Origin: Deltaproteobacteria bacterium
GTDB lineage: Bacteria > Desulfobacterota > Binatia > UBA12015
DNA: 48,046 nt
Direction: 5' to 3'
Assembly: GCA_016874795.1 (NCBI GenBank)
Contig: VGTG01000025.1
Span: 1-48,046 of the forward strand
Part shown: positions 1 through 48,046 of the stretch, in pieces
Numbering within the stretch: the first letter of the stretch is position 1
Layout of the letters: the number at the start of each line of letters is the position of its first letter
Program-made: the position numbers and the translations under genes
Notes under the pieces: model-generated
Databases searched by the model: none
What the model was told of the DNA's origin: nothing
Seen by the model: only the letters and a program-made list of their open reading frames with translations

Positions 1-78
1 ACTCAGCAGCGGCTCGCCGCGAATCCCTTCCGCACCGCCATCCTCGATCTCGACCGCGACCATCCCGACGAGAAGTAG
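1..78 (+). CDS. C-terminal end of an unidentified protein (partial)
   Basis: Frame 1 is open from the window edge to a TAG at 76-78 and encodes 25 residues ending DLDRDHPDEK. Almost every codon ends in G or C, as in the intact genes here, so this is probably the tail of a gene that starts outside the window. Too little is visible to assign a family. The next recognisable coding sequence begins about 40 nt downstream on the same strand. Confidence 0.45.
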   Translation, partial: TQQRLAANPFRTAILDLDRDHPDEK

Positions 79-119
79 CGACACTCCGGCGCGGTGTCAG
101 CCACGCGGTTCGCTGAACG

Positions 120-653
120 GTTACGTCGGTCGCGCTCGCTCGCGGGGCCCGCGCTGGACTCGCAGGCGCTCTGGGGGTGCTCGCGGCGAATGCCGGCTAC
201 TTCGCACTGTCCGCGACGGGGATCGCGGCCGTCATCGTCGCCTCGCACGAGCTCTTCACGGTCCTCAAGTGGACCGGCGCCGGCTACCTCGTCTGGCTCG
301 GGCTCGGGATGCTGTTCGGCCGTCCAGGGCCGACCGAGACGGCTTCGCCGCAAGCCGTTCGGCGCGCCCTTCTTCGCGGTCTGCTCGTGCAGGGAGCCAA
401 TTCCAAGGCCCTCGTCTTCTTCGTCGCGCTGCTTCCGCAATTCATCGAGGCCGGCGCGCCGGTCGGCTTCCAGATCCTCGTGCTCGGCGTGAGCTCGGTC
501 GTCATCGAGCTCCTGGTGCTCGCGGTCTACGTGGCGCTCGCGGTCCGGGCACGCGAAGTTGCCGGCAGCGGATTTGCGGAGCTGCTTCAGCGCGTCGGTG
601 GTGGATTCCTCGTCGCCGCCGGCGCGCGGCTCGCGGTCGTTCGCTCCGAGTAG
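120..653 (+). pseudogene. LysE/RhtB-family amino-acid exporter, 5'-truncated
   Basis: The frame encodes a run matching the LysE/RhtB family from just after the N-terminal PGP region: ARGARAGLAGALG, then VLKWTGAGYLVWLGLGML, then NSKALVFFVALLPQFI and a final hydrophobic helix. Members are about 205 residues with five or six membrane helices and export amino acids or related metabolites. Here an in-frame TGA at 114-116 cuts off roughly the first 40-45 residues, including helix 1 and the PGP motif. The first usable start is GTG at 177, which would give 158 residues lacking that part. Family assignment is firm; loss of function is inferred. The VOC gene follows after 7 nt. Confidence 0.75.
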
Positions 654-660
654 CCGCGCC

Positions 661-1068
661 GTGAAGCAGTCGATCGCACTCGTTTCCCTCGTCGTTCCCG
701 ACTACGACGAGGCCCTTGCCTTCTACGTCGGCATCCTCGAATTCGAGCTCCTCGAGGATTCCTTCGTCCCCGAGCAGAACAAGCGCTGGGTCGTCGTCGC
801 ACCACCCGGCGCGGGTGACTGCCAGCTTCTGCTGGCCCGTGCTTCGACGCCGGAGCAAGCTTCTCGCATCGGCAACCAGACCGGCGGCCGCGTCTTCCTG
901 TTCCTCTACACCGACGACTTCGATCGCGACTACGCGAGGTTCGGGTCCAAGGGAGTCGAATTCGTCCGGGAGCCGAAGCAGCAGGCCTATGGGAAGGTTG
1001 CCGTCTTCAAGGATCCATGGGGTAACCTGTGGGACCTGCTGCAACCCGAGAGCGAAAGGAGCCTCTAG
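661..1068 (+). CDS. VOC-superfamily (glyoxalase/bleomycin-resistance-like) protein
   Basis: A 135-residue single-domain protein with GTG start at 661, 7 nt after the LysE remnant. It opens with the beta strand ALVSLVVPDYDEALAFY and ends DPWGNLWDLLQP, the usual first and last elements of a vicinal-oxygen-chelate domain of the YaeR/PhnB type. VOC proteins bind a metal in a paired beta-alpha-beta-beta-beta fold and act as lyases, isomerases, dioxygenases or binding proteins. The substrate cannot be told from sequence. The glutamate usually seen near the C-terminus (LxE) is replaced by Asp (WDL), so metal binding may differ. It is intact and of normal length. Confidence 0.8.
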   Translation: MKQSIALVSLVVPDYDEALAFYVGILEFELLEDSFVPEQNKRWVVVAPPGAGDCQLLLARASTPEQASRIGNQTGGRVFLFLYTDDFDRDYARFGSKGVEFVREPKQQAYGKVAVFKDPWGNLWDLLQPESERSL

Positions 1069-1092
1069 CTCTAGCGATTCGCGGAGGACGCG

Positions 1093-1160
1093 ATGGAGTG
1101 GTCCGGAAAGCGGCTGTTGATCATCGGGGCATCGAGTGGAATCGGTGCTTCTGCGGCGAC
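1093..1160 (+). pseudogene. SDR N-terminal fragment
   Basis: ATG at 1093, preceded by a GGAGG-like site, begins MEWSGKRLLIIGASSGIGAS. This is the first beta strand and TGxxxGIG-type NAD(P)-binding turn of a short-chain dehydrogenase/reductase. After about 22 codons the similarity stops and the frame runs into low-complexity Ala/Ser/Arg until a TGA near 1264. The other 220 or so residues of an SDR, including the YxxxK site, are absent. It joins a SnoaL-like fragment in another frame. Confidence 0.65.
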
Positions 1161-1310
1161 GCCAATGCGAGCTTCGGCCGCTTCGCCGTCTACACTTCGA
1201 TCGAGTTCTCCCCGAAGGCCGGCGGCGCGCGCGTCAAGCACGACGAGGTCGGCATCCACACGGTGAGGAACGACCTCGTCACGCGCGAGGAGTTCTCCTA
1301 CGATCATCGC
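1161..1310 (+). pseudogene. SnoaL/NTF2-like C-terminal fragment
   Basis: In frame 3 this stretch reads FAVYTSIEFSPKAGGARV, then DEVGIHTVRNDLVTREEFSYD. It resembles the last strands of SnoaL/NTF2-like ester cyclase proteins, where a conserved R-x-x-x-I-V-R-E-E-F-Y-D-type strand ends the domain. No start codon and no N-terminal half are present. It lies between the SDR and quinone-oxidoreductase fragments, each in a different frame. The family call rests on pattern memory and is tentative; that it is a fragment is fairly clear. Confidence 0.45.
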
Positions 1311-1462
1311 CGAGCCGCGAGCAGCTCACCCGGATCTCTGGGGGGATCGACGCCGGGGAGCTGCGCGTGGTCGTCGGCGCCGCGTTCCCGCTGGCGGAGG
1401 CCCGGCAGGCCTACGTGCAGAAGCCGACGCGGGGGAAGGTCATCCTCGTGGTCGACAGTTGA
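1310..1462 (+). pseudogene. Zn-independent quinone oxidoreductase/MDR C-terminal fragment
   Basis: The frame encodes REQLTRISGGIDAGELRVVV, then FPLAEARQAYVQKPTRGKVILVV and a TGA at 1460-1462. This is the standard C-terminus of NADP-dependent zinc-type or quinone oxidoreductases (substrate-domain return strand and final beta strand). The preceding ~270 residues, including the Rossmann fold, are missing. Its stop overlaps the ATG of the next gene (TGATG), so the glycosyltransferase may once have been translationally coupled to the intact oxidoreductase. Confidence 0.7.
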
Positions 1463-2232
1463 TGAACGTCGGAAGCGCGAGCATGCTCGGCGATACGCCG
1501 CCGATCAGCTTCATCATCCCCGCGTACGATGAGCAGCAGCTCCTCGGCCGCACGCTCGTTGCGATCGACCGAGCGGCGCAGGCCGTCGGCGAGCCGTTCG
1601 AGGTCATCGTCGTGGACGATGCGTCGACGGACCGCACGGCCGCGGTCGCTCGCGAGCAAGGGGCGCGGGTGATCTCGGTGAGCTGCCGCCAGATCTCCGC
1701 GACGCGCAACGCCGGCGCACGAGAGGCGAAGGGTGACGTGTTTCTCTTCGTCGACGCCGACACGATCGTCACCGACGCCGTCGTCCGGGCCGCGCTCTCG
1801 GCAACGCGCGAAGGCGCTGTCGGCGGCGGCTCCGCGTTCCGCTTCGACGAGCCGTTGCCGCGCTACGGACGAGTAATCGGTGCCGTCAGCGTCCCGCTCT
1901 ACAGACTCCTCGGGCTGGCGAGCGGCTGCTTTCTCTTCTGCACCCGCGAGGCCTTCTTCGCCGTCGGCGGATTCGACGAGTCGCTGTTCGGCGCGGAAGA
2001 GGCGGCGATGAGCCAGGTGCTGCGTCGTCACGGTCGGTTCGTGATCCTCCGCGAGTCCGTGACGACGTCGGGGCGGAAGCTGCGCGCCCATTCGGGCCGC
2101 GAGACGTTTCGCATCTTGCTGCGACTCGTGCTCGCGGGGCCGAAGGGCGTGCGAAAACGGGACGGCCTGGAGATCTGCTACGGCGAGCGGCGTGCCGATC
2201 CAGAGTCCGGCGGAGGTGGAGGTGGAGGCTGA
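1462..2232 (+). CDS. Glycosyltransferase family 2
   Basis: ATG 1462 gives a 256-residue GT2 protein. Near residue 15 it has FIIPAYDE, the nucleotide-sugar-binding strand; then VIVVDDASTDRT (about 50-61), the QISATRNAGAREAKGDVFLFVDADT segment carrying the DxD metal site, and GGFDESLFGAEE as the later acidic motif. It probably transfers a sugar from a nucleotide donor to a lipid or glycan acceptor at the inner face of the membrane. No membrane helix is obvious. The C-terminus ends in seven glycines encoded by a GGAGGT-like triplet run just before the dispersed repeat at 2242, so the last residues may be altered. Confidence 0.85.
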   Translation: MNVGSASMLGDTPPISFIIPAYDEQQLLGRTLVAIDRAAQAVGEPFEVIVVDDASTDRTAAVAREQGARVISVSCRQISATRNAGAREAKGDVFLFVDADTIVTDAVVRAALSATREGAVGGGSAFRFDEPLPRYGRVIGAVSVPLYRLLGLASGCFLFCTREAFFAVGGFDESLFGAEEAAMSQVLRRHGRFVILRESVTTSGRKLRAHSGRETFRILLRLVLAGPKGVRKRDGLEICYGERRADPESGGGGGGG

Positions 2233-2241
2233 GACCGATCG

Positions 2242-2278
2242 AGCCTGGGTGCAGATGCGGCGCAACGAACCGGACCCC
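2242..2278 (-). repeat. Diverged half copy of the 37-nt dispersed repeat
   Basis: The 37 nt starting AGCCTGGGTGCAGATGC and ending AACGAACCGGACCCC match the right arm of the hairpin at 22115-22151 at all but two positions. Its complement matches the left arm and the tandem units at 22014-22103. It sits between a poly-Gly-coding end of the GT2 gene and a small gene whose likely ATG (2255) lies inside the repeat. Confidence 0.8.
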
Positions 2279-2506
2279 ATTCAGGATCTGATCCTCGATC
2301 TGCTCGAGTGGCTCGGTCCCGAGCCGCGGCCGTACTCCGAGGCGATGGAAGCATGGCGCACGTCCTGCCCGCGGCTTCCCGTGTGGGAGGAGGCGAACGA
2401 GCGCGGTTTCCTCGAGCGGCGTCACGAGCCGGGGCGCGGCGCCTGGGTGTCGGTGTCCGCGCGCGGGAGAGAGCATCTCCGAACCGCTCGGCCGGAGCAA
2501 CGATGA
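2255..2506 (+). CDS. Small conserved protein with W-R-T-S-C-P-R-L motif
   Basis: An 83-residue protein starting at ATG 2255, which lies inside the dispersed repeat. The body reads IQDLILDLLEWLG, then EAMEAWRTSCPRLPVWEEA, then a GRGAWVSVSARGREHL tail. Helical segments followed by a beta hairpin suggest a small winged-helix-like fold; I know of small uncharacterised proteins with this WRTSCPRL pattern but cannot name a function. The first seven residues (MRRNEPD) come from the repeat, so the natural start has probably been replaced. Its TGA overlaps the ATG of the next, frameshifted gene. Confidence 0.65.
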   Translation: MRRNEPDPIQDLILDLLEWLGPEPRPYSEAMEAWRTSCPRLPVWEEANERGFLERRHEPGRGAWVSVSARGREHLRTARPEQR

Positions 2507-2734
2507 GCGGCAAGGCGACATCGGAATGGGAAGGGTGCGTATCGCGAGGCGCTCGCGAGCGTGGCAAAGGCGCGCGGATGGTCCGTTCACTGGTACGACC
2601 GCGACCGCGTGCTCGGGAACGAGGACATCGAAGCCGTCTTGCGCTCGATGAGGCGATCGATCGGGCCGCCGTGGCAAGCGAAGCACGAGCTCGCGGCGGC
2701 CGCGGCGCTCGCCTTCGCGCGTCGTCGCGCTTGA
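2503..2734 (+). pseudogene. Small conserved hypothetical protein with a +1 frameshift
   Basis: ATG 2503 overlaps the preceding stop (ATGA) and encodes MSGKATSEWEG. The reading frame then closes, but frame 2 continues from 2537 with AYREALASVAKARGWSVHWY and runs through SIGPPWQAKHELAAAAAL to TGA 2732-2734. Removing one base near 2536 would rejoin both parts into a protein of about 76 residues. The intact tail keeps the local codon bias, so the change is recent or a sequencing error. Function unknown; two tightly coupled small genes suggest a common role. Confidence 0.65.
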
Positions 2735-2788
2735 CCGGTCGTCCCATTCGGCGGACTCTCGGCGCTCGCGCTCGAAGGAGAGGTGGAG

Positions 2789-2962
2789 ATGAAGAGCAAC
2801 CGCGTTCCGGCGATCGTGACCGTCGTCACGGTGTTCCAGAAGAGGTAGACCTTGATCCACAGTGGGGACGCCGTCCACGGCCTCTTCCGATCCGACCCGC
2901 CCAGCCCCCGCGCGGAGCCGCTCGAGGCGATCGAGAGCACGCGCGCGCCCGAGCGCGAGTGA
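2789..2962 (+). other. Small ORF interrupted by an in-frame TAG
   Basis: A good ribosome-binding site (AAGGAGAGG) precedes ATG 2789, which encodes MKSNRVPAIVTVVTVFQKR and then TAG at 2846-2848. The same frame stays open for another 37 codons (TLIHSGDAVHGLFRSD...) to TGA 2960-2962, with G/C-ending codons. Either a single small gene has acquired a stop, or there are two small ORFs, the second starting at TTG 2852. No family recognised. Confidence 0.35.
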
Positions 2963-2988
2963 CGCGAGGAGAGGAGGAGGTCTTCGCA

Positions 2989-3204
2989 ATGTCGGGAGAG
3001 CGCCGCTTCGTCAGCCCGCTGCTCGGGATCGGGATCGTCCTCTTCCTGATCGGCGTGGCTGTCGCCTTCTTCGGCGGCGAGAGCCTCCAGATGGTCGGGC
3101 TGGCAATCCAGGTGGCCGGCGCGATCGCACTGGCGGTGAACGCGGGTCGTTCGCGACAGCAGCTGCTCTCCTCGGACGAGGATCCGGAGGATCCACGCGA
3201 CTGA
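2989..3204 (+). CDS. Small two-helix membrane protein
   Basis: A 71-residue protein with ATG 2989 and a purine-rich GAGGAGGAGG site 8 nt upstream. Residues 9-30 (SPLLGIGIVLFLIGVAVAFFGG) and about 33-50 form two hydrophobic helices, followed by a charged tail SSDEDPEDPRD. No known domain. The layout (short loop, acidic cytoplasmic tail) fits a small inner-membrane protein. It precedes the MFS transporter by 31 nt on the same strand and may be co-transcribed with it. Confidence 0.7.
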   Translation: MSGERRFVSPLLGIGIVLFLIGVAVAFFGGESLQMVGLAIQVAGAIALAVNAGRSRQQLLSSDEDPEDPRD

Positions 3205-3235
3205 CGCGGGACGTCGAGCTCGCGCCGCAAGCCGC

Positions 3236-4378
3236 ATGACCCTCTCTCCGGTGAGCCCCTCCCAGCCCCACGAGATCCGCTGGAGCTGCGCGTACGCGCT
3301 GGCGACGCTGCAGCTCGTCGTGACGCTCGGCTGGCTGGCCTACGCGCACTTTCACGCGAAGCTCGCGGAGCACTTCGGCTTCGCCGCGTTGAGCGGCTTC
3401 CTCTCGCTCTACCTCGGGATCGCCGGCGCGACGCTCGCGCCCGTCGTCGGCGAGGTCGGCGACCGGATCGTGCAACGAAGCGGCAACCGCTTCCCGGTGC
3501 TCGTGACCGGCGCGCTCCTCGCCGGAGCGACGTTCGTGTCCGTCGCGCTGACCGTGACCGCGACGCCGTCCGGCTTCCTCGGCGGCGTGCTCCTCGTGCT
3601 GATGCTGATCTGGATCGCGGCGATGGCGATCCTGCAGGCGCCCGCGCTCGCGCTGCTGCCGGCGGTCGCGACGCAGGCAGGTCGCTGGCCCGCGGTCGCT
3701 TCGCCGCTCGTCGTCGCAACCGTGCTGCCTCTTGCGCTCTGGCCTCTCGTGCGGATGGTGCTCGACGGGCTCGGAGGAACGATCACGTTCCTCGCCGGCG
3801 GAGTCCTCGTGGTCGCTTCGACGTTCTGGCTCCGGCGCGTGTTCACGGCCGAGGCGAGCGCGGCCGAGCGCGCGCCCACCGACGTGGAAGCGCTCGCGCC
3901 CGCTTCCGGCGCGATCCTCGCGATCGTCCTCTTCGTCGGCATGGTGTCGGCCTTCGTCACGCGTCTCGCGTCGGACGTCGTGCCGAGCCTCCTCGCTTCG
4001 CGGCTCGGGAGCGGCGCCGCGACGCCTTCGCTTCTCGCCGCGGCGATCCTCGGCTCGGGAACCGTCCTCGCGCCGACGTTGAGCGGCGTTGGCTTGACGT
4101 TCGGGACTCGCTTCGGCGTGCTCGGCAGCGCCGCGATCGCCGCGGGCTGCGCCGCCGTCGCTCCTCTGTGTACGTCGATCGTCGCTGCGCTCGCGGTCGC
4201 GATCGTCCTCGGAGGCGCGATGGCCGTGCACCTCGACTGTGCGCTTCCGTTCGCGCTCGGCTCGCTGCCGCTCCGTCGCGCGGGCTTGTCCGCCGGGCTG
4301 TACCTCGGTGGCGTGTTCGCCGGGAGCCAGCTCGCGTCGCTCGTACCGCTCGTGGCGGCTTCGAGCGGAGGCGGATAG
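3236..4378 (+). CDS. MFS-like multi-helix transporter
   Basis: ATG 3236 gives 380 residues made almost wholly of hydrophobic helices, about 11-12 by eye, joined by short Arg-containing loops. Examples are HFGFAALSGFLSLYLGIAG, then GNRFPVLVTGALLAGATFV, with a longer polar loop near 210-225 (TAEASAAERAPTD) between the two halves. That is the layout of a major-facilitator carrier, although no strong family signature (such as GxxxDRxGRR in loop 2-3) is present; GEVGDRIVQRSGNRF at 75-89 is a plausible degenerate version. Substrate unknown. The end is clean (GGG then TAG), directly followed by the gene-fragment region. Confidence 0.7.
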   Translation: MTLSPVSPSQPHEIRWSCAYALATLQLVVTLGWLAYAHFHAKLAEHFGFAALSGFLSLYLGIAGATLAPVVGEVGDRIVQRSGNRFPVLVTGALLAGATFVSVALTVTATPSGFLGGVLLVLMLIWIAAMAILQAPALALLPAVATQAGRWPAVASPLVVATVLPLALWPLVRMVLDGLGGTITFLAGGVLVVASTFWLRRVFTAEASAAERAPTDVEALAPASGAILAIVLFVGMVSAFVTRLASDVVPSLLASRLGSGAATPSLLAAAILGSGTVLAPTLSGVGLTFGTRFGVLGSAAIAAGCAAVAPLCTSIVAALAVAIVLGGAMAVHLDCALPFALGSLPLRRAGLSAGLYLGGVFAGSQLASLVPLVAASSGGG

Positions 4379-4394
4379 AGGAGGTGCCGGGGAG

Positions 4395-4580
4395 GAAGCC
4401 TACGAGTACCGGCGGTTCACCGCCGCAGTGCGCGCGCCGGTCCTCGCGAACCTGACGGAGTTCGGAGCAGCGCGGTGGCTCGGCCAGGGCGAGCTGCGCG
4501 AAGCCGGCGTCGCGATGGCGCTCTATCCGCTCAGCGCTTCGCGCGCCGCCGCGGCCGCTTCGATCGAGGTGTACGCGGCG
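4395..4580 (+). pseudogene. prpB: 2-methylisocitrate lyase (PrpB) internal fragment
   Basis: Frame 3 encodes EYRRFTAAVRAPVLANLTEF, then GVAMALYPLSASRAAAAA and IEVYAA. This is the C-terminal part of methylisocitrate lyase, where E. coli PrpB has an NITEFG strand and an ALYPLSAFR strand. The enzyme cleaves 2-methylisocitrate to pyruvate and succinate in propionate catabolism. The catalytic N-terminal two thirds and the extreme C-terminus are absent and there is no start codon. It ends exactly where an opposite-strand glutathione-transferase fragment begins. Confidence 0.75.
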
Positions 4581-4748
4581 AATCACGGGCGCTTTGCCGA
4601 GCGGGTGCAGCTTCCGGTACGCGGCCGGCGCGCGGCTCGTCCCCGACTCGCGTGTGTAGCGCTCCACCGTGTACGGGACGCCGAGCTCCTCCAGGAGCCA
4701 GAGGATCCTGTCCGAGCGCGAGCTCTCGAGATGATGGACCTCGACCAT
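4580..4748 (-). pseudogene. Glutathione S-transferase N-terminal fragment
   Basis: Minus-strand ATG at 4748 encodes MVEVHHLESSRSDRILWLLE, then ELGVPYTVERY and YRKLHPLGKAPVI. This is the thioredoxin-like N-terminal domain of a bacterial GST, with the Ser of the SRS motif as the likely glutathione-activating residue. Similarity stops at GKAPVI, just before the conserved DG-x-x-L-x-E-S glutathione-binding turn. Only about 55 of some 210 residues remain. The segment abuts the PrpB fragment tail to tail. Confidence 0.75.
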
Positions 4749-5250
4749 CGTCACCTCTTCGGTCGCCCGAACGGAGAAAGAAAGCTCGCCTACGACGCCG
4801 CCATCCCCTATTTCAGGAATACCGCGAACTCTGGATACCTGGGGGAACCTACCGTGCACGAGCCTACACCGACGCGACTCCGTACCCGCTTCCTCTCCCA
4901 CAACGGCCGCTTCCTCGCCGCCTCGATCACCGCGCTGGAGCGCGTGCCGACCGACCCTTCCGTCGATCCCGCGCCGAGCGAGCCGGTGCTCTCGCTCGTC
5001 TCGATGGGTGCGACATCGACGCGCGCGGCACGGACCCGCGCGCGGGTGGCGCGCGCTTCGACGACGCTGCGGCTCCTGCAGGGCCGCGGCCGCGCCGCTT
5101 CGCGAATCGGCTGACGATCTCCCGCTTGCAGCGCGGCGCCCTTACGGGCGCAGAGGGCGGCGTGGCGGCGGTGGTCGTGGCGGTCCTCGATCGGGACGAT
5201 TGGGAGGCGAACACCGACATCCTCGCTCGCGATGAAGCGCCGTCCGGCTC
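4749..5250. other. Stretch with no recognisable gene
   Basis: About 500 nt between the GST and FAH fragments. Several frames are open because of high GC, but codon bias is unclear and translations are rich in Arg, Ala and Ser. A plus-strand stretch around 4780-5010 (RLRTRFLSHNGRFLAASITA) looks slightly protein-like, but I cannot place it. It may contain further gene debris and the old GST promoter. Confidence 0.4.
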
Positions 5251-5251
5251 C

Positions 5252-5650
5252 CTACCGGACCTGATTCTCGAGCACGCCGAGGCGGTCGACGCGGATCGCG
5301 ACGCGGTCGCCGGGCTCGAGGTAGGCGGGTCCCACGTGACGTCCTTCCGCTCCCACGTGCGCGCGAGGATCTCGTCGACGTCCCAGATCATCTCGCTCGC
5401 CTTCGAGCGTTGGCGAAGGCCGTCGTTCACCCAGAGCTCGAGCTCGAGGTCCTCCGCGAAGCGGCGGTGGTCGCGCGGGATCACGAAGAGATTGCCGACG
5501 GGGAGATGGCCGGGGAAGCTCTTGCCGGTCGTGAAGCCCGTGCCGGACTCGATGTCCCACGGATCGAGCCTTCGCATGAGCGTCTCGCGATCGGTCAAGT
5601 CGTTCGCGACGATCAAGCCCATCGCCCCGGGCTTCTCTCCCTCGGACAGC
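5252..5650 (-). pseudogene. Fumarylacetoacetate hydrolase family, C-terminal half with frameshift
   Basis: On the minus strand 5650 to about 5330 encodes MGLIVANDLTDRETLMRR, then DIESGTGFTTGKSFPG, LPVGNLFVIP and KASEMIWDVDEILAR. This is the core of FAH-family hydrolases/hydratases (metal-dependent C-C bond hydrolysis in aromatic or sugar-acid catabolism). Near 5320 the frame breaks; the end (PAYLEPGDRVAIRVDRLGVL) continues in a neighbouring frame to a stop at 5252-5254. The metal-ligand N-terminal part of the domain is not upstream on this strand. Instead a piece of it is on the opposite strand at 5650-5720. Confidence 0.75.
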
Positions 5651-5720
5651 GGCTCCGTACGACGCGGTCCCCGCGAGCGAAGGCCTCCTCGACTACGAGG
5701 TCGAGGTCGCCTGGGTGACG
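5650..5720 (+). pseudogene. FAH-family internal fragment, inverted relative to the rest
   Basis: The plus strand reads APYDAVPASEGLLDYEVEVA. It matches the FAH-family segment that leads into the conserved D-Y-E-x-E-L-A metal-site strand. In an intact gene it would precede the MGLIVANDLTDRET segment now encoded on the minus strand at 5622. The two pieces therefore meet head to head near 5650. This suggests an inversion breakpoint, or debris from two different FAH genes. Confidence 0.55.
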
Positions 5721-6064
5721 ATCGCTTCGCGCACCGCGGAGAGAAGCCCGTCGTAGCCGAGCTCGCGCAAGGCCGCGATCGGATCCTCGACGCGGCGACC
5801 GAGAGCGGCGGAGAGATCGACCCCGCGGACCGTGCCGTCGCGATACGCGGTGACGGCGATCACGTGCTTCGTCCCGTCGCTCGTCTCGCTGCGCGCGAAG
5901 GTCAGAGCTTCGTTCGGATCGGCGATCGCGACGCTCTCGAGGTGGCCCGGCTTCGCCTTTTCGTCGAACGCCGGCTTCCATTCCGAAGCGCACGCCGAGG
6001 CAGCGGCAGAGAAGAAGACCGCCACGAGCGGGAGGGCGAGGAAGCGATCGGCGGCCGCGCGCAT
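5693..6064 (-). CDS. Putative lipoprotein, unknown function
   Basis: A 123-residue protein with ATG at 6064. Residues 1-26 form a signal peptide with a lipobox-like A-S-A-C just before SEWKPAF, suggesting a lipid-anchored periplasmic protein. The rest (SVAIADPNEALTFARSE, TKHVIAVTAYRDGTVRGVDL, ELGYDGLLSAVREAIV) looks like a folded alpha/beta domain, but I do not recognise it. Its last ~8 codons overlap the plus-strand FAH fragment, so the natural C-terminus may be lost. It follows the DUF1553 gene on the same strand; the 186-bp element now separates them. Confidence 0.6.
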   Translation of the reverse strand: MRAAADRFLALPLVAVFFSAAASACASEWKPAFDEKAKPGHLESVAIADPNEALTFARSETSDGTKHVIAVTAYRDGTVRGVDLSAALGRRVEDPIAALRELGYDGLLSAVREAIVTQATSTS

Positions 6065-6076
6065 GCGGCTCGATCG

Positions 6077-6262
6077 CTAGCCTGCATTTCTCACCAGATC
6101 ACGTCGCGAGGCGGTCGAGAGTGCCGAAGATTCGCGAGCCTCGGACCGGAGGGCGACGCAGGCGTACTTGAACAGTACGTCGAGGAGCCCGGAGGGAGAA
6201 GCTCGCGAAGATTCGGTGCTATCGGCCGCCGCAGTAGGGATCTGGTGAGAAATGCAGGCTAG
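6077..6262. mobile_element. 186-bp non-autonomous inverted-repeat element, copy 1
   Basis: The sequence begins CTAGCCTGCATTTCTCACCA and its last 24 bases are the exact reverse complement of its first 24, the mark of terminal inverted repeats. The outermost CTAG may instead be a 4-bp target duplication; being palindromic it cannot be told apart from the repeat. The interior (~138 bp) carries no convincing gene and contains GTACTTGAACAGTAC, a small palindrome. An identical copy is at 44596-44781. Size, inverted repeats and lack of a transposase fit a MITE mobilised in trans by a related insertion sequence outside the window. Its right-hand CTAG supplies the TAG stop of the DUF1553 gene. Confidence 0.9.
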
Positions 6263-9200
6263 CCGCGCGTGATCGTCTCGTCCAGGTTCAGGAGAGCGCT
6301 CGCGACGAAGTACCACGCCGCGAGCTGGTCCCGGTCGACGCCTGCCGCCGGAGCGAAGCTCGAGACTCCACCCAGGAGCTCGTCCGCCATGCCGTCGCGC
6401 TCGCGGAGACGGCCCTGCTGCACGGCCAGGAGCTCCGCGACCGCCGCGAGCTCCCGGTCCGTCGGCTCGCGTCCGAGCGCCAGGCGGAAGCCGTGCCGGG
6501 TACGCTCCGGCACGCTCGCCTCGGGCCGCTCCGCGAGGATCCGCTCCGCGAGCCGCAGCGCGGCTTCGACGTAGACCTCGTCGTTCAAGAGCGTCAACGC
6601 CTGCAGAGGCGTGTTCGTGCGCGACCGACGGAGCACGCACGCCGTCCGATCCTTCGCGTCGAAGGCGACGAAGCTCGGGTACGGAGAAGAGCGCCGCCAG
6701 ATCGTGTAGATGCCGCGGCGGTACCGATCGTCTCCATGCGAGGCGACGTACGTCGGCTGCAGCGTCCCGGTGAGCTTCCAGAGACCGTCCGGCTGCGGCG
6801 GGTAGACGGCGGGTCCTCCTCTCTTCCGCGAGAGCAGTCCGGCGATCGCGAGCGCGTTGTCGCGCACGAGCTCCGCCGGCAGCCGGAGACGCGGATTGCG
6901 CGTCAGGAGCACGCTCTCCGGATCGCGCTCGAGCGTCTCGCTCGTCGCGGGCTGCGAGGATTGCCGATAGGTTGCGGACGTCACGATCTCGCGCAGCATG
7001 CGCTTCCGGGACCAGCCGCTCTCGACGAGCTCGACCGCGAGCCAGTCGAGGAGCTCCGGATGCGAGGGACGATCGCCTTGCGAGCCGAAGTCCTCCGGCG
7101 TCGCGACGAGACCGCGCCCGAAGACCTCCTGCCACCATTGATTGACGGTCACGCGGCCGACGAGCGGATTCTCCGGATCGACGAGCCAGCGGGCGAGGCC
7201 GAGGCGGTTCCGCGGCAGATCGGGCGACATCGGCGGGAGAACCGCGGGCGTATCCGGCGTCACCTTCGCGCCCGGATCGAGGTAGTTGCCGCGCTTCATC
7301 AGGTGGGTGTCGCGCGGCTCCGCGAGCTCCTCCATCACCGAAGCGGTCGGCATGCGAAGGGCCTCGAGATCCCGCGCGAGCGCACCGAGCTCGCTCTTGA
7401 TCTTTCCGTCGACCTTGCTCGAGAGGAATTCCGTACGGAGATGCTGCGCGAGCTTCTCGTCGGGCTTCGGGTCGCGCAGGGCGCGCGCGCTGAACTTCGC
7501 GGCGACGACGTCGGCGGGCGCGTTCGTCGCGGACAGGCGGAAGCGTCCGATCGTCTTCCCGAACCCGGCGTTCTGGCGGATCGTGAAGACGAACGTCGTC
7601 GGGCCGTCGACGGCGATCGGCTCGTCGACGAGGAAGGCGGCCTGGAGCTGGAGCGCGTATCCGTCCGCGATCGACCAGCCCGTCTCGGGCTTGCCGTCGA
7701 TCGCGCCGTCGACGCGCCCCTGCGCGCTGTCGTAGCTCGCGACGGCGCGATAGATCCCGATCGGTCGCGCTTCGCTCTCTTCGTTCTCTTCGCCCTTCTC
7801 GCTCTCGGCGACCTCGCGACGGATCTCGATCTCGCTCACGACGAAGTCGGGGCTCTCGACGTCGCCGCGGCCGGGGCCCTTTCCGGGAAGCGATTCGTCC
7901 CGGAAGGCTTCGAGCTGGAAGGCGGTGATGCCCCCGAGATTCGTGCGGACCTTCACGACGTACGTCGACGTGTCGGGAACGGCACCATCGACCAGCAGCG
8001 AGCCGTCGGGAAGCAGGCGGACGCCCTCTCCGCCGCTCCCGTCGAAGTAGAGCGGCCGGAGGGCGCGCCACTGCGGCTCGCCGCGGAAGAGCGCCGCGCG
8101 CATCTCTTCGACCCACGCCTCGTACGCGCCCGAAGGAAGCTGGCGCGCGACCTGCGCGAGCAGGAGCCCGCGCGCGAAGGCGACCGCGCCCGGCGTGTCT
8201 CCCCGGCTCGCGAGATCCGCGAAGTGCGCGCGCGCGTTCTGCGCGGACGCCGGGAGCGCGCCCTCACGCTCGAGCAGCGCCTGCAAGCGCTGCAGCAGAG
8301 CGTCGCGCTTCCCGTGGAGATCCTCGGGGAGCGGCACGTCCACCGTCGGGCCCGCGGGGCGATACGCGACCTCGCTCAGCGGGCGGCTCTCGTCCGGCGT
8401 GTTGTTGAAGAAGGCGAGCAGGCGGTAGTACTCCTCCTGCCGGAACGGATCGAACTTGTGGTCGTGGCACTGCGCACACTCGATCGTCGACCCGAGCCAG
8501 ATCGTCGACGTCGTGTTCACGCGGTCCATCACCTGCCCGACGCGGCTCTCCTCGCGATGGATGCCGACCTCGAGGTTGAGCGGCGCGGAGCGGTTGAATC
8601 CCGTCGCGACTCGCTGCGCGATGGTCGGATTCGGGAGGAGATCGCCGGCGAGCTGCTCGATCGTGAACTCGTCGTACGGCATGTCGGCGTTGATCGCGTC
8701 GATCACCCAGTCGCGGTAGGGCCAGTTCGGCGTGATCTGATCCGTCTGGAAGCCGGTCGAGTCCGCGTAGCGAGCCGCGTCGAGCCACGGGCGTGCCCAC
8801 TTCTCGCCGAACGCCGGCGAGGCGAGGAGCCGGTCGACGAGCCGCTCGTACGCGTCCGGCGATTCGTCGGCGAGAAACGCGTCGATCTCGTCGGGAGTCG
8901 GCGGGAGGCCCGTCAAGTCGAAATGGAGCCGACGCGCGAGCGTCCGGCGATCCGCCTCGGGCGCGGGACGGAGCGACTCCGCTTCGAGACGCGCGAGCAC
9001 GAACCGGTCGATCTCGTTCCGCGGCCAGCTCGGGTCGCCCACCGCCGGAGGCGCCGGCCGCTTCGGCGTGCGGTACGCCCAGTGCGGCTCGACGCGATCG
9101 GCCTCGGCCGGCCACGGCGCGCCCGCCTCGATCCAGCGGCGGATCCGCTCGATCTTCTCGGGCGGGAGCGGATCCTTCTTCTTCGGCATCCGCTCGTCGG

Positions 9201-9489
9201 GATCGGTCGAGGTGACCAGCTCGTAAAGAGGGCTCAGGTCGGCGTTGCCGGGCTCGATCACGGGGATGCCGAGGTCGCCCGGCTGGAAGGCGTCGCGCCG
9301 GTTCGTCAGGCGGAGGCCGCCCTTGCGCTCGATCGAGCCGTGGCAGCGGTAGCAGTGCTCCTCGAAGATCGGGCGGACGTCACGCTGGAAGTCGATCTCG
9401 GCAGGTGTCTCCGCTCCCTCCGCTCTCGCCAGGGCGAGCGAAGAAAGGCTGAGCAGCAGTGCGAGAGCGAGCCGAGGGAGACGCTTCAC
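6259..9489 (-). CDS. PSCyt1-DUF1549-DUF1553 cytochrome-c-like exported protein
   Basis: A 1076-residue protein, GTG start at 9489. Residues 1-23 are a signal peptide. CYRCH at 46-50 is a haem-c motif in the planctomycete-type PSCyt1 domain (about 30-130), followed by DUF1549 (about 160-365, with a second Cys pair in CAQCHDHKFDP) and, after a variable middle, DUF1553 (about 770-1040, with NRLGLARWLVDPENPL and RRGIYTIWRRSSPYPS). Such proteins are periplasmic and abundant in Planctomycetes, Verrucomicrobia and some deltaproteobacterial lineages. Their role is unproven, perhaps oxidative attack on polysaccharides. The usual DUF1501 partner downstream is absent. The stop codon is the TAG inside the CTAG end of the 186-bp element. 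Confidence 0.9.
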   Translation of the reverse strand: MKRLPRLALALLLSLSSLALARAEGAETPAEIDFQRDVRPIFEEHCYRCHGSIERKGGLRLTNRRDAFQPGDLGIPVIEPGNADLSPLYELVTSTDPDERMPKKKDPLPPEKIERIRRWIEAGAPWPAEADRVEPHWAYRTPKRPAPPAVGDPSWPRNEIDRFVLARLEAESLRPAPEADRRTLARRLHFDLTGLPPTPDEIDAFLADESPDAYERLVDRLLASPAFGEKWARPWLDAARYADSTGFQTDQITPNWPYRDWVIDAINADMPYDEFTIEQLAGDLLPNPTIAQRVATGFNRSAPLNLEVGIHREESRVGQVMDRVNTTSTIWLGSTIECAQCHDHKFDPFRQEEYYRLLAFFNNTPDESRPLSEVAYRPAGPTVDVPLPEDLHGKRDALLQRLQALLEREGALPASAQNARAHFADLASRGDTPGAVAFARGLLLAQVARQLPSGAYEAWVEEMRAALFRGEPQWRALRPLYFDGSGGEGVRLLPDGSLLVDGAVPDTSTYVVKVRTNLGGITAFQLEAFRDESLPGKGPGRGDVESPDFVVSEIEIRREVAESEKGEENEESEARPIGIYRAVASYDSAQGRVDGAIDGKPETGWSIADGYALQLQAAFLVDEPIAVDGPTTFVFTIRQNAGFGKTIGRFRLSATNAPADVVAAKFSARALRDPKPDEKLAQHLRTEFLSSKVDGKIKSELGALARDLEALRMPTASVMEELAEPRDTHLMKRGNYLDPGAKVTPDTPAVLPPMSPDLPRNRLGLARWLVDPENPLVGRVTVNQWWQEVFGRGLVATPEDFGSQGDRPSHPELLDWLAVELVESGWSRKRMLREIVTSATYRQSSQPATSETLERDPESVLLTRNPRLRLPAELVRDNALAIAGLLSRKRGGPAVYPPQPDGLWKLTGTLQPTYVASHGDDRYRRGIYTIWRRSSPYPSFVAFDAKDRTACVLRRSRTNTPLQALTLLNDEVYVEAALRLAERILAERPEASVPERTRHGFRLALGREPTDRELAAVAELLAVQQGRLRERDGMADELLGGVSSFAPAAGVDRDQLAAWYFVASALLNLDETITRG

Positions 9490-9546
9490 GACCCTCCCGA
9501 GACTACGGAGCGCCCTTTCGAGGAGTCAACCCGCTTCGAGTCCGGG

Positions 9547-10752
9547 TCAGCGCATCTCCTCTGGCGTCTGCTGCAGAACGAAATCCTCCGTGACGAGGAT
9601 CGCGAGCGAGCGCGGCACGATTGCCACCGCCTTCGCGCGTGCCCAGTTGAACCAGCCGTGGATCACGGAAGGCTGATGCCCGACGGCGTCGAGCGCGAGC
9701 GCCACGACGTCCGAAGCGGGCTCGCCGGCGAAGTGCGTCTCGCCCGCGACCTGGCGAAACTCCGTCGCCGTCGGCCCCGGCTCGACGACGAGCACGTCGA
9801 CGCCGGTGCCGCGGAGCTCGGCCCAGAGCGCCTCGCCGAAGAGCTGATCGAAAGCTTTCGTCGCCGCGTAGATCGCGTGCCGCGGCATCGCCTGGCGTCC
9901 CGCGATCGAGCCGCTGACGATCAGCGCGCCCCGGCGGCGTGCGCGCATCGGCGGGACGAGGCGCTTCGCGAGGACGACCGGTGCGACGCAGTTCACCTGG
10001 ATCATGTCCCGGAGACGCGCGGTGTCCTGCTTCTCGAAGCGTCCCGCGAAGCCGAACCCCGCGTTCGCGACGACGAGCGAGATCTCGAGGTCCGCGACCG
10101 CGTCGCAGAGACGGTCGGCGCCGCTCGGATCGGCGAGGTCGATCGAGACGACGCGCGTCGCGACGCCGCAGAGACGCTCGAGCTCCGCGGCGAGCCCACG
10201 CAGGCGGTCCTCGCGACGAGCCGTGAGCACGCACGACATCCCTTCCTGCGCGAGCGCGCGCGCGAACTCCTCGCCGATGCCTGCGGACGCGCCGGTGACG
10301 AGCGCCCACTCGCCGTAGCGCTGGCGCATCGTCTCGCGCGGGCGCTGGAAGTGATCCTTCGCGCGCCAGAGGGCGATGGCGATCGCCGCGAACAGCGCGG
10401 CGGAGATCAGCGCGAGCAGGAAGCCGAGGAAGCCGCCGCGGTAGACGATCCACCACACGAGCATCGCGAAGGAGACCTGCCACACGTAGAGGGACGCCCA
10501 CGGCCACATCCACGGCCGCCGTCGCCAGAAGCCGTACGCGCCGACTGCGAAGATCGCCCAGTGGAGCGGCTCCGTCAGCTTCGCTGCCCAGCCCCGGAAC
10601 ACGATGCCGAGCCAGACCTCCTCGGCGCGCGCGGGCGAGCGGAGGAAGAAGTCGACGGGCATGTGGATGAGGGCCATGTAGCCGCAGAACGCCATCAGCA
10701 GGTTCATCCACCAGGGTCGTTCCGCGAAACGCTCACGCCACCATTGCGCCAC
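9547..10752 (-). CDS. SDR dehydrogenase with N-terminal four-helix membrane domain
   Basis: A 401-residue protein with GTG start at 10752. Residues 1-130 hold about four hydrophobic helices (MNLLMAFCGYMALIHMPVDF, WASLYVWQVSFAMLVWWIV and others). The SDR domain starts near 145 with ALVTGASAGIGEEFA (cofactor loop). NAGFGFAGRF is the NAG motif, SGSIAG carries the catalytic Ser and YAATK the Tyr-Lys pair. GPTATEF is the usual end of the substrate loop. The enzyme is probably a membrane-bound NADP(H) reductase of the 17-beta-hydroxysteroid/3-ketoacyl class acting on a lipid. The membrane domain fused ahead of the SDR is unusual. Divergent from the GH94 gene, sharing a 129-nt upstream region. Confidence 0.85.
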   Translation of the reverse strand: MAQWWRERFAERPWWMNLLMAFCGYMALIHMPVDFFLRSPARAEEVWLGIVFRGWAAKLTEPLHWAIFAVGAYGFWRRRPWMWPWASLYVWQVSFAMLVWWIVYRGGFLGFLLALISAALFAAIAIALWRAKDHFQRPRETMRQRYGEWALVTGASAGIGEEFARALAQEGMSCVLTARREDRLRGLAAELERLCGVATRVVSIDLADPSGADRLCDAVADLEISLVVANAGFGFAGRFEKQDTARLRDMIQVNCVAPVVLAKRLVPPMRARRRGALIVSGSIAGRQAMPRHAIYAATKAFDQLFGEALWAELRGTGVDVLVVEPGPTATEFRQVAGETHFAGEPASDVVALALDAVGHQPSVIHGWFNWARAKAVAIVPRSLAILVTEDFVLQQTPEEMR

Positions 10753-10881
10753 AGGCTGCCTCCTCGTCCGTGTCTGCGCAGCTCTCTAGCAAGACCGCGA
10801 AGCCTGGACATGCGCTTCGGGCGACGACTGCGCTCGCGTCGCGCTTGACTGGAAACGGCAAGCGGAGTTTCGTCTTCGCTC

Positions 10882-13800
10882 ATGCAGCCGCGCAGACTTC
10901 AGAGCCCTTCGGGCCTCGCCTTCCAGCTGAACGCGAACGGTTCGATCCGCCGCATGGAGCACGCCGACGTCACGCTGAACCTGTTCCCCGGCAACGAGGT
11001 CGAGGGCGGTCCGACGAACGTCTGGGTGCGGCGGCTCGGAGAGAAGAGGGCGTGCACGCCGCTTCTCGGGCCGGGAAGCCCGCTCCGTCTCGAGCTCGAC
11101 GACGCGGGGCTGCGCGGCGCGGGAACGTGGAACGGCGTCGGCATCACGCTCTCGCTCGTGCTCGCGCGTACGTCGCCCGCGTGGTTCTGGCACGTCGCGC
11201 TCGAGAATCGCGGCGACGGCGCGGTCGAGCTCGACCTCGTCTACGCGCAGGACCTCGGGCTCGCTCCCTACGGCGCGATCCGCATGAACGAGTATTACGT
11301 GAGCCAGTACCTGGACCACGTGGCGCTTTCGCACGCGGCGCGCGGTCCCGTCCTCGCGACGCGGCAGAACATGGCGGTCGGCGGACGTTACCCGTGGACG
11401 CTGATCGGCTCGCTCGGACGCGCCGTGAGCTGGGCGACGGACGCGCTTCAGCTGCACGGGCTCGCGACGCGCGCCGGCGACGATCCCGCGGCGCTCGTCG
11501 AGGCGGGCCTCCCCGGCGTGCGGAAGCAGCACGAGCACGCGATGGCGGTGCTGCAGGACGCGCCGGTCCAGCTCGCTCCCGGTGCTTCCGCGAAGAGCGG
11601 ATTCTTCGGTTGGCTCGAGCCGGATCACCCGGCTGCGACGTCGAGCGCCGACGTCGCGCTCGTCGAGCGTGCTCTCTCGCTGCCGGAGGCGACGCCGCCG
11701 AGCGGCGCGATCACCGCGGGCGCGGGAACGAGCGCCCCTGCCTCGCTCTTCTCGAAGGGCGCGGCGCTCGCTTGCCGCGACCTCTCGGAAGCGGAGATCG
11801 CGGAGCTCTGGGGAAGCGATCTTCGTCACGTCGAGCGCGCCGACGGGAAGGTGCTCTCGTTCTTCGCGGGCGAGGCCACGCACGTGGCGCTCCGCGCGAA
11901 GGAGCTCGTGGTGCTGCGGCCGCACGGCCGCATCCTTCGCACCGGCTCGCGGATCACGCCGGACGAGTCCGCGCTCACGACGACGGCGTGGATGAGCGGC
12001 ACGTTCAACTGCCTCCTCACGCAGGGCCACGTCGGGATCAATCGCCTCCTCTCGACGACGCGCTCGTATCTCGGGCTGCAGCGCTCGCACGCGCAGCGGA
12101 TCTTCGTCGAGGTCGACGGCGGCTGGCAGCTCCTCGACGTGCCTTCCGCGTGGGAAGCGCAGGCGAACGCGTGCCGCTGGATCTACGCGCACGCGGGCGG
12201 CCGGATCGAGGTGCGCGTGACGGCCGCGGAAGACCGCCATGCGATCGATCTCGCGATCGCCGTGACGGACGGGCCCGCGAAGCGCTTCCTCGTCTCGAAT
12301 CACCTCGGGATCGGCAACGACGACGGCGCGGAGCCCGGAAAGGCGCTCTACGCGCGCGACGGCGACGGCCTCGCGATCCGGCCGCCGCCGGAGACGGACG
12401 TCGGCCGGCGGTTCCCCGACGGCTCCTTCCGCATCGATCCGCTGCCCGGCACGCGTCTCGAGACCGTCGGCAGCGACGAGCTCCTCTTCGAAGACGGAGC
12501 GACGCGCGAGCAGCCCTTCGTCGTCCTCGTGACGGGCGCGGTGCGTGAGGCGGGCTTCCGCTTCACCGGCAAGCTCGTGGCCGCGGACGGCGCTTCGGGC
12601 CCCAGCAGCGAGGAGGTGCTGCAGCCGCTCCGCCTCGAGGCGTCGGGAAGCGGGCACGAGAACGAGGCGGCGCGGATCCAGGACATCGTGCCCTGGTACG
12701 TGCACGACGCGCTCGTCCACTACCTCGCGCCGCGCGGGCTCGAGCAGTTCTCCGGCGGAGGATGGGGCACGCGCGACGTCTGCCAGGGACCGGTCGAGCT
12801 CCTCTCGGCGCTCGGTGCGGACGACTCGCTGCGCGACCTCCTGCTGCGCGTCTTCGCGAACCAGAACGTGGACGGCGACTGGCCGCAGTGGTTCATGTTC
12901 TTCGAGCGCGAGCGCTCGATCCGTCCGGGCGACTCGCACGGCGACATCGTCTTCTGGCCGGTGTTCGCGCTCGCGAAGTACGTGCTCGCAACGGAGGACG
13001 CTTCGTTCCTCGACGAGGTCGTGCCGTTCTTCGATGCCGCCGGAGTCGACAAGGCGGAGCGCGCGACGCTGTGGGCCCACGTCGAGCGTGCGCTCGGCGT
13101 CATCCGGAGCCGCGTCATCCCGGGCACGAGCCTCGCCGCGTACGGGAACGGCGACTGGAACGACTCGCTCCAGCCCGCCGATCCGTCGATGCGCGAGCGG
13201 CTCTGCAGCTCGTGGACCGTGACGCTGCAGCACCAGACGCTCGCGACGCTGTCGGAGGCTCTGCGTCGCGTCGGGCGCGAAGGCGACGCGAAGCCGCTCG
13301 ACGAGCTCGCCGCGCGCATCCGCGCCGACTTCTCTCGGTGTCTCATCGCGGACGGGACGCTCGCCGGATTCGCATACTTCCAGCCGGACGGGCGGATCGA
13401 CCACTGGCTCCATCCGGAGGATCGGACGACGGGCATCCACTATCGTCTCCTGCCGATGATCCACGCGATCATCGCGGACCTGCTGACGCCGGAGCAGGCG
13501 AAGACGCACGTCGGGTTCATGCGCGATCATCTCATCGGCGCCGACGGTGGACGCCTCTTCGACCGGCCGCCGATGTATCGCGGCGGGCCGCAGAAGAACT
13601 TTCAGCGCGCGGAGAGCAGCTCGTTCTTCGGCCGCGAGATCGGGATCATGTACACGCACGCGCACCTCCGCTACGCGGAGTCGATGGCACGCTTCGGGGA
13701 CGCGGAGGCGCTCTTCGAGGCGCTGCGGCGTGCGAATCCGATCGCGCTCGGCGACGTCGTGCCGGCAGCGCGGCGGCGTCAAGCCAACTGCTACTACTCG

Positions 13801-14229
13801 AGCTCGGACGCGGTCGTCGCGGATCGCTACGAAGCGTCCGAGCGCTATCCGGAGATCCGCGCGGGACGCGTGCCGCTCGAGGGCGGCTGGCGCGTCTACT
13901 CGAGCGGCGCGGGCATCGCGGTGCGGCTCGTGCACGAGTGCTTCCTCGGGATTCGTCGCGGGCGAAACGCGCTCGGCATCGACCCCGTGATCCCGAAGTC
14001 GCTCGACGGGCTCGTTGCGGAGATCGCGCTCGAAGGTCGGCGGCTGCGCATCCGCTACCGGATCGCTTCGCACGGCTACGGGCCGACGGCGGTGACGCTG
14101 AACGGGAAGGCTCTGCCGACCTCAACGACGACGAACCCGTACCGGAAGCCGGGCGTGACCGTGCCGATGGCCGCGGTCCGCGCGGGGCTCGGCGGCGGCG
14201 CGAACGAGCTGGTGGTCGACCTCGGCTAG
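10882..14229 (+). CDS. GH94 phosphorylase, probable 1,2-beta-oligoglucan phosphorylase
   Basis: ATG 10882 gives 1115 residues, with no signal peptide, so cytoplasmic. The second half is an (alpha/alpha)6 barrel typical of GH94: GGGWGTRDVCQGPVELL near 620, DGDWPQWFMF near 670, AYGNGDWNDSLQPADP around 753-768 (Asp758/Asp761 region, catalytic acid loop), and the end NCYYSSSDA. The length and the GDW-x-D-x-LQPA form match 1,2-beta-oligoglucan phosphorylase better than cellobiose or chitobiose phosphorylases (about 800 residues, GGGDWNDGMN). It would split sophoro-oligosaccharides with phosphate to glucose-1-phosphate. No beta-1,2-glucanase is nearby, so the substrate call is moderate; the GH94 call is firm. 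Confidence 0.85.
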   Translation: MQPRRLQSPSGLAFQLNANGSIRRMEHADVTLNLFPGNEVEGGPTNVWVRRLGEKRACTPLLGPGSPLRLELDDAGLRGAGTWNGVGITLSLVLARTSPAWFWHVALENRGDGAVELDLVYAQDLGLAPYGAIRMNEYYVSQYLDHVALSHAARGPVLATRQNMAVGGRYPWTLIGSLGRAVSWATDALQLHGLATRAGDDPAALVEAGLPGVRKQHEHAMAVLQDAPVQLAPGASAKSGFFGWLEPDHPAATSSADVALVERALSLPEATPPSGAITAGAGTSAPASLFSKGAALACRDLSEAEIAELWGSDLRHVERADGKVLSFFAGEATHVALRAKELVVLRPHGRILRTGSRITPDESALTTTAWMSGTFNCLLTQGHVGINRLLSTTRSYLGLQRSHAQRIFVEVDGGWQLLDVPSAWEAQANACRWIYAHAGGRIEVRVTAAEDRHAIDLAIAVTDGPAKRFLVSNHLGIGNDDGAEPGKALYARDGDGLAIRPPPETDVGRRFPDGSFRIDPLPGTRLETVGSDELLFEDGATREQPFVVLVTGAVREAGFRFTGKLVAADGASGPSSEEVLQPLRLEASGSGHENEAARIQDIVPWYVHDALVHYLAPRGLEQFSGGGWGTRDVCQGPVELLSALGADDSLRDLLLRVFANQNVDGDWPQWFMFFERERSIRPGDSHGDIVFWPVFALAKYVLATEDASFLDEVVPFFDAAGVDKAERATLWAHVERALGVIRSRVIPGTSLAAYGNGDWNDSLQPADPSMRERLCSSWTVTLQHQTLATLSEALRRVGREGDAKPLDELAARIRADFSRCLIADGTLAGFAYFQPDGRIDHWLHPEDRTTGIHYRLLPMIHAIIADLLTPEQAKTHVGFMRDHLIGADGGRLFDRPPMYRGGPQKNFQRAESSSFFGREIGIMYTHAHLRYAESMARFGDAEALFEALRRANPIALGDVVPAARRRQANCYYSSSDAVVADRYEASERYPEIRAGRVPLEGGWRVYSSGAGIAVRLVHECFLGIRRGRNALGIDPVIPKSLDGLVAEIALEGRRLRIRYRIASHGYGPTAVTLNGKALPTSTTTNPYRKPGVTVPMAAVRAGLGGGANELVVDLG

Positions 14230-14316
14230 CTCCTCGGGCCCTGACCGCCGCGCGTCTCCACGTGCTCGCGGAAGTGACCGAAGCGCCGTCGCCCGACGTC
14301 GCACCGCCGGGAGCGC

Positions 14317-14682
14317 TCAACGGCGCCTCGCGCGAGGCGATCGGACGCGCGGGCGCGTCCTCGTCCTCCTCTTCTCGGCGTACGACTTGAACGCCGCGAG
14401 CTGCCCCGCCCAGAACTGCTCGACCTCCGCGACCCAGTCGCGCAGCTCGTCGAACGGCTCCGGGCGAAGCCGGAGCACGCGGCCGCGCGCGTCCTCCTCG
14501 GGCCGCTCCTCCTCGACGAGGCCGCATTCGCGCAGCACGCGCAGGTGGCGGCTCATCGCCGGCGGCGTCATCGCGAGCGCCTCGGACAGCTCGCCCGCGC
14601 GGCGCGGCGCGCGTCGCAGCAGGTCGACGACCGCGCGCCGCGTCGGGTCCGAGAGAGCCGCGAAGGTCGAGTCGAGGCTCAA
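14317..14682 (-). CDS. ArsR-family transcriptional regulator
   Basis: The preferred start is TTG at 14682, overlapping the VOC stop as TTGA and giving 121 residues; an upstream in-frame start at 14748 would add 22 residues not typical of the family. The winged helix covers residues 4-80: STFAALSDPTRRAVVDLL, then AMTPPAMSRHLRVLRECGLV (recognition helix) and GRVLRLRPEPF (wing). The tail has EVEQFWAGQLAAFKSYAEK. No metal-binding Cys motif is visible, so it belongs to the SdpR-like ArsR group usually paired with a small enzyme gene. It is co-transcribed with, and translationally coupled to, the VOC gene, and probably binds the palindrome at 15146. Confidence 0.88.
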   Translation of the reverse strand: MSLDSTFAALSDPTRRAVVDLLRRAPRRAGELSEALAMTPPAMSRHLRVLRECGLVEEERPEEDARGRVLRLRPEPFDELRDWVAEVEQFWAGQLAAFKSYAEKRRTRTRPRVRSPRARRR

Positions 14683-15125
14683 GCCTTCTTTCCGCCCGTC
14701 TCGAGCCGCTGGTAGAACCACCAGTGGTGCCCGCCCAGGTCGCGGCACTCGTAGCCGCGGTCGGTCCAGTAATCCGGCCCGTAGTCGTGGATCGCGGGCT
14801 GGTTGACGATCGTCGCTCCGGCTTCGCGCGCGCGCTTGCAGTGCACCTCGACGTCGTCGACGTAGGCCATCATGTTCTGCGTGTTGGCGCCGCCGGCTTG
14901 ACCGGGCGAGCGCATCGACGGGAACTTCTCGGGCTTCGCGCCGCCGACCATGATCAGGCCTTCGCCGAAGGTCAGCTCCGAATGCTCGACCGAGCCGCCG
15001 TCACCCTCGACGAGGAGTCGCACCTCGAAGCCGAAGGCGTTGCAGAGCCATTCGATCGCGGCGCGCGGATCGTCGTAATAGAGCGCGGAAGAGATACGCG
15101 GCCAGCCGGGTGGTGTGGGCTTCAT
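14679..15125 (-). CDS. VOC-superfamily protein (PhnB-like)
   Basis: A 148-residue protein, ATG 15125, with AGGAGG 9-14 nt upstream. Features are YYDDPRAAIEWLCNAFGFE at the N-terminus, ELTFGEGLIMVGGA, MMAYVDDVEVHCKRAREAGA and RDLGGHHWWFYQRL near the end. This is the single-domain glyoxalase/bleomycin-resistance-like form often encoded with ArsR-type regulators. It may bind or detoxify a small molecule; the ligand is unknown. It is the first gene of the operon, directly downstream of a strong palindromic operator. Confidence 0.88.
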   Translation of the reverse strand: MKPTPPGWPRISSALYYDDPRAAIEWLCNAFGFEVRLLVEGDGGSVEHSELTFGEGLIMVGGAKPEKFPSMRSPGQAGGANTQNMMAYVDDVEVHCKRAREAGATIVNQPAIHDYGPDYWTDRGYECRDLGGHHWWFYQRLETGGKKA

Positions 15126-15145
15126 GTCCAGTCCCTCCTGGCGAC

Positions 15146-15169
15146 ATAGTTCACCGTTACGTGAACTAT
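15146..15169. promoter_or_regulatory. Perfect 9-bp-arm palindrome, ArsR operator candidate
   Basis: ATAGTTCAC-CGTTAC-GTGAACTAT is a perfect inverted repeat with 9-bp arms and a 6-bp spacer, 21 nt upstream of the VOC start. On the minus strand TTGATA lies just beyond the upstream arm, so the palindrome covers the -35 to -10 spacer. Spacing and shape fit autorepression by the ArsR protein of the same operon. Confidence 0.75.
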
Positions 15170-15188
15170 ATCAAGCGGGGAATCGCCG

Positions 15189-15383
15189 TTGAGCTTCCCG
15201 CGGCTCTTCGGGCGGCGCGGCTTCTTCACGCGTCTTCTGCGTCGCTACCTGCGTGGCTTCCGGCCCGGGCTTCATCCGCGCCAGACCGAGCTGCCGCGCG
15301 GCCATCCGGAGTTCGTCGCGGCGTGGCGTCGCGAGCCCGACGCGCTCTCCGCCGCGGAGGCGGCTCTCGCGGCGGCCGCGTAA
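15189..15383 (+). pseudogene. C-terminal fragment of a metal-dependent hydrolase-like protein
   Basis: A 64-residue frame beginning at TTG 15189: LFGRRGFFTRLLRRYLRGF, then RPGLHPRQTELP and VAAWRREPDALSAAEAAL. It resembles the C-terminus of the PF10118-type metal-dependent hydrolases, where a hydrophobic helix is followed by R-P-x-F-H-P-x-x. The N-terminal ~220 residues and the metal ligands are absent. It begins just after the ArsR palindrome. A small free-standing protein is possible but less likely. Confidence 0.45.
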
Positions 15384-15436
15384 CGAAGTACCTCCGCGGG
15401 GGCGGCGCCCGCCGTGCCTCGTGTTAAGGACGGCCC

Positions 15437-16669
15437 GTGGTGTCGGATCCGCACGAAGCACCCGCCGCGCTCGCCGGCCGGCGCGTGCTCGAGATCGCCG
15501 ACGAGCAGGGGGCGTATTGCGGCAAGCTCTTCGCCGACATGGGCGCGGACGTCGTGAAGATCGAGCGCCCGGGCGGCGACGCGAGCCGGCTCGTTCCTCC
15601 CTTCTGGGGCGACGAGCCGCATCCCGAGCGGAGCCTGCCGTTCCTCTACGCGAACACCAGCAAGCGCGGCGTGACGCTCGACCTGGAGCAGGCTTCGGGA
15701 CGGGAGATCTTCCGCCGTCTCGCCGCGCGCGCGGACGTCGTGATCGAGACGCTTCCGCCGAGGACGCTCGACGCGCTCGGCCTCGGCTGGGACGATCTGC
15801 ACGCGCTTCGTCCGGAGCTCGTCCTCACCTCGATCACCGGCTTCGGGCAGAGCGGCCCGCGCGCGGGCTGGCGCTCCTCGGACCTCGTCGCGAACGCGCT
15901 CGGCGGCGCCGCGATGGTGACGGGATATGCGGAGGATCCGCCCGTCCGCCTCGCCGGCTCGCACGCGCACGTGATGGCTTCGACGAACGCGGCCGCAGCG
16001 ACGATGATCGCGCTGCACCACGCGGCGCGAACGGGAGCGGGCCAGCACGTCGACATCTCGATCCAGGAGACGATGGTCGCCGTCACGCACATCTGCGGCG
16101 TCGGCAAGTGGCTCGACGACGGCATCGTCCCGCGCCGCGCGGGCACCGGTCTCTTCGCCTCGGTGCCCTCGGGCGCGTATCGCTGCCGCGACGGGCTCGC
16201 GTACCTGATGATCAACCGGCCCGCGCACTGGCGCGCGCTCGCGGAGTGGGTGCACGAGGAGACCGGCAACGAGGCGATCCTGAGCCCGCTCTTCGAGGGC
16301 CCGTCGTCGCAGAGGCTCGAGGAGCGCGAGCTCCTCGACGTGTGGATCGAGGACCTGACGTCGCGACACACGGTCCGCGAGGTGGTGCAGCAGGGGCAGC
16401 GGCGGCATCTCGCCTTCACGGCGGTGCAGAGCGCGGAGGAGGTGATCCGCGATCCGCAGCTCGCCGCGCGTGGCTTCTTCGTCGAGGTCGGGACGGAGGG
16501 CGCGGACGGAGTGCGACTTCCCGGCGCTCCGTACCGGCACGCGCGCACGCCCTGGCGCATCCGCCGTCCCGCGCCGCGCGTCGGAGAGCACGACGTCGAG
16601 ATCTACTGCGGCGAGCTCGGCATCGGCGAGGACGAGCTCGACCGCCTCCGCGCCGAGGGAGCGATCTGA
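15437..16669 (+). CDS. CaiB/BaiF class III CoA-transferase, subunit lacking the catalytic Asp
   Basis: GTG 15437 encodes 410 residues. Family hallmarks are GRRVLEIADEQGAYCGKLFAD (residues 14-34), GADVVKIERPGGD, NTSKRGVTLDL, SITGFGQSGP and the RTGAGQHVDISIQE strand. The family moves CoA between carboxylates through a covalent Asp intermediate. Aligning back from the RTGxGQ segment, the position held by the nucleophilic Asp is His here (SHAHVMAST), whereas the next gene keeps PDS. This mirrors heterodimeric enzymes such as benzylsuccinate CoA-transferase BbsEF, where one subunit is non-catalytic. It overlaps the second subunit by TGATG, so both are probably made together as a complex. Confidence 0.9.
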   Translation: MVSDPHEAPAALAGRRVLEIADEQGAYCGKLFADMGADVVKIERPGGDASRLVPPFWGDEPHPERSLPFLYANTSKRGVTLDLEQASGREIFRRLAARADVVIETLPPRTLDALGLGWDDLHALRPELVLTSITGFGQSGPRAGWRSSDLVANALGGAAMVTGYAEDPPVRLAGSHAHVMASTNAAAATMIALHHAARTGAGQHVDISIQETMVAVTHICGVGKWLDDGIVPRRAGTGLFASVPSGAYRCRDGLAYLMINRPAHWRALAEWVHEETGNEAILSPLFEGPSSQRLEERELLDVWIEDLTSRHTVREVVQQGQRRHLAFTAVQSAEEVIRDPQLAARGFFVEVGTEGADGVRLPGAPYRHARTPWRIRRPAPRVGEHDVEIYCGELGIGEDELDRLRAEGAI

Positions 16670-17913
16670 TGCAGCCCGGCGCACTCGCCGACCTCCGCGT
16701 GCTCGAGCTCACCGCGGGCATGGCCGGCCCGTGGATCGGCCGCTTCATGGCGTGGTGCGGCGCGGAGGTGATCAAGGTCGAGTCGAAGACGCGCCCGGAC
16801 GTGACGCGGCAGTACGTCCCGCCCTGGGCGCCCGAGCGCGGCATCGAGCCGCAGCTCTCTCCGTGGTTCACCGACTGGAACGCGGGCAAGCGCTTCGTCG
16901 CGCTCGACCTGAAGCATCCCGAAGCCGTCGCGCTCGCGAAGCGCCTCGTCGCCAGGTGCGACGTCGTCGTCGAGAACTATGCGCCCGGCGTCCTCGAGAA
17001 GCTCGGCCTCGGCTGGGAGGAGCTCGCGCGCGTCAAGCACGACCTCGTTCTGCTGAGCACGTCCGGCTTCGGCGACTCCGGCCCGTATCGCAGCCACGTG
17101 ACGTGGGGACCGAACATCGAAGCGGTCTCCGGACTCGCGACGACCTCGGGCTTCGCCGAGCGGCCGTGCACCATGACGCACTACGCGTACCCCGATTCGC
17201 TGAGCGCTCTGCACGGGCTCTTCGCCGTGATGTGCGCGCTCGATCATCGCTCGCGGACGGGCGAGGGCCAGCGGATCGACCTCTCCCAGCTCGAGGCGAC
17301 GATCGCCGTCTACGGCGAAGCGCTCGTCGAGCCGCTCGTGCGCGGGCGCGCCGTCGAGCGACTCGGCAACCGCTCGCGCCACGCCGCGCCGCACGGCTGC
17401 TACAGCTGTGCGGGCGAGGACCGCTGGTGCGCGATCTCGGTCTTCGACGACGAAGCGTGGCGGCGGCTCTGTCGCGTCGCGGAGCATCCCGAGTGGATCG
17501 AGGAGCCGCGCTTCGCGACTCTCGACGCGCGGCTCGCAAACGTCGCGGAGCTCGATCGCCGGATCGAGAGCTGGACGCGGGAGCACGACGCCTTCGAGCT
17601 GATGGAGTCGCTGCAGGCCGCCGGCGTCGCCGCGGGCGTCGTGCAGACGACGGAGGATCAGTACCGCCGCGATCCACAGCTCGCCGCGCGCGACTTCTTC
17701 GAGGAGATCGAGCACCGCGTGAAGGGCACCGTCGTCGCGACCGGCATCCCTCTCGGACTCCGCGGAACGCCCGGACGCACGCCGCACGCGGGCTCGGCAG
17801 TCGGCGAGGACAACGATTACGTCTTCGGGGAGATTCTCAGCTTGACGTCCGACGAGCGGCGGCGGCTGACGGAGAGCGGTGCGATCGAGCCGCGCGACGA
17901 GCCTCGCCGGTGA
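16669..17913 (+). CDS. CaiB/BaiF class III CoA-transferase, catalytic subunit
   Basis: ATG 16669 overlaps the stop of the first subunit. The protein has 414 residues: LADLRVLELTAGMAGPWIG (N-terminus), GAEVIKVESKTRPD, NAGKRFVALDLKHPE, STSGFGDSGPYRSH, then HYAYPDSLSALHG, in which the Asp aligns with Asp169 of formyl-CoA transferase, and SRTGEGQRIDLSQLEATI. It should carry the covalent CoA-aspartyl intermediate. The substrate is not predictable; the pair may activate an aromatic or long-chain acid using succinyl-CoA or another donor. A convergent TetR gene follows after 47 nt. Complete and of normal length. Confidence 0.92.
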   Translation: MQPGALADLRVLELTAGMAGPWIGRFMAWCGAEVIKVESKTRPDVTRQYVPPWAPERGIEPQLSPWFTDWNAGKRFVALDLKHPEAVALAKRLVARCDVVVENYAPGVLEKLGLGWEELARVKHDLVLLSTSGFGDSGPYRSHVTWGPNIEAVSGLATTSGFAERPCTMTHYAYPDSLSALHGLFAVMCALDHRSRTGEGQRIDLSQLEATIAVYGEALVEPLVRGRAVERLGNRSRHAAPHGCYSCAGEDRWCAISVFDDEAWRRLCRVAEHPEWIEEPRFATLDARLANVAELDRRIESWTREHDAFELMESLQAAGVAAGVVQTTEDQYRRDPQLAARDFFEEIEHRVKGTVVATGIPLGLRGTPGRTPHAGSAVGEDNDYVFGEILSLTSDERRRLTESGAIEPRDEPRR

Positions 17914-17960
17914 GCCGAGCACACGGGGACCGACGCGCGCGCACGCGCGACGCCGCCCGA

Positions 17961-18587
17961 TCAGCCGAGCGGGGCGAGGACGGCGAGGGCGGCCCGCTCG
18001 ACGGCCGCCTGCGCGCGGGCCCGGCTCAGACCCGAGTCGCTTCGCAGGCGATCCCACGCTTCGAACGAGAGGACGAGATCGAGCGCGTCGGCGACCGCCC
18101 CGGGCTGCTTGGCGAGCTCGGGCAGCCGGCGCATCAGATCCGCGCGCAGCTCGCGAACGAGCGTCCGGTGGCGCGACGTCAAGAACCTCGAGGTCGACCG
18201 CCGGCGATTTCCAGCCCGCTTGTAGGGCGCGATGTACTCGTAGAACTCGACCCGAGCCGCGATCAGGTCGCGGGCCCTCTTCGAGAGGGTACCGGGGGGA
18301 GTGCCCCGGGAGATCGGCAGCTCGACGCCCGCGAGCATGCGCTCGTCCATCGCTGCGAAGAGGCTCTCCATGTCGGAGAAGTGCCGGAACACGCTCCGGA
18401 GACCGACGTTCGCGCGCTCCGCGACGGCCTGAGCGGTCGGCTCGACGGCGCCCTCGCCGACGAGCTCGAGGATTGCGTCGACGATGGCGCGCTTGCTCCG
18501 GACGCCGCGCAGGGCGCGGCCGTCGGAGGCGTCCTCCTCCTTCGCCGCGACCGATCGCGCCGCGCTTCGGGCGGCTCGCGGGCTCAC
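17961..18587 (-). CDS. TetR-family transcriptional regulator
   Basis: The chosen start is GTG 18587, giving 208 residues; a longer frame to 18767 overlaps the sulfatase start and lacks family character. The HTH reads RAIVDAILELVGEGAVEPTA, then VAERANVGLRSVFRHFSDME (recognition helix). The ligand domain (residues 70-205) is helical and Arg-rich (HRTLVRELRADLMRRLPEL). It is divergent from the sulfatase-like gene, with about 70 nt between starts, and convergent with the CoA-transferase pair. It may control either; proximity favours the sulfatase side. Confidence 0.85.
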   Translation of the reverse strand: MSPRAARSAARSVAAKEEDASDGRALRGVRSKRAIVDAILELVGEGAVEPTAQAVAERANVGLRSVFRHFSDMESLFAAMDERMLAGVELPISRGTPPGTLSKRARDLIAARVEFYEYIAPYKRAGNRRRSTSRFLTSRHRTLVRELRADLMRRLPELAKQPGAVADALDLVLSFEAWDRLRSDSGLSRARAQAAVERAALAVLAPLG

Positions 18588-18656
18588 GACGTGCTGCGCT
18601 TCATGCTCATTTGGCGGCGATGGTGTCACGGGCCTGTAGTTGCGTCCAGCACGGGA

Positions 18657-20672
18657 ATGGTCGTCTACCTCGCGATCGTCATGCTCGCAGTGCTCGCAGG
18701 TTGTGCGCGCGAAGCTCCGCGCCTCCAAGTGGTCGCGAGGCTCTTTCCGACCGAGGCGAAGAAGCACTTCGGCGATCGGGCGGAGTGCGACGTCGACGAC
18801 GATATCCGCCCGGCGCTCGGCTGCGCTCGCCTGATCGGCTCGCGGCCCGACGAGAGCGGCTCGGAGTCGGCCTCGCGGTATCGAGTCCCGCGGGACGCCG
18901 CCGGGAAGCCGCTCGTCGTCCGCCGGTTGGTGCGCCCGAGCGTCGAAGCGAAGTGGGAGAACCTCGAGCCGCTCCTGCGGAGGAGCGCCGACGGCACGAT
19001 CGACGTTCCTTTCCCCGGCGGCGCGGGGCAGCGCGAGGTCTTCGTGTACCTCGTCGGCGACGGGCCGAGCGAATGGCGATCGAAGCCCGTCGCGATTCCG
19101 CCCGGTGCGGTACTCGAGGGCGCGGTCGCTCTCGACACTCTCGTGCCGGCCGATTCGCGCGCGCCGATCGCCTTCGAGGTGCGTGTCGCGACGGCCGACG
19201 GCGAGAGGTCTCTGTATCGCACCGAGCGGAAGGCGGACGATCCGGGCGGCTGGTACGACTATCGGATCGACCTCGCGGAGCTCGCCGGGCGTGAGGCCTC
19301 GTTCGTCCTAGACGCGACGACGCTCGAAGGAGCGCAGGGGTCGTTCGAGATCGCGGCACCCCTCTGGAGCCGGCCGCTCCTCGTCGCCCCGACCCGGGCG
19401 AAAGCCGCGGAGCGTCCGAGCTTCCTCGTGATCTCGATCGACACGCTCCGCGCGGATCACGTCGGCGTGTACGGCGCACAGCGGCCGACGACGCCGAATC
19501 TCGATCGCCTCGCTGCACGCGGCGTCGTCTTCGAAGACGCGAGCACGACCTATCCCTCGACGACCGCTTCGCACATGAGCTTGATGACGGGGCTCCACCC
19601 GAGCTCGCACGGCGTCTACTTTCCGGGCAGGCGCCTCGACGTCCGCGTGCCGACCGTCGCGCAGCTCCTCGCGCAGAGTGGCTACCGCACCGCCGCCGTC
19701 ACCGAGAACGGCATGATCGGCTCGGTGGCCGGCTTCCAGCGGGGCTTCGATTCGTACGCCGAGGTGAAGGAGGGTCGCACCTTCGAGGTGCCGGGCTACG
19801 TCGCCGAGGTCGTCGATCGCGGCATCGCGTTGCTCGATCGCCATCGCGACGAGGAGTTCTTCCTCTTCCTGCACACGTATCAGGTGCACGCGCCGCACGA
19901 TCCGCCCGCGGCTTTCGCTCGCTTCGGCGGCGGCGAGGGCTCGCCCGCGGAAAGGTACGCGGGCGAGGTGCTCTACATGGACAGCGAGATCGGTCGTCTC
20001 CTCGACGCGGTCGACGCGAGCGGGCTCGACGAGAAGACGGTCGTCCTCCTCACGGCCGATCACGGCGAGGGCTTCGGCGAGCACGGTGTCCTCGGGCACG
20101 GGCACGCGCTCTTCGAGGAGCTGATGCGCATTCCTCTCGTCGTCTGGGACGCGGGTGCGCCGGCGAGGCGTCGCGTCGACGTGCCGGTCTCCCTCGTCGA
20201 CGTCCCGCCGACGATCCTCGAGCTCGCCGGGATCGAGGTGCCGCCGACGTCGCAAGGGAGAAGTCTCGTCGCGCTCCTTCGCGGGACCGCCGACGAGGTT
20301 CCGGAGCGTCCCGTCTTCGCGGAGCGGCGGCTCGAGGACGGCAGCGTCGCGACGGCCGTCCGCAAGGGGGATCGCAAGTGGATCCTCGGCGAGCCGCTTC
20401 GCCCCGACCGAGTCTTCGACGTCGCGTCGGATCCAAAGGAGTCGAAGAACCTCGCGACGCCGGAGCTCCTCGCGGAAGGACGGGCTCTCCTCGACGCGCA
20501 CGTGCAGCGGGCGCAGAACCTGCAGGCCGAGCTCGGTGCATCGGTCGAGCGTCCCCGCGACGTCGACCCGCGCACGCAGAACGCGCTGCGTGCTCTCGGC
20601 TACGTCGAATCGCCGGACGGCGCCTGGGCGCCGCCGCCGGCACCGGCGCCGACGGGAGGCGCGGGAAGCTAG
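18657..20672 (+). CDS. Sulfatase/alkaline-phosphatase-superfamily lipoprotein
   Basis: ATG 18657 gives 671 residues. VMLAVLAGC at 8-16 is a signal peptide with a lipobox Cys. Residues 40-245 form an N-terminal region without recognised domains. The sulfatase-fold domain starts near 258: FLVISIDTLRADHVGVYG (metal Asp), TTPNLDRLAARGVVFEDA, then TYPSTTASHMSLMTGLHP at the nucleophile position, HTYQVHAPHDPP, and LLTADHGEGFGEHG (metal Asp-His). The C/S-x-P-x-R formylglycine motif of true sulfatases is not present; a Thr or Ser would be the nucleophile, as in phosphotransferase-type relatives. Periplasmic or outer-membrane location is likely. Substrate unknown. Confidence 0.88.
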   Translation: MVVYLAIVMLAVLAGCAREAPRLQVVARLFPTEAKKHFGDRAECDVDDDIRPALGCARLIGSRPDESGSESASRYRVPRDAAGKPLVVRRLVRPSVEAKWENLEPLLRRSADGTIDVPFPGGAGQREVFVYLVGDGPSEWRSKPVAIPPGAVLEGAVALDTLVPADSRAPIAFEVRVATADGERSLYRTERKADDPGGWYDYRIDLAELAGREASFVLDATTLEGAQGSFEIAAPLWSRPLLVAPTRAKAAERPSFLVISIDTLRADHVGVYGAQRPTTPNLDRLAARGVVFEDASTTYPSTTASHMSLMTGLHPSSHGVYFPGRRLDVRVPTVAQLLAQSGYRTAAVTENGMIGSVAGFQRGFDSYAEVKEGRTFEVPGYVAEVVDRGIALLDRHRDEEFFLFLHTYQVHAPHDPPAAFARFGGGEGSPAERYAGEVLYMDSEIGRLLDAVDASGLDEKTVVLLTADHGEGFGEHGVLGHGHALFEELMRIPLVVWDAGAPARRRVDVPVSLVDVPPTILELAGIEVPPTSQGRSLVALLRGTADEVPERPVFAERRLEDGSVATAVRKGDRKWILGEPLRPDRVFDVASDPKESKNLATPELLAEGRALLDAHVQRAQNLQAELGASVERPRDVDPRTQNALRALGYVESPDGAWAPPPAPAPTGGAGS

Positions 20673-20844
20673 AGCCGAGGACGGTTCCCGGCGGAACCGG
20701 CAGATAGCCGCGCATGATCGAGAGATCGGATTGGCAGACGCCGCTCGCCTCGACCTCGACGACCGCGTCCCGCGGGCCCGGCTCCGACGGCTTCACGTCC
20801 TCGATCGCCAACTTCTCGGTTCCGACGAAGACGGCTGCTCGCAT
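20673..20844 (-). pseudogene. Zn-dependent alcohol dehydrogenase N-terminal fragment
   Basis: Minus-strand ATG 20844 encodes MRAAVFVGTEKLAIEDV, then VVEVEASGVCQSDLSIM and GYLPVPPGTVLG. This is the start of a medium-chain zinc alcohol dehydrogenase, including the first catalytic-Zn Cys (GVCQSD). Similarity ends after about 57 residues, just before the GHE motif that should follow. The break is immediately beyond the stop codon of the sulfatase-like gene at 20672, so about 85% of the gene has been lost at that join. Confidence 0.8.
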
Positions 20845-20877
20845 GACTTACTCTCGTGGTGGTTTCGTGGTCGGTGC

Positions 20878-21831
20878 TCAGGGGCACTCGTCGAAGAGGC
20901 GCGACGCCAAGAGCTCCTCGACGCACCTGTCGGCCTCTTGCTGCGTGACGGAGGTGAGCGTGGGCAGACCGCAGGAGCCGCTGCCTCCGGGATCGTTGTC
21001 CACGAAGGCGAGGCAGTAGTCGGAGCCGAGCACCGAAGCCGTCGACCGCGGCAGGTGATAGCCGGGCCCTCTCGGCTCGGGGAGGAAGCAGGTACTCGCC
21101 GACGACACGCCGGTCACGTCGCCGGTCTGGCACACCGCGCCGCCGCGTCCATTCTCGTCGAAGAAGCCCGGTGGGAACGTGGCCTCGAGCAACTCGGTGG
21201 TCCAGCACGGGCATTGCGCGTTCAGGAGGCCGCGCAAGCCGTCGGTCCCATGCGTGACGATCGCCCAGCCGACGTAGGCGCTCTTGCCCGAGAGGCAATC
21301 GCCGTGCAGCGCGGCACGCTCGAACGCGCGGTCGAAGCTCGCTTGGAGGCTCTCGAGCCTCGAAGCGAGGCCTTCGGGATCGGGATTCCGCACGTCGTAG
21401 GCGTAGGCAGCGGTGAGCTTGCGGCTCGCTCGGGCGAGGGTGTCGAGCTGCGCGTCCGTGCACGCGGAAGCGGCAGGGCCGCCCGGTCGCAGCTCGGCGA
21501 GTGCGATGGCGATCAGCTCGTCGATCGCTTCGCCGACGTCGTCGGAGTCGTCGCTGGTGCGGCAGCCGCCGCGCTCCTCGAAGCGCAGGAAAGCGGCGGC
21601 GCGACGCTGCTCGGCGTCGTGCGCGCACGGCGCGCTCCCGCCGGACTCGAGGTTTTCCGCCTCGCAGGCGAGCCGCGCACGCGCTTCGGCTCCGGCGGCG
21701 CGGAGCTTGTTCGCTTGACAGCGCTCGGCTGCCCCATTCTTGGCGGCCCCGGCGACGATGGGACACGCGAGGATCCAGGCGGCGAAGGCGATGGACCGAG
21801 CTCGGTTTCGGAAGCTTTGCATCTTCGGCAT
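20878..21831 (-). CDS. Cys-rich exported protein, unknown function
   Basis: A 317-residue protein, ATG 21831 (a second Met at 21822 is possible). Residues 5-30 (RNRARSIAFAAWILACPIVAGA) form a signal peptide. The mature part has at least 14 Cys, spaced as in disulphide-bonded secreted proteins (CQAN, ACEAEN, PCAHDA, GGCRTSD, CPCWTTELL, STCFLPEP, DRCVEELL). The middle is helical. No catalytic signature or known domain was recognised. The only plus-strand features in this stretch are shadows. It probably acts in the periplasm. Confidence 0.65.
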   Translation of the reverse strand: MPKMQSFRNRARSIAFAAWILACPIVAGAAKNGAAERCQANKLRAAGAEARARLACEAENLESGGSAPCAHDAEQRRAAAFLRFEERGGCRTSDDSDDVGEAIDELIAIALAELRPGGPAASACTDAQLDTLARASRKLTAAYAYDVRNPDPEGLASRLESLQASFDRAFERAALHGDCLSGKSAYVGWAIVTHGTDGLRGLLNAQCPCWTTELLEATFPPGFFDENGRGGAVCQTGDVTGVSSASTCFLPEPRGPGYHLPRSTASVLGSDYCLAFVDNDPGGSGSCGLPTLTSVTQQEADRCVEELLASRLFDECP

Positions 21832-21945
21832 GGGAGCCTTCTCGTCGACGTACCGCTCGAATGGCCGGCCGTCCTCATCTCCGAATCACGTTTGCCGCCC
21901 GCACGGCAAGGGGGCATCCTCCCGAGCCGTGGCTGGCTTTGCAGG

Positions 21946-22011
21946 GCGCGACGCATCGCCGTGATCGCCGCGATGGTTCAGGAGCTGCAACCCATCGTGC
22001 GCACTCTCTAG
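21946..22011 (+). pseudogene. Possible nucleosidase/phosphorylase N-terminal remnant
   Basis: The plus strand reads RIAVIAAMVQELQPIVRTL, then TAG. It resembles the start of 5'-methylthioadenosine/adenosylhomocysteine nucleosidase-like proteins (IGIIAAMxEE). Only about 20 codons remain before the 45-bp tandem repeats begin. With so little sequence, chance similarity is possible. Confidence 0.3.
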
Positions 22012-22013
22012 GG

Positions 22014-22103
22014 GGACTCTCTAGGGGGTCCGGTTCGTTGCAGCGCATCTGCACCCAGGGACTCTCTAGGGGGTCCGGTTCGTTGCAGCGCATCTGCACC
22101 CAG
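22014..22103 (+). repeat. Two perfect 45-bp tandem repeat units
   Basis: The unit starts GGACTCTCTAGGGGGTCCGG and ends GCATCTGCACCCAG. Two copies begin at 22014 and 22059 without mismatches in between. An extra ACTCTCTAGGGGG precedes them at 22003. The second unit continues into a long inverted repeat (22069-22151). Related to the diverged copy at 2242-2278. Confidence 0.9.
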
Positions 22104-22151
22104 GCTGCGAAAGCAGCCTGGGTGCAGATGCAGCGTAACGAACCGGACCCC
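22069..22151. repeat. Long hairpin with GAAA loop, REP-like palindrome
   Basis: The inner stem has 19-bp perfect arms (22090-22108 and 22113-22131, left arm GCATCTGCACCCAGGCTGC) closed by GAAA. Then there is a 5x5 internal mismatch, and the outer arms GGTCCGGTTCGTT / AACGAACCGGACC pair again. If transcribed, either strand would form a very stable structure; the plus-strand loop GAAA is a GNRA tetraloop. Its palindromic form and dispersed occurrence fit a REP/BIME-like element. It is in the gap between two divergent genes' 5' and 3' ends. Confidence 0.85.
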
Positions 22152-22255
22152 TTTCCGTCTGCGAGCGCCGACGGAGGCGCACGTTCGCTGTGCAAGCGCT
22201 CGCAACTTGCGCACGAGCCCGAGCCCGACGCGCAGCGGAGGCGATCGTGGGACGG

Positions 22256-22280
22256 CGGGCCCGCGCGCTGCGCGGGCCCG
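22256..22280 (-). terminator. GC-rich hairpin, probable terminator of the esterase operon
   Basis: CGGGCCCGCGC - GCT - GCGCGGGCCCG forms an 11-bp perfect stem, 18 nt beyond the stop of the minus-strand esterase gene, the last gene of the P450 operon. No U-tract follows, as is common in very GC-rich genomes, so termination strength is uncertain. Confidence 0.5.
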
Positions 22281-22298
22281 GTCACGGTCACCGGGACG

Positions 22299-23231
22299 TC
22301 ACATCCCGAAGGCGGAGCGCAGTTGCCGCGCCGCGTACTGCATCGCGTCGCGACCCTTCTCGAGCCCCATCGTCATACCGAAGAAGCCGTGGATCACGCC
22401 GTCCCAGCGGCGGATCTCGGTCGGCACGCCGGCGGCGCGCAAGCGCTCACCGTACGCCTCACCTTCATCCCGAAGGGGATCGAACTCGGCCGTGATCACG
22501 GTCGCCGGCGGGAGCCCGCCCAGGTCCTTCGCGCACTCCGGCGAAGCGAGCGGGTTCGTGCGATCGTCCGCGCACGAGAGGTACTGCTCCCAGAACCACT
22601 GCATCGAGCCGGCCGTGAGGAAGTAGCCGTCCGCGTTCTCGCGGTACGAAACCGTCTCCATGCGCGCGTCGGTGACGGGATAGATGAGGAGCTGGTGCAC
22701 GATGCGAGGCCCGCCGCGCTCCTTCGCGGCGAGCGCGACCGTCGCGGTGAGATTCCCGCCCGCGCTGTCGCCGCCGATCGCGATGCGTGCGGCGTCGACG
22801 TCGAGCTCGCGCGCGTTCGCCGCGACCCACGCGGTCGCGGCGTAGCAATCCTCGATCGCGCAGGGGAACTTGTGCTCCGGCGCGAGGCGATAGTCGACGG
22901 AGACGACGACGCAGCCGACCTGGTTCGTCAGCGAGCGCGAGCTCGCGTCGTGCGTCTCGAGGTTGCCGAGCACCCAGCCGCCGCCGTGGAAGTACACGAG
23001 CGCCGGATGCGGTCCCTTTCCCTGCGGCGTGTAGATGCGCACGGGAATCGGCCCGTTCGGTCCCGGGATGTCGCGGTTCTCGACGCGCGCGACGGGCTCC
23101 GGCTCGGCTCCCGTCCCGAGGAGGCTGTTCATCGCCTGGCGCGCCATCTCGACGCCGAGCTCGTGCAGCGCGGGAGCGCCCGGCGGCGACAGGAGGGCCA
23201 TCATCTGCTTCACGTCTTCGTCGAGCGGCAT
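22299..23231 (-). CDS. Alpha/beta-hydrolase, HSL-type esterase/lipase
   Basis: A 310-residue protein, ATG 23231. YFHGGGWVLG near residue 80 is the HGGG oxyanion-hole motif of hormone-sensitive-lipase family IV, followed by VDYRLAPEHKFPC, GGDSAGGNL (nucleophile Ser in GDSAG), ITAEFDPLRDEG (catalytic Asp) and VIHGFFGM (catalytic His). The full Ser-Asp-His triad is present. No signal peptide, so it is probably cytoplasmic, hydrolysing short-chain or bulky esters. Last gene of a five-gene minus operon with P450, SDR, GNAT and RlmL-like genes, which hints at esters formed during oxidative degradation. Confidence 0.92.
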   Translation of the reverse strand: MPLDEDVKQMMALLSPPGAPALHELGVEMARQAMNSLLGTGAEPEPVARVENRDIPGPNGPIPVRIYTPQGKGPHPALVYFHGGGWVLGNLETHDASSRSLTNQVGCVVVSVDYRLAPEHKFPCAIEDCYAATAWVAANARELDVDAARIAIGGDSAGGNLTATVALAAKERGGPRIVHQLLIYPVTDARMETVSYRENADGYFLTAGSMQWFWEQYLSCADDRTNPLASPECAKDLGGLPPATVITAEFDPLRDEGEAYGERLRAAGVPTEIRRWDGVIHGFFGMTMGLEKGRDAMQYAARQLRSAFGM

Positions 23232-23276
23232 CTCGTTTCTCCTCGCGTCGGGTTCGACCCGTCTTCTCGGTTCGGG

Positions 23277-24473
23277 TCAGCTTGCCGGGTTTGGGGGGGA
23301 TCTGACAAGCCGGCCGGGAGCCGTCGGCGAGATCGCGACCTCGAGCAGGCGGCACTCGAGCGGGCCGTTGAAGAGGATGTGCCGGGCGCTCGGGCGGAGT
23401 CCCAGGGCTTTGGCGAGCCGCCCCGCCGGCGCGAGGACGAAGGCGTCCCAGCCGAGCATCCGCTGCCGGAGGACGTCGCCGAGCGTCTTGTAGAGTGCTG
23501 CCGCGGCCTCGATCGTGTCGACGCGCTCGCCGTAGGGCGGGTTCGTGACGAGAAGGCCGGCCCGCTCGTCCGGCGGGCGGAGGTCCTCGAGCGAAGCGCG
23601 TTCGAAGCGGACGGCCGAAGCGAGCCCGAGGGCCTTCGCGTTCTCGCGCGCCGCTGCGACGGCACGCGCGTCGATGTCGCTTCCGCGGATGACGAACGAT
23701 CGCCCGGCGGCCGCGCGCCGGCGCTCCTTCGCCTCGGCGACGAGCGACGACCACACGGCGTCGTCGCGTCCGAGCCAGCGCGTGAAGCCGAAGCGCGAGC
23801 GCGCGAGGCCGGGTGCGAGGTCGAGTGCGATCCCGGCCGCCTCGAGCACGATCGTGCCCGAGCCGCACATCGGATCGACGAACGGCTCGCCCGCGCGCGC
23901 GCGACGCGGCCAGTCCGCGAGGAGCAGCATGCGCGCGGCGAGGTTCTCCTTGAGCGGCGTCGCACCCGCGCGTCGACCCGGCGTGCGGAGGTGCAGCGCT
24001 TCGCCGGAGAGATCGAGGCTCACCGTCGCGACGTTGTTCCGCAGGTGGACGTTGATCACGACGTCGGGTTCGTCTCGCGCGACGTCCGGGCGCCGGCCGG
24101 CGCGCGCGCGGATCGAGTCGACGACGGCGTCCTTCGTCTTCAGCGCGCCGAAGCGCTCGTCGCGGATCGTGCGCGAGCTCCCGACGAAGTCGACGCGCAG
24201 CGTGCCGGAAGGCGAAACGTGGTCCGTCCACGGGATCGCGGCGACGCCGTCGTAGAGCGCTTCGGCGTTTCCGGCGTCGAAGCGTGCGAGACGGAGCAGC
24301 ACGCGGCTTCCGGTGCGGCTCCAGAGGCAGGCGCGAAGCCCGTCGCGCAGCGAGCCGAGGAAGCGGACCGCGCCGTGCTCGGGGACGACGCGCTGCAGCC
24401 CCATGCGGCGGAGCTCCTGCACGAGGATCTCCTCGCCGCCGCGGCCCGTCGTGACGGTGAACGTCTCGGCCAT
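23277..24473 (-). CDS. THUMP-domain class I methyltransferase (RlmL/RlmK-N-like)
   Basis: ATG 24473 gives 398 residues. It opens ETFTVTTGRGGEEILVQELR, the N-terminal ferredoxin-like/THUMP region (1-160). The SAM-binding Rossmann domain has FVDPMCGSGTIVLEAAGIAL near 195 and LLVTNPPYGERVD near 305, the catalytic NPPY of N2-guanine methyltransferases. Architecture and length match the 23S rRNA m2G2445 methyltransferase half of RlmL (YcbY), or the stand-alone Ypsc-type enzyme. It would act on rRNA in the cytoplasm. Its place in a catabolic-looking operon may be incidental. The GNAT gene precedes it by 5 nt. Confidence 0.88.
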   Translation of the reverse strand: MAETFTVTTGRGGEEILVQELRRMGLQRVVPEHGAVRFLGSLRDGLRACLWSRTGSRVLLRLARFDAGNAEALYDGVAAIPWTDHVSPSGTLRVDFVGSSRTIRDERFGALKTKDAVVDSIRARAGRRPDVARDEPDVVINVHLRNNVATVSLDLSGEALHLRTPGRRAGATPLKENLAARMLLLADWPRRARAGEPFVDPMCGSGTIVLEAAGIALDLAPGLARSRFGFTRWLGRDDAVWSSLVAEAKERRRAAAGRSFVIRGSDIDARAVAAARENAKALGLASAVRFERASLEDLRPPDERAGLLVTNPPYGERVDTIEAAAALYKTLGDVLRQRMLGWDAFVLAPAGRLAKALGLRPSARHILFNGPLECRLLEVAISPTAPGRLVRSPPNPAS

Positions 24474-24478
24474 CGAGC

Positions 24479-25024
24479 TCAGCGCTTCGCGCCGCCGGCG
24501 CGCTCGAAGGGTAGCCGAAGCCGCATCACGACGCGCTCCGCGGGATCGAGGCCGCGCGCCGCTTCGTCCGCGACGACCGCTACGAGCTCCGGTCGAAGCG
24601 ATTCGGGACGCAGCTCCTCGAAGCCGAGACGCGCATAGAACGGCATGTTCCACGGGATCGCTCGGAATGTCGTCAGCGTGAGCTCCTCGTGTCTCGCCCG
24701 CGAAGCCCAGTCGGCGACCGCGTGCACGAGCGCCGCGCCGATCCCGCGTCGTCCGTGCTCGGGATGGACGTCGATCTCCTCGAGATGCGGCAGGTCGGGC
24801 GCGAGCAACTCCACGACGGCGAAGCCGACGGGCGCGTCCCCGCACAGCGCGACCCAGAGATGGCCCGCGGCCTGCGCCTCGCGGAGGTCGGTCTCGTCCG
24901 TCGTGTCGTTCAGGAGCGAGAGGGCGACCCGGCCGCGGAAGAGCTCGCCTGCGGCGCGCTCGATCTCCGGGAGGAGAGCGACGTGCTCCGGGCGTGCGAG
25001 CGCGATCGTGTAGCGCGGGTCCAT
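24479..25024 (-). CDS. GNAT-family N-acetyltransferase
   Basis: A 181-residue protein, ATG 25024. It begins YTIALARPEHVALLPEIERA. The acetyl-CoA pyrophosphate loop is EEIDVHPEHGRRGIGAALVH (motif A, R-R-G-I-G-A), followed by ELTLTTFRAIPWNMPFYARL, in which the NxPFYxxLGF segment is motif B. It transfers acetyl from acetyl-CoA to an unknown amine or amino acid. It is 27 nt downstream of the SDR gene and 5 nt ahead of the methyltransferase, so all are in one operon. Confidence 0.88.
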   Translation of the reverse strand: MDPRYTIALARPEHVALLPEIERAAGELFRGRVALSLLNDTTDETDLREAQAAGHLWVALCGDAPVGFAVVELLAPDLPHLEEIDVHPEHGRRGIGAALVHAVADWASRARHEELTLTTFRAIPWNMPFYARLGFEELRPESLRPELVAVVADEAARGLDPAERVVMRLRLPFERAGGAKR

Positions 25025-25051
25025 CTCTCTTCTTGTCTCGGCGCGGGCCGC

Positions 25052-25840
25052 TCAGCGCATCTCGTAGCCGCACGACACGTTGATCGCCTGCCCGGTGATC
25101 GCCGAGGCCGCGTCGGATGCGAGATAGAGCGACAGGTCGACGACCTCGCGCGCTTCGACGGCGCGCTTCATCGGGATGTCCGCGACGAGCGCGCGGCGGA
25201 CGTCCGCCTCCGCCTTGCCGCTCTGCACGGCCATGCGGCGCACCCACGCGTCGACGAGCTCGCCGCCGACGAGACCGATCACGAGCGCGTTCACGCGAAC
25301 GTCGTGCTGGCTCACCTCGAGCGCGAGCGTCTGCGCGAGCGTCACGAGCCCGATCTTCGCGGCGGCGTAGTGCGCCTTCTTCGCGCGCACGCGCTTCGCC
25401 GCCGCGGAGGAGAAGAGCTGGACGTTGCCGCGACGCGCCGGGATCATCGCCTGGCGGAGCGCCTCGCGCGTCAAGAGCATCGGTCCGGTCAGGTTGATCG
25501 CGATCGTCCGGTCCCAGTTCTCGCGGCTCATCTCCGCGACGGGCTGATCCGTGCCGGGGACGCCCGCGTTGTTCAGGAGGACGTCGAGGCGTCCGAAGCG
25601 CTCGAGAGCCGCGGCGACGAGGCGGCGTCCGTCCTCCTCCTCGCTCACGTCCGCGGGGTGGACGAGCGCTTCGCCGCCGAGGGAGCGGACCGCAGCGGCG
25701 GTCTCCTCGAGCGGCTCCGGTCGCCGGCCCGCGAGAACGACGCGGGCGCCCTCGCGCGCGTAGCCCTGCGCGAGCTCCCGCCCGATGCCGGTGCCCGCGC
25801 CGGTGATGATCGCGACCTGCCCCGCGAAGCGCTCGCTCAT
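25052..25840 (-). CDS. Short-chain dehydrogenase/reductase
   Basis: ATG 25840 overlaps the P450 stop (ATGA), showing co-translation. The protein has 262 residues: VAIITGAGTGIGRELAQGY (cofactor loop), VLAGRRPEPLEET (Arg pair favouring NADP), NNAGVPGTDQP, FSSAAAKR (catalytic Ser), HYAAAKIGLVTL (YxxxK) and ITGQAINVSCGYEM at the end. It is classical SDR with complete catalytic residues. Encoded directly with a P450, it may oxidise the alcohol made by hydroxylation, or reduce a ketone on the same substrate. Confidence 0.92.
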   Translation of the reverse strand: MSERFAGQVAIITGAGTGIGRELAQGYAREGARVVLAGRRPEPLEETAAAVRSLGGEALVHPADVSEEEDGRRLVAAALERFGRLDVLLNNAGVPGTDQPVAEMSRENWDRTIAINLTGPMLLTREALRQAMIPARRGNVQLFSSAAAKRVRAKKAHYAAAKIGLVTLAQTLALEVSQHDVRVNALVIGLVGGELVDAWVRRMAVQSGKAEADVRRALVADIPMKRAVEAREVVDLSLYLASDAASAITGQAINVSCGYEMR

Positions 25841-27201
25841 CCGCGCCTTCTATAGGTCACGGGGCACGGACGCTCCGCGCGCGCGACACCGCCGAGCTGG
25901 CGGCGACGCGGTTCCGCGGAGTCGAACCCGAGCGTGAAGTCGTAGCGCTCGAGGAGCCGGCGGACGGCGATCCGGATCGCCGAGATCGCGAAGCGCTGCG
26001 CCGGGCAGGAGTGGCGCCCGTGGCCGAAGGTGCTGACGAGCTCGCGAGCGGGGACGGGGACCGAGCCCGCGAGACGACGCCCGTCGTAGTGCTCCGGATC
26101 GAAGCGCTCGAGACCGGGCGCGGACGAGTCGTTCGTCACCGAGAGCATCGTCGCGATCAGGACGCCGGGCGGGACGCGATAGGTGCGCTTGCCGTCGTCG
26201 ACCTCGACCGGGCGGAGGACTTGACGGAGCGTGATCGAGCGCTGCGCGAGCCGGATCGACTCGTTCGCGCAGCGCTCGAGGAGGACGTCGTCGCCGCCGC
26301 GGACCGCGGCGAGGATCTCCGGGCGCTTCAGCACGTTGACGAACGTCCACGCGAGGCCCGCGTAGAGGTTCGACTGCGCTCCCATGTGGAGGAGAATCAC
26401 GTCGCGCGCGACCTGGACCTCGCGCTCGCCGGGCGGCAGGTCCGCGAACGAGTCCCTGATCTGGTCGAGGAAGTCGGGAGGGCGGCCGCTCTCGGCAGCG
26501 GCAGCGGCATCGCGCCCGCCGTCGCGCTCGCGCTCGCGGCCGCGCGCCGCGAGGATCTCTCCGATCACCGACTCGATGCCGTGCAGGGCGCGGCGCTCGC
26601 GCACCTGTCGCGTCGCGCGCGCGAGCAGCGTCTCGAGCGGGCGCACGAACGCCTCGGAGCTGTCGAGCCGGTCGAACAACGGGATCAGCCGGTCGAGGTA
26701 GCGCGACGAGGCCGCTTCGGTCCCCGCCCAGGCCCCGAGACCGAGGCGGTGCCCGAGCCGCCGCATCTCGCGGAAGACCTCGAAGGCGCCGCTCGCGCCG
26801 AGCTGCTCGATCTCGAGGCGAACCGACTCCTCGAGGACGCCGAGGTAGCGCTCGACCTCCTGGTTCCCGAAGAGGTCGTGCGGCCGGTTCCTCCGTCCCT
26901 GGAAGACCTCGAGCGGGACCTTGGCGCGGAGCAGGTTGAAGGTCGCGAGCCCGAAGCTCGCCTCGTCCTCCGGCAGCGCATAGAGCCTGCGGACGCCCTC
27001 GGGCGAGAAGACGCAGAAGAGCCGCCAGCCGAACGCGTCGACGAGATAGGTGTCGCCGAGCTCCTGCCGCGTCCGCCGGAAGAACTCCGTCGGGTTTCGG
27101 AGGAGGCCGAGGCCCGCGCCGATCCACGGCAGGCCGCCCTTCGCCGTCGGCGGCATCGGCTCGACGGCGAGTCTCGAAGCACTCGGGCGCGAATCGGCCA
27201 T
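25837..27201 (-). CDS. Cytochrome P450 with a non-canonical I-helix
   Basis: The start chosen is ATG 27201 (MADSRPS, 454 residues); a TTG at 27237 would add 12. NESIRLAQR holds the ExxR pair, ERFDPEHYDGRR is the PERF-like loop, and FGHGRHSCPAQRFA carries the haem-ligand Cys at about 399. The I-helix at about 270-285 reads LLHMGAQSNLYAGLAW instead of AGxDTT, so the usual acid-alcohol pair for dioxygen activation is missing. That pattern recalls CYP7/CYP8-type or other rearranging or atypical P450s. No redox partner is adjacent. First gene of the operon leading to SDR, GNAT, methyltransferase and esterase. Confidence 0.92.
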   Translation of the reverse strand: MADSRPSASRLAVEPMPPTAKGGLPWIGAGLGLLRNPTEFFRRTRQELGDTYLVDAFGWRLFCVFSPEGVRRLYALPEDEASFGLATFNLLRAKVPLEVFQGRRNRPHDLFGNQEVERYLGVLEESVRLEIEQLGASGAFEVFREMRRLGHRLGLGAWAGTEAASSRYLDRLIPLFDRLDSSEAFVRPLETLLARATRQVRERRALHGIESVIGEILAARGRERERDGGRDAAAAAESGRPPDFLDQIRDSFADLPPGEREVQVARDVILLHMGAQSNLYAGLAWTFVNVLKRPEILAAVRGGDDVLLERCANESIRLAQRSITLRQVLRPVEVDDGKRTYRVPPGVLIATMLSVTNDSSAPGLERFDPEHYDGRRLAGSVPVPARELVSTFGHGRHSCPAQRFAISAIRIAVRRLLERYDFTLGFDSAEPRRRQLGGVARAERPCPVTYRRRG

Positions 27202-27450
27202 CGCGGAGCGATAGGCCGAGGGGTGCTGCACCGTCAATGCGAGCGTGGAGGCGGTGGTGGAGTGGAGGGACGGACGAGCAGCGTCACTCGCGGCCGTGAA
27301 AGGTCACGCCGCGTCAACCGCTCGTCACCGGAGGCGGGGCCTCGGCCCGCGCGGAGCACGCGTTTTCGCGGCGTCGCGCCTGGCCGCTGAATTGCGAACG
27401 AGCCTCGCGCGGTGTCCCTCGACGACGGGAGTGGGGAGAGAGGTTTCGAG

Positions 27451-27621
27451 ATGACGGTGTCCGATACGACGAGCCAGGCCTTGGTATCGCTGCCGTCGGC
27501 GGGTGGGCCGGCCACGATGGCGTCGATGCCCCTCGACACCCTGTCGTTCGCCGGGCTCCTGCTCGCTCTCGTCGCGGGCGGCCTGCTGCTGATGCTGAAC
27601 CGGAGCTCGCGGACGGCCTGA
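27451..27621 (+). CDS. Small protein with one C-terminal membrane helix
   Basis: ATG 27451 follows a GGGGAGAGAGG site and encodes 56 residues. The first half is polar (TVSDTTSQALVSLPSAGGPA); residues 32-50 (LSFAGLLLALVAGGLLLML) form a single helix, and the end is NRSSRTA with Arg anchors. It resembles C-tail-anchored or sorting-signal proteins but lacks a PEP-CTERM or LPXTG motif. Unknown function. Transcribed divergently from the P450 operon. Confidence 0.55.
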   Translation: MTVSDTTSQALVSLPSAGGPATMASMPLDTLSFAGLLLALVAGGLLLMLNRSSRTA

Positions 27622-27648
27622 AGCGCCGGCCGCGACCCCGTCCGAGCC

Positions 27649-27909
27649 TCAGTCGTCGTCGACCATCGGGCCGGCTCCGGTCACGGAGTTGCCCTCGATG
27701 GCGTCGTCATCGTTCTGGTCACAGCGCTCGCCGCCGTCGTTCTGCCACTCGCCGTTGACGCAGTTCTGCAGAAGGCCCGCCTGGCAAACCTCCGAGCCCT
27801 CCGGAAACGTCTGCCCTTCGTAGAGGCACGCCTGCCCCTGAGCCCAGGCCGTCCCCGCCGCGAGCCCCATCGCCAACGCCCCCCCGACCACGAATGCACC
27901 TCGTCTCAT
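27649..27909 (-). CDS. Small secreted Cys-rich protein (DUF1496-like pattern)
   Basis: ATG 27909 encodes 86 residues. Residues 1-24 (MRRGAFVVGGALAMGLAAG...WAQ) are a clear signal peptide. The mature part has ACLYEGQTFPEGSEVCQAG, LLQNCVNGEWQND and GERCDQ, a four-to-five-Cys pattern like the CxYxGxxYxxGxxxC...C...W motif of DUF1496-type small exported proteins. The acidic tail ends PMVDDD. It lies 73 nt downstream of the EEP lipoprotein gene and may be in the same transcript. Confidence 0.65.
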   Translation of the reverse strand: MRRGAFVVGGALAMGLAAGTAWAQGQACLYEGQTFPEGSEVCQAGLLQNCVNGEWQNDGGERCDQNDDDAIEGNSVTGAGPMVDDD

Positions 27910-27982
27910 CTCGACCACCCTTTCTCCCCCGAGGGACCGTCGAGGGTATCGGCGCCGCCGAGCCGAGGGGAGCAGCCCCGTC

Positions 27983-28996
27983 TCAGTCGCACTGTATGGC
28001 GACCTGGGTGCCAATGTGGTCCGAGGGCCAGCAGATCGCTTCGGGAAGCGGACCGCATGGCTCCGCGAACGGGTTCGGCACCTCGGCGAAGAGCTGCGTC
28101 CCCGGCCCGATCCCGTCCGCCGGCAGGAGCTCCGGCTCGCAGTCGGCGCCGTCCTCGGGCGGGATCAGGAACGCGAAATCGATGCGCGACGTCTCGTTCA
28201 ACGCCGGCGACTCGAGCTCGTCGAGGCCCTCGTCCTCGCGTCCCGAGGTGCAGCCGATGCCCGTCGCCGGATTGCACTCGGGGTTCCCGGCCGCGAGGTA
28301 GGTGTCGATCCAGCCCCGTCCCGCGAACTGCTCGTAGACGAACGAGCCCGGCGGCGCGTTGAAGTCGCCCGTCGCGAACGCGAGCCCCGGCACGTCGTGC
28401 TTCGCCTCGATGAACTCCGCCATCTGCACCGCCTGGCAGTCGCGGATCGTCTGCGCGCCCGCGGCGACGCACTCCGCCGGGCAGACGGGACCGCACGGCG
28501 TCGAGCCGCCGTCGACGCCCGCTGCGAGGTGCGTCGAGAAGACGTCGAGCGTGCCGGTCGGATGGTCGATCCGCGTGAAGAGGACGCGTCGGAAGCCGCC
28601 GAGGAGATCCCGCTGCTCGATCTCGGTCACGGGGTAGCGCGACAGCACCATCTCGTCGTCGACGTTCGTCAGCCGCTCGCCGAGCACGACCTGGTACGTG
28701 AACGGGCACGTTCCGGGCAGCTTCACCTCGATCTCCGCGACCGTCGGCGGCCAGATCTCCTGCAGCGCGACGACGTCCGGACAGCCGCTCCCCTCGATGA
28801 ACTCGAGCAGGAGGTCGACGCGGTCGGAGAGCCGGCAGCGATCGGTCTCCGGCGGGCAGAAGAGGCCGTGCACGAAGTTCAGGTCGGCGAGGCTCACGTC
28901 GACGTCGTCGTTGCCGCCGGTGCTGCTGCAAGCGGCGACGGCGAGAGCGGCCGTTGCCGCGGCCGCGGTTGCGGCGAGGATTCCGAAGTATCGCAT
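27983..28996 (-). CDS. Endonuclease/exonuclease/phosphatase-family lipoprotein
   Basis: A 337-residue protein, ATG 28996. Residues 1-23 end in AVAAC, a lipobox, so it is probably anchored outside the cytoplasm. The EEP (DNase I-like) fold shows DLNFVHGLFCPPE (N-terminal strand), DVVALQEIWPP (metal Glu), VFSTHLAAG, ATGDFNAPPGS (catalytic GDFN), RIDFAFL and WPSDHIGTQV (catalytic SDH). The acid-base set is complete. Members act as phosphodiesterases, nucleases or sphingomyelinases; extracellular location and inserted Cys pairs (GGSTPCGPVCPAEC) favour a secreted phosphodiesterase. It starts 2 nt after the HAD-PlsC stop, so the two are co-transcribed. Confidence 0.88.
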   Translation of the reverse strand: MRYFGILAATAAAATAALAVAACSSTGGNDDVDVSLADLNFVHGLFCPPETDRCRLSDRVDLLLEFIEGSGCPDVVALQEIWPPTVAEIEVKLPGTCPFTYQVVLGERLTNVDDEMVLSRYPVTEIEQRDLLGGFRRVLFTRIDHPTGTLDVFSTHLAAGVDGGSTPCGPVCPAECVAAGAQTIRDCQAVQMAEFIEAKHDVPGLAFATGDFNAPPGSFVYEQFAGRGWIDTYLAAGNPECNPATGIGCTSGREDEGLDELESPALNETSRIDFAFLIPPEDGADCEPELLPADGIGPGTQLFAEVPNPFAEPCGPLPEAICWPSDHIGTQVAIQCD

Positions 28997-28998
28997 GG

Positions 28999-30441
28999 TC
29001 ACACCCTCCCGGTCGGCGGGTTGCCGAGGATCTCGACGTAGCGGTCGTGGATCTCGTCGACGCGCTCGTCGAGCGTCTGGCGCGTCCAGTCCGACGTGTC
29101 GATCGGCGGCAGCACCTCGACGTCGATCGTCGTCGGACGGACGAATACCCAGTGCTTCGGCAGCGCGTCGAGCGTGTTCCGGATCACGATCGGCACGATC
29201 GGCACGCCGGCCTGCATCGCCATGAAGAACGCTCCCTTCTTGAAGCGCGTCGGATGGGGCGTCGTCGTGCGGGTGCCCTCGGGCGCGATCGCGAGCGAGA
29301 TCCCCTTGCGGAGAGCGTCGATCGCGGGGCCGAGCGCCTCGATCGCCTTCTCGTGATTGAAGCGGTCGACGAAGACCGTTCCTGCCAGCGACATGATCGG
29401 CCCGAAGATGGGGTTCGCCTGCAGCTCCTTCTTGCCGATGCCGACGAAGTCGCGGCGCAGGAGCTTGCAGATGAGGAGCATGTCCAGCCCGCTCTGGTGG
29501 TTGAAGATGAAGACCGCGGGCCGGTGCGACCAGAGGTGCTGCTCGCCCGTGACGCGCACCTCGATGCCGGCGAGCGCGGTCGCGAGCTCGCCCCACGTCG
29601 AAGCGGCGAGGTTCACCGCGCGCTGCCAGTCGCCCGTCAAGTATGCGGCGGGGAGACCGATCAGGAGCGACGGTGCGAGGCTTCCGATCGCGAGCCCGGT
29701 CCGCACCACCTCCGAGAGCGTCGGGCGACTGCGATGCGTGAAGCGGAACGCGGGCCAGCCGCGCCGCGCCGCGATCTTCGCGAGGTTCCCGTTCGGGTTC
29801 GTCGGGCGCGGATTTCCGACGGCGTCGAGGAGAGGGAGGTCCTCGTCCGAGTCGGTGTAGAAGTAGCTCTGCTCGAAGTCGATCGGCATCCCCCGCGCGA
29901 GCAGAGAGCGCGCGGCGATCGCCTTGCCCTCGCCGTAGCAGGTCGGATGGATCACCTCGCCGGTGACGATGCCGCCTCTGATCTCGAGCTCGGAAGCGAG
30001 CACGTGCTCGATGCCGAGCTCGCGCGCGACCGGCTCGACCTGATAGCGCGTTGCGGAGGAGACGACCGCGATCGTGTGACCGCGCCAGCGGTGCGCCTCG
30101 ACGATCGCGCGCGCTTCGGGATGGATGCGCGAGGCGATCGAGTCGCGGAAGATCCGCTCGCCGGTCTCGCGCAGCTCGTTCTCGCTCGTGCCGCGTAGCG
30201 AACGCGCGGAGCCGAGGAGGAACGCGGAGAAGCCGATCGTGCCGAGCTGGAAGCTCGCCGCCGCCATCAGAAGCTCGAACAGCTCGGCGGGACCGTACTG
30301 CCCGCGTCGCGCGCCGTCGCGCACGAACTCGACGGCGGAGAAGCCCGCGATCAGCGTGCGGTCGAGGTCGAAGAACGCTGCGACCTCCGGCCCTTCCGGG
30401 CTCTCTTCGATCTCCCGTGTGAGCTCGGGATAAGCCGACAT
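28999..30441 (-). CDS. HAD-IB phosphatase / PlsC acyltransferase fusion
   Basis: ATG 30441 gives 480 residues with two enzymes. The N-terminal half is a HAD subfamily IB phosphatase: FFDLDRTL (Asp25, Asp27), VVSSATRYQVEP and YTDSDEDLPLL. The C-terminal half (about 290-460) is 1-acylglycerol-3-phosphate acyltransferase: IFNHQSGLD (NHx4D, His315/Asp320), then IAPEGTRTTTPHP (EGTR) and VPIVPIVIRN. Such SerB-PlsC fusions occur in actinobacteria and deltaproteobacteria and are thought to join acyl transfer and dephosphorylation in phospholipid or glycerolipid synthesis. A hydrophobic stretch near 265-285 could anchor it at the inner membrane. Confidence 0.92.
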   Translation of the reverse strand: MSAYPELTREIEESPEGPEVAAFFDLDRTLIAGFSAVEFVRDGARRGQYGPAELFELLMAAASFQLGTIGFSAFLLGSARSLRGTSENELRETGERIFRDSIASRIHPEARAIVEAHRWRGHTIAVVSSATRYQVEPVARELGIEHVLASELEIRGGIVTGEVIHPTCYGEGKAIAARSLLARGMPIDFEQSYFYTDSDEDLPLLDAVGNPRPTNPNGNLAKIAARRGWPAFRFTHRSRPTLSEVVRTGLAIGSLAPSLLIGLPAAYLTGDWQRAVNLAASTWGELATALAGIEVRVTGEQHLWSHRPAVFIFNHQSGLDMLLICKLLRRDFVGIGKKELQANPIFGPIMSLAGTVFVDRFNHEKAIEALGPAIDALRKGISLAIAPEGTRTTTPHPTRFKKGAFFMAMQAGVPIVPIVIRNTLDALPKHWVFVRPTTIDVEVLPPIDTSDWTRQTLDERVDEIHDRYVEILGNPPTGRV

Positions 30442-30523
30442 GACGCCCCCTCGAACGCGGCGAGTCGAGACTATCCCCGGCTTCGCGACCAGGTAAAGCC
30501 CGCGCGTCCCGGAACCTGCCGGG

Positions 30524-31087
30524 TCAGCCTCGTCGGTGCTCCTCGTCGCTGCGGAGGCGAGCGAGCCGGTCGGCGATCTGCCAGAAGGCGGCCCAGCGTT
30601 CGACGTAGGACCAGTCGAAGGGCCGGGCCGCGCGCTCCTGGGTACGCAGGATCGCCCGCACGTCTTCCCGATCACGCGGTCGGTCGGCCAGGAGTTTGTA
30701 GACGACGAGGTCCTCCGGGGAGGCCACGGGCACCTCCACGCGCCCGACGGCGATGAGCACCGCTCGTTCGAGGACGGAGTGCTCGAAGGGCGTCTTCGCG
30801 ACCAACACGTCGAGCTGTCGCGGGCGGCCGGCGGCGGAACGGAAGATCAGGATGTCGGGCAGGGAGTCGATCGGATCGGTTCGATGAGCACGCGCCTCCC
30901 GGTAGCCTACGGAGCCCAACGCCTCGCTGATGGCTCGCAACGTGTCCGCGTCGGCAGCAACGGTGATGTCGATGTCCGTGGTCGCGCGCGGGGGCGCCCA
31001 CGCGTTTCGCGCGACGGCACCGATGATCGCGTAGGAGCGGCTCGGGGCGGCGCAGACAACCGTGGCCAGTAGCTCTTCGAGGGTCAC
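30524..31087 (-). CDS. Minimal nucleotidyltransferase-fold protein, possible toxin
   Basis: GTG 31087 (187 residues) overlaps the stop of the upstream small gene as GTGA. Residues 14-40 read SYAIIGAVARNAWAPPRATTDIDITVAAD, a match to the G-x-x-A...R-x-T-x-D-I-D core of MNT/AbiEii-type nucleotidyltransferases with two metal-binding Asp. Later elements are RQLDVLVAKTPFEHSVL and VASPEDLVVYKLLADRPRDR, typical of the same family. The tight two-gene arrangement suggests a toxin-antitoxin or regulated transferase pair. The target (tRNA, protein or antibiotic) is unknown. Confidence 0.8.
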   Translation of the reverse strand: MTLEELLATVVCAAPSRSYAIIGAVARNAWAPPRATTDIDITVAADADTLRAISEALGSVGYREARAHRTDPIDSLPDILIFRSAAGRPRQLDVLVAKTPFEHSVLERAVLIAVGRVEVPVASPEDLVVYKLLADRPRDREDVRAILRTQERAARPFDWSYVERWAAFWQIADRLARLRSDEEHRRG

Positions 31088-31341
31088 CCCCCGGCTCCGA
31101 TGCCGAGGTTCAGGGCGATCCGACGTCGCGCCAGCTCCGCTTGGCCGTCGGCGTCGGCGTCGATCTCGGCGAGCAGCGACGGGGTCCATGGCATCTCGGC
31201 ACCGAGCTCGATGCCGAGGATCATTCGCTCCCCGGGTGACGAGGTCGCGGCGCGTACGAAGCGCTCCTCTTCGGCTTCCGTCTCGGCGGCAGCGATCGCA
31301 GCGAAGTGGTCGCGGTCACGCGGTGTCGCGACGTTGCTCAT
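31084..31341 (-). CDS. Small helical partner of the nucleotidyltransferase
   Basis: An 85-residue acidic, helical protein, ATG 31341: DRDHFAAIAAAETEAEEERF, then PGERMILGIELGAEMPW and QAELARRRIALNLGIGAGG. Its TGA overlaps the GTG start of the transferase gene, which forces coupled translation. Size, charge and position suit an antitoxin or chaperone-like partner. I do not recognise a named domain. Confidence 0.65.
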   Translation of the reverse strand: MSNVATPRDRDHFAAIAAAETEAEEERFVRAATSSPGERMILGIELGAEMPWTPSLLAEIDADADGQAELARRRIALNLGIGAGG

Positions 31342-31436
31342 GTCGGCCAGGCCCGTTCTACCACGCTGCGCGAGGCCTCAGAAGCAGTGGAGCTCCGTCG
31401 CCGGATCGAACGAGCGGCGAACCAGCAGGAGGGGCG

Positions 31437-31690
31437 TCACCAGGGCTCGACCCACGGACGTAGGTCGAGCTCGAAGGTCCACGCCCTGCGCGGCTGGCGA
31501 TGGAGAGCGAAGTAGGCTTCGGCGATGTCGTCGGGCGCGGCGAGGCATCCCTGGTGGACGCGGCGGGGACGTCGCCGTGCCGGCCGGTCCGGGTCTGCCC
31601 AGACGCCCGAGCCGCCGAATCCGAAGTGGCCGAAGGCGCGATTGGGGAACGCCGCGGCTGGTGAATACACCGTGAAAGCCGAGCCGCCAG
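31437..31690 (-). pseudogene. In-frame chimera: beta-lactamase C-terminus joined to SDR C-terminus
   Basis: Reading the minus strand from 31690, the frame encodes FTVYSPAAAFPNRAFGHFGF, then GGSGVWADPDR, the C-terminal HxGxGG-type strand of class C beta-lactamase-like serine hydrolases. After a short Arg-rich join it becomes APDDIAEAYFALHRQPRRAW and FELDLRPWVEPW-stop, a standard SDR C-terminus. Both halves share one frame across the join. No active site of either family is present. Deletion between two neighbouring same-strand genes would explain it. Confidence 0.7.
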
Positions 31691-31703
31691 CGCGCGCACC
31701 GCT

Positions 31704-32318
31704 CTACTGCGCTGCCGCCTCCGCCGCGAGCCGTGTGGCCTCGTCGTCGGCGACGCCGAGGGCTCGCAAGCCTCGTCGCACCGCTTGCACGGACGCATCG
31801 GGCGCGGCGTTGCCTTCGGTGAAGCGGCGGATCGTCATGATGATCAGGCCGGCGACCTGGTCGAGTGTCGCGTCGTCGGGCCCGGTGTCGAAGCGGCCGA
31901 GGGCTGCGCCCTCCTCGAGATTCTCGCGGAGGTAGCGGGCCAAGTCGACGCCGGAACCGGAACGACCAACGAGGCGCAGGATCACGCGCGCCCATGTCAG
32001 GTCGGCGGCGGCGTGCTCGAGCACGCGGGTGGTGGCGACGGCGAAGCGGCGAGCGGGGTCCTCGATCTGCTCCTGCGCAACCGCGGCGGCAAGCGAGAGC
32101 GCGGAGTGCTCGGCGAGCGCTTCGACGAGCTCGTCGCGATCCACGAAGTAGTTGTAGAAGGTGCCGTTCGAGACGTCGGCCTCGGCGACCACGTCGCTCA
32201 CGGTCAGGCCCTGCCCCTTCGCGGCCAGGACCCGCATCCCGGCAGCCAGGAGCTGCCGCCGCGTCCTCTCCTTCTTCCGGTGGCCTCGGCTCCGGGATTC
32301 GCCGCCCTCGCTGCCCAT
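31704..32318 (-). CDS. TetR-family transcriptional regulator
   Basis: ATG 32318 gives 204 residues. The HTH is at residues 15-60: HRKKERTRRQLLAAGMRVLA, then LTVSDVVAEADVSNGTFYNY (recognition helix) and FVDRDELVEALAEH. The ligand domain is helical and of usual length. The preceding 20-60 nt are unusually AT-rich and hold an imperfect palindrome (32338-32358), its likely operator. The protein may control itself and the rightward genes, now an SDR remnant and the extradiol dioxygenase. Confidence 0.9.
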   Translation of the reverse strand: MGSEGGESRSRGHRKKERTRRQLLAAGMRVLAAKGQGLTVSDVVAEADVSNGTFYNYFVDRDELVEALAEHSALSLAAAVAQEQIEDPARRFAVATTRVLEHAAADLTWARVILRLVGRSGSGVDLARYLRENLEEGAALGRFDTGPDDATLDQVAGLIIMTIRRFTEGNAAPDASVQAVRRGLRALGVADDEATRLAAEAAAQ

Positions 32319-32337
32319 GGGCGTACCCTAGCAAAGA

Positions 32338-32358
32338 AATGATGAGATGCTCATTATT
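32338..32358. promoter_or_regulatory. TetR operator candidate with overlapping promoters
   Basis: AATGATGAG-ATG-CTCATTATT is an inverted repeat with 9-nt arms and one mismatch, 20 nt upstream of the TetR ATG. TTGACA (32357-32362) on the plus strand and TTGTCA on the minus strand flank it, both good -35 elements. The AT content contrasts sharply with the surroundings. Confidence 0.7.
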
Positions 32359-32478
32359 GACAACTTTCCCATTTTCTGGTGGAACGCCCCCTCTCGGCGG
32401 CAGCTCGGGCTGCCGAGGCTCGAGAAACGGCGGACACGGCGGCGGCCGGGGCTTCTCGATCCGGAGGGACCCCCAGGG

Positions 32479-32590
32479 ATGGATCTCGGAATCCAGGGAC
32501 GAAGGGCGATCGTCTGCGCATCGAGTCGCGGGCTCGGTCGCGCGTGCGAGGAGTCGCTCGCTCGCGAGGGCGTCCGGGGCGCTCCTGGTT
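32479..32590 (+). pseudogene. SDR N-terminal fragment
   Basis: ATG 32479 encodes MDLGIQGRRAIVCASSRGLG, then RACEESLAREG. This is the N-terminal beta strand and glycine loop of a 3-oxoacyl-reductase-like SDR (A-S-S-R-G-L-G form). Similarity ends within about 38 residues; the frame then runs on through Arg/Ala-rich sequence into the dioxygenase frame. It is directly behind the TetR operator, so it was probably the original regulated gene. Confidence 0.7.
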
Positions 32591-32688
32591 CGGCCGGACC
32601 AACACGTAGCCTGGCGCGCCCCTTCCGTTCCCGCGCAACCGCGCATCGCGATGGCGGCGGCACTCGCGACCATCCTGGGAGAACCGTC

Positions 32689-33696
32689 ATGAGCGAACCG
32701 ACGATCAAGGTGAAGCGCCTGGCGTACGTGCGCGTGGGAGCGCCCGACCTCGAGAAGGCCGAGGAGTTCCTGCACGAGTTCGGGCTTCGAGTCGCCGAGC
32801 GCGCGGGCAACGCTGTCTATCTGCGCGGCAGCGACCCGGATCCCCACTGCTACGTCCTGACGGAGGGCGCTCCCGGAGTCCAGGCCATCGCGTTCGAAGC
32901 GGAGGCGGCGTCGGACCTCGACAAGGTCGCGAGGATCGAAGGGGCTTCGGCGATCGAGAAGCTCGACGAACCCGCCGGCGGCCAGGTCGTTCGGCTGCGC
33001 GATCCGATGGGGATGCAGGTCGAGATCGTCCACGGTCAGGCCGCGCTCGAACCCGCCGCCGCACCGCCGCCGCACGACTTCAACATGGACGGGCGGCGAA
33101 CCCGCGAAGGAGGCCTCCCCAGCGTGCGTCCCGGGCCATCGCACGTGCGACGCATCGGGCATCTCGTGCTCGAGAGCGCCGAGCCCGTCTCGGTCTACCG
33201 CTGGTACCACGAACATCTGGGCCTGCGAAAAGCAGACGAGATCCACCTCCCGAACGGCGCGACCCAGATGCTGTTCGCCAGCCTCGACCGCGGCGCGGAG
33301 TTCGTCGACCACCACGTCGTCGGGTTCCAGTATGCGCTGGACGAGGGTTCACGGGTGCAGCACATCGCCTTCGAGGTCGCCAACTTCGACGACCTCATGG
33401 CCGGGCACGCCTACCTCGGGGCCAGACGTCGAAAGAACGTGTGGGGCGTCGGACGCCACCGCTACGGCGGCCAGATCTTCGACTACTGGGCCAGCCCACA
33501 GGGAGTCATCCACGAGCACTGGACGGACACGGACCTCGTGAACGAGGACCACGTGCCGACGGACTGCAACATCGTCGACATGCGCGACTACTGGGGCCCG
33601 CCGCCGTCGCTCGCGTTCGCCGTCGCGCGCTGGAACTTCACGGCGCTCAGGAATCTGGTGGGCTTGCTCGGCGCGCGGCTGCGCGCGGGGCGCTGA
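32689..33696 (+). CDS. Extradiol (type I) ring-cleavage dioxygenase-like VOC protein
   Basis: ATG 32689 gives 335 residues, with two paired VOC modules. The N-terminal module opens VKRLAYVRVGAPDLEKAEEF. The C-terminal module has VRRIGHLVLESAEP, in which the His is the first likely Fe(II) ligand. RVQHIAFEVANFDD supplies the second His, and a Glu in SPQGVIHEHW near 285 the third. This is the architecture of 2,3-dihydroxybiphenyl/catechol 2,3-dioxygenases, which cleave catechols next to the hydroxyls in aromatic breakdown. The C-terminal ~40 residues (DMRDYWGPPPSLAF onward) are typical of the bulky-substrate group. Behind TetR; likely inducible. Confidence 0.85.
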   Translation: MSEPTIKVKRLAYVRVGAPDLEKAEEFLHEFGLRVAERAGNAVYLRGSDPDPHCYVLTEGAPGVQAIAFEAEAASDLDKVARIEGASAIEKLDEPAGGQVVRLRDPMGMQVEIVHGQAALEPAAAPPPHDFNMDGRRTREGGLPSVRPGPSHVRRIGHLVLESAEPVSVYRWYHEHLGLRKADEIHLPNGATQMLFASLDRGAEFVDHHVVGFQYALDEGSRVQHIAFEVANFDDLMAGHAYLGARRRKNVWGVGRHRYGGQIFDYWASPQGVIHEHWTDTDLVNEDHVPTDCNIVDMRDYWGPPPSLAFAVARWNFTALRNLVGLLGARLRAGR

Positions 33697-33765
33697 CGTG
33701 GCCGTACACCATGAAGCCGCACTGCGAGCCATCCGAGATGGTAGTGCGATCCACGTGGCGCGGGT

Positions 33766-34059
33766 CTACGGGCGCCGCTGCCTGCGAACGCGCCGCCAGG
33801 TTTCCTGATAGATCGTACGACGCGGACCGATCGCCACGATCACGATCACGGCTTCGGTAACCTCGTAGATGATCCGAAGGCGCCCGGAGCGGCAGCTTCG
33901 GAGGCCCGCCAGCTCGTCCCGAAGCGGCTTTCCGACCTCGGGTTCTACGACGATGTCGTCCAGCGAGCGACGCAGCCTGCGCTTCAGATCCGGATGGAGG
34001 CCGCGGATCAAGCTCGCGACATCATCGGGGACTCTGAGACGCCGCGTCTTGCGCCGCAT
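33766..34059 (-). CDS. RelE/ParE-superfamily toxin
   Basis: ATG 34059 gives 97 residues; TTG 34068, overlapping the antitoxin stop (TTGA), would add three. Sequence: VPDDVASLIRGLHPDLKRRL, then KPLRDELAGLRSCRSGRLRI, IYEVTEAVIVIVAIGPRRTI. The strand G-L-R-x-x-R-x-G-x-x-R-I-I-Y is the RelE core that places Arg residues for mRNA cleavage on the ribosome. It follows a Phd/YefM antitoxin in the same operon. Complete and basic, as expected of a toxin. Confidence 0.88.
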   Translation of the reverse strand: MRRKTRRLRVPDDVASLIRGLHPDLKRRLRRSLDDIVVEPEVGKPLRDELAGLRSCRSGRLRIIYEVTEAVIVIVAIGPRRTIYQETWRRVRRQRRP

Positions 34060-34064
34060 ACGGC

Positions 34065-34328
34065 TCAATCGGCGAACAGCTCGTCAAGCGTGTAGAGCTT
34101 TGCTTTGCCGCGTTTGAGAGCGGCGAGACCGCGGCGAATCTCGGCGACCAGATCGGCATCTCCTCGGACCGCTGTCGTTTCCTTCCAGCTCTCGAAATCC
34201 GCCGGGCTCACCAGCACCGCCGCGGCTCGCCCATTGCGGGTGATCACGACCTCCTCGTCGTGGCCCTCCACGCTGTCGACGAGGCTGCTGAGCTTGGCCT
34301 TGGCCTCCGAGAGTGGCACCGTCTTCAT
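34065..34328 (-). CDS. Phd/YefM-family antitoxin
   Basis: ATG 34328 with AGGAG upstream encodes 87 residues. MKTVPLSEAKAKLSSLVDSV, then EVVITRNGRAAAVLVSPADF is the Phd/YefM DNA-binding domain. The C-terminal part (ALKRGKAKLYTLDELFAD) is the disordered toxin-binding tail. It neutralises the RelE-like toxin encoded next and should repress its own promoter, which has a consensus -35 and an overlapping inverted repeat. Confidence 0.92.
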   Translation of the reverse strand: MKTVPLSEAKAKLSSLVDSVEGHDEEVVITRNGRAAAVLVSPADFESWKETTAVRGDADLVAEIRRGLAALKRGKAKLYTLDELFAD

Positions 34329-34358
34329 CTGATCTCCTGAATGGTCTGAATTGTGACT

Positions 34359-34388
34359 AGTTTAGATTGCGTCGCCGATGCGTGTCAA
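34359..34388 (-). promoter_or_regulatory. Sigma-70-like promoter of the YefM/RelE operon
   Basis: On the minus strand TTGACA (34388-34383) is followed, after 18 nt, by TAAACT (34364-34359). The antitoxin ATG is 30 nt further on, with AGGAG in between. One of the clearest promoters in the window. Confidence 0.7.
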
Positions 34389-34401
34389 CATGTGGACACG
34401 C
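34380..34401. promoter_or_regulatory. Inverted repeat over the -35 of the antitoxin promoter
   Basis: GCGTGTC-AACATGTG-GACACGC has 7-bp perfect arms. It covers the TTGACA element, so binding would block the YefM/RelE promoter. It also lies upstream of the plus-strand gene at 34524. Confidence 0.55.
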
Positions 34402-34523
34402 GTGTGCGGGAGACGCTCGACACCTCCGCCCGGGCGACTGAGCATCACGCTGCGCGGAACGGGCCTCGCCGACCGAGCCGCGCCGCGCTGGACATGCGTG
34501 GCGCGCTGGAGCAAAGGGACACC

Positions 34524-35003
34524 ATGCGCATCGTCCGCTGGGTCCTCGGCGCGATCGTCGCCCTTCTGGTCCTCGTCGCCCTTCTCGACACGTTCGGCGG
34601 CTATGTCTTCGACGGACCGCTCGGTCCGATTCCCGGCGGCGCGTTCGTGGGACCCGTCGATCCGGATCCCGGTCCCGACTGGTCGAATCTCGAGGAGGTG
34701 ATCGAGCTCGAGATCCGGCCTGAGAAGCCGTGGTCGCTCAGCGTGTGGAACGCCGTGATCGACGGCCAGCTGTACGTGCCGTCGGCGCAGGGCGCGCGGC
34801 GACGCTGGACTTCGGTCGCGCTCGCCGATCCGCACGTGCGCGTCCGGACGAACGGGAAGATCTACGAGCGCCGCATAGAGCTCGTCGAGGACGAGTCCCT
34901 GCGGAGAAGGATCGGCGCGGCGATCGCGGAGCGCTACGACCTCGGCGATCGCGACGAGTCGGACCTCGAGACGACGTGGTTCTTCCCGATGGCTCCGCGT
35001 TGA
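34524..35003 (+). CDS. Membrane-anchored split-barrel-like protein (DUF2255-like)
   Basis: ATG 34524 gives 159 residues. Residues 3-23 (IVRWVLGAIVALLVLVALLD) are one membrane helix. The soluble part reads WSLSVWNAVIDGQLYVPSAQ, RWTSVALADPHVRVRTNGKI and then a helical Arg-rich C-terminus. The W-x-V-V-x-D-G-x-L-Y-V-x-S pattern resembles DUF2255 and related flavin-type split barrels. No catalytic residue is evident. The cofactor is not predictable. It lies alone between two toxin-antitoxin operons. Confidence 0.6.
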   Translation: MRIVRWVLGAIVALLVLVALLDTFGGYVFDGPLGPIPGGAFVGPVDPDPGPDWSNLEEVIELEIRPEKPWSLSVWNAVIDGQLYVPSAQGARRRWTSVALADPHVRVRTNGKIYERRIELVEDESLRRRIGAAIAERYDLGDRDESDLETTWFFPMAPR

Positions 35004-35255
35004 GCGAGGCAGGGCGAACGTTGGGTCAGTACGACGGCCTCGGCCGGCCTGCGTTCCTCCCACGGCTGCACGGCGAACGCGGACAAGCTTGCGAGCGTCG
35101 TAGACGATGCTGAAGCCAGGTCGGCGAGCCGCCGTCGCCCGCCGCCGCGTGGCTGCCGTCGCACAGTTCTGATTCTTCTCCACTCCCGTGCCGCACGTTT
35201 GCAGGTAGACCGGGTCGCCCGCCGTCCCGACATGGGGTTCCCGCGCCGTCAAGGG

Positions 35256-35274
35256 AATGCTTGCAAATGCTTGC
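35256..35274 (+). promoter_or_regulatory. Two AATGCTTGC direct repeats with 10-bp period
   Basis: AATGCTTGC occurs at 35256-35264 and 35266-35274, one helical turn apart, about 22 nt before the ATG of the RHH-like antitoxin. Direct repeats at this spacing are typical binding sites for ribbon-helix-helix dimers, so this is the probable autoregulatory operator of the toxin-antitoxin pair. Confidence 0.65.
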
Positions 35275-35296
35275 TCACGCTGGCACCCTCGGATGC

Positions 35297-35497
35297 ATGG
35301 CCGCAATCACCCATCGGATCGACGATGCCCTCAAGGCCGAGCTCGATCGGTTCTGCGCCGAGCATGGCCTGAAGCAGCAGGCGGTGATCTCGGAAGCCAT
35401 CGCTGCCTGGCTCGAGGACGCCGAGGACATGGCGCTCATCGAGGAGCGTCGGGGAGGTCCGTGGGTGGCGTGGTCGGATGTCCGCGACGACCTTTAG
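35297..35497 (+). CDS. Ribbon-helix-helix antitoxin-like protein
   Basis: ATG 35297 encodes 66 residues; an upstream in-frame start at 35261 would add 12 and overlap the operator. AAITHRIDDALKAELDRFCA, then EHGLKQQAVISEAIAAWLE is a ribbon-helix-helix (CopG/RHH-type) domain, and the tail (EERRGGPWVAWSDVRDDL) would bind the toxin. It overlaps the ParE-like gene by 20 nt. It should repress the operon from the repeats at 35256. Confidence 0.88.
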   Translation: MAAITHRIDDALKAELDRFCAEHGLKQQAVISEAIAAWLEDAEDMALIEERRGGPWVAWSDVRDDL

Positions 35498-35762
35498 CAT
35501 CATCCTCCATCGGGAGGCGCATCGAGAAATTCTGGCGCTTCCGAAGAAGACACGCGCGCAGGTACGGGAGGTCATCGACGGACTGCAGAGCGACCCGCGT
35601 CCTGTCGGCGCTGTCCCGCTGAAGGGACGGAAAGGAGCGTACCGCATCCGCATCCGCGACTACCGCGTTCTGTACGAGGTGCACGCGACGGAGATCGTCG
35701 TGTACGTGGTTGGCGTCGCGCACCGCCGCGAGGTCTACGTCCGCCTGCTACGGCGAAGGTGA
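35478..35762 (+). CDS. RelE/ParE-family toxin
   Basis: ATG 35478 encodes 94 residues: SIILHREAHREILALPKKTR, then VIDGLQSDPRPVGAVPLKGR, KGAYRIRIRDYRVLYEV and IVVYVVGVAHRREVYVRLL. The Y-R-I-R-x-x-D-Y-R-V-x-Y-E core and final H-R-R-E-V-Y are hallmarks of RelE/ParE toxins. The overlap of 20 nt with the RHH gene couples translation. Complete. It may act as an mRNA interferase or gyrase poison; sequence alone does not decide. Confidence 0.92.
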   Translation: MSATTFSIILHREAHREILALPKKTRAQVREVIDGLQSDPRPVGAVPLKGRKGAYRIRIRDYRVLYEVHATEIVVYVVGVAHRREVYVRLLRRR

Positions 35763-35828
35763 GACTGGCGTCGGATGAGCCGTCAAACGGGTATTGCCTT
35801 CCCCTGCCAACTTCCGAGATGAGGTAGG

Positions 35829-35905
35829 CGGTTTTCTCGAGGCCGAGCGACGCGAGCCGGCGGGTGCGGAACGGCGGACGCGGTCGCGCGGGCACGAGAA
35901 AACCG
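35829..35905. repeat. 11-bp inverted repeats 55 nt apart
   Basis: CGGTTTTCTCG (35829-35839) and CGAGAAAACCG (35895-35905) are perfect inverted repeats in the 229-nt gap before the molybdopterin oxidoreductase gene. The spacer has no gene. They may be an operator, a leader structure or the ends of a small element. Confidence 0.5.
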
Positions 35906-35991
35906 GGATTGAACGAAGCCGCGCCCGCAGGGTGGACGCGCCTATGGGGAGAGAGGATACCCAGGAGGCGGGCGACAAGAGAATTCGTCCC

Positions 35992-38187
35992 ATGACCGAG
36001 ACCCTCCAGACGATCTGCCGTGCCTGCCACGCGCAATGCACCCTCCGCGTGCAGCGTGGGCCCGATGGACGGATCGGCGATGCGCACGGCGACCCGAACG
36101 ATCCCGTCTATCATGGGTACTCGTGCATCAAGGGGCGGACGCTGGCGAGCTACCACACCGTGCCGACACGGTTGTTGACGTCGATGCGAAAGACCGCGAG
36201 CGGCGGGCACGTGCCCATCGCGAGTGACGCCGCGATACGGGAGATCGCGCAGCGTCTGCGCGCGATCGTCGACGCGCATGGCCCGCGGTCCGTGGCGCTC
36301 TACATCGGGACCTTCGGATACAACAACTTCACTGCGCAAGGGTTCGCGCTGGCGTTCATGGCGGCGATCGGGAGCCCGATGGTGTTCACCAGTGTGACCA
36401 TCGATCAGCCGGGCAAGGGTGTGGCGCTCGCGTTGCACGGGCCGTGGCTCGCCGGCACGCCACCGATGCACGAGTGGGACGCGCTGCTCCTCGTTGGCAG
36501 TAATCCCATCGTCTCGATGAATGGCGGCTTGGGCATGAATCCGGCCAAGGCGCTGAAGGACGCCAAGGCGCGTGGAATGGGACTGGTCGTGATCGATCCG
36601 CGGCGGACCGAATCCGCCAAGCACGCCGACGTGCACCTGCAAGGTCGGCCGGGCGAGGACCCGGCGATTCTCGCCGGCATCGCTCGTGTCCTGATCACCG
36701 AGCATCTGATCGACGCGGAGTTCATCCAGGCGGAAACCTCCGGGTTCGCCGCGTTGCAGGCGGCAGTGATGCCGTTCACTCCGGAAGTGGTTGCAGCGCG
36801 CGCTGGCATCTCGGCCGCCGCGTTGATCGACGCGGCACGAATCTACGGCACCGCCCGACGTGGCGCGGTGAGCGCCGGAACCGGACCCAACATGTCGGGC
36901 CACGGCAACCTGGTCGAGTACTTCGTGCGCGTCCTGACGACGCTCAAGGGCAATTGGCAGCGGGCTGGCGAGACCAAGTCGAATCCGGGCGTGCTCATCG
37001 CACCGGGCCCTGCGATCGCCGCGTCGCCGGGACCGTTTCCCGCCTTCGGCTACGGCGAGCGATTGCGGGTGCGTGATCTCGGCGAGAGTCCCTCCGGTTT
37101 GCCGACGGCGGCGCTTGCCGAGGAGATCCTCACCCCGGGCGAGGGTCGCGTTCGTGCGCTCTTGGTCCTCGGCGGCAACCCGATGGCCGCGTGGCCGGAT
37201 CAATTGAAGACCTTCGCCGCGATGCAGGCGCTCGACCTGCTGGTGTGCTTCGATCCCAAGCTCTCGGGCACCGGCCGACTCGCCGACTTCGTCATCGCCC
37301 CAACACTCCCGTTCGAGGTCGAAGGCAACACCGCGTTGAACGAGCTGCTCGGCAATTTCGGCCCCGGCTGGGGGTACGAGGTGGCGTACGCCCACTACAC
37401 GCCCGCGATCGCTCCGCCGCCCCCTGGGGCGGACGTCGTCGAGGAATGGAGTGTCTTTCACGGCCTGGCACGCGCGCTCGATCTGACGCTGGCGGTCAAG
37501 CCATTCGCGCTCCTCGACCCGGCCGCGGCCACGGCCGCGGCAACCCTCGTGCGGCCGGGCGACCAGCTCACGTCGAGTGAGGCGTGGGACATCATTCTCG
37601 CCGGCTCACCCGTGCCGCTGGCCGAGGTGCGCCGCCACCGCGGCGGACGGGTCTTCGATCGACCGCCGGTCGTCGTGCAATCGAAGCCCGACGGCTGGAG
37701 CGGTCGACTCGACATCGGCAACCCGTACGTGCTCGCCGAGCTCGACGCGTCAGGGCGGCCCACGGCTGAACCCGAGGGCTTCCCGTTCCGTGTCATCAGC
37801 CGACGCCTGCACGACATGCACAACTCCAACTGGCACGACGTTACGGCCCAGCAACGCCGGTGGGCGTACAATCCCGCGTTCATGCATCCCGAGGATCTTC
37901 GGGCGCTCGGCATCGCCGGGGGTGAGGCGATCGTCCTCGAATCGGCGCGTGCGTCGATTCAGGTGGTGGCGGCGAGCGCCCCCGATGTGCGCCCCGGGTG
38001 CATCTCGGTGAGCCATGGCTGGGGACGCAACCCGGATGAGCCCGAGGATCCTTTCCGTGATGGTGGCAACACTGGACGGCTGTCGAGCACCGACCGCGAT
38101 TACGATCCGATCACCGGCATCCCGCTCATGAGTGCGATCCCAGTGCGAGTGCGGCGTGCAAGAGGCACCCGAGATGAACGAGGGTGA
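35992..38187 (+). CDS. Molybdopterin (bis-MGD) oxidoreductase, Fe4S4-containing
   Basis: The start chosen is ATG 35992 (731 residues), placing TICRACHAQCTLRV near residue 7; the longer frame from 35794 adds Arg-rich sequence. CRACHAQC plus the Cys in GYSCIKGR makes a CX2CX3CXnC [4Fe-4S] site. LLLVGSNPIVSMNGG and VVIDPRRTESAKHADVHL are the MGD-binding segments, and SNWHDVTAQQRRWAYNPAFM lies in the C-terminal domain IV. There is no Tat signal, so it is probably cytoplasmic, like formate-dehydrogenase-like or thiosulfate/anaerobic hydroxylase relatives. No electron-transfer subunit is next to it. Codon use seems slightly less extreme than neighbours (CAATTG-type and TTG codons), which may indicate transfer. 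Confidence 0.9.
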   Translation: MTETLQTICRACHAQCTLRVQRGPDGRIGDAHGDPNDPVYHGYSCIKGRTLASYHTVPTRLLTSMRKTASGGHVPIASDAAIREIAQRLRAIVDAHGPRSVALYIGTFGYNNFTAQGFALAFMAAIGSPMVFTSVTIDQPGKGVALALHGPWLAGTPPMHEWDALLLVGSNPIVSMNGGLGMNPAKALKDAKARGMGLVVIDPRRTESAKHADVHLQGRPGEDPAILAGIARVLITEHLIDAEFIQAETSGFAALQAAVMPFTPEVVAARAGISAAALIDAARIYGTARRGAVSAGTGPNMSGHGNLVEYFVRVLTTLKGNWQRAGETKSNPGVLIAPGPAIAASPGPFPAFGYGERLRVRDLGESPSGLPTAALAEEILTPGEGRVRALLVLGGNPMAAWPDQLKTFAAMQALDLLVCFDPKLSGTGRLADFVIAPTLPFEVEGNTALNELLGNFGPGWGYEVAYAHYTPAIAPPPPGADVVEEWSVFHGLARALDLTLAVKPFALLDPAAATAAATLVRPGDQLTSSEAWDIILAGSPVPLAEVRRHRGGRVFDRPPVVVQSKPDGWSGRLDIGNPYVLAELDASGRPTAEPEGFPFRVISRRLHDMHNSNWHDVTAQQRRWAYNPAFMHPEDLRALGIAGGEAIVLESARASIQVVAASAPDVRPGCISVSHGWGRNPDEPEDPFRDGGNTGRLSSTDRDYDPITGIPLMSAIPVRVRRARGTRDERG

Positions 38188-38290
38188 GCTTCGGGCCCGG
38201 TTGTCGCGCCCGTCGTTTCCTCGATCGTCCACCTACGACCCGCGGTGGCTGATCGAGAACATGATGGGTGGCTCCTTCCCGCTGCGAGCG
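38174..38290 (+). pseudogene. SAM-methyltransferase N-terminal fragment A
   Basis: ATG 38174, overlapping the end of the oxidoreductase gene, encodes MNEGELRARLSRPSFPRSST, then YDPRWLIENMMGGSFPL. This is the start of a class I methyltransferase group whose N-terminus has F-P-R-S-x-x-Y-D-P-x-W-x-x-x-N-x-M-G-x-N. It ends before the SAM-binding loop; the rest is lost. The same family supplies a second N-terminal remnant at 41952-42088. Confidence 0.65.
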
Positions 38291-38355
38291 AGCACGAGAT
38301 CTGCTTCGCGTCGTACTACGACGTCTCCGATGCGGGTTCTGCGTGCCGTAGCGGT

Positions 38356-39336
38356 TCACTTTTCCGTCGGTGAGCCGCGCAGCACCCACATGTGTACGCG
38401 CCCGATCCCGCGCAGGCTGAGAGAGCGTAGACGGTGCAGCGCGAAGCGTGAGTCCGCTTGGAGCTGCTTTCCGAGCTCCTCCGAGACGAGAACCGTGTTG
38501 GGGCGCGCCAGGTTGACCAGACGGCTCGCCAGATTGACGGTCGGGCCGTACAGATCCCCTTCCCACGTGAGCGTCGGTCCGCTCGCGAGCCCGACGCGTA
38601 CACCGGGCAAGTCGGCATCGCGCGCATATCCCTCGGCGAGCGCCAAGGCGATCTCGGCCGCCATCGCGACATCCTCGGAGGCGAACATGACCTCGTCGCC
38701 GATCATCTTGACGACCCGGCCGCCGCGCTCCGGGATGTGCTCGTACGCGATCGCTTCGAACCGCTCCACCGTCTCCGCGAGCTCGCGCGCGTTCAGAGCC
38801 TCGCTCATCGCCGTGAAGCCCACCAGGTCGGCGAAGCCCACCACGAGGCTGCGATCGCTCTCCGAGGGCTTCGCCGACGACCGGAGCAGCGCGGCCAGCA
38901 GGTGACGCCGCCAGACGTAGCCGAGGAACTGCTCGAGGCTCGGAGCGAGAGCCTCGATCCGGTCCGCCAGCTCGGCGAGCGCCGCGTCGTCGGATACCGC
39001 CTCGGCACGTAGCCGCTCGAGGCGATCGGCGCTCACGGTCACCTGCGCGTCCGCGACGCGTGCGAGCGACTGGCCGATCACGCGGGTGAGCTGCAGGACG
39101 TCGTCCGGGTGTGCGCTCTGCGTCTCGATGAGCTCCCGCACTGCGCGCAGAATCTCGACGTCGGAGCGCGTGAACAGACGCTCGTCGTCGGCCACCGGTG
39201 GAAAGCCGAGCGCGCGCCACAGACGTCGCGCCTGGTCGGGGTCGAGCCCGGCCTTGCGCGCGACATCGAGCGGGGTGAACGCTGCCGCTCCCAGCAGCGC
39301 CCGAGCGACTGGTGCCCACACGTCGGAGGCTCCCAT
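38356..39336 (-). CDS. Class III adenylate cyclase with N-terminal regulatory domain
   Basis: ATG 39336 gives 326 residues. The first ~150 (FTPLDVARKAGLDPDQARRL, then TRSDVEILRAVRELIE) resemble the helical autoinhibitory domain of mycobacterial Rv1264-type cyclases. The catalytic domain follows: VVGFADLVGFTAMSE (first metal Asp), GRVVKMIGDEVMFAS (adenine-binding Lys and second metal Asp), EGDLYGPTVNLASRL (adenine Asp, transition-state Asn and Arg). Full residue sets predict active cAMP synthesis by a homodimer. It may respond to pH or fatty acids as Rv1264 does; that is inference. Confidence 0.92.
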   Translation of the reverse strand: MGASDVWAPVARALLGAAAFTPLDVARKAGLDPDQARRLWRALGFPPVADDERLFTRSDVEILRAVRELIETQSAHPDDVLQLTRVIGQSLARVADAQVTVSADRLERLRAEAVSDDAALAELADRIEALAPSLEQFLGYVWRRHLLAALLRSSAKPSESDRSLVVGFADLVGFTAMSEALNARELAETVERFEAIAYEHIPERGGRVVKMIGDEVMFASEDVAMAAEIALALAEGYARDADLPGVRVGLASGPTLTWEGDLYGPTVNLASRLVNLARPNTVLVSEELGKQLQADSRFALHRLRSLSLRGIGRVHMWVLRGSPTEK

Positions 39337-39420
39337 GAGGCAGCTCTACACGGGTCGCTGCGGCGATCCCAGATCAAGGCTCCGACGATTCGGCGAACAA
39401 CGGGAAGAGAAACATCGTCA

Positions 39421-39504
39421 CGCGATCGTCGAGATCGCGCGCGCGGCAAGCTCGCCAGGATCGAGCCGCTCCCCGCCGCCACCCAGCATCACTCCGATGC
39501 GCAT
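39421..39504 (-). pseudogene. LLM-class (F420-dependent) oxidoreductase N-terminal fragment
   Basis: Minus-strand ATG 39504 encodes MRIGVMLGGGGERLDPGELA, the first strand and loop of luciferase-like monooxygenase/F420-dependent oxidoreductases. It ends after about 28 codons. A neighbouring frame then gives VTMFLFPLFAESSEP-stop, which may be the tail of another gene. It lies between the reductase at 39527 and the cyclase, in a 190-nt gap. Confidence 0.5.
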
Positions 39505-39526
39505 CGCCGCTTCCGCCGAAGCTTCG

Positions 39527-40600
39527 TCAGCGCGTCGACGACTCGTCGCCGAGACAGCCCGTGATCATGGGCAGGTCGAGATAGGTCTTGATGCCCGGCT
39601 CCGGCGCCTCGCAGACGAGCGGCACGGCGTTCACCAGGTGGAAGGCCGTCGTGCTGAGGCCCTGCGCCACCCGCTCGTCGTGCGTCAGCTCGGGCGGGAA
39701 ATCGACGTCGACGTTCAGGTTCACGTCGCCTTCGAAGTGGATTCGCCAGCCGGATTCGCGGGGCACCTTCATCTTGCGCTCGAGCTTCTCCTGTCCGCTT
39801 CCGCCCACGAACCAGATCTGCTCCTGGATGATCTCGGTGCCCTCGTGCGTGACCCCGATGTGCTGATAGTGATTGAGCCCGATCGTGCCCTTTTCGATCG
39901 TGCCCACCGCCGTCTCGATCGGCTCGGCGGCGAGGATGAAGTCGTGCTTCGCCTCGTAGCGCGCGATGCGCGAGCCGAGGCCGGCCGCGATCATGTCGAT
40001 CGGCTCGTACCAGCTCTTGGCCAGCATCGTCTTGAGCGGGTTGTTGCGCGCTCCATCGGGCGTCTTGCCGAGGTTCATCAGCTCCCGCATCACGCCCGCC
40101 GAGCTGTAGGTGGTGCAGTCTCCGCACTCCGTCATCTGGATCCGGTCGATGCGGTTCATCCAGCCGGTGAAGGTGAGCGGGAAGCGCTCGGCGATGCCGC
40201 CCGGGTTGCAGCCGGACGCGTGAAAGTTGCTGCCGCCCTTCTTGCACGCGTTTTCGATCTGCTTCGCGACGTCAGGATTCTGCACGAACGGGAACCAGTA
40301 CGGGCACGGCGTGATCACGTGCAGGCCGCGCTCGAGCAGCCGGCAGATCTCCTCGGTGCTCCAGGGCATCGGGCAGTAGATCACGCAGTCGGCATCGAGC
40401 GCGAGGATCGCGTCGACGTCGCGCGTGGCGACGATGCCCGTCTTCGCGGCGCCGATCACATCTCCGGCGTCACGCCCCTCCTTGGCTTCGCTGTAGACCT
40501 TCACGCCAGCGAGCTCGAGCCGCGGGTGTCGCAGGATCCCGCGCAGCGCCGAGCTGCCGACCACGCCGGTGGCCCACTGGATCGCCCTGTACTTCTTCAT
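39527..40600 (-). CDS. NAD(P)-binding dihydrodipicolinate-reductase-like protein
   Basis: ATG 40600 encodes 357 residues. KKYRAIQWATGVVGSSALRG is the N-terminal Rossmann strand, with G-x-V-G in place of the usual GxGxxG. It is followed by DADCVIYCPMPWSTEEICRL and HVITPCPYWFPF. The middle (GSNFHASGCNPGGIAERFPL) holds the conserved G-x-N-P-G segment of DapB-like enzymes such as 2,4-diaminopentanoate dehydrogenase. The DapB-like C-terminal domain follows. Its role may be in catabolism of an amino-acid-like or polyketide compound. It is the third of three minus-strand genes or remnants with the split-barrel reductase and CMD remnant upstream. Confidence 0.78.
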   Translation of the reverse strand: MKKYRAIQWATGVVGSSALRGILRHPRLELAGVKVYSEAKEGRDAGDVIGAAKTGIVATRDVDAILALDADCVIYCPMPWSTEEICRLLERGLHVITPCPYWFPFVQNPDVAKQIENACKKGGSNFHASGCNPGGIAERFPLTFTGWMNRIDRIQMTECGDCTTYSSAGVMRELMNLGKTPDGARNNPLKTMLAKSWYEPIDMIAAGLGSRIARYEAKHDFILAAEPIETAVGTIEKGTIGLNHYQHIGVTHEGTEIIQEQIWFVGGSGQEKLERKMKVPRESGWRIHFEGDVNLNVDVDFPPELTHDERVAQGLSTTAFHLVNAVPLVCEAPEPGIKTYLDLPMITGCLGDESSTR

Positions 40601-40624
40601 GTCATCGATCCTCCGGTAGATGGC

Positions 40625-41098
40625 TCAGGCCGCGATGCGCTTCAGGCGAAACACGCGGATATCTCGCTGGGCCCGCCGCTCGTACACGTTCATCTGCGGA
40701 ATCACGCGCCGGATCTCGTCCCAGACTGCGCGCTTCTCGGCGCTCGAGAGCGCTTCGGCACGGGCGCGATAGCGCTCGCCGCGCCCCTGCACCTCGACCT
40801 CCGGATCGGCTTCGAGGTTGTAGCGCCAGCCCGGGTGCCTCTGCTGGCCCATCGCGCTCGCCACCACGAGCGATTCGCCGCCGTGCTCGACGCACGCGAG
40901 GTGCACCGAGCGCTGCCGACCCGAACGCCGCCCGCGCATCGTGATCGTGACCATCGGCATCGCGGGCGGGCCGAAGCAGGTGAGCCGGCCGTTCGTCGCG
41001 CGGAAGAGCACGGGATCGACGCGCGACGCGACGTTGCGGATCAGCCAGGAGCTGACCGGATTCGTCGTCAATCGGACGAGGAGACTCTCACGAGGCAT
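40625..41098 (-). CDS. F420-type split-barrel nitroreductase family protein
   Basis: ATG 41098 encodes 157 residues. Central motifs are TNGRLTCFGPPAMPMVTITM, then RGRRSGRQRSVHLACVEHGG, VVASAMGQQRHPGWRYNLEA and then DPEVEVQGRGERYRAR. These are the hallmarks of the deazaflavin (F420)-dependent nitroreductase family (DUF385), where TTxGRKSGxxR and GxxxxPxWxxNL bind cofactor. It probably reduces quinones, enones or nitro compounds. It overlaps the CMD remnant by 11 nt and precedes the DapB-like gene by 24 nt. The first ~20 residues (RESLLVRLTTNPVSSWL) are an amphipathic helix. Confidence 0.9.
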   Translation of the reverse strand: MPRESLLVRLTTNPVSSWLIRNVASRVDPVLFRATNGRLTCFGPPAMPMVTITMRGRRSGRQRSVHLACVEHGGESLVVASAMGQQRHPGWRYNLEADPEVEVQGRGERYRARAEALSSAEKRAVWDEIRRVIPQMNVYERRAQRDIRVFRLKRIAA

Positions 41099-41288
41099 GC
41101 TCGAGCACGTCGGGAAAGTTCGCGAACACCGTCCACCAGTCACCGCGCGTCCCGGTCGCGGTGCCCGGCTCGGCCACCGGGTCGCGGTCGCCGAAGAGGC
41201 GCTTGAACATCGACCGGACGATCGGCGCCTCGGCCTCGGCGCGAGGGATCTGCTCGAGTCGAGGCATCGCGGTCTGAATACGAGACAT
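41088..41288 (-). pseudogene. Carboxymuconolactone decarboxylase-like N-terminal fragment
   Basis: ATG 41288 encodes 66 residues: MSRIQTAMPRLEQIPRAEAE, then MFKRLFGDRDPVAEPG and GDWWTVFANFPDVLEHAS-stop. It is the opening third of a CMD/AhpD-like protein, in which the catalytic Cys region would follow. It ends at the start of the split-barrel reductase gene, which overlaps by 11 nt, so the rest has been replaced. Probably nonfunctional. Confidence 0.7.
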
Positions 41289-41383
41289 CTCCAGGGGTTG
41301 GCAAGCTCCTTCGGCATCAGGAGAGACTTGACCGCGACGGACCGATTGGTGAGATTCGGCGAGTCGACCGAGGGGATGCGTCC

Positions 41384-41620
41384 ATGGTCGCGACCGCGAA
41401 GCATACCGAGATCATCAACCACGCCAGCTCGCTCGACGGCGGCCACAAGCCCGACTACGACCCGGCGACCGACGACGGCGACGTGTTCATCCGATCGATG
41501 TACTTCAGGGAACCCAACGGGACGACCCTCGAGTTCGCCTGCTGGACCAAGGCGCTCGACGAGACCGACGTCCGCCACGCACGAGCCACCGCGCGCCCCA
41601 GCCAAGTGGAGGTCACATGA
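41384..41620 (+). pseudogene. VOC-family C-terminal fragment
   Basis: The ATG 41384 frame reads DDGDVFIRSMYFREPNGTTL, then EFACWTKALDETDVRHARA, the final strands of a VOC/glyoxalase-like dioxygenase (R-S-x-Y-F-R-D-P-D-G-x-x-L-E-F). The N-terminal part of the domain is absent. The stop overlaps the ATG of the next exported-protein gene (ATGA), so it may still be translated and couple that gene. Confidence 0.65.
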
Positions 41621-41949
41621 AGACGCTTCTCGTACTCGCGCTGCTCGCACTCGGTCCGCGACTCGCCGCTGCGGCCAGCCCCTATGCCACCGTCGACAGC
41701 TTCAGCAAGCTCTTGAGTCGCTACGCGGTTCGGGCTTCGACGATCACGGAGAAGGTGAAGAACCCCTGCCTGTGCAAGGACGCTTCGGCATCGATGCCGA
41801 AGGTCGGCGTGCTCGTCTACCAGGTCCCGACGCCGGGGATCGAATCCCGCTTCAAGGACTTCTGCGCGGTCCCGCAATTCGACGCCAGCGGGAACAATTC
41901 CGACACGTACGAGACTTGTACGGGCGAGTTCGAGATCCTCGCCAAGTGA
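41617..41949 (+). CDS. Small exported protein with conserved Cys
   Basis: ATG 41617 encodes 110 residues. Residues 1-20 (MKTLLVLALLALGPRLAAAA) form a signal peptide. The mature part reads SFSKLLSRYAVRASTITEKV, then NPCLCKDASASMPKVGVLVY, QVPTPGIESRFKDFCAVPQF and ETCTGEFEILAK, with four Cys. It looks like a small disulphide-bonded periplasmic protein. No family recognised. Its stop lies 3 nt from the end of the opposite-strand methyltransferase remnant. Confidence 0.6.
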   Translation: MKTLLVLALLALGPRLAAAASPYATVDSFSKLLSRYAVRASTITEKVKNPCLCKDASASMPKVGVLVYQVPTPGIESRFKDFCAVPQFDASGNNSDTYETCTGEFEILAK

Positions 41950-41951
41950 GG

Positions 41952-42088
41952 ACGCGCATGCCGGGGCGGAGCGTGAGCTTCGAGCAGAGCGCCTCGCAGA
42001 GCCACAGGACGTTCGGGCCCATGCGGCACTGCTCGACCCACGCGGGGTCGTAGCGGGCGCTACGCGGAAACGGATCGACGGCTGTCAT
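41952..42088 (-). pseudogene. SAM-methyltransferase N-terminal fragment B
   Basis: Minus-strand ATG 42088 encodes MTAVDPFPRSARYDPAWVEQ, then CRMGPNVLWLCEALCSKLTL and RPGMRVL. This is the N-terminus of the same methyltransferase group as fragment A, ending exactly where the D-L-G-x-G-x-G SAM loop should follow. About 45 residues remain. The break coincides with the end of the exported-protein gene on the other strand. Confidence 0.75.
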
Positions 42089-42311
42089 GTGAGCTGCGGT
42101 CTCCTTGCCTGCGGGAGGCGTGCTCGGTGTCCGTCCACCCCACGGTGCGGCCGTATAGATCGGTCGGGACTTTGCGCACAAGGCTGTTCCACGGGCGTGG
42201 ACGTGAGCACTCACTTCGGCAAAGGCTCGCCGAGCCGACGTGTGGGCGAGTCGGGGACGTGCCGCGCTGGAGTGCGGCAATGCTGTTGCAACCCGCTGCG
42301 ACGTCACGGCA

Positions 42312-42600
42312 TCACAGCGAACGCACCGCCGCGCGTCCGGCGAGAAACCCCGTCGCCCACGCCCACTGGAAGTTGAAGCCGCCGATGCGGCCCTCGCAGT
42401 CGAGGATCTCGCCGGCGAGGAAGAGGCCGTCCGCGCGACGCGACGCCATGGTGCGGAAGTCGACCTCCGTCACCGTGTGTCCGAGCGCGCGGACCAGCGC
42501 GTAGTCGCCGCCGTCGCTGCCAGTGCGCGGCAGCGAGCGTCCGCCGGTGGTGACGATCACGCGCCGCGCGCGCAGGACGTGCGCGCGGCGTCCGCGTGGC
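42312..42600 (-). pseudogene. HI0933-like flavoprotein remnant with internal deletion
   Basis: The minus strand reads RRVIVTTGGRSLPRTGSDGG, then YALVRALGHTVTEVDFRTMA, SRRADGLFLAGEILDCEGRI, GGFNFQWAWATGFLAGRAAV and a stop at 42312. The first part (ATGGxSxPxTGSDGxGYxxAxxxGH) lies in the middle of HI0933-type FAD flavoproteins; the second is the extreme C-terminus. About 200 residues between them are missing, joined after GHTVTE. The N-terminal FAD domain is also absent. The enoyl-CoA hydratase gene is just upstream on this strand. Confidence 0.7.
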
Positions 42601-42621
42601 CGGCCCGGGAGGCGGCTGCTC

Positions 42622-43395
42622 TCAGCGGCCCTTCCAGCGCGGCGCGCGCTTCTCGACGAACGCCGCGAGGCCCTCCTTGAAGTCCTCGGCCTGGAACATC
42701 TTGAGCATGCCCTCGCCGGACAGCTTCCAGCCGACCTCGTCGGGCTGGTCGGTCGCGGCGAGCATGATGCGCCGGCTCTCGCGCACCGCGAGCGGGGCGT
42801 TCTCGCAGATCTGGGCGGCGAGCTTCTTCGCCGCGGCGATCGCCTCACCCTGCTCGCAGAGGACGTTCACCCAGCCGAAGTGGTAGGCGCGCTCTGCCGG
42901 GAAGTCGAGGCGCCCGGTGAGCGCCAGCTCCATCGCGATGTTGCGCGGCAGCTTGCGCGGCAGGCGGAACAGCCCGCCCGCTCCCGCGACGAGATTGCGC
43001 TTGACCTCGGGGATGCCGAACACCGCGGTGCGCGACGCGACCAGGAGGTCGCAGGCGAGTGCCAGCTCCGTGCCTCCCGCGAGCGCCGGTCCGTCGACCG
43101 CCGCGATCAGCGGCTTGGTGCGCTCGCGCGTGACCAGCCCGCCGAAGCCGCCGCGCTTCGTGCTCATTCCGCCCGGGTCGGTGCTCATCTGCTTGAGATC
43201 CGCCCCCGCGCAGAAGATGTAGCCCTTCTCGGCGCGTGCGCCGGTCAGGATGCCGACCCAGACCTCGTCGTCGGCCTCGATCGCGTCGAGCGCCTTCTCG
43301 ATGCCCTGCGCGACCGCCGTGTTGACCGCATTGCGCGCATCGGGCCGGTTGATGGTGATGATGCCGACGTTGCCTTGCTTCTCGTAGTCGATCAT
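42622..43395 (-). CDS. Enoyl-CoA hydratase/isomerase (crotonase) family
   Basis: ATG 43395 gives 257 residues. VGIITINRPDARNAVNTAVA is the N-terminal signature; FCAGADLKQM forms the first oxyanion-hole segment. PLIAAVDGPALAGGTELALA, then CDLLVASRTAVFGIPEVKRN holds the second oxyanion Gly and both possible catalytic Glu (TEL and PEV). It ends with AAFVEKRAPRWKGR. Complete. Probably hydrates or isomerises an enoyl-CoA in fatty-acid or aromatic beta-oxidation in the cytoplasm. Confidence 0.93.
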   Translation of the reverse strand: MIDYEKQGNVGIITINRPDARNAVNTAVAQGIEKALDAIEADDEVWVGILTGARAEKGYIFCAGADLKQMSTDPGGMSTKRGGFGGLVTRERTKPLIAAVDGPALAGGTELALACDLLVASRTAVFGIPEVKRNLVAGAGGLFRLPRKLPRNIAMELALTGRLDFPAERAYHFGWVNVLCEQGEAIAAAKKLAAQICENAPLAVRESRRIMLAATDQPDEVGWKLSGEGMLKMFQAEDFKEGLAAFVEKRAPRWKGR

Positions 43396-43807
43396 GCGGC
43401 GTCTGTACTGTGTCGTTGCGCCCGCGTCACGTCGCGCCTTCGCGTCGGGTGCCGGGCCCCGGGCGGCGAAGATGGCACGGCGGCGCGCGCGGCATCGGCA
43501 CTGCCGCAGCCACGCGCGCCGCAGGACGTGCCGTCAGTCGGGCAGGGTGACCGTCTACCTGACGGTCACGTGGGTGGGGGAGAACCCCCTCGGATCGTGC
43601 GCGACCCGCACGCGGGTGATCCACTGGGGTAGCCCACATCGAACGGCAACTCGGGTTAGATGGAGACCCCGAAGTGCCGCTATGCCGGCTACCCTCGAGT
43701 GCCTTGGCATCGGCGTGCTCCCGGATATGAGAACGATCATTCTTAAATCGCAGATCCGCCGGCTCGCTGGACCTTCCACGAGCGGGAGAGACCGCGAGAC
43801 GCTGCGT
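43396..43807. other. 412-nt gap between enoyl-CoA hydratase and TetR remnant
   Basis: No gene recognised. It should hold the hydratase promoter (left) and the TetR promoter (right). A short palindrome is at 43730-43743. The part near 43550-43650 is open on both strands but resembles no family I know. Confidence 0.4.
43730..43743. promoter_or_regulatory. Short imperfect palindrome upstream of the TetR remnant
   Basis: AGAACGATCATTCT is a 14-bp imperfect palindrome (AGAA-x-GATC-x-TTCT), 65 nt before the TetR ATG, in a locally AT-rich stretch. It may be the former TetR operator; the site is short, so confidence is low. Confidence 0.35.
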
Positions 43808-44158
43808 ATGGCGCCGAGACCGAGAGAATTCGACCCCCAGGCTGCAACGGAGAGCGCGATGCAGCTCTTCTGGCAGAAGGGCTTCGCCGCCAGCTCGGTG
43901 GACCAGCTGGTGCACGCGACGGGGGTCCAGCGCTTCAGCATGTACGGTACGTTCGGCGACAAGAGCGGTCTGCTGCGCGCCGCTCTGCGCTGCTACGACG
44001 AGCGGGTCGTAGGCCGCCTCTTGGCGGGCATGGAGCACGGGAGCGGCGGCATCGAGACGATCGTCGACTACTTCCAGAGCTTGGCGGCCTATCACCGCTC
44101 TCCGGCCGGTCGTCGGGGATGTCTGATGAAGTCCGGGTCTATCCAGCCTTGGCGATGA
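43808..44158 (+). pseudogene. TetR-family regulator, 3'-truncated
   Basis: ATG 43808 encodes MAPRPREFDPQAATESAMQL, then FWQKGFAASSVDQLVHATGV, QRFSMYGTFGDKSGLLRAAL. This HTH is of the AcrR/YxaF-like group with F-W-x-x-G-F and Y-x-x-F-G-x-K. The frame continues to PAGRRGCLMKSGSIQPWR-stop, 116 residues; intact members have about 190-200 and continue after GCLM. The end overlaps the opposite-strand VOC gene by 20 nt. DNA binding may survive but the ligand and dimer helices are gone. Confidence 0.75.
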
Positions 44159-44543
44159 ACTCGACGCGGATGCCGCCGGGGATACGCACCATCATGTGGC
44201 GGGTCGGCCCGCCGCCGAGCGGCTCGGGCGCGAACTCCATCTCGACGTCGGCGACGTCGCGCAATCGTTCGTACAGGGCGTCGAGCGCCGCCTGGCCCTC
44301 GACCGCGAGGGCGAGGTGATGGAGCCCGATGTTCCGCGTCCGGTCGAAGGGGACGGCCTGTCCCGGGTCTTTCACCTGCCAGAGCGTGATCATGACGGCG
44401 CCGTCGCCAAGGAACACGGCGGGGTAGTCCGGCATGCCGCCGAGCTCGCGATGGCCGAGCTGCTCGACGAAGAAGCGGCGCGCAGCCGCAAGATCGGGAA
44501 CGGTCAGACCCACGTGATGGACGCCTCGGGTTTCGGGATGCAT
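44139..44543 (-). CDS. VOC-superfamily protein
   Basis: ATG 44543 gives 134 residues. RGVHHVGLTVPDLAAARRFF is the N-terminal strand with a metal-ligand His; NIGLHHLALAVEGQAALDAL starts the second module, and MMVRIPGGIRVEFIAKAG holds the final Glu ligand (VEF). His-His-Glu metal residues are complete. It looks like a functional glyoxalase/dioxygenase-type protein. The 186-bp element copy 2 lies 53 nt upstream of its start. Confidence 0.88.
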   Translation of the reverse strand: MHPETRGVHHVGLTVPDLAAARRFFVEQLGHRELGGMPDYPAVFLGDGAVMITLWQVKDPGQAVPFDRTRNIGLHHLALAVEGQAALDALYERLRDVADVEMEFAPEPLGGGPTRHMMVRIPGGIRVEFIAKAG

Positions 44544-44595
44544 GGTGGACTCCTTCTCTCGCTTGGGTGGCCAGGGACGTTCGACCGGAACGCCG

Positions 44596-44781
44596 CTAGC
44601 CTGCATTTCTCACCAGATCACGTCGCGAGGCGGTCGAGAGTGCCGAAGATTCGCGAGCCTCGGACCGGAGGGCGACGCAGGCGTACTTGAACAGTACGTC
44701 GAGGAGCCCGGAGGGAGAAGCTCGCGAAGATTCGGTGCTATCGGCCGCCGCAGTAGGGATCTGGTGAGAAATGCAGGCTAG
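44596..44781. mobile_element. 186-bp non-autonomous inverted-repeat element, copy 2
   Basis: Identical at every base to copy 1 (6077-6262), in the same orientation, with the same 24-bp terminal inverted repeats and outer CTAG tetranucleotides. Flanks differ outside CTAG (CGCCG on the left, GGGCGG on the right), so the element, not a larger duplication, was copied. Its right end supplies the stop codon of the DUF1348-type gene. Identity implies recent movement or gene conversion. Confidence 0.92.
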
Positions 44782-45232
44782 GGGCGGTAGCGCCGGTCGC
44801 GCTCATCGATCGGCACATCGTTCGCGCTCATGTCGCGACGTCGCATCAATCCGTTGTCGTCGAATTCCCAGTGCTCGTTGCCGTGCGTGCGGAACCACTG
44901 ACCGCTCGCGTCGTGCCATTCGTACTCGAAGCGCACCGAGATGCGGTTCTGGTGAAACGCCCAGAGCTCCTTCATCAGACGATAGTCGAGCTCGCGCTCC
45001 CACTTCCGGGTGAGGAAGGCGAGGATCGCTTCGCGGCCACGGAAAAACTGCTCGCGATTGCGCCACTCGGAGTCCGGGGTATAGGCGCCGCCACGCGAAC
45101 GGGGTCGCGTGAGTTCCAGGCGTCCTCGGCAGCCTGCACCTTGGCCAGTGCCGTCTCGAGCGTGAACGGAGGAAGCGGCGGACGCCGGGGATCCCCTGGC
45201 GTCGTCACGAGGCGGTGTACGGGATCTGCCAT
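44778..45232 (-). pseudogene. DUF1348 (NTF2-like) protein with a frameshift
   Basis: From ATG 45232 the frame reads [20 protein letters not shown], then [12 protein letters not shown]. Near 45092 it breaks and the family continues in another frame: [59 protein letters not shown] and [20 protein letters not shown]. Together they form a complete DUF1348 SnoaL/NTF2-like protein (about 150 residues). One base lost or two gained would account for it. The TAG stop lies within the CTAG end of element copy 2. Sequencing error is possible. Confidence 0.8.
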
Positions 45233-45258
45233 CGGATCGTTCTCCTCGTCGAATGGCG

Positions 45259-46467
45259 TCACGCCCCCGGCGCTTCCGCCGTGTCCTCGCAGGCGCACTC
45301 CCCGGTGACCTGCAGCTTGGCCGCGAGCTCGCGCAGGGCCGTGCGCAGTCCCTCCTCGTACACCGGGTGGTAGAAGGGCATCCGCAGCGCGCGCTGGACG
45401 GTCATGCCCTCCTGCACGGCCCAGGCGAGCAGGTGCGCCAGGTGCTCCATGTGTGGGCCGAACATCTCGGCCCCGATCAAACGACACCCCTGGCGCTCGG
45501 CGTAGAGACGCACGAGGCCGCGATTGCGGCCGGCGATCCGAGCGCGGCCCTGATCGTCGTACGACGCTTCCCCGATCTCCACCGTGGCGAGGTCGAGGAG
45601 GCGCCACGGCGTTCCGACGAGCGCCATCTGCGGGTCGGTGAAGGCGATGGCGAGCGTCGTGCGGCGCTCGTGCACTCCGACGTCGGGCCACGCGGCGGCG
45701 TTGGCGCCGGCGATTTGGCCCTCGTCGGCGGCCTCGTGGAGCACCGCTCGGTGTCCGCTCACGTCACCAGCGAGGAAGATCGGGACGGCGCGCGTCACGC
45801 GCTGGACTTCGGGATCGGTAAAGGGCCCAAGGAACCGGCTCGCATTGAAGAGGTCGACCGCCACGCCGAGCCGTGCCAGCGCTTGGCCGAGCTCGAGTCC
45901 GATGACGCCGGTGCCGATCACCGCCAGACTCGCCGGCAGATCCTCGAGGTTGAAGACGTCGTCGTTCACCATGATGTGATCGCGAATCGCAGCGAAGGGC
46001 GGCGGCACGACGTGGGCGCTGCCGGTGGCCACGACGATGGCGCGCGCCTCCACGCGAACCACCTCATCGGGGTCATCCTCGGAATGCACTTCGAGGCTGC
46101 TCGGCCCGACGAAGCGCGCCCGGCCGCGGAGACGCTGCGCGGCGGGGATCGCCTCCGTGTCACCGACCACGAAGCCGACGAAGCGGTCGCGCTCGGCGCG
46201 GACCCGCGTCGTGACGGCCCGGCCATCGACCCGCACGCCGTCCGGAACACGCACGCCGAAGCGTCCAGCGCCGCGCACCTCGTAGGCGGCATCGGCGGCG
46301 GCGATGAGCAGTTTCGATGGCATGCAACCGACCCGCGCACACATGGTGCCGTAGGGGCCGGATTCGATGAGAAGCGCGCGGCGGCCCGCCTTCTCGACTT
46401 GGCGGCGGGCGTTCAAGCCGGCTGTACCTGCCCCGATGATGGCGACGTCGACGTGCAGTGTCCGCAT
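45259..46467 (-). CDS. Pyridine-nucleotide disulfide oxidoreductase with internal in-frame deletion
   Basis: ATG 46467 encodes 402 residues. [20 protein letters not shown] binds [15 protein letters not shown] has the redox pair Cys43/Cys48. [20 protein letters not shown] starts the NAD domain; [20 protein letters not shown] is the second FAD segment; [12 protein letters not shown] ends the dimer domain. Lipoamide dehydrogenases and SthA-type enzymes have about 460 residues. The join [19 protein letters not shown], near residue 224, skips about 60-65 residues holding the rest of the NAD domain and the ATGRxPN motif. Redox activity with NAD(P) is doubtful. It is 4 nt downstream of the PNPOx-flavoreductase gene. 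Confidence 0.85.
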
Positions 46468-46471
46468 GGGC

Positions 46472-48046
46472 TCACTCCCGCGGGCCAAAGGACTCGGTGT
46501 GGACGTGTTCGGGCGGCACGCCCCGGCCTTCGAGAGCGGTCTGGACGTCGGCCATGAAGCCCGTCGGCCCGCAGAGAAACCAATGCGTGTCCGCCGGTGC
46601 CCCCAGTCGTTCGAGCAACACGCCGTCGACGCGCCCCACGCTGTCGTACCCGCTGTCACCGGCGAAGGGTCGGCTGTAGGTGACGTGAACGCGGATGCCG
46701 GGCCGCCGCGACGCCGCCGTGCGTGCCTCGCTTGCCAGCGGGTGGTGGCGTCCGTCGCGTGCCCCATGGACGAACAGCACCGGCCGTTCGCCCTGTTCCT
46801 CCGCCAGCATGTGGAGCATGCTGAGGAGCGGCGTCACCCCGATTCCCGCACTCACGAGCGCGATCGGACACTTCGCACAGGAGATCAGGAATTCTCCCGC
46901 CGGCCGGCGCGCCGCGATGAACGCTCCCGGCTCGACCCGATCGTGCAAGTGGATGGAGGCGACGCCCTGCGGCTCCCGCTTCACGCTGATGCGGTAGTGT
47001 TTGTCACCCAGGGCGCCCGACAACGAATAGGTGCGCCGGACCGGCGCCGGGGCACCCGGGACGTCGAGCTCGATCGGCAGGTGCTGTCCCGCCTCGAAGC
47101 CGGGGAGCGGTCCACCGTCGCGCGCCTCGAAGACGAACGAGGTGACATCGTCGCTCTCAGGCCGCTTCGCGACCAGCCGAAGCGAACGTACCGCGTCGGC
47201 GTCGGCTTCCCAACGCAGCGGGAGCGCTCGGGGAAGCTCGACGACTTCCTCCATGTCGAAGACGACGAGGCGGCGCGCCCCGGGCACCCGCGCGACCACT
47301 TCCGGGTTCCACTCGATGCTTGCGCGGCCCGTCAGCTGAAGAAGGCTTCCGGCGACGAAGTCCACGAAGAGCAGCCCAGCCCGCGGGTCGAGCAGCAGGT
47401 TGCCGATGGTGTTGAAGTGATTGTTGCCGGCGTAGTCCGGGAACACGAGCCGCGTGTCGCTCTCGACGGATACGAAGCCCGGATCGCCGCCGCGATGCGA
47501 GGCGTCCATCCCGAACGTCGGGCTCGCGCCCTCGCCTCGGTAGCCGCTGGCCACGAAGAACGTGTCCGCCGAACTGATCCAAGCCTGTTGCCCGGGCGTC
47601 AGGCGCGAGCCGCGCGCCGGAGTTCCCGCAGGCTCTCCCGCCACCCGCCGCCAGGCGCGCTCGTGGATGTACTGGGGGCAGTTGCCGAAGGTTTGATCCA
47701 CCGCGCAGACGAGCGCGCCCGAGCCCGCGGCAGTGCGTGCAACGCGACCGTTCAGACGGTTGCGACGCCGTGTGGAGAACTCGATGCCGAGTATCCCGAG
47801 ATCCGCGCCCTCGACGAGGGCACCCTCCAACGCATCGCCGGTCACCGGCCGCGCGTCGATCGTCAGATGTCGGGGGTCGGGGGAAGTGACGAAGCCCGCG
47901 GGTCCGACGAGCAGCGTCGCCCAGGGGCGTCCGTACGCGTCCCGGGCGCCCACGACCAAGAAGGGGAGCGCGGCATGGAACGCACGATGCTGTTCGGGGA
48001 GATGGTCACGCACGACCTTTCGCGCCCAGCTCTCGATGTCGCGCAC
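46472..48046 (-). CDS. PNPOx-like / FAD-NAD(P) oxidoreductase fusion (5' end outside window)
   Basis: At least 524 residues; the frame is open to the window edge, so the start is not certain. Residues about 30-260 form a pyridoxamine-5'-phosphate-oxidase-like FMN domain (DAYGRPWATLLVGPAGFVTS, then FPDYAGNNHFNTIGNLLLDP). Residues about 300-520 are a ferredoxin-reductase module: RRTYSLSGALGDKHYRISVK (FAD, RxYS), ISCAKCPIALVSAGIGVTPL (GxGxTP, NAD(P)) and FLCGPTGFMADVQTAL. It ends at ESFGP, where relatives often continue into a plant-type [2Fe-2S] ferredoxin domain, which is absent. It may move electrons from NAD(P)H to a flavin-bound substrate. Confidence 0.9.
   Translation of the reverse strand: MRDIESWARKVVRDHLPEQHRAFHAALPFLVVGARDAYGRPWATLLVGPAGFVTSPDPRHLTIDARPVTGDALEGALVEGADLGILGIEFSTRRRNRLNGRVARTAAGSGALVCAVDQTFGNCPQYIHERAWRRVAGEPAGTPARGSRLTPGQQAWISSADTFFVASGYRGEGASPTFGMDASHRGGDPGFVSVESDTRLVFPDYAGNNHFNTIGNLLLDPRAGLLFVDFVAGSLLQLTGRASIEWNPEVVARVPGARRLVVFDMEEVVELPRALPLRWEADADAVRSLRLVAKRPESDDVTSFVFEARDGGPLPGFEAGQHLPIELDVPGAPAPVRRTYSLSGALGDKHYRISVKREPQGVASIHLHDRVEPGAFIAARRPAGEFLISCAKCPIALVSAGIGVTPLLSMLHMLAEEQGERPVLFVHGARDGRHHPLASEARTAASRRPGIRVHVTYSRPFAGDSGYDSVGRVDGVLLERLGAPADTHWFLCGPTGFMADVQTALEGRGVPPEHVHTESFGPRE

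Follow-up and report, generated by a model that had tools for sequence, protein, structure and literature searches.

A dispersed palindromic hairpin in a Binatia genome, very probably a mobile repeat of the REPIN/TIR type that shares its ends with a resident RAYT-like transposase

The described repeats that come closest to the one reported here belong to RAYT-type transposases. According to passages of Di Nocera et al. (2013, PMC3733652), the terminal inverted repeats (TIRs) of the TIRYT group carry the motif GGGGWSAS in most, although not all, cases, and a dispersed family of TIR repeats has been reported for some of them. The same passages describe GTAG REPs that often give their flanking ORFs a stop codon, the TAG of GTAG. 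TIRYT-type systems are little studied, and the literature passages used here report no activity for them. The present case extends the RAYT/TIR-repeat partnership to another lineage. It is a clean one, in which a hairpin population can be considered side by side with a RAYT that has its own framing arms and with the parallel families around related RAYTs of two other genomes.

The window, which is the whole stretch of 48,046 nucleotides that was analysed, contains a hairpin that is nearly perfect and follows partial tandem duplicates (Table 1). Its two arms of 39 nt (22070-22108 and 22113-22151) are inverted and 90% complementary, and the fold is stable far beyond chance when compared with shuffled sequences (z -15.1 as RNA and -14.3 as DNA). 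In the minimum free energy fold, a shift of register mostly absorbs the 5x5 mismatch and leaves one bulge on each strand. An earlier sequence-only reading had described two perfect 45-bp units and an inverted copy that forms a GAAA-capped hairpin around a 5x5 mismatched core, and these were recovered together with a 13-bp tandem pair that precedes the units. The inner stem has the 19 bp given there, whereas the outer stem is longer by two base pairs than the 13 bp first counted.

Table 1. Positions of the element and its associated repeats in the window
Feature	Position	Strand	Remarks
Complete element	22070-22151		82 nt; 22068-22153 with terminal AG/NT; outer stem 15 bp, 5-nt core, inner stem 19 bp, GAAA loop
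Left outer arm GGGGTCCGGTTCGTT	22070-22084	+	most conserved block of the family
Right outer arm	22137-22151	-	left outer arm inverted
Variable 5-nt core, left, GCAGC	22085-22089		faces 22132-22136, AGCGT
Variable 5-nt core, right, AGCGT	22132-22136		
Inner arm GCATCTGCACCCAGGCTGC	22090-22108	+	partner 22113-22131
Loop GAAA	22109-22112		loop sequence differs among copies
Truncated left-arm copy	22025-22059	+	belongs to the tandem duplication of 45 bp (22013-22057 / 22058-22102)
13-bp tandem duplication, ACTCTCTAGGGGG twice	22003-22028	+	flank ending in a G-run
Half copy (a single arm that breaks off at the loop)	2241-2278	-	in frame with a conserved small + strand ORF, at its 5' end

The genome to which the window belongs (G000; 6.27 Mb in 360 contigs) was searched by BLAST, which placed the element at dozens of sites. 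A covariance model for which 19 copies were used returned 115 matches, counted by strand, at about 58 places, and the window element was matched at 22066-22153 with 92.9 bits. Two places at contig ends, C310:9-90 and C202:26-107, are nearly identical in element and flank; they are probably an assembly duplicate and were counted once. This left 57 loci for examination, 55 of them with both ends and two with one end. The sequence-only reading had implied a second locus, which is the half copy, and had proposed a genome-wide search with covariance modelling, naming confinement to two loci, with no transcript or covariation, as the outcome that would count against it; the family instead numbers about 57 copies.

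The family consensus can be written as A-N-GGGGTCCGGTTCGWT-N5-GCATCTGCACCCAGGCTC-variable loop-inverse-N-T. Of the 15 positions of the outer block, 12 show no change in any of the 108 ends counted and two others are the same in 107 of them, whereas positions 16-22 are variable and the inner stem is conserved well, if not perfectly. The view that the core alone varies between copies was therefore nearly right: the core does vary beside an almost invariant outer block, but across the 55 copies the variation extends to the two positions after it and to the loop. One locus (L157) consists only of the outer arms with few bases between them (44 nt including the terminal bases), and another (L154) has its inner stem duplicated. 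The parts that can be lost or altered in these two copies suggest that the outer block is the part that matters in the element. The two sides of the core pair at 189 of 265 positions, against 151 +/- 6 after shuffling, and 16 of 53 cores are fully complementary where 3.7 would be expected by chance. Such an excess of pairing implies that the hairpin form has been kept or that one arm has been copied from the other, and it fits what is expected of REPIN-like hairpins (PMC3116915).

The inverted conserved ends, variable middle, hairpin fold and many intergenic copies are those of a REPIN. However, the halves are not REP palindromes with a GTAG-type foot: the ends have the layout A-N-GGGG with no GTAG foot, and single arms, folded in search of a classical REP hairpin, did no better than shuffled sequences (z 0.3 to 0.6). 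We therefore file the element as REPIN-like and not as a classical REPIN. Outside the ends, the second position is T in 95 of 110 cases (86%) and the dinucleotide CT occurs in 64 (58%).

The excess of complementary pairing in the core could also point to a cis-regulator or to a structured RNA, the latter considered in the sequence-only reading, in which a GNRA loop is combined with an internal loop that changes. The GAAA loop is real in the window copy but particular to it, as a GNRA loop occurs in one of 55 copies; a search of the window against Rfam gave no match, the copies, being palindromes, read alike on either strand, and the element occurs in none of the relatives searched. With an unconserved loop, a structured RNA becomes unlikely, and on all of this evidence we consider it very improbable.

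A RAYT-like Y1 HUH gene is present in the same genome as a single copy on contig C66 (15141-15860; locus L056, match at C66:15174), where it is framed by the arms of the element. The ORF encodes 239 amino acids from the start MGRKPRIAPAGMVFHVLNRANER; the left arm lies about 120 nt upstream, the inverted right arm overlaps the end of the ORF, and the two align over 41 nt in inverted orientation. The encoded protein matches Pfam Y1_Tnp (55 bits, E 9e-15) and NCBIfam REP_Tyr_transpos (71 bits, under the cut-off of 80), and on these matches we classify it by sequence as RAYT-like. Its sole PDB match is E. coli TnpAREP (4ER8, E 1e-4), with which the HUH motif and the catalytic tyrosine align, and it carries a C-terminal extension beyond the core in which Pfam detects no HTH. 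Thirteen Y1_Tnp (PF01797) matches were found in the genome, and of the ten loci retrieved, L056, the best match, is the only one that carries the arms of the element. The 12 others lie on C162, C9, C118, C65, C136, C49, C207, C21 and C123 (L057-L065), with three more, and the proteins read are of a different type (..GRGGPRTGAGRP...CPAHVTLRLRRGLPSLR..). Nine of these loci (L057-L065) were considered as an arm-framed source and set aside, as they lack these arms, although one of the 12 other proteins may act on the elements in trans. The search for a RAYT gene that the sequence-only reading had proposed thus yielded one with both a left and a right arm. Its suggestion of a REP/BIME with its own mobilising enzyme holds with regard to the copy number and the arm-framed gene, but not with regard to a classical GTAG REP: the single arm does not fold, the GTAG foot is missing and the flanks of the enzyme gene are terminal inverted repeats.

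Because the same arms frame the RAYT, the best reading of the hairpins is that the two terminal inverted repeats of the RAYT transposon have been joined head to head in them. Thus, the hairpin is very probably a non-autonomous mobile palindrome of the REPIN or TIR-dimer type, whose ends are the terminal inverted repeats of the single-copy TIRYT-type RAYT at C66:15141-15860. Palindromic form and terminal inverted repeats are also MITE-like, and the family could in principle descend from a conventional DDE or other insertion sequence, with the RAYT locus reflecting a chance insertion beside or inside a copy. We regard such an origin as improbable, as the RAYT has half an element on either side, the left arm before the gene and the right arm after it, in the manner of transposon ends, related RAYTs elsewhere share this layout with other sequences, and no consistent target duplication was noted at the junctions inspected. 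Integron attC sites should also be mentioned, as they form hairpins with an outer box, an unpaired spacer, an inner box and a variable terminal structure, an architecture that the element resembles. By inspection, however, the arms lack GTTRRRY/RYYYAAC core sites, the copies are single and scattered rather than arranged in cassette arrays, and the arms frame a RAYT; an attC-like recombination site is accordingly the least probable of the alternatives, and by a wide measure an improbable one.

RAYTs with 45-55% identity to the L056 protein occur in Planctomycetota, Nitrospira, Acidobacteria and other groups. Many of them have their own inverted repeats on both sides, often of the AAAAGGGGACA or GGGGTCA type (GGGGW type), and the repeats carry GGGGACA or GGGGTCA. 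At two of these loci, L087 in a MAG labelled Proteobacteria and L093 in a MAG labelled Acidobacteria, the sequence of the upstream flank of the RAYT is dispersed through the genome. Most of the dispersed copies viewed are hairpins or inverted pairs, and their sequence is unlike that of the G000 family. Flank repeats of a RAYT that are dispersed as hairpins are the pattern published for TIRtrons and TIRYTs in the passages cited (PMC3733652, PMC6006769).

The element was found neither in 38 relatives, three of them congeners, apart from one 26-nt match in G005, nor in a sample of 394 other genomes of the phylum. Likewise, the 13 other genomes of the family contain no close homolog of the RAYT. 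Element and RAYT are therefore both peculiar to G000 among the genomes searched. At the site orthologous to the window copy, G001-G003 gave matches to the right-hand gene only, with no synteny.

It is most likely that the single resident RAYT copied the palindromes around the genome. In such a process, the palindrome would fold when single-stranded and the RAYT would recognise the nearly invariant outer block GGGGTCCGGTTCGWT. Cleavage would then occur near the terminal CT dinucleotide, just outside CCCC, and the excised strand would be joined elsewhere, as is done by enzymes of the IS200/IS605 type. The inner stem would be retained as hairpin architecture, while the 5-nt core and the loop would be under weak constraint. 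Cutting by the L056 RAYT at the terminal CT of the element is suggested by analogy, as TnpAREP enzymes studied in vitro cleave at CT (PMC8266576).

Tandem duplications of a flank together with the G-run of the element lie beside 16 of 109 element ends, compared with 2.4% of control windows (about six times). They have periods of 9-18 bp and were seen at L009, L011, L014, L016, L019, L030, L034, L035, L036, L037, L046, L048 and L153, as well as in the window at 22003-22028. Because these duplications are one-sided relative to the element, they do not represent target duplications; they probably arose by slippage at a G-run next to a hairpin that blocks replication. The 13- and 45-bp repeats of the window are duplications of this same kind. 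The small ORF that contains the half copy starts with MRRNEPDPIQDLILDLLEWLG..., while its orthologs start with MSNPVDALVLDLLEW or MTDTVEALILDLLEW. Judging from these differing starts, the half-element seems to replace the native start and appears to supply the ATG of the ORF.

The oddest feature of the family is its placement at stop codons. Neighbouring genes were called with a crude gene finder based on codon usage. Of the 54 element ends that point towards the 3' end of a gene, 26 lie within 1 nt of its stop codon, against none of the 38 that point towards a start. For 33 loci at which both neighbours were called and at least one faces with its stop, 18 abut a stop where 6.7 would be expected under uniform insertion in the same gap. 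Truncation of genes by the insertion was considered as a cause. Four genes that abut an element have an ortholog in the G001 DNA that was retrieved (the two neighbours of L002, the right neighbour of L041 and the left neighbour of L042). Their proteins are essentially full length, so that truncation was ruled out for these four and the insertion sits at a pre-existing stop. When about 1.1 Mb of G001 was searched for empty sites, two syntenic pairs were obtained. L041 is informative: in the congener the two convergent genes are separated by 3 nt and the element is missing, although the empty site is not a clean one, as the filled site holds some 45 extra nt besides. L002 was not informative, as 2.3 kb of other DNA separates the flanks. 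In the genome of L093, the hairpins of a different RAYT family (L228-L235) seemingly end at possible stop codons as well, for example GTGTAGAAACGACC...GGTCGTTTCTACTCG in L231.

A position right after a stop codon or between convergent genes, common to many copies, together with a very stable fold would also suit a bidirectional transcription terminator or a 3' mRNA-stabilising hairpin that has spread and been kept for this function. Yet TTTT within 10 nt, as a U-tract, follows only one of 110 ends, which makes an intrinsic terminator unlikely. Furthermore, sequence is conserved and not structure alone, the arms of the element also frame a transposase gene, and all relatives searched are without the family even though they too need terminators. 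We therefore hold the terminator or stabiliser to be as improbable as a MITE, while a secondary effect of the element on mRNA ends is possible. Under the reading as a mobile palindrome, the placement leads to one specific hypothesis on target choice that is worth following: the family might insert its palindromes preferentially at stops, where the terminal A(G) would rebuild or preserve the stop codon, so that insertion would be silent and harm would be avoided in gene-dense genomes. We put this forward tentatively and consider it rather unlikely, although a related habit is already known from the GTAG REPs that supply TAG stops.

When compared with known systems, the G000 family agrees with the TIRYT/TIRtron elements, as far as the cited passages describe them (PMC3733652), in several respects. 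The transposase is a Y1 (HUH) enzyme related to RAYTs, its gene is framed by long terminal inverted repeats and not by REPs, the repeats have a GGGGWS-type motif, and the TIR sequence also forms a dispersed repeat family, with TIRs present as dimers. The motif GGGGTCCG matches the consensus GGGGWSAS of those passages at seven of eight positions, with one departure. By comparison with what is described there, the G000 family differs in that nearly all copies are full palindromic dimers, the arm consists of two blocks with a variable core, and the lineage is another one. The L056 RAYT is probably a candidate for RAYT subclass 2.1 as given in passages of PMC6006769 (group 1 of Bertels), a subclass marked by its phylogenetic position and by an HTH-like domain at the C-terminus. 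With the REPINs of Pseudomonas fluorescens (Bertels and Rainey 2011, PMC3116915), the family shares the inverted pair with conserved ends, variable middle and hairpin fold, the compensatory changes, a cognate RAYT gene whose flanks carry the sequence of the repeat, and halves and tandem clusters as by-products. Unlike those REPINs, it has neither a GTAG foot nor a stable REP hairpin in the single arm, and its arms of about 38 nt hold the variable core between a conserved end block and a conserved inner block. GTAG REPs and the BIMEs of E. coli with TnpAREP are similar in their sites downstream of genes and between convergent genes and in the CT beside their ends, and the ends of GTAG REPs can supply a stop codon according to the passages already cited (PMC3733652). 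However, foot and stem differ, and the G000 enzyme shows no more than a distant similarity to the TnpAREP of E. coli (E 1e-4). By analogy, the G000 system would work like the REPIN-RAYT systems (PMC3116915), and it adds a new member to a known class, the REPIN/TIR repeats of RAYT-type transposases.
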